Of a stretch of 61,384 nt of DNA, positions 1 through 61,384 are shown one piece after another. Source of the stretch: Roseofilum acuticapitatum BLCC-M154. GTDB taxonomy: Bacteria; Cyanobacteriota; Cyanobacteriia; Cyanobacteriales; Desertifilaceae. The stretch covers positions 1-61,384 of the forward strand of contig NZ_JAQOSP010000100.1 of assembly GCF_030068475.1 (NCBI RefSeq), read 5' to 3'. Numbering within the stretch: the stretch's first letter is position 1; every line of letters begins with the position of its first letter. The notes beneath the pieces are model-generated. The model was not told where the DNA came from. It ran no database searches and saw nothing but the letters and a program-made list of their open reading frames with translations. A program made the position numbers and the translations under genes.

Positions 1-45
1 TTGCTCCCTGGATTTTTAATTAGGGTATTTCCGCTTCGCGGACAT
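1..45. repeat. MITE-like repeat fragment
   Basis: The first bases contain ATTTTTAATTAGGGTATTT followed by a small hairpin (CCGC-TTC-GCGG) and then GACATGAA. The first block recurs almost exactly at 52594-52614, and the hairpin-GACATGAA block recurs at 52726-52742. In that second place the two blocks are separated by extra repeat modules; here they are joined directly. This suggests a modular, non-coding, dispersed element of which this is a short version. The rest of the stretch to base 164 holds no gene I can support. Confidence 0.55.
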
Positions 46-164
46 GAATAAGCGAACTTGATATTACGGCGGATTGATAGATTGCTTTCACAGTCTAGGT
101 TTTAGCCGCCTAACCCACCCTACGCTAATGCCCTATTTTAGTGCGGTCACGACAGTAGGGTATA

Positions 165-1715
165 TTATGAATGCACTTTACTACTGATTAGGGTGAGGAA
201 ACAGAGTAGGGGGGCGATCCAATCTCCCCATTGAATATATAAGGTTTGGGTGGTTCGGCGCTCAATAATATCAGCATGAATTTCATAGGTGTTGCGATTG
301 GAAATCCATCGGGTTTTACCGTTATGTTCGACAATGGCGGAATAGCCGGTGTTGGTGGCACGAATGGTGGTGCGATCGCTCTCTATGGCTCGGAGAATGT
401 CTTGAGCGTGATGTTGCCATTGCATAGGGGCAGTATAATGGGCATTATTAGAGGCGGTGATGATGAATTCTCCTCCTTGGGCGGTTTGGCGGCGGAAAAT
501 ATGGGAAAATGCGGAATCATAACAAATGCCGACGATGGCTTGTCCTACGGGGGTTTGCATGATTTGATCGGGGGAACCTTTGGCTAGGGTGGCTTCTAGG
601 GGGGAGAGGCGGTTGATGAGTTGGCCTAGCAGGGATTCAAAGGGGATATATTCACCTAAAGGAACGAGTTTAATTTTATCGTATTGACTGATGATTTCAC
701 TGTTTTGATTGAGGGTAAAGAGGCTATTGGTGAGGCGATCGCCCTTTTGCCCAAATGCACCCACCCACACCGGGGTTCCCCACTCCCGGATGGCTTGAAT
801 TAGAGGGGGATAACCCTGGTTTTGATTTGTCCAGAGAAAGGGTAAGGCGGTTTCGGGGGTGAGAACGATATCAACGCCTTGGGCGGCTAATTTTTGGTAT
901 CCTTGGGTATAGCCCGCTAAGGCGTTTTGCCATCCCTGAGAATAGAATTTGATCCGATTGGGAATATTGCCTTGAATGATGCCAACTTTGAAGGTTTCTC
1001 CGGATTTTGTGGCTGAGGATGTCTGCCAGAGAAAATAACCGGTTGTGTGGGCAAAAAAGAGCAGGGTAAATGCCCAAATTAGAGTTGACTTTTTTGGGGT
1101 TTTATGATATAAGAAATCGTAAATAAATTCAGCTACTAAGCCGTTAACAGCGACTAAAGTAGCGGTAATGGTAGTGGGGCCAGAAAGCTGTCCTAAGTGC
1201 AAAATGGCTAAATTAAATGGACTTTGGGTATAAGACAGGGAACTCCACCAGAGATCGGAACGGCTCCAAAGACCTTCGAGGAGACACCAGAGGGTGGTTC
1301 CGAATAATACTCTGTAGAGGCTATTTTTGTGCTGGGTAAAACGGCTCAATAGGAGTGCCCAGAGGGTAACTAGAGCGCTGCCCCAGAGGGTAATAAAAAT
1401 CCAGACCCCTAGGGCGATCGCCAAACTCGCTAACCAGGGAACCCCTAACCAGGTCATGGGATGAATTCCAGTCATCCAAAATAGGGCGACTCCATGAAAT
1501 CCGATGCCCCAAACCAGAGCATAGCCGAGGGTGCGTTTCCAGGAGTCGGAGCTAAGAATAACCACCCAGAGGGGGATGAGGGCAATCCAGGCTAGGGGCC
1601 AAGCGTTGACAGGAGCAGGGGTTATTCCCATCAGCACTCCGGCGAGTAGACAGAGGGCAAGGATTCCTAATTGCTCACGGATACCCAAATGGGGTTGAGA
1701 TTGAATGGGGGCCAT
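165..1715 (-). CDS. lnt: Apolipoprotein N-acyltransferase
   Basis: Lnt transfers an acyl chain from phospholipid to the N-terminal cysteine of apolipoproteins, the last step of lipoprotein maturation in the inner membrane. The 516-aa length is normal for the family. About six hydrophobic segments fill residues 15-235, followed by a periplasmic nitrilase-like domain. The catalytic triad is visible: Glu288 in TPETALP, Lys347 in YDKIKLVPLGEY and Cys398 in GICYDS. A last hydrophobic segment lies near the C-terminus. The ATG overlaps the stop of the upstream Uma2 gene by one base (TAATG), so the two are probably co-translated, although Uma2 has no known role in lipoprotein processing. Confidence 0.95.
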   Translation of the reverse strand: MAPIQSQPHLGIREQLGILALCLLAGVLMGITPAPVNAWPLAWIALIPLWVVILSSDSWKRTLGYALVWGIGFHGVALFWMTGIHPMTWLGVPWLASLAIALGVWIFITLWGSALVTLWALLLSRFTQHKNSLYRVLFGTTLWCLLEGLWSRSDLWWSSLSYTQSPFNLAILHLGQLSGPTTITATLVAVNGLVAEFIYDFLYHKTPKKSTLIWAFTLLFFAHTTGYFLWQTSSATKSGETFKVGIIQGNIPNRIKFYSQGWQNALAGYTQGYQKLAAQGVDIVLTPETALPFLWTNQNQGYPPLIQAIREWGTPVWVGAFGQKGDRLTNSLFTLNQNSEIISQYDKIKLVPLGEYIPFESLLGQLINRLSPLEATLAKGSPDQIMQTPVGQAIVGICYDSAFSHIFRRQTAQGGEFIITASNNAHYTAPMQWQHHAQDILRAIESDRTTIRATNTGYSAIVEHNGKTRWISNRNTYEIHADIIERRTTQTLYIQWGDWIAPLLCFLTLISSKVHS

Positions 1716-2431
1716 TAATCGAGATAATTCTGCACAGTCTCTAGGGATAAGGATAGGATATTGGCGATCGCCTCAGCATCGAGTCCCATGGCTGCTAGGG
1801 GGGCGATCGCTCTCCGTTGAGCTTGTTCTAACTGTTGAATGCGTTCTCGTTCCTGTTTCAGTTGGGCGATCGCCTCCACATAAGTCGCAAACCTTTCCCC
1901 ACTAGGGGTATACAACTCCAATTCACCCACTTCTGTCACCTGAAAGCGTACCTTTAACAATGGACTCACCCAATTTTGCATCGAGGCAATAGGAAGTAAT
2001 TCATCCTCTTGCTGTCCCATCCATCCTTTTAACGTTCCTCGTTCTGGATCGAATAGATAATACTCTTGGACTCCATAACGGTTATAAAACTTCAGTTTCT
2101 TCTCTTCCAGTTCCTTGAGCGTGTTGCTGCGTGAGGCAATTTCAAAGACGACTTGGGGAGCAATACCCCCTTCTTCCCATTGTTTATAGGAGCGGCGATC
2201 GCCCTTTGGTCTTCCAAATGCCACCATTACATCTGGAGCCATGCGAGTTTCATTATCCCCTTCTACCGGATACCACAACAAGTCACCCGCGATAAATACA
2301 TCCGGGTTATCTAAATACAGAGCATCTAACCCCCCTTGAATGGTGGTGATATAGCGAAACTGAAGGGTATTGTCAGCCAAGGGTAAACCATCGCTTTCTG
2401 GATACTCGATTTGGGGATGAACTGAAACCAT
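1715..2431 (-). CDS. Uma2 family endonuclease (DUF820)
   Basis: Member of the Uma2/DUF820 family, a PD-(D/E)XK-fold group greatly expanded in cyanobacteria whose cellular role is not established. Visible family features are APDVMVAFG (acidic residue of the fold), VVFEIASRSNT (motif with the Glu) and the KLKFYNRYGVQEYYLFDP block. Residues about 185-238 form a Gln/Glu-rich helical tail ending in a short HTH-like stretch (LDAEAIANILSLSLETVQNYL), typical of several cyanobacterial members. The gene is directly upstream of lnt with a one-base overlap. Two other Uma2 genes occur in the window (18636 and 35848), but the three proteins differ clearly in sequence. Confidence 0.85.
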   Translation of the reverse strand: MVSVHPQIEYPESDGLPLADNTLQFRYITTIQGGLDALYLDNPDVFIAGDLLWYPVEGDNETRMAPDVMVAFGRPKGDRRSYKQWEEGGIAPQVVFEIASRSNTLKELEEKKLKFYNRYGVQEYYLFDPERGTLKGWMGQQEDELLPIASMQNWVSPLLKVRFQVTEVGELELYTPSGERFATYVEAIAQLKQERERIQQLEQAQRRAIAPLAAMGLDAEAIANILSLSLETVQNYLD

Positions 2432-2554
2432 GATCGGAGAAGGGGCGCACGCTAGGAAAGAGTTATCCTGATTCTAAGAAAATCAGGGAAAAAACGGCAG
2501 AAGGCGATCGCCTAAATCGGAATAATAGAGACACAAAGAGCCGATATCCGCATC

Positions 2555-3634
2555 CTATGCGATCGCCGTCGCTTGAGGACGAGCAAAAATCATCCGTCCT
2601 GCCGAAGTTTGCAGCGCACCCGTCACCACCACCCGCAATTCCACCCCAATATACTGCCCCCCTTCTTCCACAACCACCATCGTGCCATCATCCAAATAGC
2701 CTACTCCTTGTTCCGGTTCCCGACCCTGCTTAATAATTTTCAAGTCCAGATCATCACCCGGCAAATAGGCTGGACGCATAGCTTGGGCTAGGTCATTAAT
2801 ATTAAGAACAGAAACTTGCTGTAGACTAGCAACCTGGTTCAGGTTGTAATCATTGGTTAGCAATGTGCCATTAATTTCTTGAGCTAAATGGACTAACTTA
2901 GCATCCACCGTAGAAATATCTTCATAATCGGCTGGATGGATAGCAATTTTGTCTGGATAAGCTTCCCGAATACGGTTGAGAATTTCTAAGCCCCGACGGC
3001 CGCGAATCCGCTTTTGATCGTTACCCGCATCCGCCACCAGTTGCAACTCTTGTAAGACAAATTGAGGAACTAACAGTTGCCCTTCAATAAACTTGGTACT
3101 TAGGAGTTCTTCCAATCGACCATCGATAATACAACTGGTATCCAAAATTTTAGTGGTAGCAGGTTTTAAAGTTCCCTCAGAAAGCAGTAAGCTTTCCATA
3201 CTATGGGGATTAATCAGTCGCAAAAATGACCGGCCATGGGTATCAGCCAGGGAAATTCCGGAGAACGCAAACAGGATACTCCCTAAGACAGCAACTAAGG
3301 GTTTAATAAAGCCGAATTCTTGGGGAATGGGTAGGAGGAATAGGGGCGCTAACATCAGGTTAGCCACTAATAACCCAACGACTAAACCAATGGAACGGGT
3401 GAGCAGGACTTCTACAGGCATTTGTCGCATAAAGCTCTCTAAGCGCCGATAGTAGGTTTGCACAAATAGCCCCACAGCGCCCATAATCAGGGCAGAAAAC
3501 CCGGCCGTGACCGATCGCAGACCATCTTGATTACTCACTTGGTCTAACACGGGAGTGGGCAGCAATTCAATGCCGTAGAAACCGATACCGATTCCTGCTA
3601 GGATAAAGGATATGATAATAATTGCGTCAATCAT
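2555..3634 (-). CDS. PIN/TRAM domain membrane protein (YacL-like)
   Basis: Membrane-anchored PIN-TRAM protein of 359 aa, like Bacillus YacL and its cyanobacterial orthologues. Four hydrophobic helices occupy roughly residues 3-130. A PIN ribonuclease-type domain follows (about 160-285), beginning ILDTSCIIDGR with its first acidic residue and including the TNDYNLNQVA segment. A TRAM-like beta domain (about 290-350) contains GYLDDGTMVVVEEGG. The PIN fold suggests metal-dependent RNase activity, and TRAM suggests RNA binding; the substrate in cyanobacteria is not known. It stands alone, divergent from hemW. Confidence 0.85.
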   Translation of the reverse strand: MIDAIIIISFILAGIGIGFYGIELLPTPVLDQVSNQDGLRSVTAGFSALIMGAVGLFVQTYYRRLESFMRQMPVEVLLTRSIGLVVGLLVANLMLAPLFLLPIPQEFGFIKPLVAVLGSILFAFSGISLADTHGRSFLRLINPHSMESLLLSEGTLKPATTKILDTSCIIDGRLEELLSTKFIEGQLLVPQFVLQELQLVADAGNDQKRIRGRRGLEILNRIREAYPDKIAIHPADYEDISTVDAKLVHLAQEINGTLLTNDYNLNQVASLQQVSVLNINDLAQAMRPAYLPGDDLDLKIIKQGREPEQGVGYLDDGTMVVVEEGGQYIGVELRVVVTGALQTSAGRMIFARPQATAIA

Positions 3635-3805
3635 AAGTTTGACCTGATTGGGAATGGATCAATATTTAGGGGTCTCCAGAGACCACCTAAACTCATACTC
3701 ATAAAGGATAGAGATAACCTATATTATAAGAGATTGTCAGACAACCCCATCGATTCATTCTAGACATCATTAAAAAGAGCAAAGAGCATCGGGGTAAGAG
3801 GTTTC

Positions 3806-5038
3806 ATGGAGCATCAACAACCATCTTTGGCAATTCCTCGTTCAGCTTATCTTCATATTCCCTTCTGTCGTCGTCGCTGCTTCTACTGTGATTTTGCCAT
3901 TTCTGTAGTCGGCGATCGCCGTTGGGGAGACTCTTCCCCAGCCATTTCCCACTATATCGAGGTCTTGATCGCTGAAATTCAACAGACTCCCCGTCACGGT
4001 GTATCCCTAGAGACGGTCTTTTTTGGTGGAGGAACCCCATCCTTACTCAGTGTCAGTCAACTGGAGCAGCTCTTAACTACTTTGGATCGCCAGTTTGGGG
4101 TCACTTCTAGCGCGGAAATCTCCATGGAAATTGACCCCGGAACCTTCGATCGAGAGAAGTTACAAGGATTTTTAGCTCTGGGAGTCAATCGGATCAGTTT
4201 AGGGGTACAATCCTTTGATGACCGGATCTTGAAACTCTGTGGGCGATCGCATACTAGCACCGAAATTTATCAGGCGATCGATCTTATCCATCAAGCACAA
4301 GTCGATAACTTCAGCATCGACCTAATTTCCGGTTTACCCGAACAAACCCCAGAGCAATGGCAACAAACACTACAAGCCGCCCTCGCAATTTCCCCGCCCC
4401 ACCTCTCCGTCTATGACCTAATTATTGAACCGATGACCGTCTTTGAAAGACGCTACGAATCCGGAAAACTGACCCTTCCCACCGATGAAACCAGCGCCCA
4501 ATTCTATCGCTTAACCTCGCAAATTCTCCGAGAAGCAGGTTACGATCACTACGAAATTTCTAACTATGCACGTCCTGGATATTACTGTCGCCATAACCGC
4601 GTCTATTGGCACAATCAACCCTACTATGGTTGGGGAATGGGAGCCGCCAGCTATATTGATGGTATCCGATTTACCCGACCGCGCACTCGCCAAACCTACT
4701 ATCAATGGCTGCAAGATGGGGGAGTGATAGACACTCCTCCACTCTCGGACACCGAACAGTTTCTAGAAACTCTCATGCTCGGTCTTCGGCTTGCAGAAGG
4801 TCTATCTTTAAAGACCTTAACCGATCGATTTGGTTATCCGCCCTTGCAACAGTTGAGTCCCAGTTGGTATCCCTACTATCAACAAGGATGGATTAACCTC
4901 TACACCCTGAATGGACAACCTTGGCTTCCTGGACAACCCCTACCCTCAACGGGTCAGATCTGTCTAAGCGATCCAGAAGGCTTCCTCTTTTCTAACACAG
5001 TTTTAGCCGAGATGTTCCAAGTGTTGAGTAATGAGTAA
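3806..5038 (+). CDS. hemW: Radical SAM heme chaperone HemW
   Basis: HemW-type radical SAM protein, historically annotated as oxygen-independent coproporphyrinogen III oxidase-like. HemW proteins bind heme and act as chaperones rather than as true HemN oxidases. The N-terminal HIPFCRRRCFYCDF carries the CxxxCxxC cluster motif for [4Fe-4S]/SAM. GGGTPS and the EIDPGTFD and GVQSFDD segments are the next conserved blocks of the SAM barrel. The 410-aa length fits HemW, and the N-terminal extension with the extra Cys of HemN is absent. It is convergent with glmU; a repeat-rich spacer separates the two stops. Confidence 0.9.
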   Translation: MEHQQPSLAIPRSAYLHIPFCRRRCFYCDFAISVVGDRRWGDSSPAISHYIEVLIAEIQQTPRHGVSLETVFFGGGTPSLLSVSQLEQLLTTLDRQFGVTSSAEISMEIDPGTFDREKLQGFLALGVNRISLGVQSFDDRILKLCGRSHTSTEIYQAIDLIHQAQVDNFSIDLISGLPEQTPEQWQQTLQAALAISPPHLSVYDLIIEPMTVFERRYESGKLTLPTDETSAQFYRLTSQILREAGYDHYEISNYARPGYYCRHNRVYWHNQPYYGWGMGAASYIDGIRFTRPRTRQTYYQWLQDGGVIDTPPLSDTEQFLETLMLGLRLAEGLSLKTLTDRFGYPPLQQLSPSWYPYYQQGWINLYTLNGQPWLPGQPLPSTGQICLSDPEGFLFSNTVLAEMFQVLSNE

Positions 5039-5092
5039 TGAGTTTTGAGTAATGAGTTTTGAGTAATGAGTTTTGAGTAATGAGTAATAGGA
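5036..5092. repeat. Short tandem repeat (GAGTAATGAGTTTT type)
   Basis: Directly after the hemW stop the sequence repeats GAGTAATGAG and GAGTTTTGAG alternately about six times. Such STRR-like arrays of 7-15 bp units are common in intergenic DNA of filamentous cyanobacteria. No coding potential or hairpin function is evident. Confidence 0.7.
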
Positions 5093-5100
5093 GATCCCCC

Positions 5101-5176
5101 CATCTCCCCATCTCCCCATCTCCCCATCTCCCCATCTCCCCATCTCCCCATCTCCCCATCTCCCCATCTCCCCATC
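5101..5176. repeat. 8-bp tandem array (CATCTCCC)n
   Basis: About 9.4 uninterrupted copies of the octamer CATCTCCC fill the gap between the convergent hemW and glmU stops and end one base before the glmU stop codon. The copies are identical, which points to recent slippage expansion. Shorter relatives occur near 14465 and 49700. The copies touch each other without spacers, so this is not CRISPR. Confidence 0.9.
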
Positions 5177-6532
5177 CTAAGAAACCCCTTTCGGTCGCCA
5201 TCCGGGACGCACTTTCTGGGGAGCGCGGGCGACGACCAAGGCATCATTTTGCACATCTTTAGTCACTACCGATCCGGCTCCAATGGTGACATCTTCACCG
5301 ATGGTAATGGGAGCAACTAAGACACTATTGGAGCCAGTTTTCGTGCGATCGCCAATAACCGTCTTATGCTTCTGATAGCCATCATAATTCGCCGTAATCG
5401 TACCTGCGCCCACATTCACCTGTTGACCGAGTTCGGCATCTCCAATATAGGATAAATGGGCAACATTGGTGCGATCGCCCACTTGGGACTTCTTAATCTC
5501 CACAAAATTGCCCACCCGACAACCCGCTCCAATCTCAGCATGGCCTCGCAAATGGGCATAGGGGCCAATTCTCGTATTCGAGTTCACCACACTATCACTA
5601 ATCACCGAATAGAGAACCGTCACCTGCTCCCCAATCTCACTATTCTCAATCAAACTCCCCGGCCCAATCCGACAACCCGTCCCAATCGTCGTATTGCCAC
5701 GAATATGGGTTTGCGGTTCAATCAGCACATCCGAAGCAATCCGTACCGTATCATCAATCGTAATACTATCGGGATCGATCAACGTCACCCCCGCCTTCAT
5801 CCACTCCTCCTTAATCCGGTCTTGGAGAATCTGATGGGCCGTAGCCAACTGTTTGCGGTCATTAATCCCTAAAATCTCCTGATAATCCTCCACATCCACA
5901 ATCATCACCCGGTCTAAATAATTCACCGCATCCGTTAAATAATATTCCTGCTGGTCATTTTCTGACTTTAACTGAGGTAAAACCTGGGCCAGTTGCGGCC
6001 AATTGAAACAATAGACCCCCGCATTAATCCGCCGATTTTGCCGTTGGGCCGTTGTACAATCCCGGTCTTCCACAATTTGTTGCAGCAAATTATCACTATC
6101 AGAAAACACGCGCCCATAGCCTTGAGGATGGGGATGTTGAGCCGTTAAAATCGTCGCTCCATTGCCTTCGGTTTGATGGGTTTCCAGCAAATTACGAATC
6201 GTTTCCGGTCGTAATAGGGGCACATCCCCATTGAGTACCACTAAATCGCCGTCAAACCCTTCTAAATGGGGTAAAATCTGCTGAACCGCATGACCCGTAC
6301 CTAACTGTTCACTTTGGGTAACAAACTCCAATTCAGGAACACCGGTAAGAGCTTCCTGAACTCGATCCCCCCGATATCCGACAATCACAAACTGACGCAC
6401 GGGGGAAATCAGGTGACAACTCTCAAGTACCCGTTGAACTAAAGACCGTCCTCCTAGGGGATGTAAGACTTTGGGCAACTCCGACTTCATGCGAGTGCCC
6501 CGTCCTGCGGCTAAGATTGCTACTGCTACCAT
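5177..6532 (-). CDS. glmU: Bifunctional GlmU (GlcNAc-1-P uridyltransferase / GlcN-1-P acetyltransferase)
   Basis: Makes UDP-N-acetylglucosamine, the precursor of peptidoglycan and lipopolysaccharide. The N-terminal pyrophosphorylase begins [17 protein letters not shown], with the LxxGxGTxM nucleotide-binding signature and the downstream Lys in [11 protein letters not shown]. It also contains [10 protein letters not shown] and GYGRV. From about residue 250 the protein is a left-handed beta helix of hexapeptide repeats ([19 protein letters not shown] and similar), which is the acetyltransferase domain, ending in the usual basic tail. The length of 451 aa is typical. The stop codon abuts the octamer array. 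Confidence 0.96.
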
Positions 6533-7238
<706 letters not shown>

Positions 7239-7293
7239 AAGCGGGTTCACCATTGCCATTACCTTGGGTTCACCCTGAACCTGGGGTCAACCT

Positions 7294-7452
7294 TCAGGGG
7301 GAGTTGCGAAACTCCCCTTTTTGGTAAGTCGAAAACTCTGGATCGCAAAAGTCTACTATTTCGTCTATGGGTAGATTGATCGCTGTGGGTATGCGATCGG
7401 GATTAAACACAGTCACTAGCTTATTTTCTCCCTGGATGGTACTCCTTTCCAT
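7294..7452 (-). pseudogene. Possible N-terminal remnant of a nucleotidyltransferase (MNT) gene
   Basis: A 52-codon minus-strand reading frame starts MERSTIQGENKLVTVFNPD and continues with INLPIDEIVDFC. The latter resembles the N-terminus of small cyanobacterial nucleotidyltransferases (MntA-type antitoxins), which normally continue with a helix and then GSVLRDDF. Here the resemblance stops after DFC. The last codons and the stop are supplied by the psaC terminator sequence, so the catalytic GSxxR...DxD part is missing. I read this as a decayed gene truncated at the terminator. A chance reading frame is also possible. Confidence 0.35.
7297..7322 (+). terminator. Rho-independent terminator of psaC
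   Basis: Perfect 8-bp stem GGGGAGTT / AACTCCCC closed by a GCGA tetraloop (GNRA type) and followed by TTTTT. It lies about 60 bases after the psaC stop, as expected for a short, highly expressed monocistronic message. Confidence 0.85.
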
Positions 7453-7522
7453 TCTAGAGCCTCCATTTTAAGTGAGAGGGTAACGTTCTCCAAATTCCAG
7501 CTTCTGTTCTTCGCAGGGTCTA

Positions 7523-7555
7523 AGAAACCCGGTTTCTTCGAGAAACCGGGTTTCT
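7523..7555. repeat. Perfect 15-bp inverted repeat (AGAAACCCGGTTTCT)
   Basis: AGAAACCCGGTTTCT, a TCG spacer, then its exact reverse complement AGAAACCGGGTTTCT. Each arm is itself nearly palindromic. The element stands between the MNT-like remnant and the stop of mnmE. It has no T tract, so it is more likely a dispersed REP-like element than a simple terminator, though it could act as one. Confidence 0.8.
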
Positions 7556-7581
7556 GGTCTACGCAGGTTTCTCCCTCAACC

Positions 7582-8964
7582 TTATTTCCCAATACAAAAG
7601 CGGCTAAAGATGCGATCGAGTACGGATTCGGTGACTTCTTCTCCCGTCACTTCGCCCAAGGCTTGAATGGCTCCCCGTAAGTCAATAGTCCAGAAGTCGA
7701 GGGGGAGTTGTTCGGCAATGGTGGCTTGTACTTGCTCTAGGGAAACTTGGGCGCGGGTGAGGGCGGCGGTTTGCCGTTGGTTAATGGCAATATCGAGATT
7801 CGCCGCTTGTAGGTTGCCCCCATTGACGGCGCTGAGAATGGCTTCTTCTAGGGCTTCAATCCCTTGTTTATGGGCGGCTGCTGTTTTGACGATCGCCACA
7901 ATATCCCCCGGTAAACCAGAGGGCAACTCGCCCACTAAGTCAATTTTATTGAGGATCAGAATCACTTTTTCCGGGGGCAGTTGCTCGTAAATGGCGCGAT
8001 CTTCGGCAGTCCATCCGGCAGCCGCATCGAGGGTAAACAGGATCAGATCGGCTTTTTGCGTGGCTTGGCGCGATCGCTCGACACCAATTTTTTCCACGCG
8101 ATCGCCGGTATCCCGAATACCTGCGGTATCCAAAACTTGGATGGGAACCCCGCGCACCACGAGCTGGGTTTCGACAATATCACGGGTGGTTCCCGGTAGA
8201 TCGGTAACAATGGCGCGATCGCTCTGACTCCAAGCATTCAGTAAGCTCGATTTTCCCACATTCGGACGACCGACGATCGCCACTTTTAAGCCACTGCGGA
8301 GCAATTCCCCCTGATTGGCAGTGGCTAAAATGCTGTTTAATTGCTCTAAAACCTGATTAATTTCGGTGATAATTTTCGGCTCATCCAGAGGGGGCAGATC
8401 GTCCTCAAAATCAATTCTCGCTTCAATTTCCGCCAATAGCTCCACACAAGTTTTACGCAGATGGCGAATAGGAGAAGCTAACTTACCCTGAATTCCCGCT
8501 AGGGCTAATTCTGCGGCTTGAGGCGATCGCGCCCCCACCAGATCGGAGATACTTTCCGCTTGGGTTAAATCAATCCGTCCATTCAGAAATGCTCTTAGGG
8601 TAAACTCTCCCGGTTGTGCCAGTCGAGCGCCCTGCTCTAAACAGAGGGTTAGCACCTGTTGCACCACCATGATCCCCCCATGACAGTGAAATTCCACCAC
8701 ATCCTCACGGGTGTAGGAGCGGGGCGCTTTCATAATCATCAGCAGAGCCTCATCCACCGTTGCCCCTGTTTGCGGATCGCAGATATAGCCATAAAGGATG
8801 CGATGGCTCTCCCAGGGCTGATTTCCGGGCGCTTCAAACAGCAATTGGGCGATCTGCAAAGCTTCGGCTCCCGATAGTCGCACAATGCCCACACTGCCCG
8901 CTTGGGGAACAATGGCAGTGGCGATCGCGGCGATCGTATCTTTGGGTGCAAACGAATTCAACAT
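7582..8964 (-). CDS. mnmE: tRNA uridine-5-carboxymethylaminomethyl modification GTPase MnmE
   Basis: MnmE acts with MnmG to modify the wobble uridine (U34) of certain tRNAs. Domains in order: an N-terminal tetrahydrofolate-binding domain (about 1-120), a helical domain, an inserted Ras-like G domain ([10 protein letters not shown]-loop, the TTRD switch, [12 protein letters not shown]), and the C-terminal helical domain ending FCIGK, whose Cys is the family signature. At 460 aa it is full length. It is followed on the same strand by nothing close; the UPF0104 gene lies 19 bases upstream, so the two may share a transcript. Confidence 0.96.
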
Positions 8965-8983
8965 CTTGTCAGTCTTTCCCCTC

Positions 8984-9937
8984 TCAAGAGCCAGTCTTTT
9001 TTACATTTTGCACTGCTGCCATCATTTGTCCTAGGAGGGGTAAACCAATGAGTGCTGGCAAGACATAGCGGGAAGTACAGAGCAATCCTAGTGCCGCCCC
9101 AGTTGCTCCATCAAAATAGGATTGATAGAAAAAAATCAAAGCAGCATCACGAGTGCCAATGCCCGCAAAGGTGAGGGGTAGTAATCCGGCTAAAATGGCG
9201 AGGGGGGATAGGGCTAAATTGATCCAAAACGGAACCCAAGCATTTAAGGTGAGGATAAATAACCAAATCTGCAACAGATGTAAAAACCAAAGAAAGATCG
9301 AGGTGGCAGTAGTGAGCAGAAGTTGTTTCTTGTCTTGCCAAAAATAGTCATGCATTTCGCCCCAAGAGTCTTGTAGGGTTTGTAGCTTGGTTTTCATTTT
9401 CCGAGGAACGATTTTCATCATGACTGTAAAAAAGAAGCCCGCAAAGGGTTTAGAGCCGAGCAGCAGCAATCCTAAAACCAATCCTAGGGCGATCGCCATC
9501 GTCATGGCCCAAAAAAAGGCATCTTTTTGAGGATAAAGGATCAAACCAAAGGCACACCATAGGAGCAAGGAGAGCATGTCGCAGGCTTTTTCAAAGACGA
9601 CTAGGGAGAGGGAGAGTGTACCCCTTAAATGTCCTCGATCTTTCATAAAGTAGGCTTTGGCAATGTCTCCCATTTTGGAAGGCAATACCAGATTGAGGAT
9701 ACTCGACTCTAAAATCAGACGATTGGCTTCAAGAAAGCCGAGGCTCTTTCCCGATGGCATCAGTTGTTGCAGTCGCCAAGAGGTGACTAAGGTGATGGGA
9801 ATCAGCATGGCAAGGCTAGTCACCATCCAGAGGCGATCGCAGTTTTGGAAGACTTGAATCAAGCCCTGAAAGTCAATTTTAGAATAAATAATGAAGAGGA
9901 TAACAACGCTGACAAAAATAGAAATAAATCGTTTCAT
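8984..9937 (-). CDS. Lysylphosphatidylglycerol synthase TM-region / UPF0104 family membrane protein
   Basis: Integral membrane protein of 317 aa with about eight hydrophobic helices, starting [22 protein letters not shown]. It matches the flippase-like family (UPF0104, the transmembrane half of MprF, and AglD-like proteins). Conserved-looking features are the [18 protein letters not shown] segment and the [15 protein letters not shown] segment near the C-terminus. Family members are thought to move lipids or lipid-linked sugars across membranes; the substrate here is unknown. The gene sits just upstream of mnmE on the same strand. Confidence 0.8.
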
Positions 9938-9938
9938 T

Positions 9939-10034
9939 TTAAGGAGTTGGCTCTAGTTTGAGGACTTGACCGGGTTTAAGGGCTTTAATGCGATCGCATC
10001 TCTTCCTGGGGGATGATTCCTCTTCTGACTGCAA
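9939..10034 (-). pseudogene. Possible C-terminal remnant upstream of the UPF0104 gene
   Basis: A short frame ends IKALKPGQVLKLEPTP and stops one base before the ATG of the UPF0104 gene, a typical operon spacing. Its proline- and lysine-containing end looks like the tail of a normal protein. However, the frame is closed by a TAG about 45 bases upstream of the marked start and has only a TTG as possible initiation codon. The divergent mscS gene begins nearby. It may be the remaining 3' end of a deleted gene, or chance. Confidence 0.2.
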
Positions 10035-10085
10035 CCCGATATAATAACCCTGGTACTATCCGATCCATTTTTCACCCATTTCCCT

Positions 10086-11186
10086 ATGGAAAATACTGCT
10101 TCTGAGCTGGCAACTGTTCCCATCGAGTGGTGGAGCATTGCCTTATTTAGCTTGGCGATCGCCTCCATCATTCTAGGCTTACGTGCCCTTCCTGGAGTCA
10201 TTTTAAGGGCGATCTTATCCGTAATACCGAATCAAGCGGCGACAGTTCTGGAAAAAGTGGTCAGTCCATTCAAGGGATTGATCCGCATTGTTCTCCTATT
10301 AGCCCTAGTCGATTTCATGGTAATCCTATGGGGGCCAGGTTTTCTCCATCCTTGGGGAGAAAGACTGCTCAGTTTAAGTTTCACCATCACTCTAACTGTT
10401 CTAGCGTCGCGCATTTTTCAACAATTCTTTGATGTCTATCTGATTGATGCTGCCTTTCAGAGCGGACGCAAAGTCAATAGCGAGCTACTGATTGTGAGCA
10501 AATGGACGGTGAATACTGCGATCGTTATTCTAGCGATTCTCCTGTTTGCCCAAACCCATCAAGTCAATGTGATCGGACTCTTAGCGAGTTTAGGAGTGGG
10601 TGGATTGGCGATCGCCTTTGCCGCTCAAAACACCCTCAGCCAGTTCTTAGGCGGTATCGTGCTTTATCTCGATCGCCCCTTTGTCGTCGATGATTATATC
10701 GGCTTACCCGATGGCACATTTGGCAGAGTCGAATCCATTGGACTGCGATCGACCAAAATTCGCACCTCTGGCAAAGGAACTCTCATGATTGTTCCCAACA
10801 ACTCCCTGACTCAAGTCAACATTGAAAACTTCACCGGAGCCAAAAAGGTGATGTCTTTACTCTATCTCACCTTTTATCGCATCATCGAAGAACAAGAACA
10901 AGCCCTCATTCGCGAAGTCATTCTTGCTAGTACCCAAGACATTTTCGGCATTAATCCCCGCAGTACCAACGTCACCTTTAGAACCCTAAAAACCGTCGAA
11001 AATCAACCCAAAACCGAAGCCCAAATCACTCTATTTATCCTCGGTTCCGGCAAAGCTTCCATGGAAATTCGCCGACAAATGATCGATCGCGCCCGCCAAA
11101 ATATTAGCCTCAAGCTCAAGGAGTATGGCATTAAGTTTGATATTGAAGAACCCAATATTTATGTTGACTCTCCCATTACCGTCTAA
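10086..11186 (+). CDS. Small-conductance mechanosensitive channel family protein (MscS), copy 1
   Basis: MscS-type channel of 366 aa that would open under membrane tension to release solutes. Four to five hydrophobic helices cover about residues 15-190. The pore-lining helix region is ASLGVGGLAIAFAAQNTLSQ, with the Gly/Ala pattern of TM3. The beta domain follows (PFVVDDYIGLPDGTFGRVESIGLRSTKIRT with the MIVPNNSL motif), then a mixed alpha/beta C-terminus ending EPNIYVDSPITV. A second family member starts ten bases downstream in the same direction and ends in almost the same residues, so the pair arose by tandem duplication. Confidence 0.92.
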   Translation: MENTASELATVPIEWWSIALFSLAIASIILGLRALPGVILRAILSVIPNQAATVLEKVVSPFKGLIRIVLLLALVDFMVILWGPGFLHPWGERLLSLSFTITLTVLASRIFQQFFDVYLIDAAFQSGRKVNSELLIVSKWTVNTAIVILAILLFAQTHQVNVIGLLASLGVGGLAIAFAAQNTLSQFLGGIVLYLDRPFVVDDYIGLPDGTFGRVESIGLRSTKIRTSGKGTLMIVPNNSLTQVNIENFTGAKKVMSLLYLTFYRIIEEQEQALIREVILASTQDIFGINPRSTNVTFRTLKTVENQPKTEAQITLFILGSGKASMEIRRQMIDRARQNISLKLKEYGIKFDIEEPNIYVDSPITV

Positions 11187-11195
11187 AGTATCCCT

Positions 11196-12317
11196 ATGAA
11201 CTTTTCCACCTGGACTCAATTCACCGATTCCACCCTAAATTTACTCGATCAATATCGGATTCCCTATCCCCTAGTTTTTCTCGTATTTGTCTTAGGATCG
11301 ATCCTCATCAGCAAAGCCACCCCTAACTTTGTTCGCTTTGTCATTAACCGTAGCTTTTCCGGTTCTGGACAAGTCAACCGTCTGTATGAAGACTTTGTAG
11401 AACCCCTCAAAAAAGAATTTCGCGTAGCAGGCAGTTTCATTTTAATTTATTTGTCCCTCGGATGGCTCAACCATAACCCCGGACTCTATCAATTCACCCA
11501 ACCCTTTATTACCCTAGGACTAACCATTAGTTTAGCCTGGCTTTTTTCCCGTCTTTTCCGCCAACTTGTCCGTATTTATGGGATTTCTATCGTCCGCAAG
11601 TTAGGGATAGAAGTCGATGATTTTATCTTAATTATTGAAACCGTCGTCAATGTTTTAATCGGTTTCTTTGCCGTTGTTGCCTTTGCCCAAAGCCAAAAAA
11701 TCCCACTAACTGCTTTACTCGCTGGAGTTTCCATTGGCGCTACCGCAGTGGCGTTTGCGGCTAAAAGCACCTTAGAACAACTCTTAGGAACCATTGTTTT
11801 ATATTTAGACCGCCCCTTTATCGCAGGGGAATATATTCGCTTACCAGACGGTTTATATGGGCGTGTGGAATCGATTGGATTAAGGTCTACCAAAATTAGA
11901 ATGGCTGCTAAAAGCACATTATTTATTATGCCCAACAATACTTTAGCTAACCTGGGGATTGAAAATGTAACCAGAGGCAAAAAAGTCATGGTCTTACTGT
12001 ACTTGGATTTTAATCGCTATCTGGAAGAGCGAGAACAAGCTTTGGTGCAACAAGTGGTGAAAGAAAGTACAGATGCTCTATTTGGTATCGATCCGGGAAG
12101 CACCAGTATTGTTCTGCTCAATGATGAAGAATCTCACCAGAATACCAGAGCGAGAGTGACTTTTTTCATTCTCGGTTCCAATGAGAATTCTATCCAATTG
12201 AGAAAACGCTTACTTGAACTCGCCAATCAGAAAGTGACCAAAAAACTCATGGAATTTGGAATTGAATTTACCTTGCAAGAACCGAATATTTATGTAGAAT
12301 CTCCAGTCACGATCTAA
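11196..12317 (+). CDS. Small-conductance mechanosensitive channel family protein (MscS), copy 2
   Basis: Tandem paralogue of the preceding gene, 373 aa with the same architecture. N-terminal membrane helices lead to the pore helix segment GVSIGATAVAFAAKSTLEQ. The beta domain (DRPFIAGEYIRLPDGLYGRVES, with IMPNNTL) and an EPNIYVESPVTI terminus follow. The two proteins share the beta domain closely but diverge in the N-terminal helices. The genes are ten bases apart and probably co-transcribed, so the channel could be homo- or hetero-oligomeric; that is inference. Confidence 0.92.
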   Translation: MNFSTWTQFTDSTLNLLDQYRIPYPLVFLVFVLGSILISKATPNFVRFVINRSFSGSGQVNRLYEDFVEPLKKEFRVAGSFILIYLSLGWLNHNPGLYQFTQPFITLGLTISLAWLFSRLFRQLVRIYGISIVRKLGIEVDDFILIIETVVNVLIGFFAVVAFAQSQKIPLTALLAGVSIGATAVAFAAKSTLEQLLGTIVLYLDRPFIAGEYIRLPDGLYGRVESIGLRSTKIRMAAKSTLFIMPNNTLANLGIENVTRGKKVMVLLYLDFNRYLEEREQALVQQVVKESTDALFGIDPGSTSIVLLNDEESHQNTRARVTFFILGSNENSIQLRKRLLELANQKVTKKLMEFGIEFTLQEPNIYVESPVTI

Positions 12318-12348
12318 AATTTTTGTAACTCAAACAAGAATCTTAATT

Positions 12349-12825
12349 TCAAGATAAGGGGTCATCATCATCCATTTGTACATCTAAATTAGCGGCTAAT
12401 ACTTCTGCCATCATCACTTCTAGGGCAGCCGTATTAATCGAGTTAACCGGTTGATTTTGCAGAGGGTTGGAGAGGGGAATTAATCGTAGAACACGGTTTT
12501 CTTGAACTAAATCAAAATAGGTTTCTTGGTCTTCAGATTGCTGAAGTTGTAAATAATCAAAGCTTTCAATATTCAAATATAGGGTATGATTCGCCAAGAT
12601 CGTCGATCTGAGGGGGTCGGCAAAGACTTCTTGAATGTAGGCTTCTCCAGTAGCTTGGGTTTGGCTATCCAACAGTTCAACATAACGGACACGGTGGAGA
12701 TCCCCAATCACTTTCTGAATATCCTGTGGATTCACAATAATGCCTCTGTTGAGAATGCAAGGAGCAGGTAACCGTGTATTGCCAGGCAATTGATCGTAAT
12801 TCATGGGAAAACTCTCTAATTTCAA
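12349..12825 (-). CDS. Conserved hypothetical protein, 158 aa
   Basis: I do not recognise a named family. The protein is soluble and acidic, with no signal peptide or membrane segment. The middle part (about 28-115) alternates beta-strand-like stretches (VRYVELLDSQTQATGEAYIQ and STILANHTLYLNIESFDYL), compatible with a small beta-rich domain. It ends in a run of Asp residues (DDDDP). A second in-frame ATG at residue 8 (MNYDQLPGN) could be the true start. It is convergent with the mscS pair. Confidence 0.65.
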   Translation of the reverse strand: MKLESFPMNYDQLPGNTRLPAPCILNRGIIVNPQDIQKVIGDLHRVRYVELLDSQTQATGEAYIQEVFADPLRSTILANHTLYLNIESFDYLQLQQSEDQETYFDLVQENRVLRLIPLSNPLQNQPVNSINTAALEVMMAEVLAANLDVQMDDDDPLS

Positions 12826-13123
12826 AAGAGGACGACAAGACTACTGACGATGTGACATCCCAAGACTGCACCCTAAGATAGAATGGCCTATTAAAGTAGC
12901 CTATGAGACAATTCTATCCTAAGTCTTTGGCGGATACTTGCCAGATTCTACGGATTTTTAGATCGAATTATAGGTATCGATCGCGCAAGTAAAATGGAAG
13001 TAATCCAGTCGCAGTGTTTCTGATTCAAATTCACCCTAAAGAAAGGGAAGATTCAGATAAACGACTCAGAAAACAGAGTAGATGTCTATTTGCAGATTAA
13101 CATAGAGTATGGGGGGAGTGGCA

Positions 13124-13882
13124 ATGAAATGCATCTGGAATTTCTGGGGGGCGATCGCCTTTTACACCCGTATACCTATACCTGGCTCTTGGCCCCTAGA
13201 GTTTTCAGGAATTGCACGGTTGGCGGCTTGGGTAGGACTGCTGATCGGGGCAATATTAGCCGTGATGAATTGGGGATTATGGGTCGTAGGAATGCCGAAT
13301 TTAACTCGCAGTTCCGTAATCGTTGCCCTGTGGGTTGGTATCACTGGGGGATTACACTTAGATGGGGCGATGGATACGGCTGATGGTTTAAGTGTTACGG
13401 ATGGCGATCGCCGTTTGCAGGTGATGAGCGATAGCGTTACGGGTGCATTTGGAGTCATGTCTGGCATCCTGATTTTATTGCTCAAAACGGCTACATTGAG
13501 TTCCTTAGAGCCACACCATCTGTGGATCGTGCTGGCCATTCCCGCATGGGCAAGAGCGGGACAACTGATGGCCATTTGGCGCTATCCCTATCTAAAACCG
13601 ACGGGAAAAGGAGCCTTTCATAAAGCGGCGATTCAATCCTATCAAGATGTTTTACCCACTGTGTTGATGCTAATTACTTTCAGTGCTGTGCAATGGGCGC
13701 TCAATGCCCAACAAGGTATACAGATTCTCAGCTTAACATTGGGATGGGGGGCGATCGCCTGGGGAACTGGATGGTGGTTTAATCGCCAACTGGGAGGCCA
13801 TACCGGAGATACCTATGGCGCAGTCGTCGAGTGGACAGAAGCATGGGGCTTGGTTTGGGCGATTTTAATTGAGTCATCCTAG
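13124..13882 (+). CDS. cobS: Adenosylcobinamide-GDP ribazoletransferase (cobalamin synthase)
   Basis: CobS joins adenosylcobinamide-GDP and alpha-ribazole (phosphate), the last membrane-bound step of adenosyl-pseudo/cobalamin assembly. Signatures are FYTRIP near the N-terminus, the GGLHLDGAMDTADGL motif with metal-binding Asp residues, and SVTGAFGVM. About six hydrophobic helices are present and the length is about 252 aa. I prefer the ATG at 13124 over the one 15 bases upstream because GGGGGGAG lies just before it. No cobalamin riboswitch could be recognised in the roughly 300 bases upstream, and no other cobalamin gene is adjacent. Confidence 0.93.
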   Translation: MKCIWNFWGAIAFYTRIPIPGSWPLEFSGIARLAAWVGLLIGAILAVMNWGLWVVGMPNLTRSSVIVALWVGITGGLHLDGAMDTADGLSVTDGDRRLQVMSDSVTGAFGVMSGILILLLKTATLSSLEPHHLWIVLAIPAWARAGQLMAIWRYPYLKPTGKGAFHKAAIQSYQDVLPTVLMLITFSAVQWALNAQQGIQILSLTLGWGAIAWGTGWWFNRQLGGHTGDTYGAVVEWTEAWGLVWAILIESS

Positions 13883-13946
13883 CCCATCCCCATGGGCACG
13901 GACATTCGCTACAATTAGGCTGATGATGAATTTTTCTTCAAGTTAG

Positions 13947-14423
13947 ATGAATAGTTGTATTTTAATGGCCCAAATTGTCCAAGATCCTCAACTGCGCTAT
14001 ACCCCCGATGAAACGGCAGTGACGGAGATGTTAGTCCAGTTCGCCGCAACCAAGGCAGAAGATCCACCCCATACCTTGAAGGTGGTGGGATGGGGAAATT
14101 TAGCGACGGAAATTGCCCAAGGCTATCATCAAGGCGATCGGGTGATCCTTCAGGGTAGTCTGAGAATGAATACATTCGATCGCCCAGAAGGATTTAAGGA
14201 AAAACGGGCAGAGTTAGTGGTTTCCCGGATTTATAATGTTGATGGCGAACCGGTTGCCACTCAACCCTTAGCGGCAGTAGCAGCAACGGCCAGCATACCG
14301 AATAACGTCACACCCATTACTCCTTCTGCTCCAGCCGCTCCGCGTCCCCTGCCAACTCCCGCCCCGGTTGCGCCATCCCCTGCGGACATTCAACCCTTGG
14401 AAGAAGATGAAATTCCCTTTTAG
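13947..14423 (+). CDS. ssb: Single-stranded DNA-binding protein
   Basis: SSB protein of 158 aa. An OB-fold domain covers about 1-110 (MNSCILMAQIVQDPQLRYTP, the LKVVGWGNLA strand, GDRVILQGSL). A Pro/Ala-rich linker follows, and the acidic tip EEDEIPF recruits replication and repair partners. Cyanobacteria often carry more than one ssb, and this version is short in the OB fold compared with the E. coli protein. It stands alone between cobS and lipB. Confidence 0.9.
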   Translation: MNSCILMAQIVQDPQLRYTPDETAVTEMLVQFAATKAEDPPHTLKVVGWGNLATEIAQGYHQGDRVILQGSLRMNTFDRPEGFKEKRAELVVSRIYNVDGEPVATQPLAAVAATASIPNNVTPITPSAPAAPRPLPTPAPVAPSPADIQPLEEDEIPF

Positions 14424-14429
14424 GGAATG

Positions 14430-14500
14430 GAAAATGGGGAATAGGCAATAGGCAAAAGGCTATTTCCCCATCTCCCCATCTCCCTATCCCCCCCTTCCCC
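14430..14500. repeat. STRR-like low-complexity spacer
   Basis: GGGGAATAGGCAATAGGC on the left and CCCCATCTCCCCATCTCCC on the right, between the convergent ssb and lipB stops. The two halves are imperfectly complementary (GGGGAATAG against CTATTTCCCC). The same repeat families appear at 5101, 20222, 38632 and 49678. Confidence 0.6.
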
Positions 14501-15161
14501 CACCCTCTACCAAAGAAACCTGAAAGACTTGGGCAAAGACCTGGGGTAGGGTTTGGCGGATATCAGCCACAGAAATACTGGGGATAAATTGCTCTAGACT
14601 TCCCACGGGGCGATCGCCAATTCCACAAGGAATGATCGCCTTAAATCCTTCCAGATCGGGGTTGACATTGAGCGAGAAGCCATGCATGGTAATCCAACGG
14701 CTGACTTTAATGCCGATCGCCCCCACTTTATAGCCGTTGAGCCAAACACCAGTTAAACCGGGGAGGCGATCGGCTTTTAAGCCATACCCTCTAAGCGTTT
14801 CAATCAAAACCGTCTCCAATTGGCGCAGATACCAATGCAGATCCCGTTGATAATAGTTTAAATTCAAAATTGGATAGCCCACCAATTGACCGGGACAGTG
14901 ATAGGTGACTTCTCCTCCCCGCTCCACGCGATGGAGTTGGGCGGGAGGATGCTGCGGATCGAATTTGAGAAAATCTAACGTGGCTCCTCGTCCCAGAGTA
15001 TAGACGGGAGGATGTTCGAGCAACAGCAGCAGATCCTCTAGATCCGGATTCTCGCGCCGTTGGGCAACCCATTCCTGTTGCCATTCCCAAGCCGTTTGAT
15101 AGGGCACAACTCCCCGTTGCCAAACCTGACAGCACCGAGTAGCAATAGGCGATCCATTCAT
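14484..15161 (-). CDS. lipB: Octanoyltransferase LipB
   Basis: LipB moves octanoyl from acyl carrier protein to lipoyl domains, the first committed step of lipoate assembly. Conserved blocks visible: [34 protein letters not shown], the Lys in [20 protein letters not shown], and the catalytic Cys in [14 protein letters not shown]. At 225 aa it is normal length. The C-terminus (VEGGGRGG) runs into low-complexity repeat DNA, suggesting that the last residues have been altered by the repeat. Confidence 0.94.
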
Positions 15162-15319
15162 CTCCCCATTCCTATCAAAAGTTGGTTAATTTTAACATAA
15201 GTTTAGAAAAAGACCCGGTTAAAACATCAAGAATTGTCAAGGGATGCAACAGATTTTTAATGGTTGTGTTCAGCAGAATACAAAATGTTAGGGTAAACGT
15301 ATAGCCCCGATGGGAAGTC

Positions 15320-15342
15320 ACTCTTAGCTGTACACTAAGAGT
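15320..15342 (+). promoter_or_regulatory. Hairpin in the lrtA 5' leader
   Basis: Perfect 8-bp stem ACTCTTAG / CTAAGAGT with a 7-base loop, 43 bases before the lrtA ATG. It is followed by the ribosome-binding sequence GGGAGGAAGC. In other cyanobacteria the lrtA leader is known to influence light-dependent mRNA stability; that this hairpin is the responsible element here is inference. Confidence 0.45.
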
Positions 15343-15385
15343 TAAGACCACCCTAGGGAAATTCGTTTAATGGGAGGAAGCTTAT

Positions 15386-16045
15386 ATGAAGCTTGTTATC
15401 CAGGGAAAAAACATTGAAATAACAGATGCAATTCGTGACTATGTTAATCAAAAAGTTGAAAAGGCTGTCAGTCATTTTGAGAGTCTGACAACAGAGGTTG
15501 ATGTCAATCTTTCGGTAGCTCGTAATCCCCGGATAAACCCCAAGCAGACGGCTGAAGTGACGATTTATGCCAATGGAACGGTCATTCGGTCGGAGGAGAG
15601 CAGTGAAGATCTTTACGCCAGTATTGATTTGGTGGCAGACAAGATTGCTCGAAGGCTGCGTAAGTATAAGGAGAAACGCCAAAATAATAAACACAAAACA
15701 AAGACGGCAGTTGAGCCTCCTGAACTGGTAGAAGACCTGGTGGAGGATACGGAAGGGATCAGCAATTTAATTGCTAATGGTACTCCGGAATTACCGGCAG
15801 ATGTGGTGAGAACTAAGTATTTTGCCATGCCTCCGATGACGGTGGAAGAAGCCCTCGAACAGTTGCAATTGGTGGGCCATGATTTCTTTATGTTCAGAAA
15901 TGCGGATACGGGAGAAATCAATGTGATCTATGAGCGCAACCATGGGGGATATGGAGTTCTCATGCCCCGCAATGGTAACGGCCATACCCATGGTCGCAAT
16001 GGTTCAACGGCTCAAGGGAATGCAACCGTAAGCTCGAATGCTTAA
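15386..16045 (+). CDS. lrtA: Ribosome hibernation promoting factor, long form (light-repressed protein A)
   Basis: Long-form HPF, known in cyanobacteria as LrtA, which accumulates in the dark and inactivates ribosomes by dimerisation. The N-terminal HPF/YfiA domain (1-105) starts [20 protein letters not shown], with the basic helix [15 protein letters not shown] linker follows, then the C-terminal dimerisation domain (about 140-195) with [32 protein letters not shown] split across its strands. The last 20 residues are Asn/Gly-rich. A strong GGGAGGAAGC ribosome-binding site supports the start. Confidence 0.93.
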
Positions 16046-16121
16046 CATGGGATTCATGTTTGCCTTAGAACGGCCCGATGGCAGAAGAGACTACATGCCT
16101 CAAATGCCATCCCGGTTGCCG

Positions 16122-18311
16122 TTAACCGGTTTGTTGCCAGATTTTAACCGTCATGTCTTGGGAACCACTGATTAAGGTTTTCCCATCGGGACTGAAGGCA
16201 ACAGCAGTAACGGGGCCTTGATGACCTACTAAGGTGTCGATTTCTTCACCGGTTTCGAGTCTCCAGAGTTTGATGCTCTGGTCATGACTGCCACTGACTA
16301 GCATTTGTCCGTCGGGGTTGAGTCCAACGGTGTAGACAATGCCTTGATGGCCGGAAAAGGTTCGCACTAATCCCCTCGTGCTACAATTCCACAGTTTAAT
16401 GGTGCGATCGCCACATCCGCCCGCTAACATTTGGGCATCTGGTGTCAGAGCAACGCTATACAGGGCCATGGTGACTTCGAGGGTCATTTGGGGGCTATCG
16501 GCTCCCACTTGCCAAACTTGGATGAGACCGCGATGATCGTTCCGGCCGGCGATCGCCAAAACATCCCCATCTCGGCTAAACCCTAACGAATCAATCTCAT
16601 AATCCACATAATAATTGGTGCGGAGCAACTCCCCATGAGCAAAATCCCAAAATCTCAGGGAACTCTTCTCTTCTAAGGGTTCCGAACCCGCGCTCACCAG
16701 GGTTTGACCATCCGCACTAATAGCAACCACCGTTGTCCAATCTTCGCATTCCAATTCTTGCAGCATTTTGCCCGTCGTTACATTCCAAATTTCAATCTCT
16801 CCGGTAGCTGCTGCTAGGGTTTTCCCATCTCGACTCAGAGCCACAGAACTGACGGATAAATCCTCGGAATCTAAAGATAACCGCGTCATTTCATAGGTGC
16901 TTAAATCTACGCTGTTCATTTCCTCATAGCCCCCACTCACCAGCCGACTCCCATCGGAACTGAGGGATAAACAAGTCACGGCGCTCGATTGGGTAAGGGT
17001 TTTCACGCATTGCCAACCCGTTTTACTTTTGACGGATTGGGGCTGTGATACTACTGGAAATGGAGCTTTAGGAGTCGCGGGTTGTGCAGGCATTGGCGTT
17101 TGATTAGGGGTATCCCACTCATCCTCATCCCCCCATTCATCATCACGACTGAGATCCGGTTCAAAGTCCATCTGAGATTGAAAGTCATCAAACCCCTGTT
17201 TAATCCGATTCACCCATTTTTCGGCACGTTCGGTAAAGCTTTTTACGTCAGAAACCGGTGTTTCGGAGTCGAGTGTTGGGGGTTGGGGGGCTTTCTCCAG
17301 TCGGTTTTGCAACTGGATCAGTAACTCCGTTTGTTGGTTGAGTTGGCTTTGCAGTTGGGAAAGTGCGGCTGAGTCTGTGGCGTTATGTTGGGGGGTTTCG
17401 GTGGGTAAATGCTGAATTTCGGCTGAGAGTTGTTCGAGTTGAGCTTGCAGTTGGGTTAATTGGGGAATAACATCCCCAGACGTTTGGGGAACGGGTAAGG
17501 ATTGTAACTGTTCATTGACTTTGACAATGGAGTTGAGTAGCTCTGTTGATTGGGAACCGAGGTGTTCTAAAGTGGTTTCCAGGTTTTCCAGTTGGCTCGA
17601 TGCGGTGTTTAATTGGCTCAGATCCAGGCGATCGATTTGCCCTTGTACGGCTTCTTTCCAGGTGGTGAGACTCTGCTGAACGTCGTTAAAACTTTGATCC
17701 AGATGCTCTTGCAGTCGGCTATATTGACCGCGCAATTCAGCTAGATCGCCCTCTACATCTTGCTTGAGGGTTTTGACTTCCCCAGAAACTTCCGTTAACT
17801 GGGATTCTAAAGATTGTAGTCGTTCTTCAGTGGGGAGGCGATCGAGTCGTTGGAGAATCTGGGCTAAAGATTCCAGCACATAATTGGACTGATTGCGAAG
17901 TTGAGCTAATTCTTCTTCCATACTCTTAAAATCTAGGGTTTCCAAAACCGATAAACGGTCAGTTAAATTTGCTTCAACTCTACTCAGTCCTTGTTCCCAC
18001 TGTCGAGGGTTGATTTCACTCCCTAGAGCAAGGACAACTGCGCGTAAGGATTCGATCTCTTCAGAAATCTCTTCAGAAAGGGTAGCTTGCAGTTGCGGCA
18101 GATCCGTTTGTCTATCTTGCTGATACTGTGCAGCCAGACGTTGACGGTTAATCAGATTGAGAAACAGAGACAAAGACATCGGAGTGGCAACAAACACCAC
18201 TTTTTCCAGAAGCACAGCAAACCCAGCCCCCACCACCGAGGCGACAATAGACACAGATTCAGCCATTTCCGTCCAATGGCGGTTGTCCACAGTTGGCTTG
18301 TTGTTCGACAT
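16122..18311 (-). CDS. Membrane-anchored coiled-coil WD40 protein
   Basis: Unusual 729-aa protein. Residues about 17-54 hold one or two hydrophobic helices (SIVASVVGAGFAVLLEK and the next segment). Residues 55-345 are a long Gln/Leu/Glu heptad-rich coiled coil. An acidic linker (about 380-405) is followed by seven WD40 repeats forming one beta propeller to the C-terminus (the last repeat has GHQGPVTAVAFSPDG). The architecture suggests a membrane-tethered scaffold that displays a propeller on a rod; partners and function are unknown. It is convergent with lrtA. Confidence 0.85.
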   Translation of the reverse strand: MSNNKPTVDNRHWTEMAESVSIVASVVGAGFAVLLEKVVFVATPMSLSLFLNLINRQRLAAQYQQDRQTDLPQLQATLSEEISEEIESLRAVVLALGSEINPRQWEQGLSRVEANLTDRLSVLETLDFKSMEEELAQLRNQSNYVLESLAQILQRLDRLPTEERLQSLESQLTEVSGEVKTLKQDVEGDLAELRGQYSRLQEHLDQSFNDVQQSLTTWKEAVQGQIDRLDLSQLNTASSQLENLETTLEHLGSQSTELLNSIVKVNEQLQSLPVPQTSGDVIPQLTQLQAQLEQLSAEIQHLPTETPQHNATDSAALSQLQSQLNQQTELLIQLQNRLEKAPQPPTLDSETPVSDVKSFTERAEKWVNRIKQGFDDFQSQMDFEPDLSRDDEWGDEDEWDTPNQTPMPAQPATPKAPFPVVSQPQSVKSKTGWQCVKTLTQSSAVTCLSLSSDGSRLVSGGYEEMNSVDLSTYEMTRLSLDSEDLSVSSVALSRDGKTLAAATGEIEIWNVTTGKMLQELECEDWTTVVAISADGQTLVSAGSEPLEEKSSLRFWDFAHGELLRTNYYVDYEIDSLGFSRDGDVLAIAGRNDHRGLIQVWQVGADSPQMTLEVTMALYSVALTPDAQMLAGGCGDRTIKLWNCSTRGLVRTFSGHQGIVYTVGLNPDGQMLVSGSHDQSIKLWRLETGEEIDTLVGHQGPVTAVAFSPDGKTLISGSQDMTVKIWQQTG

Positions 18312-18400
18312 GGCAAGATCCCCATTCCTGGATCTAGTGTAGTCCTTCTTGTGAAAGGGTTGAATGGGGATATAGTACGTTGCGCTCTTTCCAGAAACAT

Positions 18401-18560
18401 TTTGATCCCCCTAAATCCCCCTTAAAAAGGGGGACTTTCTTATTCCCCCCTTTTTAAGTTGATGGACTGATCGAGCTATCCAAAGATATTCAATTAAGAA
18501 GGGGGACTTTCTTATTCCCCCCTTAAAAAGGGGGGTTAGGGGGGATCTTTTCCTGCTGCG
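18401..18560. repeat. MITE-like GGGGGATC repeat, two inverted modules
   Basis: Two related blocks, TTTGATCCCCCTAAATCC...GGGGGACTTTCTTATT (18401-18455) and GGGGGACTTTCTTATTCC...GGGGATCTTTTCCTGCTG (18499-18556), flank a unique core. The modules recur at 36511-36599 and 52621-52760. Long C/G runs joined by TTAAAAA or TTTTTAAG make strong hairpins. No open reading frame is present, so this is most likely a non-autonomous mobile or dispersed repeat. Confidence 0.75.
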
Positions 18561-18635
18561 CCTCATTAAGCAAGCAAAGTGCTGTCTCATAAAATCGAGA
18601 AGATTGAGTGAGAGTAAGGAATTGCTGTTAGGAAA

Positions 18636-19379
18636 CTACAAGAGAGAATCGGGATCGATATTGAGTTGTCGGAGTTTCTCCCGTAGCTGTTGTAAATCGG
18701 ATTCGGCGCGATCGCCTCTTTGTTGTTGGCGCTCCCTTTCCTGGCGTTCGATATCTAGCTCTAGTTCGGCACTTTCCGCTCTTTCCTCTGGAGTCAGATA
18801 ACGCTGTCCCTGCTCATCATACCAATACAGCCATTCTCTCTCTATCCCTTGATACGTCCCTCGCTCTCTACCTATGCCTAAACTCAGTTCCGGCAACCAT
18901 ACTGGTTCCCCTGATAATAATTGATATTCACCTCCCTTAAGTTGATGAACTTCTAATCTGGGTTGTTGTGTCCGCAAGGGATTATAGATGACATAGTAGA
19001 GAACTCCCAGTTGTTCGTACTGTTGTTTTTTCTGGCTATATTCTCCTCTTCTCGTTTGCGAAACCACCTCTAACACTAAAGTCGGTACTTGTTGCTCTTC
19101 CCAGAGAACATAAGATAAGCGTAAACCCTCACCAATGATTCTAGGGACACCCATACTCAAAAAACCATCGGGGACAATGGCGGGTTGGTTGGGATCAGTG
19201 TAAACTCCCATATCCACGCCAAAAAACCAATCCATGCGCTCCGACCAAATCGAAGCGAGCATGGCTTTGAGGAGAGTGGGAATTAAATCTTGCAGTTCGT
19301 TATCCACAGGAGTCTCATCTGAGTCAGGTAAATCCGCCGCCGAGGGGTAGTAATCTCTAGGATGGTATTCAAGTTGCAT
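18636..19379 (-). CDS. Uma2 family endonuclease (DUF820)
   Basis: Uma2-type PD-(D/E)XK protein, 247 aa. It contains IVPDGFLSMGV (acidic motif), TLVLEVVSQTRRGEYSQKKQQY (Glu-containing motif and following helix) and YYVIYNPL. Residues from about 190 form a highly charged coiled-coil-like tail rich in Glu, Arg and Gln, common in the long Uma2 subclass. It differs from the other two Uma2 proteins in the window and is closest in plan to the members that carry a C-terminal Gln-rich helix. The GGGGGATC repeat lies immediately downstream. Confidence 0.85.
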   Translation of the reverse strand: MQLEYHPRDYYPSAADLPDSDETPVDNELQDLIPTLLKAMLASIWSERMDWFFGVDMGVYTDPNQPAIVPDGFLSMGVPRIIGEGLRLSYVLWEEQQVPTLVLEVVSQTRRGEYSQKKQQYEQLGVLYYVIYNPLRTQQPRLEVHQLKGGEYQLLSGEPVWLPELSLGIGRERGTYQGIEREWLYWYDEQGQRYLTPEERAESAELELDIERQERERQQQRGDRAESDLQQLREKLRQLNIDPDSLL

Positions 19380-19479
19380 AACGTTGATGAGGAGTTTCTC
19401 TTGATTTTATCACCCGATCTTGTGGCGAGCTACAGTCTGGTGGTATAAATTTCGTAATCCGCCAAAACTGCTGTACCCA

Positions 19480-19896
19480 ATGGCTAAAGATGCTTTCCAT
19501 GAACAAGTTAAAACTGCTTTAACCAAAGAGGGGTGGACAATTACCCACGATCCTTTCCCGATCGCCATTAGTGAAGTGGTAAAATTGCAAATTGACTTAG
19601 GGGCTGAAGGGGCGATCGCCGCCGAGCGAGAATCGGAAAAAATTGCCGTAGAAATTAAAAGTTTTATTGGCGATTCAGATGTCAGTGCCTTTCATACCGC
19701 ATTGGGACAATACCTGAACTATTCCCAAGCACTCGAAGAACAAGAACCAGAACGGATGCTGTATCTAGCTATTCCCCATGAAACCTATAAGGATTTTTTC
19801 CAGCTTGCGTTCATTCAACGCGCTCTCAAACGTTACCAACTCAAGTTAATCATTTACGATCCCAACTTGGAGGAAACTGTGGAATGGATAAACTAG
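19480..19896 (+). CDS. xisH: XisH family protein
   Basis: XisH was first described as a factor controlling excision of the fdxN element in Anabaena; the family is far more widespread than that element and has an endonuclease-like fold. The 138-aa protein starts MAKDAFHEQVKTALTKEGW. It contains the DLGAEGAIAAERESEKIAVEIKSF segment with the E-x-K type motif, then GQYLNYSQAL. I chose the ATG at 19480 because it matches the family start, although the frame is open 60 bases further upstream. It overlaps xisI by 13 bases, indicating translational coupling. Confidence 0.92.
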   Translation: MAKDAFHEQVKTALTKEGWTITHDPFPIAISEVVKLQIDLGAEGAIAAERESEKIAVEIKSFIGDSDVSAFHTALGQYLNYSQALEEQEPERMLYLAIPHETYKDFFQLAFIQRALKRYQLKLIIYDPNLEETVEWIN

Positions 19897-20219
19897 AACA
19901 ATATCGCCAATTTGTCAAGCAAATTTTGAGCGAACATGCCGAAATTTCTCCCACTACAGAAACCCTAAAAGCCCAGCTTATTTTTGACAGTGAACATGAC
20001 CATTATCAACTCAATTATGTCGGTTGGCGGGGGAATAAACGAGTGTTTGGCCCGGTGATGCATTTTGATATTGAGAATGGCAAAATTTGGATTCAATATA
20101 ATGGGACTGAAGACTCCGTAGCCGAACGGTTAGTAGAAATGGGTGTTCCTCCTACCGATATTGTGATTGGATTTCATTCAGAATTTAAGCGCAAATTTAC
20201 CCGTTATGCAGTGAATTAA
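19884..20219 (+). CDS. xisI: XisI family protein
   Basis: Partner of XisH, 111 aa, starting MDKLEQYRQFVKQILSEHAE. The rest contains the family blocks YQLNYVGWRGNKRVFGPVMH, IWIQYNGTEDSVAERLVEMG and DIVIGFHSEFKRKFT. The start lies inside the 3' end of xisH, so the pair is made from one transcript in a fixed ratio. No recombinase gene (xisF) or excisable-element boundary is visible nearby, so the pair more probably acts as an independent two-gene module, perhaps toxin-antitoxin-like; that is inference. Confidence 0.93.
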   Translation: MDKLEQYRQFVKQILSEHAEISPTTETLKAQLIFDSEHDHYQLNYVGWRGNKRVFGPVMHFDIENGKIWIQYNGTEDSVAERLVEMGVPPTDIVIGFHSEFKRKFTRYAVN

Positions 20220-20282
20220 GGAAAATGGGCAATAGGAAAACACTGCCAATGCAAAGAGAACCCATTACCCATTATCCATCAC

Positions 20283-21326
20283 TTAAGATCGAGTAGAATT
20301 ATTTAAGCGACGGGCTAAAAGTTTGGATTTTAAAGCAATCTCAATTCTTTCCAAAACCTTGGTCATCCCTGTGGTATTAATCATTTCTGGGGTAATGGCT
20401 GAATTTTGAGCCGCTTGCATAGCTTTTTCTGTCAGAGCATGGCTGGCATAACCGGTAATAATTAAAACTAAATCAGCACTGGCGATATGACTTTCCATTT
20501 GTTGAGCCATTTGCAGTCCATCTTGAGCCGTACACCAATTTAAGTCCACCTTAGATGCTCGCAAGCGATTTTTGACGGCAGTTGCTAATTTATCATGACC
20601 TCCAAATACAACAACTTTTCCCTCCAAAAGCATATAGGGATTGGGTTGTTTTTCCGATACCCGATGGCGAGTTCTGGGCTGAACATTGCGAGGTAATTCA
20701 ACCCTGGCTCTATTTTCCATCGCTTTATCATAGATAAAATTTAGGGTTTGTTCATGGCTGCCTCGCAAGCGAGCAACCGGCCCTTCTTTGCTATATAAAT
20801 TAATTTGATGAATCAGGGCTTCAATCACTTCATCTAAGCCTTGAATGGCTTTGAGGTCTTGAATATAGGGCCGAATAGCAACGGCGGCATCGGTGGCACT
20901 ATAAAAGTCTTCTTGTTCAGCAATCATATCGAGTAAATCGGCTTTCAATTCTTGCCGCCAGCGATAGGTTTGATCGGCTAATTGTTCATCGAGTAACCGT
21001 TCTTCATTGAGAATCAGTTGGCGATCGGCAACTTGGGCCGCTAAAACCGGGGCTTCTTCAAGTTGTTGGCGCAAATCGGCAGCTTTTTCTTCTAACTTTT
21101 GTCGGGTAACACTATCTCCTAAACTGAGATGATCGAAGTCAGAGAGAATTTTTTCGACATCCGCTAATAAAGGTTTAAGTCGTTTTTCAATTTCGGCAAC
21201 AGCAGCTTTGACTTGTTCATCCCGTTGTTGTTCTAAACGGGTGGCTTCGAGTTCAAGTTTGGCGGCTGATAGTAAGTCTTGAACTGAGTTCTCTAAATGA
21301 TCGAGTTCTGAGATATCCATATTCAT
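20283..21326 (-). CDS. Coiled-coil protein with C-terminal DUF2325-like domain
   Basis: I do not know a characterised member. The first 150 residues are highly helical and charged (coiled-coil-like, rich in Glu, Gln and Leu). The C-terminal 110 residues look like a Rossmann-type domain related to DUF2325: GKVVVFGGHDKLATAVKNRL, then LNWCTAQDG, then SADLVLIITGYASHALTEKA. The frame is open 27 codons further upstream; I chose the ATG beginning MNMDISELDHLENS because the upstream part has an unlikely composition and this is where the helical domain begins. The gene stands alone. Confidence 0.7.
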   Translation of the reverse strand: MNMDISELDHLENSVQDLLSAAKLELEATRLEQQRDEQVKAAVAEIEKRLKPLLADVEKILSDFDHLSLGDSVTRQKLEEKAADLRQQLEEAPVLAAQVADRQLILNEERLLDEQLADQTYRWRQELKADLLDMIAEQEDFYSATDAAVAIRPYIQDLKAIQGLDEVIEALIHQINLYSKEGPVARLRGSHEQTLNFIYDKAMENRARVELPRNVQPRTRHRVSEKQPNPYMLLEGKVVVFGGHDKLATAVKNRLRASKVDLNWCTAQDGLQMAQQMESHIASADLVLIITGYASHALTEKAMQAAQNSAITPEMINTTGMTKVLERIEIALKSKLLARRLNNSTRS

Positions 21327-21597
21327 GATGAACTGAAGATAAGTAAACGTTACTGGGTTCTGCCCTGGATCTATCCAACCTCTGCCGTGACGATCGCACA
21401 GGGACATTAGGTTGATCTTATCGTTTATTGTGGTCAGACTTGTAAGTTGGTCTTAACTCTTTATGTCTTTTGGGGATCGGTGGTAGGATGACTGGGGAGT
21501 CGGTAAAATTGGAAAATGAAAAAGTGAACTGTGGTTCACGATGAGGGCGATCGCCCTATTTTCCCAGACCCCCTGAATCCGATCAACCCCATCAATC

Positions 21598-22779
21598 ATG
21601 CAGTATCGACGATTTGGCAGAACGGATCTGCCCATGCCTGTCTTCTCCTGTGGAGGGATGCGCTATCAATATAAGTGGCAAGATAAGCCCCTATCTGAGA
21701 TTCCAGCAGAGAATCAGCAAAATCTAGACGCAACCATCCGTCGTGCTATCGAGGTGGGAATTACTCATGTGGAAACGGCCAGAGGCTATGGCACATCGGA
21801 GTTACAATTGGGCCAGGTTTTACCCAAACTGCCCCGCGATCGCCTCATTGTGCAAACGAAAGTTTCTCCCAAGCCAGATCCCGAAGAGTTTCGCCACAAG
21901 CTAGAGATTTCCTTAGAGAACTTGCAACTCGATACCATTGATCTGCTAGGCATTCACGGGATTAATACCCCAGAAATTATCCACCAAACCCTGCGTCCTG
22001 GGGGCTGTTTAGATGTGGCCCGCGAATACCAAAAACAGGGCAGAATTCGCTTCATTGGCTTCTCTACCCACGGCCCCACCGATGTTATTACCCAAGCCAT
22101 TGAAACCGGTCAATTTGACTATGTAAACCTCCATTGGTACTACATTAATCAAACCAACTGGCCCGCCATTCAAGCGGCTCAAAAGCACGATGTGGGGGTG
22201 TTTATCATCAGTCCCTCCGACAAAGGGGGACAACTCTACAAACCGCCGCAAAAACTGGTGGATCTCTGCGCTCCCCTGAGTCCCATGGTTTTTAATGACC
22301 TGTTTTGTCTCAGTCATCCCCAAGTCCATACCCTGAGCTTAGGGGCAGCCCGTCCGAGTGATTTTGAGGAGCATCTGAAGGTTTTGCCCCTGTTAGATCG
22401 GGCCGATGAAGTGTTACCGCCTATTCTCCATCGTTTAGAGGAGGCGGCGATCGCCACTTTAGGAGAAAATTGGTACAAAACTTGGCATATTGGCTTGCCT
22501 ACTCCCGAAGAAACTCCCAATAACATCAACATTCCCATTATTCTCTGGCTAAGGAATCTTGCCCTAGCCTACGATTTAGTCGAGTATGGCAAAATGCGCT
22601 ATAACCTCCTCGGCAATGGCAGCCACTGGTTTCCCGGCAATAAAGCCAATCATCTAGACTCCGTTGACTTCGCTCCCTGTTTAGCCAATAGTCCCCACGC
22701 TGAGATTATTCCTAACCTCCTCCGAGAAGCCGACCAACTGCTCGGTGGGCAAGAGGTTAAGCGCCTATCCCAGTCCTGA
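21598..22779 (+). CDS. Aldo/keto reductase family oxidoreductase
   Basis: NAD(P)H-dependent aldo/keto reductase, 393 aa, starting MQYRRFGRTDLPMPVFSCGGMRY. TIM-barrel signatures include HVETARGYGTSELQLGQVL (catalytic Tyr region), the Lys in LIVQTKVSPKPD, and LLGIHGINTP. The C-terminal part (about 290-393) extends beyond the normal barrel. In many relatives this region carries an Fe-S cluster domain, but no Cys cluster is present here. Substrate unknown. It lies upstream of recA with about 80 bases between. Confidence 0.88.
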   Translation: MQYRRFGRTDLPMPVFSCGGMRYQYKWQDKPLSEIPAENQQNLDATIRRAIEVGITHVETARGYGTSELQLGQVLPKLPRDRLIVQTKVSPKPDPEEFRHKLEISLENLQLDTIDLLGIHGINTPEIIHQTLRPGGCLDVAREYQKQGRIRFIGFSTHGPTDVITQAIETGQFDYVNLHWYYINQTNWPAIQAAQKHDVGVFIISPSDKGGQLYKPPQKLVDLCAPLSPMVFNDLFCLSHPQVHTLSLGAARPSDFEEHLKVLPLLDRADEVLPPILHRLEEAAIATLGENWYKTWHIGLPTPEETPNNINIPIILWLRNLALAYDLVEYGKMRYNLLGNGSHWFPGNKANHLDSVDFAPCLANSPHAEIIPNLLREADQLLGGQEVKRLSQS

Positions 22780-22861
22780 GTTATGAAAAATTAAAAATGA
22801 TCTCTGAGATGGGTGTGAGATTGTCTACAATAAGAATCGATGATGAAGTTTAAGTCAACAC

Positions 22862-23992
22862 ATGACCCCTATGGCTGGAAAAACAAGCGAAAGTTCCGAT
22901 AAACAGAAAGCCCTGAAAGCCGTTCTCACCCAAATAGAGCGCAGTTTTGGCAAAGGTGCAATCATGCGCCTCGGTGATGCAGGGCGCATGAAAGTGGAAA
23001 CTATTCCCAGTGGAGCGCTCACCCTCGACTTAGCTCTAGGGGGCGGTTTACCCAAGGGACGAGTAATTGAAATCTATGGGCCAGAGAGTTCGGGGAAAAC
23101 GACCCTAGCGCTTCATGCCATTTCTGAAGTGCAGAAAGGGGGCGGGGTGGCGGCCTTTGTCGATGCCGAACATGCCCTAGACCCCACCTATGCCTCTGTT
23201 TTAGGTGTAGATATTGAAAACTTGCTCGTCTCCCAACCGGATACGGGAGAAATGGCCTTAGAAGTGGTCGATCAGTTGGTGCGATCGGCTGCCGTTGATA
23301 TTGTAGTGGTAGACTCCGTAGCTGCCTTAGTTCCGCGATCGGAAATTGAAGGCGATATGGGCGATGCACCCATGGGGGCCCAAGCAAGGCTCATGAGCCA
23401 AGCCATGCGGAAAATTACCGGAAATATCGGCAAATCTGGCTGTACTGTCATTTTCCTCAACCAACTGCGGCAAAAAATTGGGGTCGTTTATGGCAACCCC
23501 GAAACCACCACTGGTGGGAATGCCCTTAAGTTCTATGCCTCCGTGCGCCTCGATATCCGCCGCATCCAAACCTTGAAAAAAGGCTCGGAAGAATATGGCA
23601 TTCGCGCCAAAGTGAAAGTGGCTAAAAATAAGGTGGCTCCCCCCTTCCGAATTGCCGAATTTGACATTATTTTCGGTAAAGGCATCTCTTCCATGGGCTG
23701 TCTTTTGGATATTGCCGAAGAGACCGGAGTGATTACCAAAAAAGGCGCTTGGTACAGTAAAGAGGGTAATAATATTGGCCAAGGACGGGATAATACCATT
23801 CAGTACATGCAAGACAATCCCCAGTTTACTGAAGAAGTAGAAAATGAAGTACGTCAAAAACTGGATATGGGAGCGGTAGTTTCCGCTAATTCCGTTGCCC
23901 AAGTTAGTGAAGAGGATATTGATGGACTGACCGATGGTGATGATTTGCCCGATCTCGATGTGGAGCTTGAAGAGGAGGAGTTAGAACTGTAG
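22862..23992 (+). CDS. recA: Recombinase RecA
   Basis: Catalyses homologous strand exchange and activates the LexA response where present. Full length at 376 aa. It contains [16 protein letters not shown], the Walker [10 protein letters not shown], the MAW-type motif with [10 protein letters not shown], Walker [13 protein letters not shown], the L2 region with [37 protein letters not shown] split into the usual blocks, and a strongly acidic C-terminus. An alternative ATG three codons downstream is possible. No SOS box (LexA site) could be recognised in the short upstream region. Confidence 0.97.
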
Positions 23993-24000
23993 CCAGCCAG

Positions 24001-24022
24001 TAAGGTGGGCATTGCCCACCCT
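24001..24022. repeat. GGTGGGC inverted repeat
   Basis: GGTGGGC-ATT-GCCCACC directly after the recA stop, followed by CTACCCC. This belongs to a widespread cyanobacterial intergenic repeat. It could slow transcription, but no T tract follows. Confidence 0.55.
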
Positions 24023-24151
24023 ACCCCGCTCCCATTGATTACCCATTGGTTTTGGTCACAGCCTGCGGTACTCTAGATTGGGTAAGTCTATCTCAGAATT
24101 ACTCTTAATTTCACGTCCTCTTGACAAGATGTTACATAAGTGATCGCAAAC

Positions 24152-25624
24152 ATGAAGATTTTATTTGTTGCCGCAGAAGCAGCACCATTAGCTAAAGTGG
24201 GTGGTATGGGTGATGTCGTTGGCGCACTGCCCAAAGTCTTACGAAAAAAGGGTCATGATGTGCGGGTTTTCATGCCTTATTATGGTTTTTTGCCGGATAA
24301 AATAGATATCCCTGAAGAACCGGTTTGGAAAGGAACAGCAATGTTCCAAGATTTTGAAATTTATCAGGCTTTTTTACCTAAATCAGATGTGCCGCTCTAT
24401 TTGTTTGGCCATCCTTCTTTTTCGGGTCGAAATGTTTATTTCGGGGAGGATGAAGGATGGAGGTTTACGTTATTTGCAAATGCGGCGGCGGAGTTTGCTT
24501 GGAATTATTGGCGACCGAGTATTGTCCATTGCCATGATTGGCACGCGGGAATGTTGCCGGTATGGTTGCATGAAACGCCAGATATTAATACGGTGTTTAC
24601 GATTCATAATTTGGCCTATCAAGGGCCTTGGCGTTGGTATTTAGACCAGATTACTTGGTGTCCTTGGTATATGGAAGGTCATAATACCATGGCGGCGGCT
24701 GTACAGTTTGCGAATAAGGTGACGACGGTTTCTCCCACCTATGCGGAACAGATTAAAACCTCAGAATATGGGGAAAATTTAGAGGGTTTGCTCTCTTATG
24801 TAAGCGGTAAAAGTCTCGGTATTTTGAATGGTATTGATACGGAGAGTTATAATCCGGAAACAGACCGATATCTGTATCAGAATTTTAATGCAGATACGTT
24901 GGAGAAACGCCCGATTAATAAGGTTTCTTTGCAGGAAGAAATTGGTTTAGAGGTGAATAAGGGCGCGTTTTTAATTGGGATGGTTACCCGGTTGGTTGAG
25001 CAGAAGGGGATCGATCTGGCGCTGCAAATTCTGGATCGGTTTATGGCGTATACGGATGCTCAGTTTGTGTTGTTGGGAACGGGCGATCGCTATTATGAAA
25101 CGCAAATGTGGGAGTTGGCTTCCCGCTATCGGGGACGGGTTTCGGTGCAGTTGCTCTATAATGATGCCCTCGCTCGACGCATTTATGCCGGATGTGATGC
25201 CTTCTTGATGCCTTCTCGGTTTGAACCTTGTGGTATTAGCCAAATGTTAGCCATGCGTTATGGATGTGTTCCCATTGTGCGCCGTACTGGGGGTTTAGTG
25301 GATACGGTGAGCTTCCACGATCCGGCGAAAGAGTTGGGAACGGGGTATTGCTTCGATCGCTATGAGCCTCTGGATCTGTTTAGCTGTATGATTAAAGCTC
25401 TAGAAGGCTTCCGATATAAGGAATATTGGAAAAAATTGCAACAGCGAGGGATGCGCCAAAATTATAGTTGGGATCTTTCGGCCGATCAGTATATCAAGGT
25501 CTACGATGAAATTTTCCCGGATGCTCCCCCACCCCCTCCTCCTGCACCTAAACCAGAGGAAGAAACAGACAAAGAAACAGTAGTACAAGCGCCTAAGCCT
25601 TCTACTGGGAGTGCAACTTTATAA
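24152..25624 (+). CDS. glgA: Glycogen synthase (ADP-glucose type)
   Basis: GlgA elongates alpha-1,4-glucan from ADP-glucose (GT5 family, GT-B fold). The N-terminus MKILFVAAEAAPLAKVGGMGDVVG carries the KxGG sugar-nucleotide motif. Other conserved parts are HCHDWHAGMLPVWL, TIHNLAYQG, NGIDTESYNPETD, and the C-terminal PSRFEPCGISQMLAMRYG with the catalytic Glu. The last 30 residues are Pro/Glu-rich. A GTG four codons upstream is possible; I prefer the ATG, since it gives the standard start. The gene is monocistronic and a perfect palindrome follows. Confidence 0.95.
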   Translation: MKILFVAAEAAPLAKVGGMGDVVGALPKVLRKKGHDVRVFMPYYGFLPDKIDIPEEPVWKGTAMFQDFEIYQAFLPKSDVPLYLFGHPSFSGRNVYFGEDEGWRFTLFANAAAEFAWNYWRPSIVHCHDWHAGMLPVWLHETPDINTVFTIHNLAYQGPWRWYLDQITWCPWYMEGHNTMAAAVQFANKVTTVSPTYAEQIKTSEYGENLEGLLSYVSGKSLGILNGIDTESYNPETDRYLYQNFNADTLEKRPINKVSLQEEIGLEVNKGAFLIGMVTRLVEQKGIDLALQILDRFMAYTDAQFVLLGTGDRYYETQMWELASRYRGRVSVQLLYNDALARRIYAGCDAFLMPSRFEPCGISQMLAMRYGCVPIVRRTGGLVDTVSFHDPAKELGTGYCFDRYEPLDLFSCMIKALEGFRYKEYWKKLQQRGMRQNYSWDLSADQYIKVYDEIFPDAPPPPPPAPKPEEETDKETVVQAPKPSTGSATL

Positions 25625-25652
25625 TAGTTAATTGGAGCAATGAGACATAGTT

Positions 25653-25680
25653 GTAGGGGCGAACGGCCGTTCGCCCCTAC
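25653..25680. repeat. Perfect 28-bp palindrome (GTAGGGGCGAACGG)
   Basis: The arm GTAGGGGCGAACGG is followed at once by its exact reverse complement, between the convergent glgA and DUF4327 genes. The GTAGGGGCG core also appears in the foldback at 27236-27335 and, in variant form, near 48245-48312, so this is one member of a dispersed repeat family. It may double as a terminator for both genes. Confidence 0.8.
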
Positions 25681-25700
25681 AGTCGCTGGCGGGTTTGTTG

Positions 25701-25922
25701 TTAGTCTTCTGTCCAGTCTTCTCTACCGAGTAAATCAATGATGCGATCGCGCAGTAAATATCCGTGGCGCTCTAATTCTAATTCTACAGATTCCCATTCT
25801 CGACTGGGAATATAACGGCACAAACTGTAAATCGGTTGTAATCTCTCAACAAAACCCGTATCTACTAAGTGACGGGCTTCATCTTTAATCATGGTGATTG
25901 AGTATTGAAGAGTTGGCATCAT
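25701..25922 (-). CDS. DUF4327 family protein
   Basis: Small soluble cyanobacterial protein of 73 aa belonging to DUF4327. Family pattern visible: TLQYSITMIKDEARHLVDTG, QPIYSLCRYIPSREWESVELE and LLRDRIIDLLGREDW. Function unknown. The frame begins at a GTG three codons upstream; I prefer the ATG pair, with an AAAAGG sequence upstream. It is convergent with glgA. Confidence 0.88.
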   Translation of the reverse strand: MMPTLQYSITMIKDEARHLVDTGFVERLQPIYSLCRYIPSREWESVELELERHGYLLRDRIIDLLGREDWTED

Positions 25923-26059
25923 AATCCACACCTTTTATTTTATTCGGGACAGGGTTGTAATAACACGAGTTAAGTATAAATACTCTAGTTTTTTGCTTCA
26001 TTCTCCCATTGTCAGGGATATTGGGCCTTTTTTTGTGATATCTTTATTAATTTTAATGA

Positions 26060-26995
26060 TTAAGATGCCTGGCGAGTAATTTCGTAGGTCAGGAAATCAT
26101 GGGCCATATCGGTTTGGGGAAAAATTGCCCTGGCTTCGGCTAATAGGTCTTCAAGTTGCAGGGCATTGCCTGGGGCATATCGGGGGCTAAAATGGGTGAG
26201 CATCAGTTGCTTAACTTGGGCGGCTAGGGCGACTTGAGCGGCCATGGTGGAGGTAGAATGGAGGCGATCGTAGGCCAGTTGGGCATCCTGATGGGCGAAG
26301 GTGGATTCATGTACGAGTAAGTCTGCACTTTGAGCGAGGTCTACTGCTCCTTCACAGAAGATGGTATCGGTGCAATAAACAAAACTTCTACCCTTTTGAG
26401 TGGGGCCGCAGAGTTTCGCACCATGGATTTTACGCCCATCGGGTAGGGTAATCCATTCCCCTTTTTTCAGTTTGCCATAGAGGGGGCCGGGGGGAATGCC
26501 GAAGGACTGAGCGCGAGCGACATCAAAGCGTCCGGGACGGTCTTTTTCTTGCACGCGATAGCCAAAGGCTGGAACGCGATGTTTTAGGGGGTTGCAGATG
26601 ACGCGATATTCGGCATCTTCATAGATGAGACCGGGTTCTACGGTATGCACCTTAACGGGGTAGGAAAAGTGGGTTTGGGAATAGCGGATGCATCCTTGTA
26701 GATATTCGTTGAGTTTGGGGGGGCCATAAATATCGATTTGTTCCATGCTTCCGGCTAACCCACAACTGGCGAGTAAACCCATGAGGCCAAAGATATGATC
26801 GCCGTGCATGTGGGTAATGAAGATGCGGCGAAGTTGGCTTACTTTGAGGTCACTGCGTTGGAATTGGTGTTGGGTTCCTTCTCCGCAGTCAAAGAGCCAG
26901 AGTTCAGATTTTTGGGGAAGACGAAGGGCGATCGCCGAAACATTCCGCGATCGGGTAGGGACACCGGAGCTAGTTCCAAGAAAAGTAATTTGCAC
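26060..26995 (-). CDS. rnz: Ribonuclease Z
   Basis: tRNA 3'-processing endonuclease of the metallo-beta-lactamase fold, 311 aa. It starts [24 protein letters not shown]. The metal-binding motif is [12 protein letters not shown]. Further ligands are seen in the VYCTDT segment, in DLLVHESTF and in LTHFSPRYA. The length and the presence of the exosite-like [13 protein letters not shown]-type insertion (here [14 protein letters not shown]) fit the short tRNase Z form. It is transcribed away from the truncated cold-shock gene remnant. Confidence 0.95.
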
Positions 26996-27080
26996 GCTAG
27001 GGTATCAAGGGGGGACTGCGTTCTCTATTTTAATGGAAGCGGTCTCAGGGAAGAGGGATTCAAGACAGTACAGGAGAAGA

Positions 27081-27191
27081 TCAACTGATATGTAAGAAAA
27101 CTTCTTTTCCGCCATTATCGGGTTGGATGAAGCCAAAACCTCGATCATCCTTCCAGGTTGCGAGTTGCCCTTTGTGTAAAGTGGGTTTCAT
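27081..27191 (-). pseudogene. Truncated cold-shock domain protein
   Basis: A 36-codon frame starting MKPTLHKGQLATWKDDRGFG and continuing with FIQPDNGGKEVFLHIS, then TGA. This is a clean cold-shock domain start, with the RNP-1-type GFGFIQP and RNP-2-type VFLHIS motifs in correct order. The domain ends right after VFLHIS; the remaining two or three strands and any C-terminal DUF1294 membrane part are missing. The sequence after the break belongs to the spacer beside rnz. It is therefore probably a 3'-deleted pseudogene. The foldback repeat at 27236 lies just upstream. Confidence 0.75.
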
Positions 27192-27235
27192 GGTAGTGGA
27201 CTTTACTGATGTAGTTTTATTTTAGGCGATCGCGG

Positions 27236-27335
27236 TAGAGACAAGGCCTGTCTTGATCTGTAGGGGCGGGTTTTACCCAAATCTTGTAGACTGACAACTA
27301 TTTTTGTAAACCCGCCCTTCTCCACTCTGTCTCTA
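27236..27335. repeat. 100-nt foldback element (MITE-like)
   Basis: Outer arms TAGAGACA (27236-27243) and TGTCTCTA (27328-27335) are perfect inverted repeats. An inner pair GGGCGGGTTT / AAACCCGCCC (27264-27273 and 27308-27317) nests inside. There is no reading frame. The inner arm has the GTAGGGGCG-type core shared with the palindrome at 25653. The element lies between the truncated cold-shock gene and the left Rpn gene of the 27-32 kb island. Confidence 0.75.
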
Positions 27336-27363
27336 GAGGTAGCATTTTCCCCAAGCGCGATGG

Positions 27364-28224
27364 TTACTGAGCATTATCTGCCAACCAAGACACTAAATCC
27401 TCAACTCCCGTAAAATCGAGCAGCGCTTCCCCTAAATCTTCCAAAGTTTCCACCGACAAAGACTGAATCTGTGCTTCCAATTCTGGAGAGAGCGCACCCA
27501 CTCGTCGCGTCAAGAGGCGAGTGACAAAAGAGATGGCTTCTCTTTTCTGTCCTTGCTGAACTCCTCGCTGAACCCCTTCGAGCAAACCTTCTTCATGAAT
27601 TTCTTGGTAAATCACGGACTCGCGCATCGTCTCTTTCCTCAATAATTGTCTAATTAACTTCTTCTCAAATCTCAAACCCGCCAACACTTGGCTACAAGCA
27701 AGAACATCTGCTTGTTCCTTACTCTCTTCGATTGTAGCAACCCGATCAGCCACTTGCTGGAGTAACTGGCGGGGTTCGCTGGTTTTCGATAAGGTAGCCA
27801 AGGGCAGTAAACCGGGAGAAGAGAGGAGAAAATTGGGATCTTGCTCCCAGAGTCGAATCACTTGGTAGGGATGTCGGGTTCCTCCGTCCTGGTACTTGGA
27901 GACTGAAACTTGCTCTGACACTATTTCTCGTAAGAAAATCACCACTTGATGCACGGAGCCACCATACTGCCGTTTGAGTCTCACGTAGTAGTCGAGCATT
28001 CTAAACGGTAGGGGAGGTTTGGAGTAGGGACGGGTTTCAAACTCGATGTGCAGAATTTGATTCCCCGCTTTTAGGAACGTCAGAGAATCTGCGCGGATGG
28101 GTTCTTGGATCAGTTCGGTTTTGAGGACTTCAATGGGGGTGGGTGGCGCTTGGGGAAGCAACCATTGGATGAAGGACTCTGGGAATTTTTCAGCTAGGTA
28201 TTTGCAAGCGTTGTCGTAGGCCAA
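27364..28224 (-). CDS. Rpn/DUF4351 family PD-(D/E)XK nuclease, copy 1
   Basis: Rpn-like (recombination-promoting nuclease / putative transposase) protein of about 286 aa. The catalytic region reads IRADSLTFLKAGNQILHIEFETRP, with D and E-x-E as in this nuclease fold. It is followed by RMLDYYVRLKRQYG, a helical middle, and a C-terminal DUF4351 domain (LLTRRVGALSPELEAQIQSL). I chose the TTG before AYDNACKYLAEKFPE because the paralogue at 31612 starts exactly there; the frame is open 16 codons further. The two copies are very similar over their whole length and about 35 bases upstream, in the same orientation. Confidence 0.85.
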   Translation of the reverse strand: MAYDNACKYLAEKFPESFIQWLLPQAPPTPIEVLKTELIQEPIRADSLTFLKAGNQILHIEFETRPYSKPPLPFRMLDYYVRLKRQYGGSVHQVVIFLREIVSEQVSVSKYQDGGTRHPYQVIRLWEQDPNFLLSSPGLLPLATLSKTSEPRQLLQQVADRVATIEESKEQADVLACSQVLAGLRFEKKLIRQLLRKETMRESVIYQEIHEEGLLEGVQRGVQQGQKREAISFVTRLLTRRVGALSPELEAQIQSLSVETLEDLGEALLDFTGVEDLVSWLADNAQ

Positions 28225-28283
28225 GGGAGTGAAAAAATAGCATCTTAACTTAAGTTTACAATATTTTCGCAAAATAAATCACT

Positions 28284-28313
28284 TTTTGCTACCTTATGCT
28301 ACCTTTTGCTACT
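28284..28313. repeat. Three tandem 10-bp repeats in a divergent promoter region
   Basis: TTTTGCTACC, TTATGCTACC, TTTTGCTACT, head to tail, one helical turn apart, in the 155-base spacer between the divergent Rpn copy 1 and the GTPase-like gene. The regular phasing suggests binding of an oligomeric regulator (operator or iteron), but no regulator is known. Confidence 0.65.
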
Positions 28314-28379
28314 GACACTTTGAAATTAAGTTGCTAGAGTGGGAATTGTGAAAATTCCATACAAAACAATTGATAAATT

Positions 28380-30764
28380 ATGTCTAATACTTATCAAGAT
28401 TTCCTGAACACGGCCGATCGCAAAAATGATAGCTATATCACTTGTCCATCTTGTGGTTCTCCAATGGGTGTGAGAATTCAAGGCTATCAAATGATTGCTA
28501 CTGATAGTTTTCGATTAGAGCTAAATAACAATATTGCCTCTCTGCGTACTTTTTTGGAAAAGCTGGAATCATTATTAGAACAGAGAAATCAACCTCTCGA
28601 TCCGCTAACAAGGGGATATTATCCTTTTGAACAAGAGAAGAATTTTTATTCTGAAAATTTCAATACTTCTTCACCATCAAAAATACCAGATGATTTTAAT
28701 GAAAATAATGAGATTTATGATGAGGAAGAATATAACAGTGTTGACAACTTGGAAAACAGAGTATTGGGCAATGATGGAAATTATCGTGGGGTCATAGGTA
28801 AAGAAGTTAGTGAAAAGTTTGTTAAAGAGGAATTAGATTTTTTCCAAGATATTGACAAATTTGAAAACTTTCCTCTTAAGGATGAGACTGATGAAGATTT
28901 AATGTATAAAAAGTGTATAATGCTACTGCGTGGGATTGAACCCCGATCTTTAAGTGGCCCTTTAAGTTATTTGATTCTTGATCAAAATAATGTTTTTAGT
29001 TGGCGACAAAATCTTTCCACGCCGGAAGGACAAAAAATTCTAGAAAAACTATTAAATCAAGTATGTCCTACAATTCAATGGTATTTGAATAAGTTACTTG
29101 AATTACATCGCAAGAGAAAAGAAAATGAAAAAATACCCAGAGCTGTCTTAAGAGCGCAATTTCTCCTTGCACTTATGTTAGGACACAAAAGCAAAGATCG
29201 CGATCAATTGAAGAATGAATTTAAGCTGGATCAAGTAGATATTGAAAAAAATGTCCGATATGAATTACCTCGATTAATAGAGATTTCATACAGAAATTTA
29301 TTGAGATTGCTGAATTCTGAAGTTCTTTTAGGAAACTCTAAATTGAAGTTATCAGACGAGTTTAGAAAAGCCATGAAAGTTAGTAAAAATAAAGCAAGTC
29401 GAAATCCCAGTCAGCAAAACGCAGATCCACAGAAAGTTCAAAATCCACTCAATAGTCAGGATACTTATGAAAGCAGAGTTGTCTCTATGACCAAGAAGTG
29501 GGGACAAGAAATTAATAAACTTGTTCATTTCTCTTGCAAAGGATTAGTGGGTAAGAATATGAAGAGATGTGGGTGGTATCCGAAAAACACTAAAACCCAC
29601 TCCATTATCTTGCTAGGTAGTCGCGGTACGGGAAAATCTTCAGTTATGTTAACAGGGTTAGTGGCATTTCGTCGCTATGCTGCTTCTTTAGGGGCAACCG
29701 TTGCATTGGATTTGCCCGAAGATAGAGAGGAGATGCTGAGACTAGAGCAAATGTATCAATCTGGTGAATTTTTTGGTAAAACACAGTTAGGGGATAAAAC
29801 CAGTATAAAATTGTCAGTAAAATTTCCAGAAAATGATCCCTCCAAGAGAATTCATTTTGTCTTTACCGATGTCCCTGGTGAAGTGTTTGAAAGTAGCCTG
29901 ACGGAAGAAGGATCATCATCTTGGGTTTTAAAAGTCTTGAAGAATGCAGAGACTATTGTGTTTTTCTTTGATCTTTTAATGGAATCTGCCATCAGAGATT
30001 TGCTAACGAAAACTCGCAATTTTGAAACTTGGAAATCAGCTTTGGAACAATTTGATAGAGTGAATAAAAGTCGCGAAGGTAAAGCATCGATACCTCAACT
30101 CGATCTTCTCGAACAGTTACTAATTGATTTGCAGCGTGAAAGAGAAGATGTGCAAGGAATAAACTTTATTTGTGTGATTCCAAAATCAGATATGTATGCA
30201 GATCGAGACAATCAAGAGGCAAAATTCTTCAGTGCATTTTATCAAAAACTTGAGGGATATGGATTGCTAACTCAATCTGAATACGATCGGGAAGATAATG
30301 ACTCTTTTGACTCTCTATGTTCTTTAGGTGGCACAGGCTATAAACCAAGAGATACTAGAGAATCAAAGATTATCAAAACTAAGGTAGAAAATCAGGAAAA
30401 GATTGGTAGAATGATGTCTAACTTAGCTCGTGAATGCTTGCTGAATATCAAGAATGCTTTAGGAGAAGAAGCCAATCCTTCATTTAAATCTACGTTGCTG
30501 GATTTGATTCAGTTAAGGTTGATTACAAACTTAGAGAAGACTTTTAGTGAAGAAAAGGTCTATTTTTTACCAACATCTGGACAGGGAAAAGATAACTCTA
30601 AATTACTTGAAGAGAACAAAACCACAGAAAATGGGAATATTTCAACCGGAAGTATTCCTAATCAGAAACTATCTGAATATGTGTTCTTTTTACCTACTGC
30701 TTTGGCGATATTGGGAGAAAATAGTCAATCTTCCGAGGAACCCCAAAGAGTAAAGCAAGGCTAA
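28380..30764 (+). CDS. Large P-loop GTPase-like protein, putative conflict-system NTPase
   Basis: No characterised homologue is recognised. Order of parts: residues 22-28 contain CPSCGSP (half zinc ribbon). An acidic, low-complexity region (about 85-180) is followed by a helical region (about 210-320). A G domain starts near 405: SIILLGSRGTGKSS (Walker A, 413-421), FTDVPGE (G3-like, D497 and G500) and CVIPKSD (G4-like, D604). The last 190 residues are mixed. The pattern resembles the GTPases of NTPase-centred bacterial conflict systems. The coding sequence is visibly A/T-rich compared with neighbours, suggesting transfer. Convergent with the HTH-nuclease-like gene 45 bases away. Confidence 0.75.
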   Translation: MSNTYQDFLNTADRKNDSYITCPSCGSPMGVRIQGYQMIATDSFRLELNNNIASLRTFLEKLESLLEQRNQPLDPLTRGYYPFEQEKNFYSENFNTSSPSKIPDDFNENNEIYDEEEYNSVDNLENRVLGNDGNYRGVIGKEVSEKFVKEELDFFQDIDKFENFPLKDETDEDLMYKKCIMLLRGIEPRSLSGPLSYLILDQNNVFSWRQNLSTPEGQKILEKLLNQVCPTIQWYLNKLLELHRKRKENEKIPRAVLRAQFLLALMLGHKSKDRDQLKNEFKLDQVDIEKNVRYELPRLIEISYRNLLRLLNSEVLLGNSKLKLSDEFRKAMKVSKNKASRNPSQQNADPQKVQNPLNSQDTYESRVVSMTKKWGQEINKLVHFSCKGLVGKNMKRCGWYPKNTKTHSIILLGSRGTGKSSVMLTGLVAFRRYAASLGATVALDLPEDREEMLRLEQMYQSGEFFGKTQLGDKTSIKLSVKFPENDPSKRIHFVFTDVPGEVFESSLTEEGSSSWVLKVLKNAETIVFFFDLLMESAIRDLLTKTRNFETWKSALEQFDRVNKSREGKASIPQLDLLEQLLIDLQREREDVQGINFICVIPKSDMYADRDNQEAKFFSAFYQKLEGYGLLTQSEYDREDNDSFDSLCSLGGTGYKPRDTRESKIIKTKVENQEKIGRMMSNLARECLLNIKNALGEEANPSFKSTLLDLIQLRLITNLEKTFSEEKVYFLPTSGQGKDNSKLLEENKTTENGNISTGSIPNQKLSEYVFFLPTALAILGENSQSSEEPQRVKQG

Positions 30765-30809
30765 ACTTGGATGAATTTTCCTCAAGTTTTGTAACAACGA
30801 ACATCGATC

Positions 30810-31592
30810 TTAGAGTCGATCGTTTTGAATCAAAAGCTCTAGGAATTCTTGGACAACCCGATCGCCCTCTTCGTTGCATTCGTTATAGTCGCAGCAATGG
30901 ATCAGGGAGATGCCATTGGGTTTAAATGGGTTGTCTGTCTCTTCCGTTTTTGCTCTCTTCTCAAGAGACACGACTTCCAGAATGCCCCATTTGCCTTGGT
31001 GGAACACAAGGAAGTGCGCGTCTTTGTTTTCTCTCCCGTCTGATGTGGTGAGGCGTGCTTTGGCATTGGGGAAGAAGAGAACATTGGCGCGATCTAGGGC
31101 TTCAGCTATTTTGAGTTGAGCTTCGCAATCAAAATGCCAACCGTTCCAGAGATACTTGGGAGCTTCTGGATGAGAGTTGGTTTCAGGTGGATGTTCTGGC
31201 AGTAGTTCTGAGTCTAAGGCTTTAGCATGTAAGACAGCTTCACTACTGAGGTTGGCTAGATTTAAGGTTGCTCCACTGAGATTAGCACCCTTGAGGTTAA
31301 CTTCGATTTCCTGGGTGCGATGCAAAGTTATGGCGTTTCGGCGCAAGTATCGCTTAAAGACTGCCTGTAAGTTACTTTTCTTCACCTTTTCGTCGAGAAC
31401 TTCTGAGAGTTGTTTCCACAGTTTGGCAGCGACGGATTTGATATACACATCATCGTAATTGGAAGCTTCGGCGATTTGCGGATAAGAACATCTTCCTTGC
31501 CAACATTGCCGAAAGATGAACTGCTGGACATCGTTGAGTCCTTCTCCATCTAGAAGAGTTTCGGCGATCGCCAGTGCTTCGTCAACAGTCAT
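30810..31592 (-). CDS. vMAP-type HTH, pentapeptide and PD-(D/E)XK-like protein
   Basis: Three-part protein. The N-terminus TVDEALAIAETLLDGEG to about residue 82 resembles the helix-turn-helix domain that begins vWA-MoxR-associated and related cyanobacterial conflict proteins. Next come a few pentapeptide repeats (NLKGANLSGATLNLANLS). The C-terminal 110 residues contain HFLVFHQGKWGILEV and VVQEFLELL, the pattern of a PD-(D/E)XK-like domain common in cyanobacteria, although the usual Asp after LEV is Val here, so activity is uncertain. The frame is open 13 codons further upstream (MGSDYLNVEE), overlapping the Rpn copy 2 stop. Either way it is coupled to that gene. Confidence 0.7.
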   Translation of the reverse strand: MTVDEALAIAETLLDGEGLNDVQQFIFRQCWQGRCSYPQIAEASNYDDVYIKSVAAKLWKQLSEVLDEKVKKSNLQAVFKRYLRRNAITLHRTQEIEVNLKGANLSGATLNLANLSSEAVLHAKALDSELLPEHPPETNSHPEAPKYLWNGWHFDCEAQLKIAEALDRANVLFFPNAKARLTTSDGRENKDAHFLVFHQGKWGILEVVSLEKRAKTEETDNPFKPNGISLIHCCDYNECNEEGDRVVQEFLELLIQNDRL

Positions 31593-31611
31593 CAGTTCCA
31601 CTTCCTCAACA

Positions 31612-32505
31612 TTAAGATAGTCGCTCCCCAAGCCAAGACACTAAATCCTCAACTTCCGTAAAATCGAGCAGCGCTTCCCCCAAATCTTCCAGAGTTTCCA
31701 CCGACAAAGACTGAATCTGGGCTTCCATTTCTGGAGAGAGCGCACCCACTCGTCGCGTCAAGAGACGAATGACTAAAGATGCCTCCCGTTGTACACCTCG
31801 CTGAATTCCTTGTTGAATTCCTCGCTGAATTCCTTGCTGAATTCCTCGCTGAATTCCTTCGAGCAAACCTTCTTCATGAATTTCCTGATAAATTACTGAC
31901 TCGCGCATCGTCTCTTTCCTCAATAGTTGTCTAATTAACTTTTTGTCAAATCTCAAACCCGCCAACACTTGGCTACAAGCAAGAACATCTGCTTGTTCCT
32001 TGCTCTCCTCGATTGTAGCAACCCGATTCGCTACTTGCTGGAGTAGCTGGCGGGGTTCGGTGGTTTTCGATAAGGTAGCCAAGGGCAGTAAACCGGGAGA
32101 CGATAGGAGTAAATTGGGGTCTTGTTCCCAGAGTCGAATCACCTGATAAGGATGTCGGGTTTCTCCGTCCTGGTACTTGGAGAGCAAAACTTGCTCTGAC
32201 ACCATTTCTCGTAAGAAAATGACTACTTGATGAACCGAGCCACCATATTGCCGTTTGAGTCTCACATAGTAGTCGAGCATCCGGAAGGGTAGGGGAGGTT
32301 GGGAGTAGGGACGGGTTTCAAATTCGATATGGAGAATTTGGTTCCCGGCTTTTAGGAACGTCAGAGAATCGGCGCGGATGGGTTCTTGTATCAGTTCGGT
32401 TTTGAGAACTTCAACGGGGGTGGTTGGTGCTTGGGGAAGCAACCATTGGATGAAGGACTCTGGGAATTTTTCGGCTAGGTATTTGCAAGCGTTGTCGTAG
32501 GCCAA
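31612..32505 (-). CDS. Rpn/DUF4351 family PD-(D/E)XK nuclease, copy 2
   Basis: Near-identical paralogue of the gene at 27364, here 297 aa with a TTG start (AYDNACKYLAEKF follows). It has the same catalytic stretch ADSLTFLKAGNQILHIEFET and the same DUF4351 tail. It differs mainly by an in-frame expansion near residue 225, where GIQRGIQQ is repeated two to three times where copy 1 has GVQRGVQQG once. The expansion comes from a 24-bp DNA repeat (31797-31860). The next gene on this strand (HTH/nuclease-like) begins within or just after its end, so it is probably the first gene of a two-gene operon. Confidence 0.87.
   Translation of the reverse strand: MAYDNACKYLAEKFPESFIQWLLPQAPTTPVEVLKTELIQEPIRADSLTFLKAGNQILHIEFETRPYSQPPLPFRMLDYYVRLKRQYGGSVHQVVIFLREMVSEQVLLSKYQDGETRHPYQVIRLWEQDPNLLLSSPGLLPLATLSKTTEPRQLLQQVANRVATIEESKEQADVLACSQVLAGLRFDKKLIRQLLRKETMRESVIYQEIHEEGLLEGIQRGIQQGIQRGIQQGIQRGVQREASLVIRLLTRRVGALSPEMEAQIQSLSVETLEDLGEALLDFTEVEDLVSWLGERLS
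31797..31860. repeat. In-frame 24-bp tandem repeat (GAATTCCTTGTTGAATTCCTCGCT)
   Basis: About two and a half copies of a 24-bp unit, each built from two 12-bp halves of the type GAATTCCTCGCT and GAATTCCTTG(T/C)T. They encode the GIQRGIQQ repeats of Rpn copy 2. Copy 1 has only the unexpanded version, so the array grew after duplication or shrank in the other copy. Confidence 0.8.
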
Positions 32506-32553
32506 GGGAGTGAAAAATTGAATCTCAATTTAAGTTTACAATTTATTTTTATG

Positions 32554-32973
32554 CTAATTACCACTGATGTGAATAACGATCTCTCGGTGGTGACCCCGAC
32601 TGCGATGTTCCCATAAATAAATTCCCTGCCAAGTCCCTAAGAGTAAGTGTCCTTGGTGAATGGGAATTTGTTCTGAGGTTTTGGTTAATACGCTGCGGAT
32701 ATGGGCTGGCATGTCGTCAGGGCCTTCGGCATCATGGATATAGCTGATCCCATCTTCAGGAACCAGTTTGGCAAAAAAATGGGCTAAATCTTGTAAAACA
32801 TCGGGATCGGCATTTTCTTGAATGACTAAACTAGCAGAAGTATGCCTTAAAAATAGGGTGCATAATCCGGTTTGAATGCCGGATTCTTTGACGACTTGTT
32901 TGAGTTGAGGGGTGATGGGGGAAAAGTTTTTTCCTGTGGTTTTGATTTGTAGTTGGGTTTGATAGTGAGTCAT
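32554..32973 (-). CDS. YjbQ family protein (UPF0047)
   Basis: Small beta-barrel protein of 139 aa in the YjbQ/UPF0047 family, some of which show secondary thiamine-phosphate synthase activity; the true function is unclear. Family signatures visible: the N-terminal TTGKNFSPITPQLKQVV, GLCTLFLRHTSASLVIQENADPDV with the His, the LVPEDGISYIHDAEGPDDMPAHIRS region and the C-terminal LLLGTWQGIYLWEHR(S)RGHHREIVIH. It precedes Rpn copy 2 on the same strand, outside the island. Confidence 0.93.
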   Translation of the reverse strand: MTHYQTQLQIKTTGKNFSPITPQLKQVVKESGIQTGLCTLFLRHTSASLVIQENADPDVLQDLAHFFAKLVPEDGISYIHDAEGPDDMPAHIRSVLTKTSEQIPIHQGHLLLGTWQGIYLWEHRSRGHHREIVIHISGN

Positions 32974-32996
32974 GGGGGGATGGAGATACTTAATGG

Positions 32997-34082
32997 TTAA
33001 GTGTTAATTCCAAAATAGTTGATGACAGCTTGGCCAATCGCCTCACTGCCGTTTTTATCCAATACTACATCTTTTCTGGGAGGGTTTGGGGTTTGGTGTA
33101 AAAAGCTCCAATCGCCGCTAAAAAAGGCTTCTGGCTCAATGATTTGATGAGTACCATAATCTTGTAAGCCTTCGATTAAAACGGATGCTTCGGCAAATCC
33201 TTGTCGGGTTAAGGAGGCGATGGGTGTATTTAAACGTAGGGCTTCCGCAAAGGTACTATATCCGGGTTTGGAGATGATGCGATCGCAAATCGGCATAAAA
33301 TCCACGGGTCGATATTCATGGCCCCTCACTTGTAGCAAATTGGGCAGATCGGGCGCTTGGCGATCGAAGGTGATAAACTGCCAATTGGGAAACTTTTTCA
33401 GGGTATCATAGGGAATTTCTTGCAGACTTAAGCCGCCAAAGGTTAATAATATCGTCCGTTCTTGGGGAGCAGAAATCGGTAACTGTTGGCGCAACTGCTC
33501 CGGAGTCCATCGGGGAATCCCCCCCGTTAAACCCACATCAATAACGTCAGAAAAAGCACTCATGGGTTCATGGAGGGGTAGGCGAAAGAGGCGATCGCAG
33601 CGACCATAAGCGGTGCTAATCCAATCGGCAATCTCCATAAATTCCCCTCCCCAAGGGCGATAAATAAAATCCCAACCAAAATTACCCATCATCCAACAAG
33701 GAATTCCGGCACTATGGGCAATGTCTACAGCCAAAGAAGGTAAATCAGCTAACACTAAGTCCACCCGATTTTGGCGAATAAAATTAACTTCTCCGGCAAT
33801 AATTGACCGTTCATTTTTACGAATGTGTTGCAGTTTTTCTAGGGTAGCTTCCTTATCCATGGTGAGGCTATCCGACTGAATCACACCTATATCAAACCCC
33901 CTAGGACGGTGGATAAAGTCTACCGGAAGATAGGATTCAAGGAGCCATCGGGGAGCGGTAGTAACTAAAATGAGGAGAATTTCGGGATTTTGTTGGGCGA
34001 TCGCGGCAGCAACTGAGGCCATTCTCACCGCATGACCAAAACCATGATTGGTAATAGCTAGATATACAGTAGGTCGAGACAT
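32997..34082 (-). CDS. GT-B fold glycosyltransferase-like protein
   Basis: 361-aa protein resembling MurG/YjiC-type GT-B enzymes and the N-terminal half of arabinokinase-like proteins. It starts MSRPTVYLAITNHGFGHAVR, with a glycine-rich loop where donor-side GT-B proteins bind. The second half contains ILLTFGGLSL, then DFMPICDRIISKPGYSTFAEAL, the nucleotide-sugar binding pattern. No membrane segment. I prefer this start to one seven codons upstream because the strand/loop begins here. The acceptor is unknown. The next gene on the strand, YjbQ, is 23 bases downstream. Confidence 0.72.
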   Translation of the reverse strand: MSRPTVYLAITNHGFGHAVRMASVAAAIAQQNPEILLILVTTAPRWLLESYLPVDFIHRPRGFDIGVIQSDSLTMDKEATLEKLQHIRKNERSIIAGEVNFIRQNRVDLVLADLPSLAVDIAHSAGIPCWMMGNFGWDFIYRPWGGEFMEIADWISTAYGRCDRLFRLPLHEPMSAFSDVIDVGLTGGIPRWTPEQLRQQLPISAPQERTILLTFGGLSLQEIPYDTLKKFPNWQFITFDRQAPDLPNLLQVRGHEYRPVDFMPICDRIISKPGYSTFAEALRLNTPIASLTRQGFAEASVLIEGLQDYGTHQIIEPEAFFSGDWSFLHQTPNPPRKDVVLDKNGSEAIGQAVINYFGINT

Positions 34083-34206
34083 GGAGCCATTAAAAATTAG
34101 CAATTAAACATCAAAAATGATGACTCGTTCTATTTTAAGAGTCTAAGGGCAAGTTGGGAGAATTTTGAGTTAACTTGCCCTCAATGTGAATCAGGGCAGG
34201 GGATAT

Positions 34207-34695
34207 TCAAGTGCGATCGGATAGCAAGGGTGTTTCTTGGACAACCAAGACGGAACAGCCCGCCCGGTGAACAACATAATTACTGACACTTCCTAAGAGT
34301 ACCTCAGTCACTCCGTGTCGTCCCCTACGTCCAACGATAATTAAATCCGCTCCCCAACTTTTAGCCAGATTGCAGATCCAACGTCCAGTATCCCCCATTT
34401 TCCATTCCCACTCACAAGAAACCCCCACTTCTTGGGCGCGATCGCAATAGGAAGTCAGCCATTGACGAGTCTGTTCGGTTTCCTGTGTCATCTGTTCTTG
34501 TACAGCTTGGGAAAAATTGGTTAAAGTATGCCCATAGGGGCCAACGTAAGTAAACAGACTGCTCTCTTCCAAGGCAAGACGGTGAAAGAGCATCATTTGA
34601 GCAGAAAACTGTTGAGCCAGAACTAACCCTTTCTCAAAAATGGTTTCTGCTTGAATGGAGCGATCGAGGGCGACTAAAATCTTTTGATAAACCAT
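34207..34695 (-). CDS. Universal stress protein
   Basis: UspA-domain protein of 162 aa, starting MVYQKILVALDRSIQAETIFEKG. The ATP-binding signature GxxGxxxxxxxxxGS is present in GRRGRHGVTEVLLGSVSNYV, followed by HRAGCSVLVV. It is likely a nucleotide-binding stress protein; conditions and partners are unknown. Stands alone between the glycosyltransferase-like gene and the GUN4-like gene. Confidence 0.92.
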   Translation of the reverse strand: MVYQKILVALDRSIQAETIFEKGLVLAQQFSAQMMLFHRLALEESSLFTYVGPYGHTLTNFSQAVQEQMTQETEQTRQWLTSYCDRAQEVGVSCEWEWKMGDTGRWICNLAKSWGADLIIVGRRGRHGVTEVLLGSVSNYVVHRAGCSVLVVQETPLLSDRT

Positions 34696-34834
34696 GTTTC
34701 AATCATCAATTAAAAACCTTCATTTAAATCATGGCACTGTTTCAGGTACAATACCAAGCGTAAGCTACAACACTTAACGGCTCACTCCTAGAAGCAGTGG
34801 AAAGGAAGCACGCAAAAAATTGAAGGAATGACTA

Positions 34835-35836
34835 ATGGCTAACCCGCAACTCCGTCTGATGATCCTGGCCTTTCCCCTTACGAGTTATGTTCTGATAGGA
34901 CGGATCTTATTCACACTGATCGATCTGAGCAGTCACCTGAATGCGAAATTATGGAATTGGGCGATCGCCGATCGCCAGCAGTATCCCTACTCCCTCAAAG
35001 ATGACCGAGGGCTGATTCTAGGCTTTCCCCTCACATTTCCCTTGCTCTCTCTTTTGGCCCTCAGTTCTCTACTCTGGTGTACTGTTTTGGTATTCTTGAA
35101 GACGGCCAAGCGTGAGAGCCTATTGGAGCAGGTGCAAAAGAGAGTTGGGGATGAAGCCCTGTTGGTTATTGCCCTGCCTGCTGAGTGCGATCGCTGGTTT
35201 CAAGGACTGCTAACGGCGGTTTTTGAGGCGATCGAGGGGTGGATGGCTCCAGAAACCTCAGCCGAATTATCGGAAACTGTCTCTAGTGCTGCTCCTGTAT
35301 CTGCTCCGGTGGCATCGGTTGCAGCACATGAAGCGCAAACCCCAGAACCCCAAGGAACTATTGAGTCTTCTGCTGCTCCCGTTTATCCCACTAACCCAGA
35401 TGTGCCCTTACGCTCGGAAACAGGCATTGATTATACCCGACTGCGGGATTTACTGGCGGCTCATAAGTGGCAAGAGAGTAATCAAGAAACCCTAGATTTG
35501 ATTTTGCGGGCGACTCGTAGAGAAAGTGATGGTTGGTTAGATGCCCTGAATTTAGAGGAATTACCTTGTACTGAATTAGACACGATTAATCAGCTTTGGG
35601 TGGCCTATAGTCAGGGGCAATTTGGCTTAAGTGTGCAATCTCGAATCTATGAACAGGTGGGGGGAGATTATAGTCAGTTTGGCGATCGCATTGGCTGGCG
35701 CAAAGAGAATCAATGGACAAATCCCACTGAGTTAAACTATACAGATAATGCGCCTCCAGGCCATTTACCTTACCTGGGATCGGCGATCGCCTATTCCCTC
35801 CTGATCCATAAACTCAAAACCTGTGGTATTCAATAA
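34835..35836 (+). CDS. GUN4 domain protein with N-terminal membrane segments
   Basis: 333 aa. Two hydrophobic segments near the N-terminus (about 9-27 and 65-88) are joined by a charged loop, then an Ala/Pro/Glu linker (about 140-190). The C-terminal 130 residues match the GUN4 fold: YTRLRDLLAAHKWQESNQET, the INQLWVAYSQGQFGLSVQSR segment, and FGDRIGWRKENQW. GUN4 proteins bind porphyrins and stimulate Mg-chelatase, but several cyanobacterial GUN4 proteins are regulators or are fused to kinase or membrane domains. Here the membrane anchor is unusual. Uma2 follows 11 bases downstream. Confidence 0.82.
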   Translation: MANPQLRLMILAFPLTSYVLIGRILFTLIDLSSHLNAKLWNWAIADRQQYPYSLKDDRGLILGFPLTFPLLSLLALSSLLWCTVLVFLKTAKRESLLEQVQKRVGDEALLVIALPAECDRWFQGLLTAVFEAIEGWMAPETSAELSETVSSAAPVSAPVASVAAHEAQTPEPQGTIESSAAPVYPTNPDVPLRSETGIDYTRLRDLLAAHKWQESNQETLDLILRATRRESDGWLDALNLEELPCTELDTINQLWVAYSQGQFGLSVQSRIYEQVGGDYSQFGDRIGWRKENQWTNPTELNYTDNAPPGHLPYLGSAIAYSLLIHKLKTCGIQ

Positions 35837-35847
35837 AATTCAGCCCT

Positions 35848-36501
35848 ATGGTTATTGCAGCACCAGAACCTCAAGCAACAGTCCAACCCAAAGGCGAACA
35901 ACGGGTCGTTTTTCGCGGCATCACCTGGGAGAACTATTTACACATCCTCGATCAACTCCCTCAATCGAGAGGTTCTCGTCTAATCTATGATGATGGAGTT
36001 CTAGAAATCACCATGCCCTTAGAAGACCATGAATTTGCCCGGTGTTTAATTGAGTATTTTATCCGTGGCTTAACTGAACTTATGAATCTTCCCATTAAAA
36101 CCATGGGATCGACAACCATGAATTATCCCCTGCTCAGAAAAGGAGCAGAACCGGATAGCGCCTATTATTTCCAAAATCAGCCCTTGGTGAAAGGACGCAA
36201 TGTCAATTTTGCCCAAGATCCACCCCCAGATTTAGTCGTTGAAGTGGATATTACCCACACGGATATTGCTAAAAATCAATTTTACGCCCGTTTAAGTGTG
36301 CCAGAGTTTTGGCGCTTTAATGGGCAAGTGTTGCGGATTTATATTCTAGACTCTGGGGTATATGTAGAAGTCGAACAAAGCCCCACCTTTCCCCAAGTGC
36401 CCAAGGAGTGGTTATATCAGTTTTTAGCCACAGCAAAAGAAGATGAAATCGGAGCAATGCGAGAGTTGAGAAAGCGCTGGCAGGAAGCCACCCATTCCTA
36501 G
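35848..36501 (+). CDS. Uma2 family endonuclease (DUF820)
   Basis: Third Uma2 protein of the window, 217 aa. It contains GITWENYLHILDQLP, RLIYDDGVLEITMPL (first acidic motif), the PDSAYYF block, PDLVVEVDITH (Glu and Asp motif) and YARLSVPEFWRFN. It lacks the long Gln-rich tail of the other two. It starts only 11 bases after the GUN4-like gene and is probably co-transcribed with it, though no functional link is known. The GGGGGATC-type repeat follows its stop. Confidence 0.88.
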   Translation: MVIAAPEPQATVQPKGEQRVVFRGITWENYLHILDQLPQSRGSRLIYDDGVLEITMPLEDHEFARCLIEYFIRGLTELMNLPIKTMGSTTMNYPLLRKGAEPDSAYYFQNQPLVKGRNVNFAQDPPPDLVVEVDITHTDIAKNQFYARLSVPEFWRFNGQVLRIYILDSGVYVEVEQSPTFPQVPKEWLYQFLATAKEDEIGAMRELRKRWQEATHS

Positions 36502-36510
36502 GGAAAACCC

Positions 36511-36599
36511 TAGGGGACTTTCCTATTCCCCCCTTTTTAAGGGGGGCAAGGGGGGATCTTTTCCTACTGTCCACCGATACAGCGCAAAGCGCTGTATTG
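36511..36599. repeat. MITE-like GGGGGATC repeat with GCGC hairpin end
   Basis: A block of C and G runs (GGGGACTTTCCTATTCCCC, then GGGGGGATCTTTTCCTAC) is followed by the hairpin ATACAGCGC-AAA-GCGCTGTAT. The same order, inverted, appears at 52621-52710, and the first half at 18499. The element sits at the break point of the PIN remnant, so it probably caused the truncation. Confidence 0.75.
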
Positions 36600-36808
36600 T
36601 CCAGGCTCTAGAAGCCATGTTACACAGTACAGATTTTGAATTTGAAAGTCGTTCCACCATTGCACAAGCTATACAACTTTATAAACAAGGAAGAGCAGAT
36701 TTTGCGGATTATTTAATTGGTGCGATCGCTCGTCAAGCAGGTTGCACAGAAACCGTCAGTTTTGATCGCAAGCTGACGAGCGAAAAGGGATTTCGTTGGA
36801 TCAATTGA
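36596..36808 (+). pseudogene. C-terminal remnant of a PIN-domain (VapC-like) toxin
   Basis: From about 36602 the frame reads QALEAMLHSTDFEFESRSTI and continues to ADFADYLIGAIARQAGC and TVSFDRKL. That is the second half of a PIN domain, with the later Asp-containing motif and the final acidic (FDRK) motif. The N-terminal half with the first catalytic Asp is absent and the sequence before it is repeat DNA. The frame has a usable ATG (36617), but the product could not form a PIN active site. No antitoxin partner is visible. Confidence 0.75.
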
Positions 36809-36832
36809 TAACCAACTTTTCTAGACTTGATC

Positions 36833-37621
36833 TTACCCTCGATAGCGCACGGGAATATGAGTCTCTTGTTCAATTTCTTCGGCAAAGGCTTGCAATACTT
36901 CTAGCTCCACACATTTCAAGTGTCTCACCTCATAGGGACGGTCATCATAATGATTTCCCCGACCATCTAATTGTCGTTTGACCGGTTTCGGACGGGAGGG
37001 GGTATTGAGTTGAATTTCCACTGGAGATAAGGCTTTCATCATCTCAATATACTGATGGCGGGTTTGAGCATCCCATGGGGTCAAAATCATGGTTTGTACC
37101 CCTATTTCTCCAGAATACTGTTGGCGAAAGTCGAGCATTCCTTGCCACATTTGCTCTAAATTCAAGCCGTCCACGGGACGATTCACCCGGTTGAGAGGAT
37201 TAGCCGCGATCGCATCTAGTTTAAGCGAAAGGCGATCGCAATATTTCAAATCCCCTTGCACCTGCGGATCATCCAACAGCGTACCATTGGTCAATACCAG
37301 CGTCGGTCTTTGGGTCATGTCCTTGATGCCTTGCAAAATTTCCCCTAAATTTAGGGCTAAGGTCGGTTCGCCACTCCCGCTCAGGGTTACCACATCCACA
37401 TCCCAAGGAGCAAACCCCTGTAAATCCCCCAAAATCGTTTCCGTCGGCACATAAATCGCCCGCTTTTGGGTCACAATCTCAATCTCTCCCAACTGACAAT
37501 AGACGCAATTAAATGAACAAACCGACGTTTGCCCAATCGGATCTATGCCCAGCGATCGCCCATAACGCCAAGAAACCACCGGCCCATACACACTCTTAAA
37601 TTCCGTCGTTGTCGTTACCAT
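36833..37621 (-). CDS. Radical SAM protein (TYW1-like, COG0731 type)
   Basis: 262-aa radical SAM protein of the wyosine/TYW1-like group. The cluster motif CxxxCxxC is CSFNCVYCQ, preceded by the SLGIDPIGQTS block. The SAM-binding GSGEPTL segment and the LVLTNGTLLDD strand follow. The N-terminus starts MVTTTTEFKSVYGPVVS; an ATG five codons upstream is possible. Archaeal relatives modify tRNA, while bacterial members are uncharacterised. The gene has a tail-to-tail neighbour (the PIN remnant) and no clear operon partner. Confidence 0.85.
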   Translation of the reverse strand: MVTTTTEFKSVYGPVVSWRYGRSLGIDPIGQTSVCSFNCVYCQLGEIEIVTQKRAIYVPTETILGDLQGFAPWDVDVVTLSGSGEPTLALNLGEILQGIKDMTQRPTLVLTNGTLLDDPQVQGDLKYCDRLSLKLDAIAANPLNRVNRPVDGLNLEQMWQGMLDFRQQYSGEIGVQTMILTPWDAQTRHQYIEMMKALSPVEIQLNTPSRPKPVKRQLDGRGNHYDDRPYEVRHLKCVELEVLQAFAEEIEQETHIPVRYRG

Positions 37622-37700
37622 GTCCATTCTCTCCATCTATGCTCAAAAAACGCGCTTCCCTCTCTATTGTGACCGAAACCCGAAAAAAGCATCAGGATTT

Positions 37701-37780
37701 AGCCCTCATCCCCCAACCCCTTCTCCCACAGGAGAAGGGGAGAAAGTCCCTCTCCCGTGGGAGAGGGATATAGGGAGAGA
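37701..37780. repeat. Repeat of the CCCTCATCCCCCAACCCC type
   Basis: CCCTCATCCCCCAACCCC, then TTCTCCCA and GGAGAAGGGG, form an inverted repeat, followed by CTCTCCC and GGGAGAGGG, a second one. Widespread cyanobacterial intergenic repeat; not coding. It lies between the radical SAM and OmpA genes. Confidence 0.7.
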
Positions 37781-37784
37781 GCAA

Positions 37785-38591
37785 CTACCGCTCCACCGCA
37801 GGAGGAGTAAACCGAATCTCAATCCGTCTGCGACTAGGATTATCGCGACCATCCGTCGGCGCAAAATTCCCCGAAACCCCATACAATTGAGCCGCAGAAT
37901 AGGCCTTAAACTCTAACCCCATCGACTGCAACCGAGGATTACTCTCCAACACCTTCACCACCGCAACCGCACGCATCAACCCCAAATCCGCATTCGATCC
38001 CGGATTCAGCCGAGAAACTGACGCACTACCAGCCACCACATCCTCTAAAACTCCATCTAAATTACTCACACTACCCGTATTTTCCTGACCATCCGTATGA
38101 CCAATCACCTCCACCACATAGCCCTGATAATTTTGAGCAAAACTTTCAATTTGCGTCACCAAATCCTCTGAAATATACTGTTGGAAATCTGGCGCAAGTT
38201 CAGCACTCCCAGACGGAAAACTCCTTGACTGCGACTCGCGCAAAACAATCACCGGAGGCGATTTTAACCGTTCAATTTCTCCTTGCAGTTTTTGCACCAC
38301 ATTCTCCCGCCGTTGCAATTGATCTTGCAGATTCGCCACCTGACCTTCTAACCCTTCTACAGCACTGGTTCTGCTATCTAACTCTAATTGCAGATTAGCC
38401 AATTGGGACTCTAATTCTTGGGAGCGGGTAACATTGGCATCAGAAACCGATTTCAGAAAAAATGATTTAATTAACGCTAACAGCAAAAACAACGTTAAGA
38501 TCATGAATGCATTGGACATTAAATCCGTAAACGCTGTCCAAATTTTCAGATCTTCTTGAGTAGTTATATTGCGATATTTACGACGAGTCAT
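37785..38591 (-). CDS. OmpA/MotB-like protein
   Basis: 268 aa. One membrane segment near residues 25-48 (DLMSNAFMILTLFLLLALI), with an Asp at its start (TDLMS) in the place of the proton-carrying Asp of MotB. Residues about 50-115 form a coiled coil. The C-terminal OmpA-type domain (about 130-265) has VVEVIGHTDGQ, then the NPSRRRIEIRF signature for peptidoglycan binding. It forms an operon with the MotA-like gene upstream. Together they resemble a proton-driven motor or channel pair, as in Zorya defence (ZorA/ZorB), but no ZorC, ZorD or ZorE is present. Confidence 0.85.
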   Translation of the reverse strand: MTRRKYRNITTQEDLKIWTAFTDLMSNAFMILTLFLLLALIKSFFLKSVSDANVTRSQELESQLANLQLELDSRTSAVEGLEGQVANLQDQLQRRENVVQKLQGEIERLKSPPVIVLRESQSRSFPSGSAELAPDFQQYISEDLVTQIESFAQNYQGYVVEVIGHTDGQENTGSVSNLDGVLEDVVAGSASVSRLNPGSNADLGLMRAVAVVKVLESNPRLQSMGLEFKAYSAAQLYGVSGNFAPTDGRDNPSRRRIEIRFTPPAVER

Positions 38592-38657
38592 GATATATAG
38601 AGATTCACACTGCTAATGGGTCAAACCAGATTTATCCTATTCCCTATTCCCTATTCC

Positions 38658-40067
38658 CTAATTCGATTTACTTTCTAGGGCGCGGCGCAGTCTCAGCAGC
38701 TCGGTTTGGGTTTCTTTCATTTGTTTAATATTATCTTGAATCGATTCTGAAGTCGTCACATGACTGCCTAAATTTTCCATCCCTTGCCCAATGGCACGAG
38801 CCACCTGATTGAGTGCCGTCACCACTTGCTTTAGTTCCGTTTGCAACTCATCTAAATCTTCCGCTTTAGCAATGGTGCGCCGTTGCAATTGATCCACCGC
38901 TTTCACTGCCATTTGAAAGCCCTGAGTCCCCGCTTGCAATTGGGCGATCATATTCTCAAGAGATTGTTGACTTTGCTGTTGAGTTTCAATCACTTTTAGG
39001 GAAGTCAGATGACTTTGGCTCATCTGATCCCCAAATTTAGCCAACCGCTTACTATAACTTTGTAGTTCTAATGCTGCAATTTCAATAGTTTGCACCGAAG
39101 TCGTTAAGCTATTAATCGACTGATCGAACCCGCGCTGAAGCTGTCCTAAACTAGCAGTTGCAGTAGCTAAACTTTGGGGGAAGGGACTATCTTCTAAGCG
39201 TTGGGCAACAGCTAAGAATCGATCGGCAGATTGCTTAAATTCTTCCGTACTTTGGCTAATGGTTAAAGTAGATTCAGTTAAGCGACTATAGACTTTTTCC
39301 GCTAGTTCTGCGGCGCGATGGTTTTCAGTTGCCAACTCTTGCATTTTTTCTTTGAGGGCTAATTCGACCGAGGCACTCACCATTTGCCCAAACCGGTTAA
39401 GAAAGCCTTCAAAAGAGTGATTCATGCCTTGAATTATGCGATCAAATCGGGTATTATGTTCTAAGGTTTGCAAATAAACATTGTCTAGATAGTCTTCGAG
39501 AGCATCAACAAATTTGGTTTTGGCGATCGCGGTGTTAAACAAGCCATTGACAACCGTTAAGACAGCACTAAACAAAATAGACACTAAGCTAGTAAAAAAG
39601 GCAATCCCCATGCCTTGCAAGGGTTTTTGCAAAGCTTCTAATAAAGCGTTAATGTCTGTGGCGGTGCTATTACTGATGGTTTCACTTAAGGCAGTTAGAT
39701 TTAAGGTGATGCCAATAAAGGTTCCCAGAAGTCCGACGGATAATAGCAAGTTGGGCAAAATTCGCCCTAAATATTCAATTTGATCGCAGGATAAAAACAG
39801 AACTTTCTCTTGACTATAGACTTGATCGATGAGCGCTCCAGTGTTAACCTGTTCTAAGCGAGTAATCGATTCTGCATACCGTTGTTCTACATATTCAATG
39901 ATTTCCGGTTTGCGGTTGAGGGGTTGCCAGTGAATCAGTCGCCGCACTTTTTGGGCAAGAACGGTAAGATGTAAATGGAGTGCCATCCTTAAGAGAATTG
40001 CCCCTAGGGAAGGGAGAATGACTAGGGCAATGGTAAAGATAATCAGGTAGGGAGGAATAAGAGCCAT
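38658..40067 (-). CDS. MotA/TolQ/ExbB-like protein with long coiled-coil tail
   Basis: 469 aa. An N-terminal hydrophobic segment (about 2-25) is followed near residues 100-180 by two hydrophobic helices: NLLLSVGLLGTFIGITLNLT and GIAFFTSLVSILFSAVLTVV. This is the TM3-TM4 pattern of MotA/ExbB. From about 200 the protein is one long cytoplasmic coiled coil. It therefore resembles ZorA (MotA-like with a long tail). An ATG is chosen five codons after a TTG start (MALIPPYLIIF). The downstream partner is OmpA-like; a PIN gene is 70 bases upstream. Confidence 0.83.
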   Translation of the reverse strand: MALIPPYLIIFTIALVILPSLGAILLRMALHLHLTVLAQKVRRLIHWQPLNRKPEIIEYVEQRYAESITRLEQVNTGALIDQVYSQEKVLFLSCDQIEYLGRILPNLLLSVGLLGTFIGITLNLTALSETISNSTATDINALLEALQKPLQGMGIAFFTSLVSILFSAVLTVVNGLFNTAIAKTKFVDALEDYLDNVYLQTLEHNTRFDRIIQGMNHSFEGFLNRFGQMVSASVELALKEKMQELATENHRAAELAEKVYSRLTESTLTISQSTEEFKQSADRFLAVAQRLEDSPFPQSLATATASLGQLQRGFDQSINSLTTSVQTIEIAALELQSYSKRLAKFGDQMSQSHLTSLKVIETQQQSQQSLENMIAQLQAGTQGFQMAVKAVDQLQRRTIAKAEDLDELQTELKQVVTALNQVARAIGQGMENLGSHVTTSESIQDNIKQMKETQTELLRLRRALESKSN

Positions 40068-40139
40068 AGGAACAATTAACAATTATGGTTATTTCAAATA
40101 ACAATAAAACATCGTGTAAGAGACAGGACAAGCGATGTA

Positions 40140-40607
40140 CTATAATTTGATATCCTTCCAATCTCTTGCTGTAGAAAAACGACTCAAATGTTTAATATTT
40201 TTGGTTGCAATAACTACATAACGGCCGGGATACTCTTCTTGTAAGATTTGGTAGTGAGCAGAAATAATGAGATCAATATCTAGGGCTTGGCGAGGAGCTG
40301 TCGGTTGTCCTTGCAACTGAGCCTCTGACCAAATTTCTGCTGCTCTGTACAATACATTGTTAGTCACCTCAAGGAATTCTATAACATTACTTAGATCATT
40401 GAGGTTTTCTAATCCGTTTATTTGGCGATCCTGTTTCAAAGCAAGTGTTAAGGATCTTCTAATCTCATAATCACAAATATATGAAGTTACGACTCTAGAC
40501 CCTCTTGCTAGTAAAGAATATAACCATTTTTGACATTTATCGTTCTCTGAAGAAATATTAGGATTACAAAGTACCCCCAAGATAGAACTATCTATAAAAA
40601 CGATCAT
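40140..40607 (-). CDS. PIN-domain toxin-like protein
   Basis: 155-aa PIN protein starting MIVFIDSSILGVLCNPN. Putative active-site acids are Asp6, Glu48 (DYEIRRS), Asp110/Asp112 (ALDIDLIISAHY) and the polar ATKNIKHL near the C-terminus in place of the fourth acid. The upstream small gene on this strand ends immediately before its ATG with zero spacing (stop and start adjacent), the order expected for a toxin-antitoxin pair. VapC-like proteins cleave RNA; the target here is unknown. Confidence 0.85.
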   Translation of the reverse strand: MIVFIDSSILGVLCNPNISSENDKCQKWLYSLLARGSRVVTSYICDYEIRRSLTLALKQDRQINGLENLNDLSNVIEFLEVTNNVLYRAAEIWSEAQLQGQPTAPRQALDIDLIISAHYQILQEEYPGRYVVIATKNIKHLSRFSTARDWKDIKL

Positions 40608-40859
40608 CTAATTTTCATTATTTTCAGAAAATAGCTTCTGTCCAACGGGGCGATGATTATCGATCGTTTCATAAACAAATCGCCAAAATTCTAAATCTTT
40701 TTCAGTTGTTTTCTTACGACGATTTCGATCCATCATCGCTTTAAGGATCTCCATCGCTTTTTGATTCTTGATAATTTGCTCTTCTCTATCCCATTCAGAA
40801 TCTGAGCCTACATTACTGATGTGCTGTTTTTCTCGTATCATTGAGTTTAGAGCCTCCAT
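40608..40859 (-). CDS. Putative antitoxin, 83 aa
   Basis: Small charged protein, MEALNSMIREKQHISN..., mostly helical. It is followed without any gap by the PIN gene. Residues about 40-60 (DRNRRKKTTEKDLEFWRFV) are basic, as in a DNA- or toxin-binding segment. No named antitoxin domain is recognised, so the call rests on size and on the PIN partner. Confidence 0.65.
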   Translation of the reverse strand: MEALNSMIREKQHISNVGSDSEWDREEQIIKNQKAMEILKAMMDRNRRKKTTEKDLEFWRFVYETIDNHRPVGQKLFSENNEN

Positions 40860-40975
40860 TGTTTCTCCTTCATTCTACTTAACCAGACTAAGATTACAGC
40901 CTATTATTGTATATACTTCTGATCTATTCAGAAAATGGTGACGAAAATGGGTTTAAGGGGGTTCCGTGGTCGAGT

Positions 40976-42250
40976 TTAGGAGTGTTTATCGAGTTGCTGG
41001 CGTAAATAGGGGGTGTTGCTTAAGAGATCGGTTTGTTCGAGGGTTTGTTGTTCTTTGGTGGCCATCCATTTGAGTTGCACTTCTTGGTTTTCGGCTTCTC
41101 GATCGCCTAAAATCAAACAAGCGATCGCCCCACTTTTGTCCCCGCGAGCCATTTGTTTCTTCAAAGCTGCGCCACTCAGGTCGAGTTCTACAGAAAATCC
41201 GGTTTCCCGCAACCCCTGAGCGAGTTTCAAAGATTGGCGCTCTGCCAGTTCGCCCCTAGAAATGAGATAAAAATCTAGAGTAGACTGGGGAATCTGAGCC
41301 AATTTTTCCACTAAAATCATTAAGCGCTCTAATCCCATAGCCCAACCGACGGCCGGGGTTTCTTTGCCCCCCAATTCGGCGACTAAGCCATCATAGCGTC
41401 CGCCCCCACAAACGGTGGCTTGGGCCCCTAAATCATCGGATTGAATCTCAAAGGCGGTATGGGTATAGTAATCCAGTCCTCTAACTAGGCGAGGATTAAT
41501 CTGATAGTCAATCCCCAAATCTGTCAGTAGGGTTTGCACCTGTTCAAAATGATTGCGGGAGAAGTCCCCTAAATACTGTAATAAACTGGGTGCATCTTGG
41601 ACAATTTCTTGGGTGCGCTTGTCCTTGCTATCCAAAATCCGTAGGGGATTACGGGTTAAGCGGTCTTGAGAGTCGGCATCTAACTCTTCTTTATAGGGAG
41701 TCAGATAGTCAACCAGGGCTTGACGATAGTTTAAGCGGTCTTCCCGGTTCCCCACCGAATTTAGGTCTAGCTTCAGGGATTTGAGTCCCAGGGATTTGAG
41801 AATTTGGGTGGCAATGGCGATCGCCTCAGCATCCGCTCTCGGATCGGCAGTTCCGATCGCCTCCAACCCCAATTGATGAAACTGTCTCTGTCGTCCCGCT
41901 TGGGGCCGCTCGTACCGGAACATGGGCCCCATGTACCAGAGACGCTGAAGCCCTTTAGCGCTTAGACTATGCTCGATATAGGATCGAACCACTCCGGCCG
42001 TATTTTCCGGTCTCAGGGTAATGGAGCGATCGCCGCGATCGGTAAAAGTGTACATCTCCTTTCCGACCACATCCGTCGCTTCCCCAATTCCCCTAGCAAA
42101 CAATTCCGTTTGCTCAAAAATCGGCGTGCGAATCTCCTGATAGCGGGCCTGAGATAGAATTTTGCGAGCAGTGGATTCCACCCACTGCCATCTAGCTATC
42201 TCATCCGGCAGAATATCGCGAGTTCCTCGTATACCTTGCAGTTGAGCCAT
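40976..42250 (-). CDS. hisS: Histidyl-tRNA synthetase
   Basis: Class II synthetase of 424 aa. Motif 1 region begins [13 protein letters not shown]. Motif 2 includes [19 protein letters not shown] with the family Arg pair. HisA-type [15 protein letters not shown] binds His, and motif 3 lies in [14 protein letters not shown]-terminal anticodon-binding domain ends LRQQLDKHS. It forms an operon with two upstream genes; its ATG overlaps the stop of the 106-aa gene by one base. Confidence 0.97.
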
Positions 42251-42570
42251 TAGTTTTCGTCAATTGATTTCCAGACACCATAGCGATCGCTATAGTACGC
42301 CAAGATTTGATCGATACGGGCCAAATCTTCAGCCCCCAAAGAAGCTGGGTATTCGATCCACATCCCCCCAACCTGGCTTAAATAATAATTAAACTCCGAA
42401 CTAGAGCGGGGATATAAACCCGTGTTCACACCATCAATTTGACGCAAGTGGGCTGCCACTTCGCGGTATACCGCCAGAGGCAACTTGGGCCAACTAATGG
42501 TTTGCTTCGTCTGGTTCACAGCCGAAGCCACGGCAGATGCAGATTGGGGTTTCATGGGTATAGATGACAT
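42250..42570 (-). CDS. Conserved hypothetical cyanobacterial protein, 106 aa
   Basis: No characterised domain recognised. The middle is a likely small mixed alpha/beta domain ([20 protein letters not shown], then [18 protein letters not shown]). The N-terminus is Ser/Ala-rich. It is sandwiched between pedR (zero gap, TAA then ATG) and hisS (one-base overlap), so the three genes are surely co-expressed. A plausible, unproven role is as a partner of the regulator. Confidence 0.75.
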
Positions 42571-42849
42571 TTATTCGTCTTCGGGTTGTGTCGGGTTAGT
42601 GGGTAGGGTGCAACAATTGACCTCATCTATGCATACTTTACCCCATTTCATTGCCCATCGAACCAACTCCACGCGATTATCGGTTTTGGTCTTTTTGAGA
42701 ATATTGCTAATGTGATTGTCTACCGTGCGTTTACTGATTTCCAGCTTTTCGGCAATATCTTGGTTGGCTAATCCCATGGCCACCAATTCTACTACCTGAA
42801 TTTCACGGTCTGAGAGAGACATGGACTTGATTGATTCGCTAACAGTCAT
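42571..42849 (-). CDS. pedR: LuxR-type HTH regulator, PedR-like
   Basis: 92-aa regulator consisting of little more than a GerE/LuxR HTH domain: MSLSDREIQVVELVAMGLAN, then QDIAEKLEISKRTVDNHISNILKKT. The length and the presence of a Cys at position 80 match Synechocystis PedR (Ssl0564), a LuxR-type regulator whose reduced state is set by thioredoxin through Cys80. Cys73 and Cys79 are also present here, so redox control could differ. The gene leads an operon with a 106-aa protein and hisS. Confidence 0.75.
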   Translation of the reverse strand: MTVSESIKSMSLSDREIQVVELVAMGLANQDIAEKLEISKRTVDNHISNILKKTKTDNRVELVRWAMKWGKVCIDEVNCCTLPTNPTQPEDE

Positions 42850-43113
42850 AGTGATGATTGATCTCGATTAATGGAAAGCATATATCCTTTAGTATATCTA
42901 CTTAACTTATAACTCAATGCTATTTTTGCAATTGTCGTCTTGATTTCCAGTTTAGCCGATCTATTTTGCCGGACTCGGCCAGCCGGGGAAAACTCTTGAT
43001 GAGTCCGATCTCCAGAACTAGCTTACGATCCCCGCTAGAGTCTCAATTGTGTTGGTGATAACGACTGGGAATAGTAGTACACTGAGGGTTCTAGGCTTAC
43101 GGCAAAACTTTCT

Positions 43114-44109
43114 ATGAATACAGCTCAGGTTCTGTGCTTAGGTGAACTTTTATGCGATTGTCTGGCTGACCAAGCTGGACTTCCCTACGATCAAGTTAAG
43201 TCCTGGACTCCTTACCCAGGCGGCGCTCCTGCTAATGTAGCTTGTAGATTAGTCAAGTTGGGGACTCCATCAGCATTTATTGGCAGTGTCGGTTCGGATC
43301 AGTCGGGCGATCGCCTGGTGCAGTTTCTCCAAGAACAGCAGGTGGATATCCAAGGCATTCAACGCCATCCCAGTGCCCCCACCCGCCAGGTTTATGTGGT
43401 TCATTCCTATAGTGGCGATCGCTATTTTGCAGGCTTTGGAGATCTGCCGACCACTGACTTCGCGGATGCCTATCTCGATGGCGCATTACTCCCCATAGAC
43501 CTATTTAGAGAGGCAGAATATTTGGTTTTGGGAACCCTGGAATTAGCTTATCCCCAAACCCAGGAAGCCACTCACAAAGCTTTAGAGATCGCTAATCAAT
43601 ATCACCTGAAACTGGTCGTCGATGTCAATTGGCGGCCCATTTTTTGGCCCGATCCCAATTTGGCCAAACCCTTAATCTATGATTTATTAGCCCAAGTCGA
43701 TTTTGTAAAAGTGAGCGATGAAGAAGCCCAAGTCTTGTTTGAAACCACCGATCCATTGGCGATCCGAGACCGGTTTCCCGATTTAGAAGGGGTGGTGGTT
43801 ACTGCTGGCGATCGACCCATTCAATATGCGATCGGAGAAGGAGAAGGGACTTTACCGGCTTTTTCTGTACCCGTAAAAGATACGACGGGAGCTGGGGATG
43901 GATTTGTAGCGGGTTTAGTTCATCAATTGAATCGTTACCAGATTTCTAGCCTGCAAGATCCCCAAAAGGTTAAGGAAATTGTCACTTATGCGGCAGCCGT
44001 GGGTGCATTAACGACCCTAGAACCGGGTGCTATTGCTGCTGGGCCGACGGCCGAACAGGTGGAAAGCTTTCTCCAAGAACAGGGGATTTCTCTGTCCTAT
44101 TTGTCTTGA
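43114..44109 (+). CDS. PfkB family carbohydrate kinase (fructokinase-like)
   Basis: 331-aa ribokinase/PfkB family protein. It starts MNTAQVLCLGELLCDCLADQ. The glycine-rich PGGAPANVACRLVKLG substrate loop and the second signature DTTGAGDGFVAG with the catalytic Asp are present. Related proteins are often fructokinases; the sugar is not determinable here. It converges with a small minus-strand gene, overlapping by 13 bases. Confidence 0.92.
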   Translation: MNTAQVLCLGELLCDCLADQAGLPYDQVKSWTPYPGGAPANVACRLVKLGTPSAFIGSVGSDQSGDRLVQFLQEQQVDIQGIQRHPSAPTRQVYVVHSYSGDRYFAGFGDLPTTDFADAYLDGALLPIDLFREAEYLVLGTLELAYPQTQEATHKALEIANQYHLKLVVDVNWRPIFWPDPNLAKPLIYDLLAQVDFVKVSDEEAQVLFETTDPLAIRDRFPDLEGVVVTAGDRPIQYAIGEGEGTLPAFSVPVKDTTGAGDGFVAGLVHQLNRYQISSLQDPQKVKEIVTYAAAVGALTTLEPGAIAAGPTAEQVESFLQEQGISLSYLS

Positions 44110-44291
44110 TATTTGTCTTGACGTTTCTGATCAGATTTATCTGTGCGAATTCTAATCCCTGACTTGAGATATTCGGCGATCGCCTCCCCCAGTTTGTCCT
44201 CTGGGGTTTTCTTCTTCTGGGGTTTCTCGACTAAGGTCTCCTGTGTCCATAAAATGACAAGAATAGCAAAAATGGCGATCGGCAAAAACAT
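44097..44291 (-). CDS. Small single-pass membrane protein, 64 aa
   Basis: MFLPIAIFAILVILWTQETL forms one hydrophobic helix, followed by a Lys-rich hydrophilic tail that starts KPQKKKTPEDKLGEAIAEYLKSG. The frame is open eight codons further upstream; this start gives a clean membrane protein. Its last codons overlap the end of the kinase gene (opposite strand). Conserved small cyanobacterial proteins of this shape exist, but I cannot name a family. Confidence 0.5.
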   Translation of the reverse strand: MFLPIAIFAILVILWTQETLVEKPQKKKTPEDKLGEAIAEYLKSGIRIRTDKSDQKRQDKYQDK

Positions 44292-44310
44292 GGGATTCTC
44301 TCCTCGTGAG

Positions 44311-44345
44311 TTCAAAAAATCCCATCCTCAACTAGGATGGGATTT
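44311..44345 (-). terminator. Strong intrinsic terminator on the minus strand
   Basis: On the minus strand AAATCCCATCCT-AGTTG-AGGATGGGATTT is a perfect 12-bp stem with a 5-base loop and is followed by more T residues (TTTTTT in total). No gene on this strand lies upstream for several hundred bases, so it would end an unknown transcript running from about 44500 towards it. On the plus strand there is no T tract. Confidence 0.65.
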
Positions 44346-44519
44346 CAGAGCATTAAATTAGGTCTCTATAGGGGTCTCGGAAAAAAGACGGCGATTTTAT
44401 GCAAAAGCCCGGAAATTGTTACAAAACTTATAATGGTAATGGTAATCACTCATCTTCCCCATTGCAATTCAGCCAAGAGGCTGTATTCTGAAGGCATAGC
44501 AAGATTGGGAGTTCTAGTT

Positions 44520-45263
44520 ATGAATCGCTTCCTGTGGATCAGCGCCATCAGTATTTCTTTATTCTCGACAGTAGGTTGTAATGCACCCCAAACATCCCAA
44601 GAGGGTGCTGTCCTTAACTCAGAAGTGGCGGTCAATCCCTCCCCTTCTCCCCAGGTTGCCCCAAAAAAAGACGAGAGCAACACCTTAGCCCAAATTCCCC
44701 AATTAACCCCTTCAACCTCGGCTGAGGAACGGTTAGCACAGCTCAAAGAAGGTCAGCGCGATCCCTTTAGTCCCTTAGAAACCCATGCCATTGTCACTCC
44801 TGGCGAGATTAAGGTTACCAAAACCCCACCCTCGACCCCTCCCCCAGAAGTAACCGTTAAACCTAATCCAGTTCCCTCAGTCCAACCCTTACCCGTTACC
44901 CCTCCACCTCCTCCAGTTCCAGCTCCCATACCCCAATTGCCGACCTTACAACCCACTCCTGTACAAGAGCTACCCCAAACTATTGAAGTGGCTCAAGTGC
45001 AGCCTATACCCGCTCCTAGCCCGGTGAAACCATCGGGAGCAGAAGCCGTAAAAGTGACTGGTGTGGCAGAACTTCCAGATGGGATGCGGGCCATTCTTAA
45101 GGCTCCAGATGAGCCAACTTCTCGCTATGTCGTGGCGGGTGAATCCCTGTCCAACGGTAGAATACGAGTGAAACGGATTGAAATTGCCTCTAGCGGTAAT
45201 CCGATTGTGGTCTTAGAAGAAAATGGTAAAGAATTTATCAAGACGGTGAGCGATCGCCCTTAA
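44520..45263 (+). CDS. Proline-rich lipoprotein (PilP-like C-terminus)
   Basis: 247 aa. Signal peptide MNRFLWISAISISLFSTVGC with a lipobox (Ser-Thr-Val-Gly-Cys), so it is an inner- or outer-membrane lipoprotein with Cys20 lipidated. A Pro/Val/Glu-rich linker (about 80-165) precedes a C-terminal beta-rich domain, with KVTGVAELPDGMRAIL and later PIVVLEENGKEFI. Together with QRDPFSPLE before the linker this resembles PilP pilus proteins; no other pilus gene is adjacent, so the function stays open. I chose this ATG over one 61 codons upstream because of the signal sequence. It is followed by a serine protease-WD40 gene 33 bases downstream, on the same strand. Confidence 0.7.
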   Translation: MNRFLWISAISISLFSTVGCNAPQTSQEGAVLNSEVAVNPSPSPQVAPKKDESNTLAQIPQLTPSTSAEERLAQLKEGQRDPFSPLETHAIVTPGEIKVTKTPPSTPPPEVTVKPNPVPSVQPLPVTPPPPPVPAPIPQLPTLQPTPVQELPQTIEVAQVQPIPAPSPVKPSGAEAVKVTGVAELPDGMRAILKAPDEPTSRYVVAGESLSNGRIRVKRIEIASSGNPIVVLEENGKEFIKTVSDRP

Positions 45264-45296
45264 AAATCCTATTTAATTTTTAATTTTCAATTGATA

Positions 45297-46922
45297 ATGT
45301 ATACTCGTTTTCTCTCTGCTGCTCTGCTCAGTCTCGCTCCTAGCCTAGCTCTTACTCTTCCCAGTGTCGCCAACCCGGTGATTGACCGCATCGCCTCAGA
45401 AATTACGGTTCGCATTGAGGGGCCCCAGGGGGGTAGCGGAGTCATTTTTACCACAGAAAACCAAGTGTATTATGTAGTCACCAATGCCCATGTGGTCGAT
45501 CGAACGGGAGACTATACCATTATTACTCCAGATGGCGATCGCTATCGGGTCAGCCCTTCCCATCGGTTGCGGATGCCAGGAGAAGATATCGCCATCCTAG
45601 CCTTTCACAGTCCAAAAACCTATCGCACCGCCGACATAGGTAATCCGGAAGCAGAAGAAGTCGGAAACCCCATTTATGTAGCCGGTTGGCCCCGCTCTGG
45701 AGGCTCCGTTCCCCAACGAATTTTCGTTAATACCGAAGGGGAATTGATCCAACTGCTTCAGGGGGTCGATCAAAGCCAACTGCCCTTAAATTATACTAAT
45801 ATAGTGCGCGTGGGCATGAGTGGTGGCCCAGTATTAAACAAACGAGGGGAAATTATCGGTATTAATCGCTTAGTTCAGTTAGTCGAAGATACGGATCAAA
45901 TCGTTGCTGCTGGCATTAAAATCGATAAAATTTTAACCTGGTGGGAAAGCACTCCAAAACCCACCCCCACCGCAGCCGATTCTAGAGCCGTGGTGAGTGA
46001 AACCCCCGCTCCAGCCACAGAAGCAGTTGTAGCCGGAGGATATCAGTTAAGTCAAACCCTACACCGGGAAGGGGGATTTTTAGGCGCAGTAGTAATAGGA
46101 GATACTATACTCATCAGTGGTCATAGTGATGGGCAAATTATCCTCTGGAATTTAGCCACCGGAGAGTCCATCAAAACCCTCACCGGTCATCAAAAAGCCA
46201 TCAATACTTTAGTCATCACTCCTGACGGTAAAACCCTCATTAGTGGAAGCGAAGACCGCACCATTAAGCTCTGGAATTTGCCCTCTGGAGAACTGCAAAA
46301 AACCCTCACCGGTCATCGAGATGCTGTCTCTGCTTTAGCCCTCTCTCCTGACGGTCAAACCCTCGTTTCTGGCGGATGGGATCAACAAGTTATCATTTGG
46401 AATCTCAACACCTATGAAATACTAGAAACCCTTGCCGGTCATCAAGGTTTAATCAGTTCTTTAGCCATTTCTGCCGATGGTAAATGGTTAATTAGTGGCT
46501 CCCAAGATACCACGATTCGAGTTTGGGAATTACCCAGTTTTAAGTTAACCAAAGTTCTCAAAGGTCATCGTTTATCGGTTCTCGCTTTAGCCCTCAGTGT
46601 CGATAGTCAAACCCTAGCTAGTAGCGGTGGAGAAGGAGATATCAACATCTGGAGTTTAGCCACAGGGGAATTGCAACGAACCCTTAAAGGTCACACGGAT
46701 GGCGTTTGGTCTTTAGCACTAGAAGAAGATAATCAAACCCTGATTAGTGGCAGTTGGGATAAGACAATTCGCTTTTGGAATATACAGACTGGTCAGTTAC
46801 AGTCCACCGTGAAAGAACATTCAGATTATGTCGTTTTCCTGGGGTTGAGTGCTAAGGATCGCAGGCTCGTTTCCGGGGGATTAGATAATCAGATTTTAAT
46901 TTGGCAGCATCAGGGCAATTAA
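45297..46922 (+). CDS. Secreted trypsin-like serine protease with seven-blade WD40 propeller
   Basis: 541-aa fusion protein. A Sec signal peptide (MYTRFLSAALLSLAPSLALT) is followed by a trypsin-fold domain (about 25-215). The catalytic triad is His65 (TNAHVVD), Asp97 (GEDIAIL) and Ser175 (VGMSGGPV). A Pro/Thr linker leads to seven WD40 repeats (about 245-541), beginning GHSDGQIILWNLATGES. It is therefore probably active in the periplasm, the propeller giving substrate or partner choice. A TTG two codons upstream is possible. The upstream gene encodes a lipoprotein on the same strand. Confidence 0.88.
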   Translation: MYTRFLSAALLSLAPSLALTLPSVANPVIDRIASEITVRIEGPQGGSGVIFTTENQVYYVVTNAHVVDRTGDYTIITPDGDRYRVSPSHRLRMPGEDIAILAFHSPKTYRTADIGNPEAEEVGNPIYVAGWPRSGGSVPQRIFVNTEGELIQLLQGVDQSQLPLNYTNIVRVGMSGGPVLNKRGEIIGINRLVQLVEDTDQIVAAGIKIDKILTWWESTPKPTPTAADSRAVVSETPAPATEAVVAGGYQLSQTLHREGGFLGAVVIGDTILISGHSDGQIILWNLATGESIKTLTGHQKAINTLVITPDGKTLISGSEDRTIKLWNLPSGELQKTLTGHRDAVSALALSPDGQTLVSGGWDQQVIIWNLNTYEILETLAGHQGLISSLAISADGKWLISGSQDTTIRVWELPSFKLTKVLKGHRLSVLALALSVDSQTLASSGGEGDINIWSLATGELQRTLKGHTDGVWSLALEEDNQTLISGSWDKTIRFWNIQTGQLQSTVKEHSDYVVFLGLSAKDRRLVSGGLDNQILIWQHQGN

Positions 46923-46973
46923 TTCAGGAAGAAAAAATAATGCCCCATTGTTAATTATTAGTTATTAATTGAT

Positions 46974-47744
46974 ATGATGTTTGATTTTTGGGTAAGAACC
47001 AGTGGAACCTGGATGAATGTGGCAACCGTATTAGTAGGAACGGGGTTAGGGTTGTTGCTGAAAAATCAATTGCCCCAGCGCATTCAAAATACCATTACTC
47101 AAGGAATGGGATTAATTACTCTGTATTTGGGGATGAGTATGGCGGGTAATTTAACTCAAGGGCAAGCGGGAACAGTTGATGGGGTGGTTTTGGCGGTGAT
47201 GAGTTTAACTTTGGGTGGATTGTTGGGGGAATGGTGGCAACTGGAAGAGCGACTGAATGCTATTGGTTCTCAACTGAAGATCTGGTTTCGGGGAGGGGGA
47301 CGGTTTACGGAAGGGTTTGTTACCGCGAGTTTACTTTTTTGTGTGGGGCCGTTAACCTTGATTGGTTCCCTGAATAATGGACTAACGGGTGATAATAGTT
47401 TAATTGCTCTGAAAGCAACCATGGATGGTTTGGTGTCTATTGCGCTGACTGGGAGTTATGGCATTGGTGTGGGGTTTTCTATCTTCACCATTATCATCGT
47501 TCAAGGGGGAATTTCTTTACTCGCCGGTAGCCTGACTCATATTGTACCCGACCCAGCCAACGACCCACGCATTTTTCTGGTGACTGGAGTGGGGGGAATT
47601 ATTATGCTAGGCTTGGGCTTGAATTTGCTTAATATCGGTAAGCTGCGGATTGCCTCATTTTTACCTGCATTGGCGTTAGCACCGTTGATTTATGCGATCG
47701 CCCAAACCATTCAGAGAACGATCGCCTCTTGGTTTACCCCCTAA
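46974..47744 (+). CDS. DUF554 family membrane protein
   Basis: 256-aa membrane protein of the YqgA/DUF554 family, with six or seven hydrophobic helices and the typical conserved GTGLGLLLKNQLPQRIQNTI N-terminus, the family LLFCVGPLTLIGSLNNGLTGD segment and ALKATMDGLVSIAL. The family function is not established. It is 52 bases after the protease-WD40 gene and 49 bases before the GrrA start on the same strand. Confidence 0.92.
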   Translation: MMFDFWVRTSGTWMNVATVLVGTGLGLLLKNQLPQRIQNTITQGMGLITLYLGMSMAGNLTQGQAGTVDGVVLAVMSLTLGGLLGEWWQLEERLNAIGSQLKIWFRGGGRFTEGFVTASLLFCVGPLTLIGSLNNGLTGDNSLIALKATMDGLVSIALTGSYGIGVGFSIFTIIIVQGGISLLAGSLTHIVPDPANDPRIFLVTGVGGIIMLGLGLNLLNIGKLRIASFLPALALAPLIYAIAQTIQRTIASWFTP

Positions 47745-47792
47745 TCTAGACCATGCTATCCTTTGAGAGCCTCTTATGCAAAGGAGTTATTG

Positions 47793-48155
47793 ATGAAAAT
47801 TACGACCAGTACCGGCTTAGTCGGTTTCTTATTAGCTCTATCGGCTTTGAGCGGTTCCCCAGCTCAGGCAACAGGAAGTGTATCTGAATTTTCTCACCCC
47901 TCTTCTAACCTGGAACAGCGCTTAAATCGCTTAACGGAAACCTTACAAAATCGCGAGCAACAGTTAGACTCAATTCCCCAATCTACGGAAACTGAACATA
48001 GCAAGGATATCGCCCAATTTCGTAATGTTTTCCGCAATGGGGGTGGCTTCAGAAATAGTGGCGGATGGCGCAATGGCGGCAGTTTTCGGAATGGGGGTGG
48101 ATGGCGCAATGGATGGCGCGATGGGGGTGGTTTTGTGAACTTCCGCAATTTTTAG
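47793..48155 (+). CDS. GrrA/OscA1-type cyclophane-containing RiPP precursor, orphan
   Basis: Precursor peptide of 120 aa. The leader is MKITTSTGLVGFLLALSALS with a Sec-like hydrophobic stretch. A charged middle contains LEQRLNRLTETLQNREQQ. The core (about 76-120) is a Gly/Asn/Arg/Phe/Trp repeat. It carries nine aromatic-X-Asn/Asp triplets: FRN at 76, 80, 86, 98 and 117; WRN at 92 and 104; WRD at 108; FVN at 114. The SPASM radical SAM enzyme GrrM joins such triplets into three-residue cyclophanes. GGAG ribosome-binding site before the ATG. No grrM lies beside it in this window. Confidence 0.9.
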   Translation: MKITTSTGLVGFLLALSALSGSPAQATGSVSEFSHPSSNLEQRLNRLTETLQNREQQLDSIPQSTETEHSKDIAQFRNVFRNGGGFRNSGGWRNGGSFRNGGGWRNGWRDGGGFVNFRNF

Positions 48156-48243
48156 GCAGAACCCAGAACCCGCATCACGGGGAAAGCAGGGAGCTGTAGA
48201 AAATTGATCGAAATGATCGATAGTAGATTTCCTCCATGGTAGT

Positions 48244-48312
48244 GAACCTGTCCCTACGATCGGTGTGTTTCAAACTACGATGATTTACTGTAGGGGTGGG
48301 TTCTCTAGGATC
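48244..48312. repeat. Imperfect GTAGGGG foldback
   Basis: GAACCTGTCCCTAC at the left and GTAGGGGTGGGTTC at the right form an imperfect inverted repeat related to the GTAGGGGCG family at 25653 and 27236. It lies between the GrrA-like gene and argJ; the spacer contains no gene I can support. Confidence 0.55.
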
Positions 48313-48434
48313 TAGGGGAGCATAAACAATTTAGCTATAGAATCTTAAGGGGTGCTTCAAATCCATTAACCATTCCCCCCACAAGGCGCTATAATTGCCT
48401 CTCGTACCCATTGACAGCAGGGGAATTTACAGGT

Positions 48435-49676
48435 ATGTCAGACTGGCAATTAATAGAAGGTGGAGTCACTGCCCCCAAGGGATATCAAGCCGCAGGCATT
48501 ACAGCAGGGTTAAAAGCTTCAGGACAACCCGACTTAGCCTTGATTGTATCAGATGTGGAGGCGATCGCCGCCGGAGTCTTTACTACGGTACAAGTTCGCG
48601 CTGCTTGCGTAGACTATTGTCGTCAACGCTTAGAGCAAAAAGCGAGTGCTAAAGCGATTTTATGTAACTCCGGTCAAGCCAATGCCGCCACAGGGGAAGC
48701 AGGATGGCAAGATGCCCTAGAGTGTGCATCCCTGTTGGGAGAAGCTCTGAATGTCGATCCCAATTCGATCCTTTTGGCCTCTACAGGGGTGATCGGTCAA
48801 CGGATCAAAATGGACATCATGCGATCGGGTATTCCCCAAGTAGTCTCTAGTTTATCTAGTGAAGGATCGAAGACGGCTGCTAGAGCGATTATGACCACAG
48901 ATTTAGTGCCGAAAACCATTGCTCTAGAGGCTCAATTTGGCGATCGCCCCGTGCGTGTTGGCGGTATTGCCAAAGGCTCCGGGATGATCCATCCCAACAT
49001 GGCCACCATGCTCTCCTTCGTCACTTGTGATGCCACCGTTTCGCCCCATCTCTGGCAAGAAATGCTCAGTCGAGCGGCTAACCGCAGCTTTAACCAAATT
49101 ACGGTTGATGGCGATACCAGCACCAATGATAGCTTGATTGCCCTGGCCAACGGTCAATCCCGCACTCCAGCCATTACCACCATGGGGCCAGAAGCAGAAA
49201 AACTCGAAGCCATGCTAACCGCAGTGTGCCAGCATCTAGCCAAGGCCATGGCTCGTGATGGAGAAGGAGCCACCTGTTTAGTCGAAGTCGAAGTCTCTGG
49301 TGCAGATAATGAACAAGCTGCCAGTCAAGTCGCCAAAACTATTGTCGGTTCTTCCCTAGTTAAATCGGCTATTTTTGGCCGTGACCCCAACTGGGGACGC
49401 ATTGCCGCAGCAGCAGGCCGTGCTGGAGTCCACTTTGAAGCCGAAAACCTGAATATTATGTTAGGTGACTTCAAGATGATGGAAAATGGCCAACCCCTCA
49501 CTTTTGACCGGGATGGGGCTAGTCAATACATGAAACAAGCGGCCCAAGGCGCATATTTACAAGACGATACGGTGAAAATCGGCGTTTCCATCGGCAATGG
49601 CCCCGGTACTGCCAAGGCTTGGGGATGCGATCTCAGCTACGATTACGTGAAAATAAACGCTGAATACACCACTTAG
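48435..49676 (+). CDS. argJ: Bifunctional glutamate N-acetyltransferase / N-acetylglutamate synthase
   Basis: Bifunctional ArgJ of the cyclic arginine pathway, 413 aa. The self-cleavage site, with its catalytic Thr nucleophile, is in KGSGMIHPNMATMLSF (cleaved between Ala and Thr). Flanking family blocks are GQANAATG and FGRDPNWGRI. I chose ATG (MSDWQLIEGGVTAP), since the open frame from a TTG eight codons upstream adds residues not seen in the family. The gene is alone on its strand; an STRR lies downstream. Confidence 0.94.
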   Translation: MSDWQLIEGGVTAPKGYQAAGITAGLKASGQPDLALIVSDVEAIAAGVFTTVQVRAACVDYCRQRLEQKASAKAILCNSGQANAATGEAGWQDALECASLLGEALNVDPNSILLASTGVIGQRIKMDIMRSGIPQVVSSLSSEGSKTAARAIMTTDLVPKTIALEAQFGDRPVRVGGIAKGSGMIHPNMATMLSFVTCDATVSPHLWQEMLSRAANRSFNQITVDGDTSTNDSLIALANGQSRTPAITTMGPEAEKLEAMLTAVCQHLAKAMARDGEGATCLVEVEVSGADNEQAASQVAKTIVGSSLVKSAIFGRDPNWGRIAAAAGRAGVHFEAENLNIMLGDFKMMENGQPLTFDRDGASQYMKQAAQGAYLQDDTVKIGVSIGNGPGTAKAWGCDLSYDYVKINAEYTT

Positions 49677-49677
49677 G

Positions 49678-49720
49678 GAATAGGGAATGGGGAATAGGGA
49701 ATCTCCCCATCCCCATCACC
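49678..49720. repeat. STRR-like GGGAATA repeat
   Basis: GGGAATAGGGAATGGGGAAT followed by AGGGAATCTCCCCATCCCC directly after the argJ stop. Same family as the arrays near 14430 and 38632. Confidence 0.6.
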
Positions 49721-49800
49721 AACAAACTTAAACAAAAGGCCCCAGGGGGGTTAAAATAGGATGCCAATGATTGCATAATCTAAATCGACCCAGCGTTTTT

Positions 49801-50361
49801 ATGATTTCGAGTAACGATTTTAGAACGGGCGTGACCATCGAACTCGATGGCAGTGTATGGCGGGTAATCGAGTTCTTGCATGTTAAACCAGGTAAGGGAT
49901 CTGCCTTTGTCCGCACGAAGCTGAAGAATGCCCAAACGGGAAGTGTAATTGAGCGAACTTTCCGCGCCGGGGAAACAGTCCCTCAAGCGAATTTAGAGAA
50001 GAATACAAAACAGTTTACTTATCGCGATGCGAATCAGTTAGTGTTCATGGATATGGTGACCTATGAAGAGAGTCGCCTCAATGAAGACCAAATTGGCGAT
50101 CGCGTTAAGTATCTTAAAGAAGGAATGGAAGTGAATATCCTCACCTGGGGTGAGAGAGTGATCGATGTGGAATTGCCCAACTCCGTTGTTTTAGAAGTTG
50201 TAGAAACCGATCCAGGAGTCAAGGGAGATACGGCTACGGGAGGCACGAAACCAGCTACCGTGGAAACCGGCGCTCAGGTGATGGTTCCTTTGTTTATCTC
50301 CATTGGTGAAAAGATTAAAATCGATACCCGTGATGATAGCTATTTAGGTCGAGAAAAGTAA
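49801..50361 (+). CDS. efp: Elongation factor P
   Basis: EF-P of 186 aa relieves ribosome stalling at polyproline. It starts [20 protein letters not shown]; the tip carries the modification-type Lys in [17 protein letters not shown]. The downstream domain contains [21 protein letters not shown] and [10 protein letters not shown]. The frame is open ten codons upstream; this ATG gives the standard start. It is followed by accB (64 bases apart), a gene pair common in cyanobacteria. Confidence 0.96.
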
Positions 50362-50425
50362 TTCCATCAACTTAATCTGTTTAAAAACATTACATTCCAA
50401 GCACTAGAGAAAGGGTGAAGCAACT

Positions 50426-50914
50426 GTGAATTTGAACTTTGACGAACTCCGTGAACTACTTACTACTTTAAGTCAAACCGATATTGCGGAGTTGACGTTG
50501 AAGAGTGATGCCTTTGAACTGACAGTTCGTAAGGGAGAAACTGGCGCTATTGCCAGCGTATCTCATGTTGCTGTCTCTTCCCCGGTTGTCCAAAGTCCAG
50601 TCCCTACCCCCACACAGCTCGCTCCACCCACACCTCCAGTCAGTGAACCCTCTCCACCTCCTCTAGAGCAAAAATTAGAAGAGATTAAGTCCCCAATGGT
50701 GGGGACATTCTATCGCGCTCCAGCTCCAGATGAACCGCCTTTTACGGAGGTGGGCGCTCGCATTCGGGTGGGGGATACGGTGTGTATTATTGAGGCGATG
50801 AAGTTGATGAATGAGCTGGAGGCGGAAGTCTCTGGAGAAGTGGTAGAAATCTTGGTGGACAATGCCCAACCGGTTGAGTTTGGACAGGTGTTAATGAGAG
50901 TGAAACCGAATTAG
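50426..50914 (+). CDS. accB: Biotin carboxyl carrier protein of acetyl-CoA carboxylase
   Basis: BCCP subunit of acetyl-CoA carboxylase, 162 aa. The GTG start is supported by [15 protein letters not shown], the family N-terminus. A Pro-rich linker follows (about 50-85), then the biotinyl domain with the EAMKLMNE motif, whose Lys is biotinylated. It ends at VLMRVKPN. Co-transcription with efp is likely. Confidence 0.95.
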
Positions 50915-50931
50915 GGTTAACTGCCTGGATT

Positions 50932-51051
50932 TCACTTTTTATCCTGCTCATTAAAACCGGCTAATCCTTGGAAGAGCATGACTAAACCGCCGATGGCAAT
51001 GGCGATCGCTAATCCCCCCGCAATCCAATCTAAAACCTGTGTATTTTCCAT
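50932..51051 (-). CDS. 39-aa single-pass membrane peptide
   Basis: On the minus strand, ATG is preceded by AGAGGA (ribosome-binding-like), and the frame reads MENTQVLDWIAGGLAIAIAI, then GGLVMLFQGLAGFNEQDKK, then stop. One hydrophobic helix (about 9-27) is flanked by short polar ends. The pattern is like the small membrane subunits of cyanobacterial complexes; I cannot match it to PsbX, PetM or other known ones. It sits between accB and murD, convergent with accB. Confidence 0.6.
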   Translation of the reverse strand: MENTQVLDWIAGGLAIAIAIGGLVMLFQGLAGFNEQDKK

Positions 51052-51172
51052 GATTCCTCTGAGTGTTGGCTATCTTTGAATAGGCTTGAAGTGTGATTCA
51101 CTCCAACTCAAAGGTTCAGAATATCACACAAACCCTTATCATTAAGTAACAAACCCTTGTTGCTAAAAAGAT

Positions 51173-52534
51173 ATGCCCCTTGCTCATGTGATTGGTTTAG
51201 GTAAATCGGGAATCGCAGCCGCTAAACTGCTACACCGCCAAGGATGGCAGGTAAAAGTGAGCGATCGCCAAATCTCAGACTCCTTACGCCAACAACAGAA
51301 AACTCTTCAGGATCTGGGAATTGCCTGCGAGATCGGACATTCCTTTAGTCTAGAGGATACCCCGCTTCCCGAACAAATTGTGGTTAGTCCTGGGGTTCCC
51401 TGGGATATTCCGATATTGCTGCAAGCTAGAGCGCAAGGCATTGAAACTCTGGGGGAAATGGAACTCGCTTGGCGAGAACTCAAGGATATTCCTTGGGTAG
51501 GGGTTACGGGAACCAATGGGAAAACCACCACTACGGCTTTAATTGCGGCGATTTTCCAGACGGCTGGCTTCCATGCTCCTGCCTGTGGTAATATTGGCTA
51601 CGCTGCCTGCGAGTTGGCCCTGGGGGAAAAACGCCCCGATTGGGTGATTGCGGAAATTAGTAGTTATCAGATTGAATCTTCCTCTACCCTGTCTCCGCAA
51701 ATTGGGGTTTGGACAACGTTTACCCCCGATCATCTCAATCGCCATAAAACCCTGGAAAATTATTACACCATTAAAGCGCAACTTTTGCGGCGATCGCATC
51801 AGCAAGTCTTGAATGGCGATGATGCCTATTTACATCAAGTTGGCCTCGAACAATGGCCTGATGCCTATTGGACTAGCACTCAAGGCAAACAGCATTTAGT
51901 CACCTCTCCCCAAAAGGGTATTTATATTCAAGACCGATGGGTAATAGTGCAAGGAGACCCCATTTTACCGGCTGCCAGCTTAAGGATGGTGGGGGCCCAT
52001 AATCAGCAAAATCTCTTAATGGCTGTGGCTGTGGCTCGGTTAGCGGGTATTGAACGGGAAGCCATTGCTGAGGCGATTGTCACTTTTCCCGGCGTTCCCC
52101 ATCGCTTAGAACTCATTTGTACCCTGGATCAAATTGACTTTATTAATGATAGTAAAGCCACCAATTATGATGCTGCCGAAGTCGGGTTATCCGCAGTGCC
52201 AGCGCCAGTTATTTTAATTGCTGGTGGAGAAGCCAAAGAAGGCGATGATACCCAATGGTTGCATCGGATTAAATCTAAAGCAGCAGCCGTCCTCCTCATT
52301 GGCGATGCTGCTCCCCATTTTGCCCAACGCCTACAAGCTGTCGGTTATCATGGCTATGAAATCCTGGAAACCTTGGATCGAGCTATCCCCCGCTCCTTAG
52401 TCCTAGCCCAACACTATAAAGCTAAAGGGGTATTATTTTCCCCTGCCTGCGCCAGTTTCGATCAATATGCCAATTTTGAACAACGGGGCGATCATTTTCG
52501 CCAGTTGTGTTTAGAAATGACAGGTAAGAGCTGA
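51173..52534 (+). CDS. murD: UDP-N-acetylmuramoyl-L-alanine--D-glutamate ligase
   Basis: MurD of peptidoglycan synthesis, 453 aa, begins [20 protein letters not shown] (UDP-binding N domain). The central ATP-binding loop is [31 protein letters not shown] and the C-terminal [20 protein letters not shown] are the conserved Mur ligase ends. It stands alone; a repeat cluster follows its stop. Confidence 0.96.
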
Positions 52535-52585
52535 GAATTTAGGGGAATAAATTTCAAATTTGATATTATGGAGTGGGAGCATCTT

Positions 52586-52760
52586 CCTCCCTAGATTTTT
52601 AATTAGGGTATTTAACCGAATTTGATACAGCGCAAAGCGCTGTATTGGTGGACAGTAGGAAAAGATCCCCCCTAGCCCCCCTTAAAAAGGGGGGAATAAG
52701 AAAGTCCCCCTTTTTAAGGGGGATTTTCCGCAAGCGGACATGAAAGGGGGATCAAAATGT
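52586..52760. repeat. MITE-like repeat cluster (all modules)
   Basis: In order: TCCCTAGATTTTTAATTAGG, the hairpin ATACAGCGC-AAA-GCGCTGTAT, GGTGGACAGTAGGAAAAGAT, a C/G run block with GGGGGGAATAAGAAAGTCCC, TTTTCCGCAAGCGGACATGA, and GGGGGATCAAAATGTCCC. Parts recur at 1-45, 18401-18560, 36511-36599. This is the most complete copy in the window. It contains no reading frame. It lies between murD and two membrane proteins. Confidence 0.75.
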
Positions 52761-52792
52761 CCCACATAAAGCGCGAAAACTGCTGTATGATA

Positions 52793-53524
52793 TTATCTCC
52801 CACTCACCTGTTGCAATTTCCTCAGTTCCCGATGAACACTAATGCCAATTTCCAACGTTTCATTAATTAAGCGTCCATAATGACCATCTTGACCTTGAAC
52901 ATCAAAATCAATTAAATCCGACAAATTGCGATCTAATTGATGGAACAAATCATCGGGTAATTGGACTTGATGATACTCGCGCACCAGTCGTTCTGCTTTC
53001 AGGGCATGGATAAAGCTATCTTTAGTAATTTTTAGGGCTTGAACCATTTGATGACGATTCTCAGTATCTTGCTCCATATAACCGTCAGTAATTAACCCAT
53101 CCATGCGATAGAATATGGTGACAATGCGCTCATAATTGTCCAGTTCATTTAAAAGATTGAGCAAGTAAATTAAAGGTTTAGAATTTAAATAAACGTAGAG
53201 ATTAATCATCAAAAACAAAAAAGCAGTCAACCCCAAGCTAGAGGCGACGGGTAGCCAGTAATTCGGATTAGCGCTATTCCAGGAATTTTTAATCACCAGT
53301 AGTGTTGTACCAGAAGCAATCACTAAGGTGAGGAAAAATAACCCTAACTCTAATCCCGAAAATTTCAGCAGAGCTGCATTTCTTTTTTCCTCATTAGATT
53401 CCTGATGACTAACTTTCGCCCAAACCCGATAATATTCTCCCAGGAAACTATCATGGATAGAAATACCACTGATTTTTTGCAGGGTTTCATCGGATATTCG
53501 CAGATCTTCTGAGTCTGAATTCAT
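52793..53524 (-). CDS. Hypothetical membrane protein, 243 aa
   Basis: No family recognised. Cytoplasmic, acidic N-terminus (NSDSEDLRISDETLQKISG). Two hydrophobic helices (about 55-76 and 90-112) are separated by a short loop. The C-terminal 130 residues are charged and helical (HQMVQALKITKDSFIHALKAER, QLDRNLSDLIDFD). The 39-base spacing to the downstream membrane gene is compatible with an operon (this gene lies after the 224-aa gene on the minus strand). Function unknown. Confidence 0.7.
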   Translation of the reverse strand: MNSDSEDLRISDETLQKISGISIHDSFLGEYYRVWAKVSHQESNEEKRNAALLKFSGLELGLFFLTLVIASGTTLLVIKNSWNSANPNYWLPVASSLGLTAFLFLMINLYVYLNSKPLIYLLNLLNELDNYERIVTIFYRMDGLITDGYMEQDTENRHQMVQALKITKDSFIHALKAERLVREYHQVQLPDDLFHQLDRNLSDLIDFDVQGQDGHYGRLINETLEIGISVHRELRKLQQVSGR

Positions 53525-53563
53525 AATGATTTGGGGACAACATACAGATGGGATTGAGTGAAA

Positions 53564-54238
53564 TTAGTTAAATAAAGCAAGAAACGACCTGAAAACCGCA
53601 CTATAAAAATTACTTTCTAGAGGACGGAACAGTTCAAATGCTTTGCCTGGAGTTCCCATAAAAGGCCGCAGTGTCCAACCAAGTTGACTGCCAATGATAC
53701 CATAGAGGAACAACCATCCTAACAGAATTTTGTGGCGAATTTCATACCCAATATCATCGGTTTTCATCAGTTTTTTCATGCTTTCGTAAAAGAACTGAAT
53801 CCCGAAACATCCTGTGATTCCTAAAATTAAAACATTCAAGAGGAGATAAAAGTGATAGTCGGGGATACTTAAGAGAAAGAAAACGGTAATAGGTGCAAAG
53901 CCACACAGTAAAATGCTAATCAATCCCATGGCACTCATGAGTAAACAAAGATATTGTTCGGGATTGCATTTAGAGCCAAATAAGACATTAAATAGATATA
54001 AAGTCGGAAAACAGATGATTAAGGTGAGTAAGTATAGGGCGGGGAGTTTGATGCTAGAGACTAGGGATTGATACCAATGACCATAGGCTCCCATAATCAA
54101 TCCATAAAAGGCGAAAAATAGAGAACTAGAAATGAATAATCCCGTAATTTTGGATTTAATTTTAATCCCTTGGTAAATTTCATCCATGAATGAATTTCGC
54201 TCTCGAAGCATCTGCATGACGATGGAAAAATAATTCAT
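53564..54238 (-). CDS. Hypothetical multipass membrane protein, 224 aa
   Basis: About six hydrophobic helices (starting SKITGLFISSSLFFAFYGLI; others near 65-85, 98-118, 122-150 and 170-188). N-terminal sequence MNYFSIVMQMLRERNSFMDE is charged. Some databases list similar bacterial proteins under 'actin-binding WH2 domain', but I see no WH2 motif and make no functional claim. Probably co-transcribed with the 243-aa protein downstream. Confidence 0.65.
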   Translation of the reverse strand: MNYFSIVMQMLRERNSFMDEIYQGIKIKSKITGLFISSSLFFAFYGLIMGAYGHWYQSLVSSIKLPALYLLTLIICFPTLYLFNVLFGSKCNPEQYLCLLMSAMGLISILLCGFAPITVFFLLSIPDYHFYLLLNVLILGITGCFGIQFFYESMKKLMKTDDIGYEIRHKILLGWLFLYGIIGSQLGWTLRPFMGTPGKAFELFRPLESNFYSAVFRSFLALFN

Positions 54239-54345
54239 AATTCTTGACTTTTTAAGTAATGTATTATAATGGAATGACTGAAAAAATAATTTTCAAGTTC
54301 CCATGTTCTATTGTAAGCTGAATTTTGGGGATGAATATCAATTGT

Positions 54346-56313
54346 ATGAAATATTCAAGCTTATTTAAGATCCTATGGATGGTGGCTGTTTCTGTGCTGG
54401 TGCAAGGTTCGGGAATAGCATTAGGAATAGATCCAGGGATGGGTCGTATTATCGCCCAACCGGTGCAGCCGCTCCGTAGTGTTCCCCCTGGAATTCCACC
54501 GACTCAACGATTATCAGAACATACAGCAGCAGTAAAAGCAGTCGCAGTCAGTACCAATGGTCGCATCATTGCTAGTGCGGGAGAAGAGAATCAGATTTAT
54601 CTGTGGGATTTGTGGGAAAATCGCCCCATAGGGATGCTAACGGGTCATACGGAAGCAGTGTTAGCTTTGGCCATGAGTCCACAAGGGAAATTAATGGCTA
54701 GTGCGGGTTTAGACCGCACGATTCGGGTTTGGAATACGGAAACGGGAGAGGAAATGACCACATTTACGGGTCATCGTAATGGTATTTTAGCTCTAGCGAT
54801 TAGTCCGGATGGACGGATTTTAGCGAGTGGGGGATTGGATCGGACGATTCATTTGTGGAATCTGGAAACGGGAAAGGCGATCGGGGTTTTAGAAGGTCAT
54901 GAAGATTGGGTGCAAGCGTTAACGTTTACACCGGATGGGAATACGTTAATTAGTGGCAGTGCGGATGCAACTATTCGCTTTTGGAATCTGTATACGGGTG
55001 AAGAACAACAGGTTTTAGAGTCGCCAACCGGTGGTATTTTAGCGTTGGCTTTGAGTGAAGATGGACAGATTTTGGTGAGTAGTGGGTTTGAATCGGCGAT
55101 CGCCGTTTGGAATGTGCGGACGGGATTACTTGAAACTCTGTTAACCGGTCATCGCTTGGGAGTTTTGTCCCTGAAATTTAGTCCCACTGGGAATATTTTA
55201 GCCAGTGGTAGCGATGATGGCACGGTGAAGTTGTGGAATATGGATACGCGAACCGAAATTCAGACCTTTTCCGGTCATGATACGGGAGTGAGTGCGATCG
55301 CCTTTACCCCAGATCGTCGTTCCTTAATTAGTGGGGGAGATGATGCAATCGTCAATCTCTGGAATCTCGATACTCGTCTCTTTCCCGACAATTTCACCCC
55401 CCATGGCGATATGATTTCTGCCCTAGGATTTACGGGGACTGGAGATCTATTAATTAGTAGTAGTTTAGACCAAAGTTTGAAAATTTGGCCCGTTGCTGCA
55501 CGGGATCATACTTCTCCTCTGCATACCTTTTCAGGTCATGATAGCTCCATTTGGTCTTTAGCCGTCAGTCCCATTCAACCGGTGGTTGCCAGTGGCAGTT
55601 TTGACGGCAAAATTAAGCTGTGGAATTTGATTACGGGACGATTAATTGAGACCCTCACGGCCCATCAGGGGGGAGTGTATAGTTTAGCGATTAGTGCTGA
55701 TAGTCAACTGTTGGTCAGTGGAGGAGACGATCGCACCGTCAAGTTATGGGATCTGCAAACGGGGGTATTATTGAAAACTCTAGGCGGCCCCAAAGAAACC
55801 GTGTATACCGTTACTTTGAGTGGCGATCGCCGTTGGTTAGCCTCTGGTAGCGCCGATGGTGTGGTTCACCTGTGGGATCTGAATCGCTTAGAATTAGTCT
55901 CTAGTTTTCCCGCTCATCGGGGTGCGGTCTACGGTTTGGCCTTGAGCAGAGATGGTAAATTATTAGTCTCTGGAGGAGAAGACGGCCAAGTGCGCGTGTG
56001 GGATTTGCGACCGGTTGAGCAAGAAAAGCAAGAGATTCCCACAAGTCGTCGTTTACAGGAAAATGACTCTCAGGTGCGATCGCTCGCTATTACCCAAGAT
56101 GCCCGCTATATCGTCACCGGGTCAAGTAGCCCAGAAGTCAAAGTTTGGAACCTAGTCACCGGGGAATTAATGCATACCTTAAGGGGTCATACTGGAGGGG
56201 TTTCAGCCCTTTCTATCCACCCCAATAACCGCACTGTTGCTACCGGTAGCATGGATCAAACCATCCGCTTATGGGACTTAATGACGGGGAAATCCCAGCA
56301 AGTTTGGCGCTAG
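54346..56313 (+). CDS. Secreted 14-blade WD40 repeat protein
   Basis: 655 aa. An N-terminal hydrophobic signal (MKYSSLFKILWMVAVSVLVQ) suggests export. Then fourteen WD40 repeats run to the C-terminus, enough for two seven-blade propellers; repeats such as GHTEAVLALAMSPQGKLMAS and GHTGGVSALSIHPNNRTVAT are well preserved. An ATG seven codons upstream is possible. It stands apart from the two minus-strand membrane genes and is followed by a 68-aa gene on the same strand. Confidence 0.85.
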   Translation: MKYSSLFKILWMVAVSVLVQGSGIALGIDPGMGRIIAQPVQPLRSVPPGIPPTQRLSEHTAAVKAVAVSTNGRIIASAGEENQIYLWDLWENRPIGMLTGHTEAVLALAMSPQGKLMASAGLDRTIRVWNTETGEEMTTFTGHRNGILALAISPDGRILASGGLDRTIHLWNLETGKAIGVLEGHEDWVQALTFTPDGNTLISGSADATIRFWNLYTGEEQQVLESPTGGILALALSEDGQILVSSGFESAIAVWNVRTGLLETLLTGHRLGVLSLKFSPTGNILASGSDDGTVKLWNMDTRTEIQTFSGHDTGVSAIAFTPDRRSLISGGDDAIVNLWNLDTRLFPDNFTPHGDMISALGFTGTGDLLISSSLDQSLKIWPVAARDHTSPLHTFSGHDSSIWSLAVSPIQPVVASGSFDGKIKLWNLITGRLIETLTAHQGGVYSLAISADSQLLVSGGDDRTVKLWDLQTGVLLKTLGGPKETVYTVTLSGDRRWLASGSADGVVHLWDLNRLELVSSFPAHRGAVYGLALSRDGKLLVSGGEDGQVRVWDLRPVEQEKQEIPTSRRLQENDSQVRSLAITQDARYIVTGSSSPEVKVWNLVTGELMHTLRGHTGGVSALSIHPNNRTVATGSMDQTIRLWDLMTGKSQQVWR

Positions 56314-56361
56314 GGGATCATAATAGAGAGTAAGTTGATGATTACTGAGGAGTGTGCGATC

Positions 56362-56568
56362 GTGAATAGTCAAGCTTTAGCCCGCTATATAGAAGCCACC
56401 GATGGCATCTCTAAACCCTGGTTGCTCCTCCAATTACGCTTAAAAAAGCTACAAGAGCGTCGCCACGAACTTGAACCCCAAGAGTACATGGAGCAATTAA
56501 CCGAAATTCACGAAGACTTAATGAAACTCGGCCAATGGTGGAAAGGCATTGAAGATCAAGTCTTTTAG
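56362..56568 (+). CDS. Conserved hypothetical protein, 68 aa
   Basis: Small helical charged protein (LLLQLRLKKLQERRHELEP, then EYMEQLTEIHEDLMKLGQWW). A GTG start is chosen because GAGGAG lies ten bases upstream; starts at 56335 or 56338 add unrelated residues. No domain recognised. Follows the WD40 gene by about 50 bases, probably in the same transcript. Confidence 0.6.
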   Translation: MNSQALARYIEATDGISKPWLLLQLRLKKLQERRHELEPQEYMEQLTEIHEDLMKLGQWWKGIEDQVF

Positions 56569-56633
56569 CCATTAGGGATACCATGCTCAATGAAGCTCAA
56601 CAACATGAACCCAGTATCTTTTTTCCCAGGGAG

Positions 56634-57989
56634 TCATCCAATTAATAAATCTTCTTCAGAATAGCGAATCACCTTGGGTTTCGTATTTTGATAAAAGGAA
56701 GCCATGAGTAATAAAATTCCAACTCTACCGATATACATGATCAGGATAATGACCAGCTTAGAAAATTGAGATAAACTAGCAGTAATTCCTGTAGATAGAC
56801 CAACGGTACTAAAGGCAGAGACCACTTCAAAAAAGATAGCTAAAAATTCGATCTCTTCAGAACCAATGCTGACTAAAATTGTGCCACAAATAATCACGAA
56901 CAGCGAAGCAATAATTACCCCTACCGCCTTGATCAGTAAAACATTAGGAATTTGCCGTTTATAACACAAGACTTGATCGCGCTCTTGCAAAGCGGCTCTG
57001 GTGGCACTGAGTAAGATTCTAAAGGTAGTGGTTTTAATTCCTCCTCCTGTGCTGCCTGGACTCGCACCAATAAACATTAAGGGAATGGTGATGAATAAGG
57101 AAGTGATGGTCATTTGACCAATATCAATGGTGTTAAATCCAGCCGTTCTCGTGGTCACAGATTGGAACCAAGCAGCCAAACCTTTTTCCCATAAGTTCAT
57201 GGATTCTAAGGTGGCTGGATTATAAAACTCGGTTTGAAAAAAAGCAAGTGCCCCAATCAGAAACAGGGCAATATTCGTACTGGTAACAATCTTGAAATGG
57301 AGAGAAAAAGTAAACCCTTGGTTGCGCTTAATCACCCGGCGATAAAACCAAGTATAGAGTTCCATAATCACTTGATAGCCAATACCGCCAAGGATAATTA
57401 AGGCGGTAATTACAGCAACTAAGGGAGTAGATGTGGCATAGGAGGAAAGACTATCGCTAAAGAGGCTAAATCCAGCATTATTAAAAGCGCTGATGCTGTG
57501 AAAAACAGCTAACCATAATGCTTGAGCATCGCCATAATCGGGTTGAAAAACTTGCCATAAGAAAAAAATACCGGTAATCTCAAAAATTAAGGTCATGCCA
57601 ATAATCGATCGCACCAACTGCCCCACCCCTTCCATCCCCTGAGTATCCAGAGATTGCTGAATGGCGAGTTTATCCCTGAGTCCCAACTGTCGCCCTAACA
57701 GCAGCAAGAGAAAGGTGGTTGCAGTCATGTAGCCTAATCCTCCGACTTGGAAGAGCAAGCACAAAAACAGTTGTCCCCAAAAGGTATAGAATTGACCGAC
57801 ATCGACGATGGATAAGCCGGTGACGCAGACGGAGGAGGTGGAGGTAAATAAGGCCTTCATCATGTAATCTAGGGGCCCGTCAATGGTGGCGAAACCCTCT
57901 GGGGTAATGGCAAAGGGTAACATTAATAAAAGTGTACCGATCGCAATGACGGCCAAAAAACCAAGACAAATAGTACGCGCAACACTCAT
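56634..57989 (-). CDS. TrkH/KtrB family potassium transporter
   Basis: 451-aa K+ transporter with four MPM pore units: filter-like segments STSSVCVTGLS, SAFNNAGFSLFS, TTRTAGFNTIDI and SAFSTVGLSTGI. About eight to ten hydrophobic helices, ending in a charged tail (YSEEDLLIG). The first ligand-Gly of the first filter is present. It would work with a KtrA/TrkA-type regulatory protein, which is not in the window. Could be Na+-dependent KtrB; assignment between KtrB and TrkH is not certain. Confidence 0.9.
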   Translation of the reverse strand: MSVARTICLGFLAVIAIGTLLLMLPFAITPEGFATIDGPLDYMMKALFTSTSSVCVTGLSIVDVGQFYTFWGQLFLCLLFQVGGLGYMTATTFLLLLLGRQLGLRDKLAIQQSLDTQGMEGVGQLVRSIIGMTLIFEITGIFFLWQVFQPDYGDAQALWLAVFHSISAFNNAGFSLFSDSLSSYATSTPLVAVITALIILGGIGYQVIMELYTWFYRRVIKRNQGFTFSLHFKIVTSTNIALFLIGALAFFQTEFYNPATLESMNLWEKGLAAWFQSVTTRTAGFNTIDIGQMTITSLFITIPLMFIGASPGSTGGGIKTTTFRILLSATRAALQERDQVLCYKRQIPNVLLIKAVGVIIASLFVIICGTILVSIGSEEIEFLAIFFEVVSAFSTVGLSTGITASLSQFSKLVIILIMYIGRVGILLLMASFYQNTKPKVIRYSEEDLLIG

Positions 57990-58038
57990 ATCAATTAAAA
58001 ATGAAAATTACCGAACCCTTTCCCCTCAAAATTCTATG

Positions 58039-59565
58039 TTAAGGGGTTTTGTGACCCGATCGCCCCCTAGCACTGCACCAGATGAACAATTTTACGCCAC
58101 CCCAGGCGACAGCAGCGAAGGCAAAGCTGAGGAGGAAGGCGATGATAAAGGGATGGGGATCATTGCCATGATGCTCTTGCCAGGGAAATGTCAAGGGTTC
58201 CTGGAAGATGAGGGTGGAGGTGGAGGCAACGATCGCACCGACAGCAATTCCCATACCAATAGCCTGAATTTGGTCTTGGAGTTGTTGGTTTTGTTCCTGT
58301 AAACTGCGATCGCGCTGGGTTTGTTCAATCTCCACAATCCCGCGAATTGAGGCAATGGCTTTATCCGCTAAACTGGAACCCTCCACAAAATAGTTAATTT
58401 CGTCAGCGATGCGAGCTTGAAAATAGGGAGCAGTAACACGGGTAAACTCCCGGAAAAACTCCAGTTCCTGGGCCTGTACCTCATATTCTTGCTCTTGCAG
58501 GCTATTCAAAATCTCCGCCAACGTCACCTGATAATTTTTCGTATTGATACTAATGGTATTGCGACAATGCTTATAATTTCGCAACAGTCGCGCATACTCC
58601 AAATCCAACGCCGCCAACTCCTTTAAGACCATTTTTAGATCTTCTAATTGCGCCTGAGTTAAGGCTAAACGGCTTGTATTTTGGGTTAACTCTTGTTTAA
58701 AAGACTTGACTTTTTTCTCTAAATCTGTATAAGATTCATAGGCTTTTCGATATAATGTCCGCGTTTCCCGATAGGCAGAAACAACCTTATTTCGATAATA
58801 AAATAAATCAATAAATTCCTGATAGCTATCTACAAACTTTTCGCTCGGTAATTCCCCTCGAAACAGGAGAATTAATACATGAGGTTGTCCCTCTGCGTCT
58901 CCCGCAACATTCGCATCCAAAATTTGACCGCCAAACTCAAACAAGGGACTCCCAAATAATTCCCCAAACTGACAGAGTGGCAGACGTTTTAATTTACGGG
59001 AGGGCATTACCTGTTGTAAACAACGGCGGGCTAACTCTTGCAAATTCTCCGCCGATTGGTCTTGATGGTCTTCCGGCAAAAACGCTGTTAAAAGTAAGGT
59101 TTGCCCCAAAGAACTTTCTAGGAAATCAGGCAGAAAAACCCGCTTTTCTGTATTCAAATTGCGCCAAAACGAAAGCGGAACCGCCGCCGTTTTCTGTCCC
59201 TGTTCCTGTTCCGGGCGGCGTAAATTAACCGTTAAACTATAACTATCAAACCGTCGCTCTGTTAACACTCGCCCCGTAATTAAAGTATCTGACTGAGGCA
59301 ATGTTCCCGTTAGTTTGAGAACTTTATTAGGGTTGAGATTAACATGAGGGCCGGGGGGTTCCTCTGAGTTTTCGGGATAGCCATAGAGGTGTAAGCGTTC
59401 CTCAAATCCCAAGGCTTCTAATAGCTCATCACCCCGTTTCCACAACTGTTTGGAATTCGGCGCGAGAGACTCCGGCTCTCCCGTTAGCCCGCGCCAGAGA
59501 TGGAAAGCAAACAGATGTAAATTGGGAGCATAAAGGGAAGAAGTTAAGACGGTTTGCGAATCCAT
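58039..59565 (-). CDS. Coiled-coil protein with C-terminal membrane segments, CHAT-operon member
   Basis: 508 aa, no named domain recognised. Residues 1-230 form a globular part (MDSQTVLTSSLYAPNLHLFAFH; the VFLPDFLESSLGQTLLLTAF segment). Residues about 255-435 are a long coiled coil. Two hydrophobic helices lie at about 437-456 and 474-494, so the coiled coil is membrane-anchored. Its start overlaps the end of the 134-aa gene by 22 bases and it is the last of three overlapping genes starting with a CHAT protease. It could be the substrate or effector of the protease; that is inference. Confidence 0.7.
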   Translation of the reverse strand: MDSQTVLTSSLYAPNLHLFAFHLWRGLTGEPESLAPNSKQLWKRGDELLEALGFEERLHLYGYPENSEEPPGPHVNLNPNKVLKLTGTLPQSDTLITGRVLTERRFDSYSLTVNLRRPEQEQGQKTAAVPLSFWRNLNTEKRVFLPDFLESSLGQTLLLTAFLPEDHQDQSAENLQELARRCLQQVMPSRKLKRLPLCQFGELFGSPLFEFGGQILDANVAGDAEGQPHVLILLFRGELPSEKFVDSYQEFIDLFYYRNKVVSAYRETRTLYRKAYESYTDLEKKVKSFKQELTQNTSRLALTQAQLEDLKMVLKELAALDLEYARLLRNYKHCRNTISINTKNYQVTLAEILNSLQEQEYEVQAQELEFFREFTRVTAPYFQARIADEINYFVEGSSLADKAIASIRGIVEIEQTQRDRSLQEQNQQLQDQIQAIGMGIAVGAIVASTSTLIFQEPLTFPWQEHHGNDPHPFIIAFLLSFAFAAVAWGGVKLFIWCSARGRSGHKTP

Positions 59566-59948
59566 CGGCTCAAGGTTTGACGAACGTAAAGAAGCGGGGA
59601 GATGGGTTGACAGGATTCAGAGGCAGGAGCTGGAGTAATTAGGCTGTTTCCGTCAGGTTGTTCGATAATTTGGAAGTTGGGGATAATCGGTTTTGGGGAG
59701 GTTTCTACGGGTTCATCAACCTCTTTTCGTTGTCCTTGCAGAGCCTTTTTTAGAATGTTTATTTCCTGGGGAAATTGTGTCATCCAGTTCCTGATTTTCG
59801 CGGCGGCTTGTTCTAAATCTTGTTCTGGGAGGTTGTTCAAATCAGCCGCTAAGGACTCTGCGCTTTGGCGGGCGTTTTCTCCGAGAATAGCGGGCTTGGC
59901 TTCTAGGAGTTGGGCGAACATGACTAAGGTTTCAGTGGATTCGTTCAT
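59544..59948 (-). CDS. Hypothetical protein, 134 aa, CHAT-operon member
   Basis: No domain recognised. Helical N-terminal half (STETLVMFAQLLEAKPAILG, LAADLNNLPEQDLEQAAAK) and a Pro/Glu-rich linker with a basic C-terminus (LLYVRQTLSRWIRKPS). It lies 20 bases after the CHAT gene and overlaps the coiled-coil gene, so it is certainly translated with both. Small size suggests a linker, adaptor or protease target. Confidence 0.65.
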   Translation of the reverse strand: MNESTETLVMFAQLLEAKPAILGENARQSAESLAADLNNLPEQDLEQAAAKIRNWMTQFPQEINILKKALQGQRKEVDEPVETSPKPIIPNFQIIEQPDGNSLITPAPASESCQPISPLLYVRQTLSRWIRKPS

Positions 59949-59968
59949 GGCGGAAGATTAGAAACAAC

Positions 59969-61273
59969 TTACGACATTCCAATGGCACAAAATGCAGCCC
60001 AATGAATGGGATGTTCATAGGGTCGATGCTGGGGCAATTCTAAGCCTAAGTGTAAATGCTCTCGCAGCTTCGCCTTCGGATGAGGGGTTAACGCCGACTG
60101 CGACTCATTCAGCCAGGCTGTTAACTCCTGCTTCGTGACGGTTCGCATCCACTCTTGCGCCTGCTTTAAAGCCAGAGCAACCGAGGGCTGAGTCTGCATT
60201 TCCTCATAGAATTTTACCATTAAAATCGCCGTCGAGACATCATTCACCGCCCAGAGGCTACAAATCACGGTGGTTGCTCCCGCATAGAGGAAACCCAGTC
60301 CTAAACTGATGTACTCTTCTAACTCTGGGGAAAAGTCCATTAACCCGGTTTCGCAAGCGGAGAGAATCACTAAGCGACAGTAGGGTAAATCAAGCTGGAA
60401 TAATTCCCCCAAGGTGTAACATAAGGTTAAATCCAGGGTTTTGCCTTTGCGCCAGGGAATAAACCGAGTATTGGCGGTTAATTCTGGTTCGGGGTTATTT
60501 TCCCTGGGCGATGATTCGGGTGGCGAGTCCTCACGTTTTACCACCGCCCCCGCGAGAACTAAAGGAGATAGTAAGGGACTGGCAAAGTTAAACGCCCCAT
60601 GTCCAGCAAAATGGACATATTCTGCCTCGCGCAAATCCTTGACGGTGGTGGGTTCCTGGAGGGCGGTTTTGCTGGCTTCCTTGCGGGCGAGATGGCGGGT
60701 GGTGGTGGGGAATTTTGGTAAAATTGCCTCTACTTCTAAGTCTGCGTAGGCTAAATCTTCCGTGGGATTTTGGATAGCAAAGAGGCGTTGGCTTGAGGTA
60801 GTTTTGCGGTTGCGGTGGGAGACTTTTTGCAAAAATTGGCAACTGGGGGCATATTTCACCCCATCGGCAAATTTATCGGCTAAATATTGCGGGTTGCTGC
60901 TGTTGTCCGGGGATAAGTTGTCCAGGGGTAAAATATGCAGGGGAAATAGGTGCAAGTCTCGATAGGGGATTAATATCAGTTGGCGATATTTGTCCGTCAG
61001 GGGGGCAATCAGTTCTGAGATATGCAGGATATCCGCGAGACGATGCAGGTAGTGATTAAATTGCTCTTCCCAGTGGGATTTTTTCTGGGCATAGGTGTCG
61101 AGATAGGTTTGGCGGAGTTGTTGTAGTTGGGTATAGGCTTCTGGGGTGGAAATCCACACTGAGATCCCCCCTGCCCCCCTTGGAAAGGGGGGTTCTGAGT
61201 TTTCTTGCTGTTGCTCCGGAGAGATCCCCCCTGCCCCCCTTGGAAAGCAGGGGGTTTTCAAAGTCCGGGGCAA
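59969..61273 (-). CDS. CHAT-domain (caspase-like) protease, N-terminus rebuilt from repeat DNA
   Basis: 434 aa. CHAT-type caspase fold: conserved catalytic His225 in EYVHFAGHGAF and Cys307 in LVILSACETGL. Conserved surroundings are LILIPYRDLHLFPLHILPL, LFAIQNPTEDLAYADLE and LGLGFLYAGATTVICSLWAV. Typical members have long TPR or other sensor domains before CHAT; here only about 90 residues precede the core. The first 38 residues are two copies of FPRGAGGIS encoded by duplicated repeat DNA, so the original 5' end has probably been lost. The gene may be a pseudogene or a new short form. Confidence 0.8.
   Translation of the reverse strand: MPRTLKTPCFPRGAGGISPEQQQENSEPPFPRGAGGISVWISTPEAYTQLQQLRQTYLDTYAQKKSHWEEQFNHYLHRLADILHISELIAPLTDKYRQLILIPYRDLHLFPLHILPLDNLSPDNSSNPQYLADKFADGVKYAPSCQFLQKVSHRNRKTTSSQRLFAIQNPTEDLAYADLEVEAILPKFPTTTRHLARKEASKTALQEPTTVKDLREAEYVHFAGHGAFNFASPLLSPLVLAGAVVKREDSPPESSPRENNPEPELTANTRFIPWRKGKTLDLTLCYTLGELFQLDLPYCRLVILSACETGLMDFSPELEEYISLGLGFLYAGATTVICSLWAVNDVSTAILMVKFYEEMQTQPSVALALKQAQEWMRTVTKQELTAWLNESQSALTPHPKAKLREHLHLGLELPQHRPYEHPIHWAAFCAIGMS
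61161..61247. repeat. Duplicated repeat in the CHAT 5' end (60-bp period)
   Basis: A 27-base block beginning GAGATCCCCCCTGCCCCCC occurs at 61161-61187 and again, identically, at 61221-61247. The 60-base spacing equals 20 codons, so the frame is kept. It resembles the GATCCCCC family elsewhere in the window. Confidence 0.8.
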
Positions 61274-61343
61274 TCTTTAAAAGAAAAGTGAACTTTTCCC
61301 GGTAAAATTAAGAAAAGCTCACTTTTTTCCAAAAAATTAAATC

Positions 61344-61384
61344 ATGCTTACTAGCCTAATCGAAGAATTCAAAAAAATCAAGGA
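61344..61384 (+). CDS. Start of a gene cut by the window edge, possibly an ISAs1-type transposase
   Basis: Only thirteen codons are present: MLTSLIEEFKKIK. The start M-L-x-x-L-I-E-E-F/L-K-x-I/V-K resembles the beginning of cyanobacterial ISAs1-type transposases, which would fit an insertion next to a truncated gene. Upstream, AAAAGTGA and TCACTTTT (about 61284-61327) form an inverted repeat. With so few residues this stays a guess. Confidence 0.35.
   Translation, partial: MLTSLIEEFKKIK

Follow-up and report, generated by a model that had tools for sequence, protein, structure and literature searches.

The window analysed here is a stretch of 61,384 nucleotides from the cyanobacterium Roseofilum acuticapitatum BLCC-M154. 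It contains an island of four genes, two for Rpn proteins, one for a GTPase-like protein and one for an HTH protein called HTHnuc, with the following features.

27364-28224, minus strand: Rpn1 (Rpn/DUF4351), with three four-residue repeats; by homology it starts at the TTG at 28224, while its open frame extends to 28272
27364-27627, minus strand: predicted internal antitoxin frame of Rpn1 (RpnS-like); its ATG at 27627 is preceded by GAGGAAAGAGACG, and Shine-Dalgarno and ATG are conserved
28225-28379: intergenic region between the divergent Rpn1 and GTPase genes
28281-28312, minus strand: three iterons of about 10 bp, of the GTAGCAAAAG type
28312-28340, plus strand: promoter-like element towards the GTPase gene (CTGACA, 17 nt, TAGAGT; a consensus match only)
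28337-30824: stretch without homology to the same-genus genomes G034 and G057, by sequence comparison
28380-30764, plus strand: gene for a DO-GTPase-like protein of 794 aa, which forms this allele's exchangeable cassette
30810-31592, minus strand: HTHnuc, 260 aa, with HTH, short pentapeptide stretch and nuclease-like fold; open frame to 31631
31612-32505, minus strand: Rpn2 (Rpn/DUF4351), directly upstream of HTHnuc, with six four-residue repeats
31612-31908, minus strand: predicted internal antitoxin frame of Rpn2 (RpnS-like), from the ATG at 31908

As an earlier note made from this DNA alone had stated, the island is bracketed by two near-identical Rpn/DUF4351 genes on the same (minus) strand. 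Their proteins are 91% identical, and their DNA aligns in a 300-nt block with 93% identity and a 147-nt block with 95%. DUF4351 is found in both (3e-24 and 2.4e-24), and NCBIfam TIGR01784 (Rpn) matches at 53.2 and 52.9 bits, just over its cut-off of 52.1. The acidic residues RADS...(I/L)EF(E/Q), which we take to be the PD-(D/E)xK-type acidic motif of Rpn, are kept in all close relatives aligned; one distant paralogue differs. An internal AGGA-type Shine-Dalgarno and ATG is conserved in 24 distinct Rpn genes among 30 rows, both window copies included (the other rows are two duplicates, one paralogue without an internal start and three genes without the motif). The four-residue repeats that follow the internal start differ in number between the two copies. 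Rpn L/S is a toxin-antitoxin in phage defence according to the parts of Zhong et al. (2023, PMC10327210) that were available. With their internal Shine-Dalgarno and ATG, the window genes fit Rpn toxin-antitoxins and have the same layout, with a likely intragenic antitoxin. A ACTTAAGT palindrome upstream of Rpn1 was rejected as an operator. The window, G034 and G057 have it at Rpn1; among the other upstream regions compared, three have a looser form, placed elsewhere, so it counts as unconserved. The foldback that the earlier note saw at one side of the island does exist (about 27255-27338), but it is a dispersed repeat that recurs at least 21 times elsewhere in this genome among the matches listed. 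Therefore it is no marker of the island's edge and was ruled out as a boundary.

All island proteins have clear homologues. The GTPase gene is A/T-rich, as the earlier note said (GC is 35.3% in the slot versus 47.6% in the HTH-Rpn2 stretch), and its protein has each of the motifs listed there, GSRGTGKSS, DVPGE, PKSD and, near the N-terminus, the Cys pair of a half zinc ribbon (CPSCGS). Its DO-GTPase match clears both Pfam gathering thresholds (31.9 and 31.7 bits versus 27), and the Walker-B glutamate is present as TD(I/V)xGE in five of five GTPase sequences. Matches are found in 7 of 291 genomes of the order, own genome included; one runs off its contig end and another is a short remnant. No match to GAP1-N2 (PF20013) or GAP1-M (PF20014) is found in the own genome, Pfam finds no GAP1 domain in the island's four genes, and a solved-structure search with the GTPase gave no match. 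Searches with PHROGs and PADLOC on the island returned weak matches only. A viral origin was rejected, no relative of the GTPase or HTHnuc having been found in viral_contigs.

HTHnuc has an open frame at 30810-31631 on the minus strand. Its relatives align from Met14; therefore it is taken as 260 aa with its start at 31592, the length given in the earlier note, and a structural model agrees with the HTH and nuclease-like parts described there. In this model, the predicted HTH (residues about 16-98) may be LuxR/sigma-4-like, and the C-domain appears endonuclease-like, with a PD-(D/E)xK fold. Matches at E<=1e-12 occur in 169 of 291 genomes, many of them covering the HTH alone or the nuclease part alone. 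Positions 206 and 219, which we read as the putative catalytic acidic sites, are D in 21 of 37 sequences (H in the window) and E in 26 of 37, respectively. On this comparison HTHnuc is a protein of predicted nuclease-like fold whose acidic active site is not conserved. Foldseek gave no match at E<=0.001, and the solved-structure search returned pentapeptide proteins and chance-level matches. The HTH had also been likened to vMAP domains. It does resemble the N-termini of ATPase-type proteins in its own genome, and a vMAP relation is still a lead, but the Pfam VMAP model has no match in HTHnuc; nor do VMAP-C, MoxR and vWA in any island protein.

Comparison with related cyanobacteria brings out an architecture of two arms. 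What stays constant is HTHnuc, either behind an Rpn gene or by itself. Of 42 loci scored, 41 have a divergent gene as their upstream neighbour, against a baseline of 124 of 337; these loci are kin to one another and not independent, and the genes are our own ORF picks, with those below 100 aa ignored. This count leaves out L108, L112 and L122 (which come from the genomes of L132, L141 and L148), the window, and loci without a full-length HTHnuc or an upstream gene. With ORFs of at least 70 aa and duplicates kept, 47 of 49 are divergent, the exceptions being L138 and the window, whose cassette is divergent from Rpn1 and not from the Rpn2-HTHnuc pair. The divergent genes belong to many sequence groups and are swapped as a block at fixed chromosomal sites with near-identical flanks, the breakpoints lying at the constant-arm edge. 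In the slots of G034 and G057, a GTPase336, an 80-aa ORF and a vWA gene stand in place of the window GTPase. In an HTHnuc tree of 25 rows the cassette label changes 12 times, and the window is sister to G034/G057 at 100/100. Slot GC is below constant-arm GC in nine of nine loci. NTPases recur in the slot (three MMR_HSR1 GTPase sequence groups, DO-GTPase, KAP and UvrD), DO-GTPase in the window only. Ordinary-looking genes are also found there (M23 peptidase, RTX proteins, and in L147 an adenylate-kinase-like gene as the next one). Since the partner gene is swapped between relatives for unrelated genes, the island resembles one version of a modular locus.

Direct repeats of about 10 bp (iterons) are situated between the cassette and the constant arm. 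Of 44 regions upstream of HTHnuc/Rpn, 31 contain an iteron pair, versus 2 of 427 controls, and a pair as defined is absent from the other 13; this count excludes L108, L112, L122, L140, L074 and L075 as well as the stretch in front of Rpn2, all of them duplicates, short or permuted. The exact 22-bp core, a strict definition under which most HTHnuc genomes have variants or none, has 17 sites in 291 genomes. Fifteen are beside HTHnuc/Rpn and two adjoin unrelated genes; a reversed-pattern control has none. The own genome has one near-match, the window iterons, which are the sole site within two mismatches of GTRRYAAAAAGTRRYAAAAAGT. Iterons and a divergent neighbour are kept at HTHnuc loci without Rpn, and in G075 iterons precede an Rpn gene with neither an adjoining HTHnuc nor a divergent gene. 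By eye, no iterons are seen within 200 bp upstream of tandem Rpn copies in same-genus genomes, and no iteron pair lies between the GTPase and its partner in L019, L021 and L022. The idea that iterons precede all HTH-bearing ATPase genes was rejected, as five such genes of the own genome have none; the exception is the G075 gene of this kind that faces its DO-GTPase. The promoter-like element near the iterons has on average 7.5 of 12 matches versus 5.1 in base shuffles, but only 11 of 33 loci reach significance individually (p<0.05). The island has no excess of sigma-70-like sites (7 versus 8.8 expected).

Four other readings can be weighed against these observations. That the GTPase and HTH genes form a dedicated two-gene system, the view of the earlier note, is very improbable. 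In the window the two are neighbours and converge, but the four full-length GTPase relatives lie away from HTHnuc, beside NB-ARC-like/WD40 or CHAT-type genes, and the two nearest HTHnuc relatives (G034 and G057) have another cassette, so that a fixed GTPase-HTH unit is rejected as a general rule. What stands of that grouping is its conflict-type parts (Rpn and the DO-GTPase-like gene) and an evolutionary basis. It is barely credible that assembly joined unrelated contigs through the two Rpn copies. Rpn is a repeated gene, within whose copies several same-genus contigs end, but in G057 a single contig of its own runs from HTHnuc through a converging cassette to Rpn1, and the window copies differ by 5-7% in aligned DNA blocks.

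The same repeated Rpn and contig ends, the breakpoints at the constant-arm edge and the AT-richer slots would also suit a recombination hotspot, with slot genes as passengers of Rpn-Rpn homologous exchange that are functionally unlinked to the constant arm. We consider this unlikely, as neither a divergent neighbour at 41 of the 42 loci nor the iterons retained at the junction even in Rpn-less loci is expected for passengers. It is rather doubtful, if less than far-fetched, that HTHnuc is an ordinary local regulator divergent from its target, with the iterons as operator, slot genes without a common conflict function, and Rpn as a companion in one clade only. The apparent similarity of its HTH to LuxR-type and sigma-4 DNA-binding domains, its unconserved active site, the persistence of iterons and divergent neighbour where Rpn is missing, and the highly mixed slot genes agree with such a role, but NTPases recur in the slot, and a regulator does not need its target swapped at a fixed site.

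The reading we prefer, to which we give about an even chance, is that the window carries an allele of a modular conflict locus, with HTHnuc acting at the iterons. On this view the constant arm is made up of HTHnuc, the divergent promoter region with its iterons, and an Rpn toxin gene that probably contains its own antitoxin frame. Opposite it stands the divergently transcribed cassette, swapped blockwise among lineages; here a DO-GTPase-like gene takes the position of the GTPase and vWA cassette of the two same-genus genomes, and the locus has additionally been rearranged around the second Rpn copy. We infer that HTHnuc binds the iterons via its HTH and sets the expression of both arms, and that its nuclease-like domain, having lost conserved catalysis, may be used for binding. 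The cassette protein (here the GTPase) would sense or time a threat, and the effector step would be release of the Rpn DNase, which implies a presumed GTPase-Rpn coupling and anti-phage role. Only tentatively do we propose an undescribed class, in which an HTH protein with a dead nuclease fold would run an iteron-operated divergent slot. Unrelated sensor or NTPase cassettes would be swapped into this slot, among them DO-GTPase, GTPase and vWA, KAP NTPase, UvrD and solute-binding proteins, and every one of them would license one and the same Rpn DNase toxin-antitoxin. No title or abstract in the open-licence PMC literature searched describes this architecture.

The locus is a natural experiment, the chromosomal site and Rpn-HTHnuc being constant and the cassette varying. 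Therefore it makes testable the coupling of a toxin-antitoxin to interchangeable partners, the control of Rpn release (left open in the parts of PMC10327210 available) and DO-GTPase action without GAP1. The iterons offer a specific cis mark for locating more such loci.

Parts of the locus resemble known systems. The endonuclease-like protein NGO0050 (3hrl) and the catalytic domain of the homing endonuclease I-Bth0305I (3r3p) were compared with the HTHnuc C-domain; HTHnuc differs in its unconserved putative catalytic positions and in the fusion of the predicted nuclease-like domain to an HTH, and neither passes the Foldseek threshold given above. With the DO-GTPase/GAP1 conflict systems, as far as covered by the accessible parts of Kaur et al. 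(2020, PMC7159879), the window shares the DO-GTPase domain, the Walker-B glutamate and the N-terminal Cys pair; unlike them, it has one GTPase only, in a genome without a GAP1-N2 or GAP1-M match. These GTPase-centric systems are described there as nearly completely absent in cyanobacteria, whereas the DO-GTPase2 domain is found in 28 of 386 genomes here. The VMAP and other MoxR-vWA ternary systems, in the same portions of that paper, likewise combine constant components with variable modules, and a vWA protein is part of the sister-species cassette; here, however, a GTPase and not MoxR lies beside vWA, and HTHnuc has no VMAP match. The available text of PMC10327210 mentions neither an operon partner nor a cyanobacterial case, and the words 'operon' and 'cyanobacteria' do not appear in it. 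The window genes share with those Rpn L/S toxin-antitoxins, so far as that text describes them, the Rpn family, DUF4351 and an internal Shine-Dalgarno/ATG before four-residue repeats of differing number, and they differ from them by the HTHnuc gene that follows and the exchangeable cassette opposite.

Two Rpn/DUF4351 genes (Rpn1 and Rpn2) enclose a GTPase gene and a 260-aa HTH/pentapeptide/nuclease-like gene (HTHnuc) in the order listed below.

Genes of the island and its neighbours in the window
left-most, before Rpn1, minus strand, RNase Z-like gene
27364-28224, minus strand, Rpn1
28380-30764, plus strand, GTPase
30810-31592, minus strand, HTHnuc
31612-32505, minus strand, Rpn2
right of Rpn2, minus strand, UPF0047 gene

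The motifs and coordinates reported for the island in the earlier note were borne out. The foldback repeat that it described is present at 27255-27338, in the gap that separates Rpn1 from the RNase Z-like gene, but it is a dispersed element, found at 21 other places in the genome (5.2 Mb, 154 contigs) among the matches listed and recurring in same-genus genomes.

The 794-aa GTPase matches both Pfam DO-GTPase1 and DO-GTPase2 above cut-off. Its relatives are rare: own genome included, they occur in 7 of the 291 order genomes (single-sequence search) and in 3 of the 386 phylum-sample genomes (profile, E<=1e-15). The four full-length relatives (42-53% identity) have in common Walker A, TD(I/V)xGE and PKSD (PKID in one), as well as four invariant cysteines, of which C22/C25 sit close to the N-terminus and C386/C397 lie shortly ahead of Walker A. 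The latter pair may therefore be the missing half of what had been read as a half zinc ribbon. The idea that the GTPase and HTHnuc form one fixed unit is not supported by these relatives: HTHnuc lies next door in 0 of the 4. At two of these loci (L019, L020) the nearest large gene facing the GTPase is NB-ARC-like/WD40, NB-ARC being our reading of the sequence. At the other two, past short ORFs, the facing genes are a DUF1822/sigma-like/CHAT-CHASE2 group (L021:10488-16377 and L022:10800-18001; Pfam checked for L021) or TPR-CHAT.

In 42 loci with full-length HTHnuc, we defined the slot gene as the gene nearest upstream of [Rpn-]HTHnuc that encodes 100 aa or more. It is divergent in 41 of the 42, vs 124 of 337 further gene pairs taken from these loci. 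The 42 slot genes fall into 24 BLAST groups, with Pfam names including MMR_HSR1 GTPases (three groups by sequence), VWA_2, SBP_bac_3, Peripla_BP_6, UvrD, KAP_NTPase, ThiF, calpain with RTX repeats, DUF4230, M23, GIY-YIG, and DUF6232; some are plausible conflict modules and some are ordinary. At L147 the immediate neighbour is adenylate kinase-like, with the KAP gene beyond. Other MMR_HSR1 GTPases are divergent from Rpn-less HTHnuc (L151:3154-4284, L168:9157-9750), and GTPases therefore recur in the slot. GC content is lower in the slot than in the constant arm (iterons, Rpn, and HTHnuc) in 9 of 9 loci compared, L109 being marginal.

The slot contents are exchanged at fixed sites. Loci L103 (G244) and L109 (G272) share flanks of 98.2% and 95.0% identity and Rpn-HTHnuc of 93.6%, while their slots, GTPase-85aa-vWA vs SBP-PBP, do not align; homology picks up again some five bases ahead of the first repeat. 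Like exchange is seen at a second site (L130/L135 and L129/L130, flank blocks 78-98%). Between the window and the same-genus genomes G034 and G057, homology ends at 28336 and restarts at 30825, and in these two genomes the slot holds genes for a GTPase (336 aa), an ORF of 80 aa and a vWA protein (206 aa). In an HTHnuc tree of 25 rows (seven labels, one an outgroup label; 12 changes), the window is sister to G034/G057 (100/100) within an eight-row set in which six rows are GTPase-vWA. Because of this nesting, the cassette replaced in the window was probably itself a GTPase.

In other genera the cassette is followed by Rpn-HTHnuc; the order in the window and G057 is Rpn2-HTHnuc, converging cassette, Rpn1, so that in the window cassette and Rpn1 diverge. 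A remnant of the HTHnuc start persists in G057 behind Rpn1 (49 nt, 89.8%, E 6e-13), which suggests a tandem copy from which pieces were lost later; the window has no such remnant. An ABC-ATPase-like ORF behind that Rpn1 (L075:3999-4727) opens with the remnant.

The intergenic iterons are direct repeats of ~10 bp; many relatives have (GTGATAAAAA)n, whereas those of the window are of the GTAGCAAAAG type. Of 44 regions upstream of HTHnuc/Rpn, 31 carry pairs of AARGT boxes spaced 10 or 11 bp apart on the sense strand, vs 2 of 427 controls; antisense, such pairs occur in 24 of 427 control regions, as expected for slot genes on the same DNA. The exact 22-bp core matches 24 times, with overlaps; these matches fall into 17 sites, spread over 15 of the 291 genomes, and its reversed pattern has no match there. 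HTHnuc accounts for 14 of the 17 sites (one split), Rpn alone for one, and other places for two. When two mismatches are allowed, the own genome has one match, the one in the window. In many loci the iterons are directly adjoined by a promoter-like element that points towards the cassette, weakly supported when loci are taken singly. The two cores elsewhere (L215 and L224; G075:C49:165045 and G244:C1:497711) are found before an FHA-like gene in one case and, in the other, in the gap separating an exonuclease III-like gene from a 231-aa ORF, FHA-like and exonuclease III-like being our reading. G075 also has a DO-GTPase facing an HTH-ATPase-WD40 gene with a 139-aa ORF intervening, and four AARGT boxes lie between (L020:10081-11038). 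Genome comparison shows the architecture, exchange and cis-element of the locus.

Rpn, whole or truncated at a contig end, adjoins HTHnuc in 15 of the 29 best-scoring HTHnuc loci and, in wider flanks, is present in 13 of 22. Outside the genus, Rpn beside HTHnuc is 64-69% identical to Rpn2; HTHnuc below ~56% identity is mostly without Rpn. Rpn1 and Rpn2 are each other's sole close kin in the own genome (next paralogue 45%). Second or reordered HTHnuc copies (L129:8148-8963, L131:6895-7710, and L147 upstream of 10001) have GCGATCAAAA-type repeats instead of GTGATAAAAA. Tandem Rpn pairs with differing four-residue repeat numbers occur in sister genomes (L084:7328-9129, L087:5823-7258), with no iterons seen within 200 bp upstream.

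We propose a constant iteron-Rpn-HTHnuc arm joined to an exchangeable divergent cassette, in which HTHnuc would act at the iterons, Rpn would be the effector and the cassette would serve as sensor or timer. These putative roles in binding, regulation and defence are offered as the best account.

The kinds of component are already known; no description of the arrangement was found in the literature searched. Kaur et al. (PMC7159879) describe GTPase-centric systems as almost wholly absent from cyanobacteria. Despite this, DO-GTPase2 is found in 28 of the 386 phylum-sample genomes. Of the GAP1 partner by which such systems are defined, GAP1-N2 and GAP1-M have no match in the own genome. Zhong et al. 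(PMC10327210) report that an Rpn gene specifies a toxic DNase together with a C-terminal antitoxin made from an internal start; the number of four-residue repeats affects pairing, and specific phages form fewer plaques when a plasmid Rpn is present. Rpn1 has three such repeats and Rpn2 six, so the two may be non-interchangeable toxin-antitoxins. An AGGA-type SD at the predicted internal start is found in 24 distinct Rpn genes, both window copies included, and uses the Arg codon AGG (share of Arg codons: window 4%, loci L127-L142 7%). Like the Rpn genes of Zhong et al., both window copies would have an internal start, predicted from GAGGAAAGAGACG-ATG within the gene.
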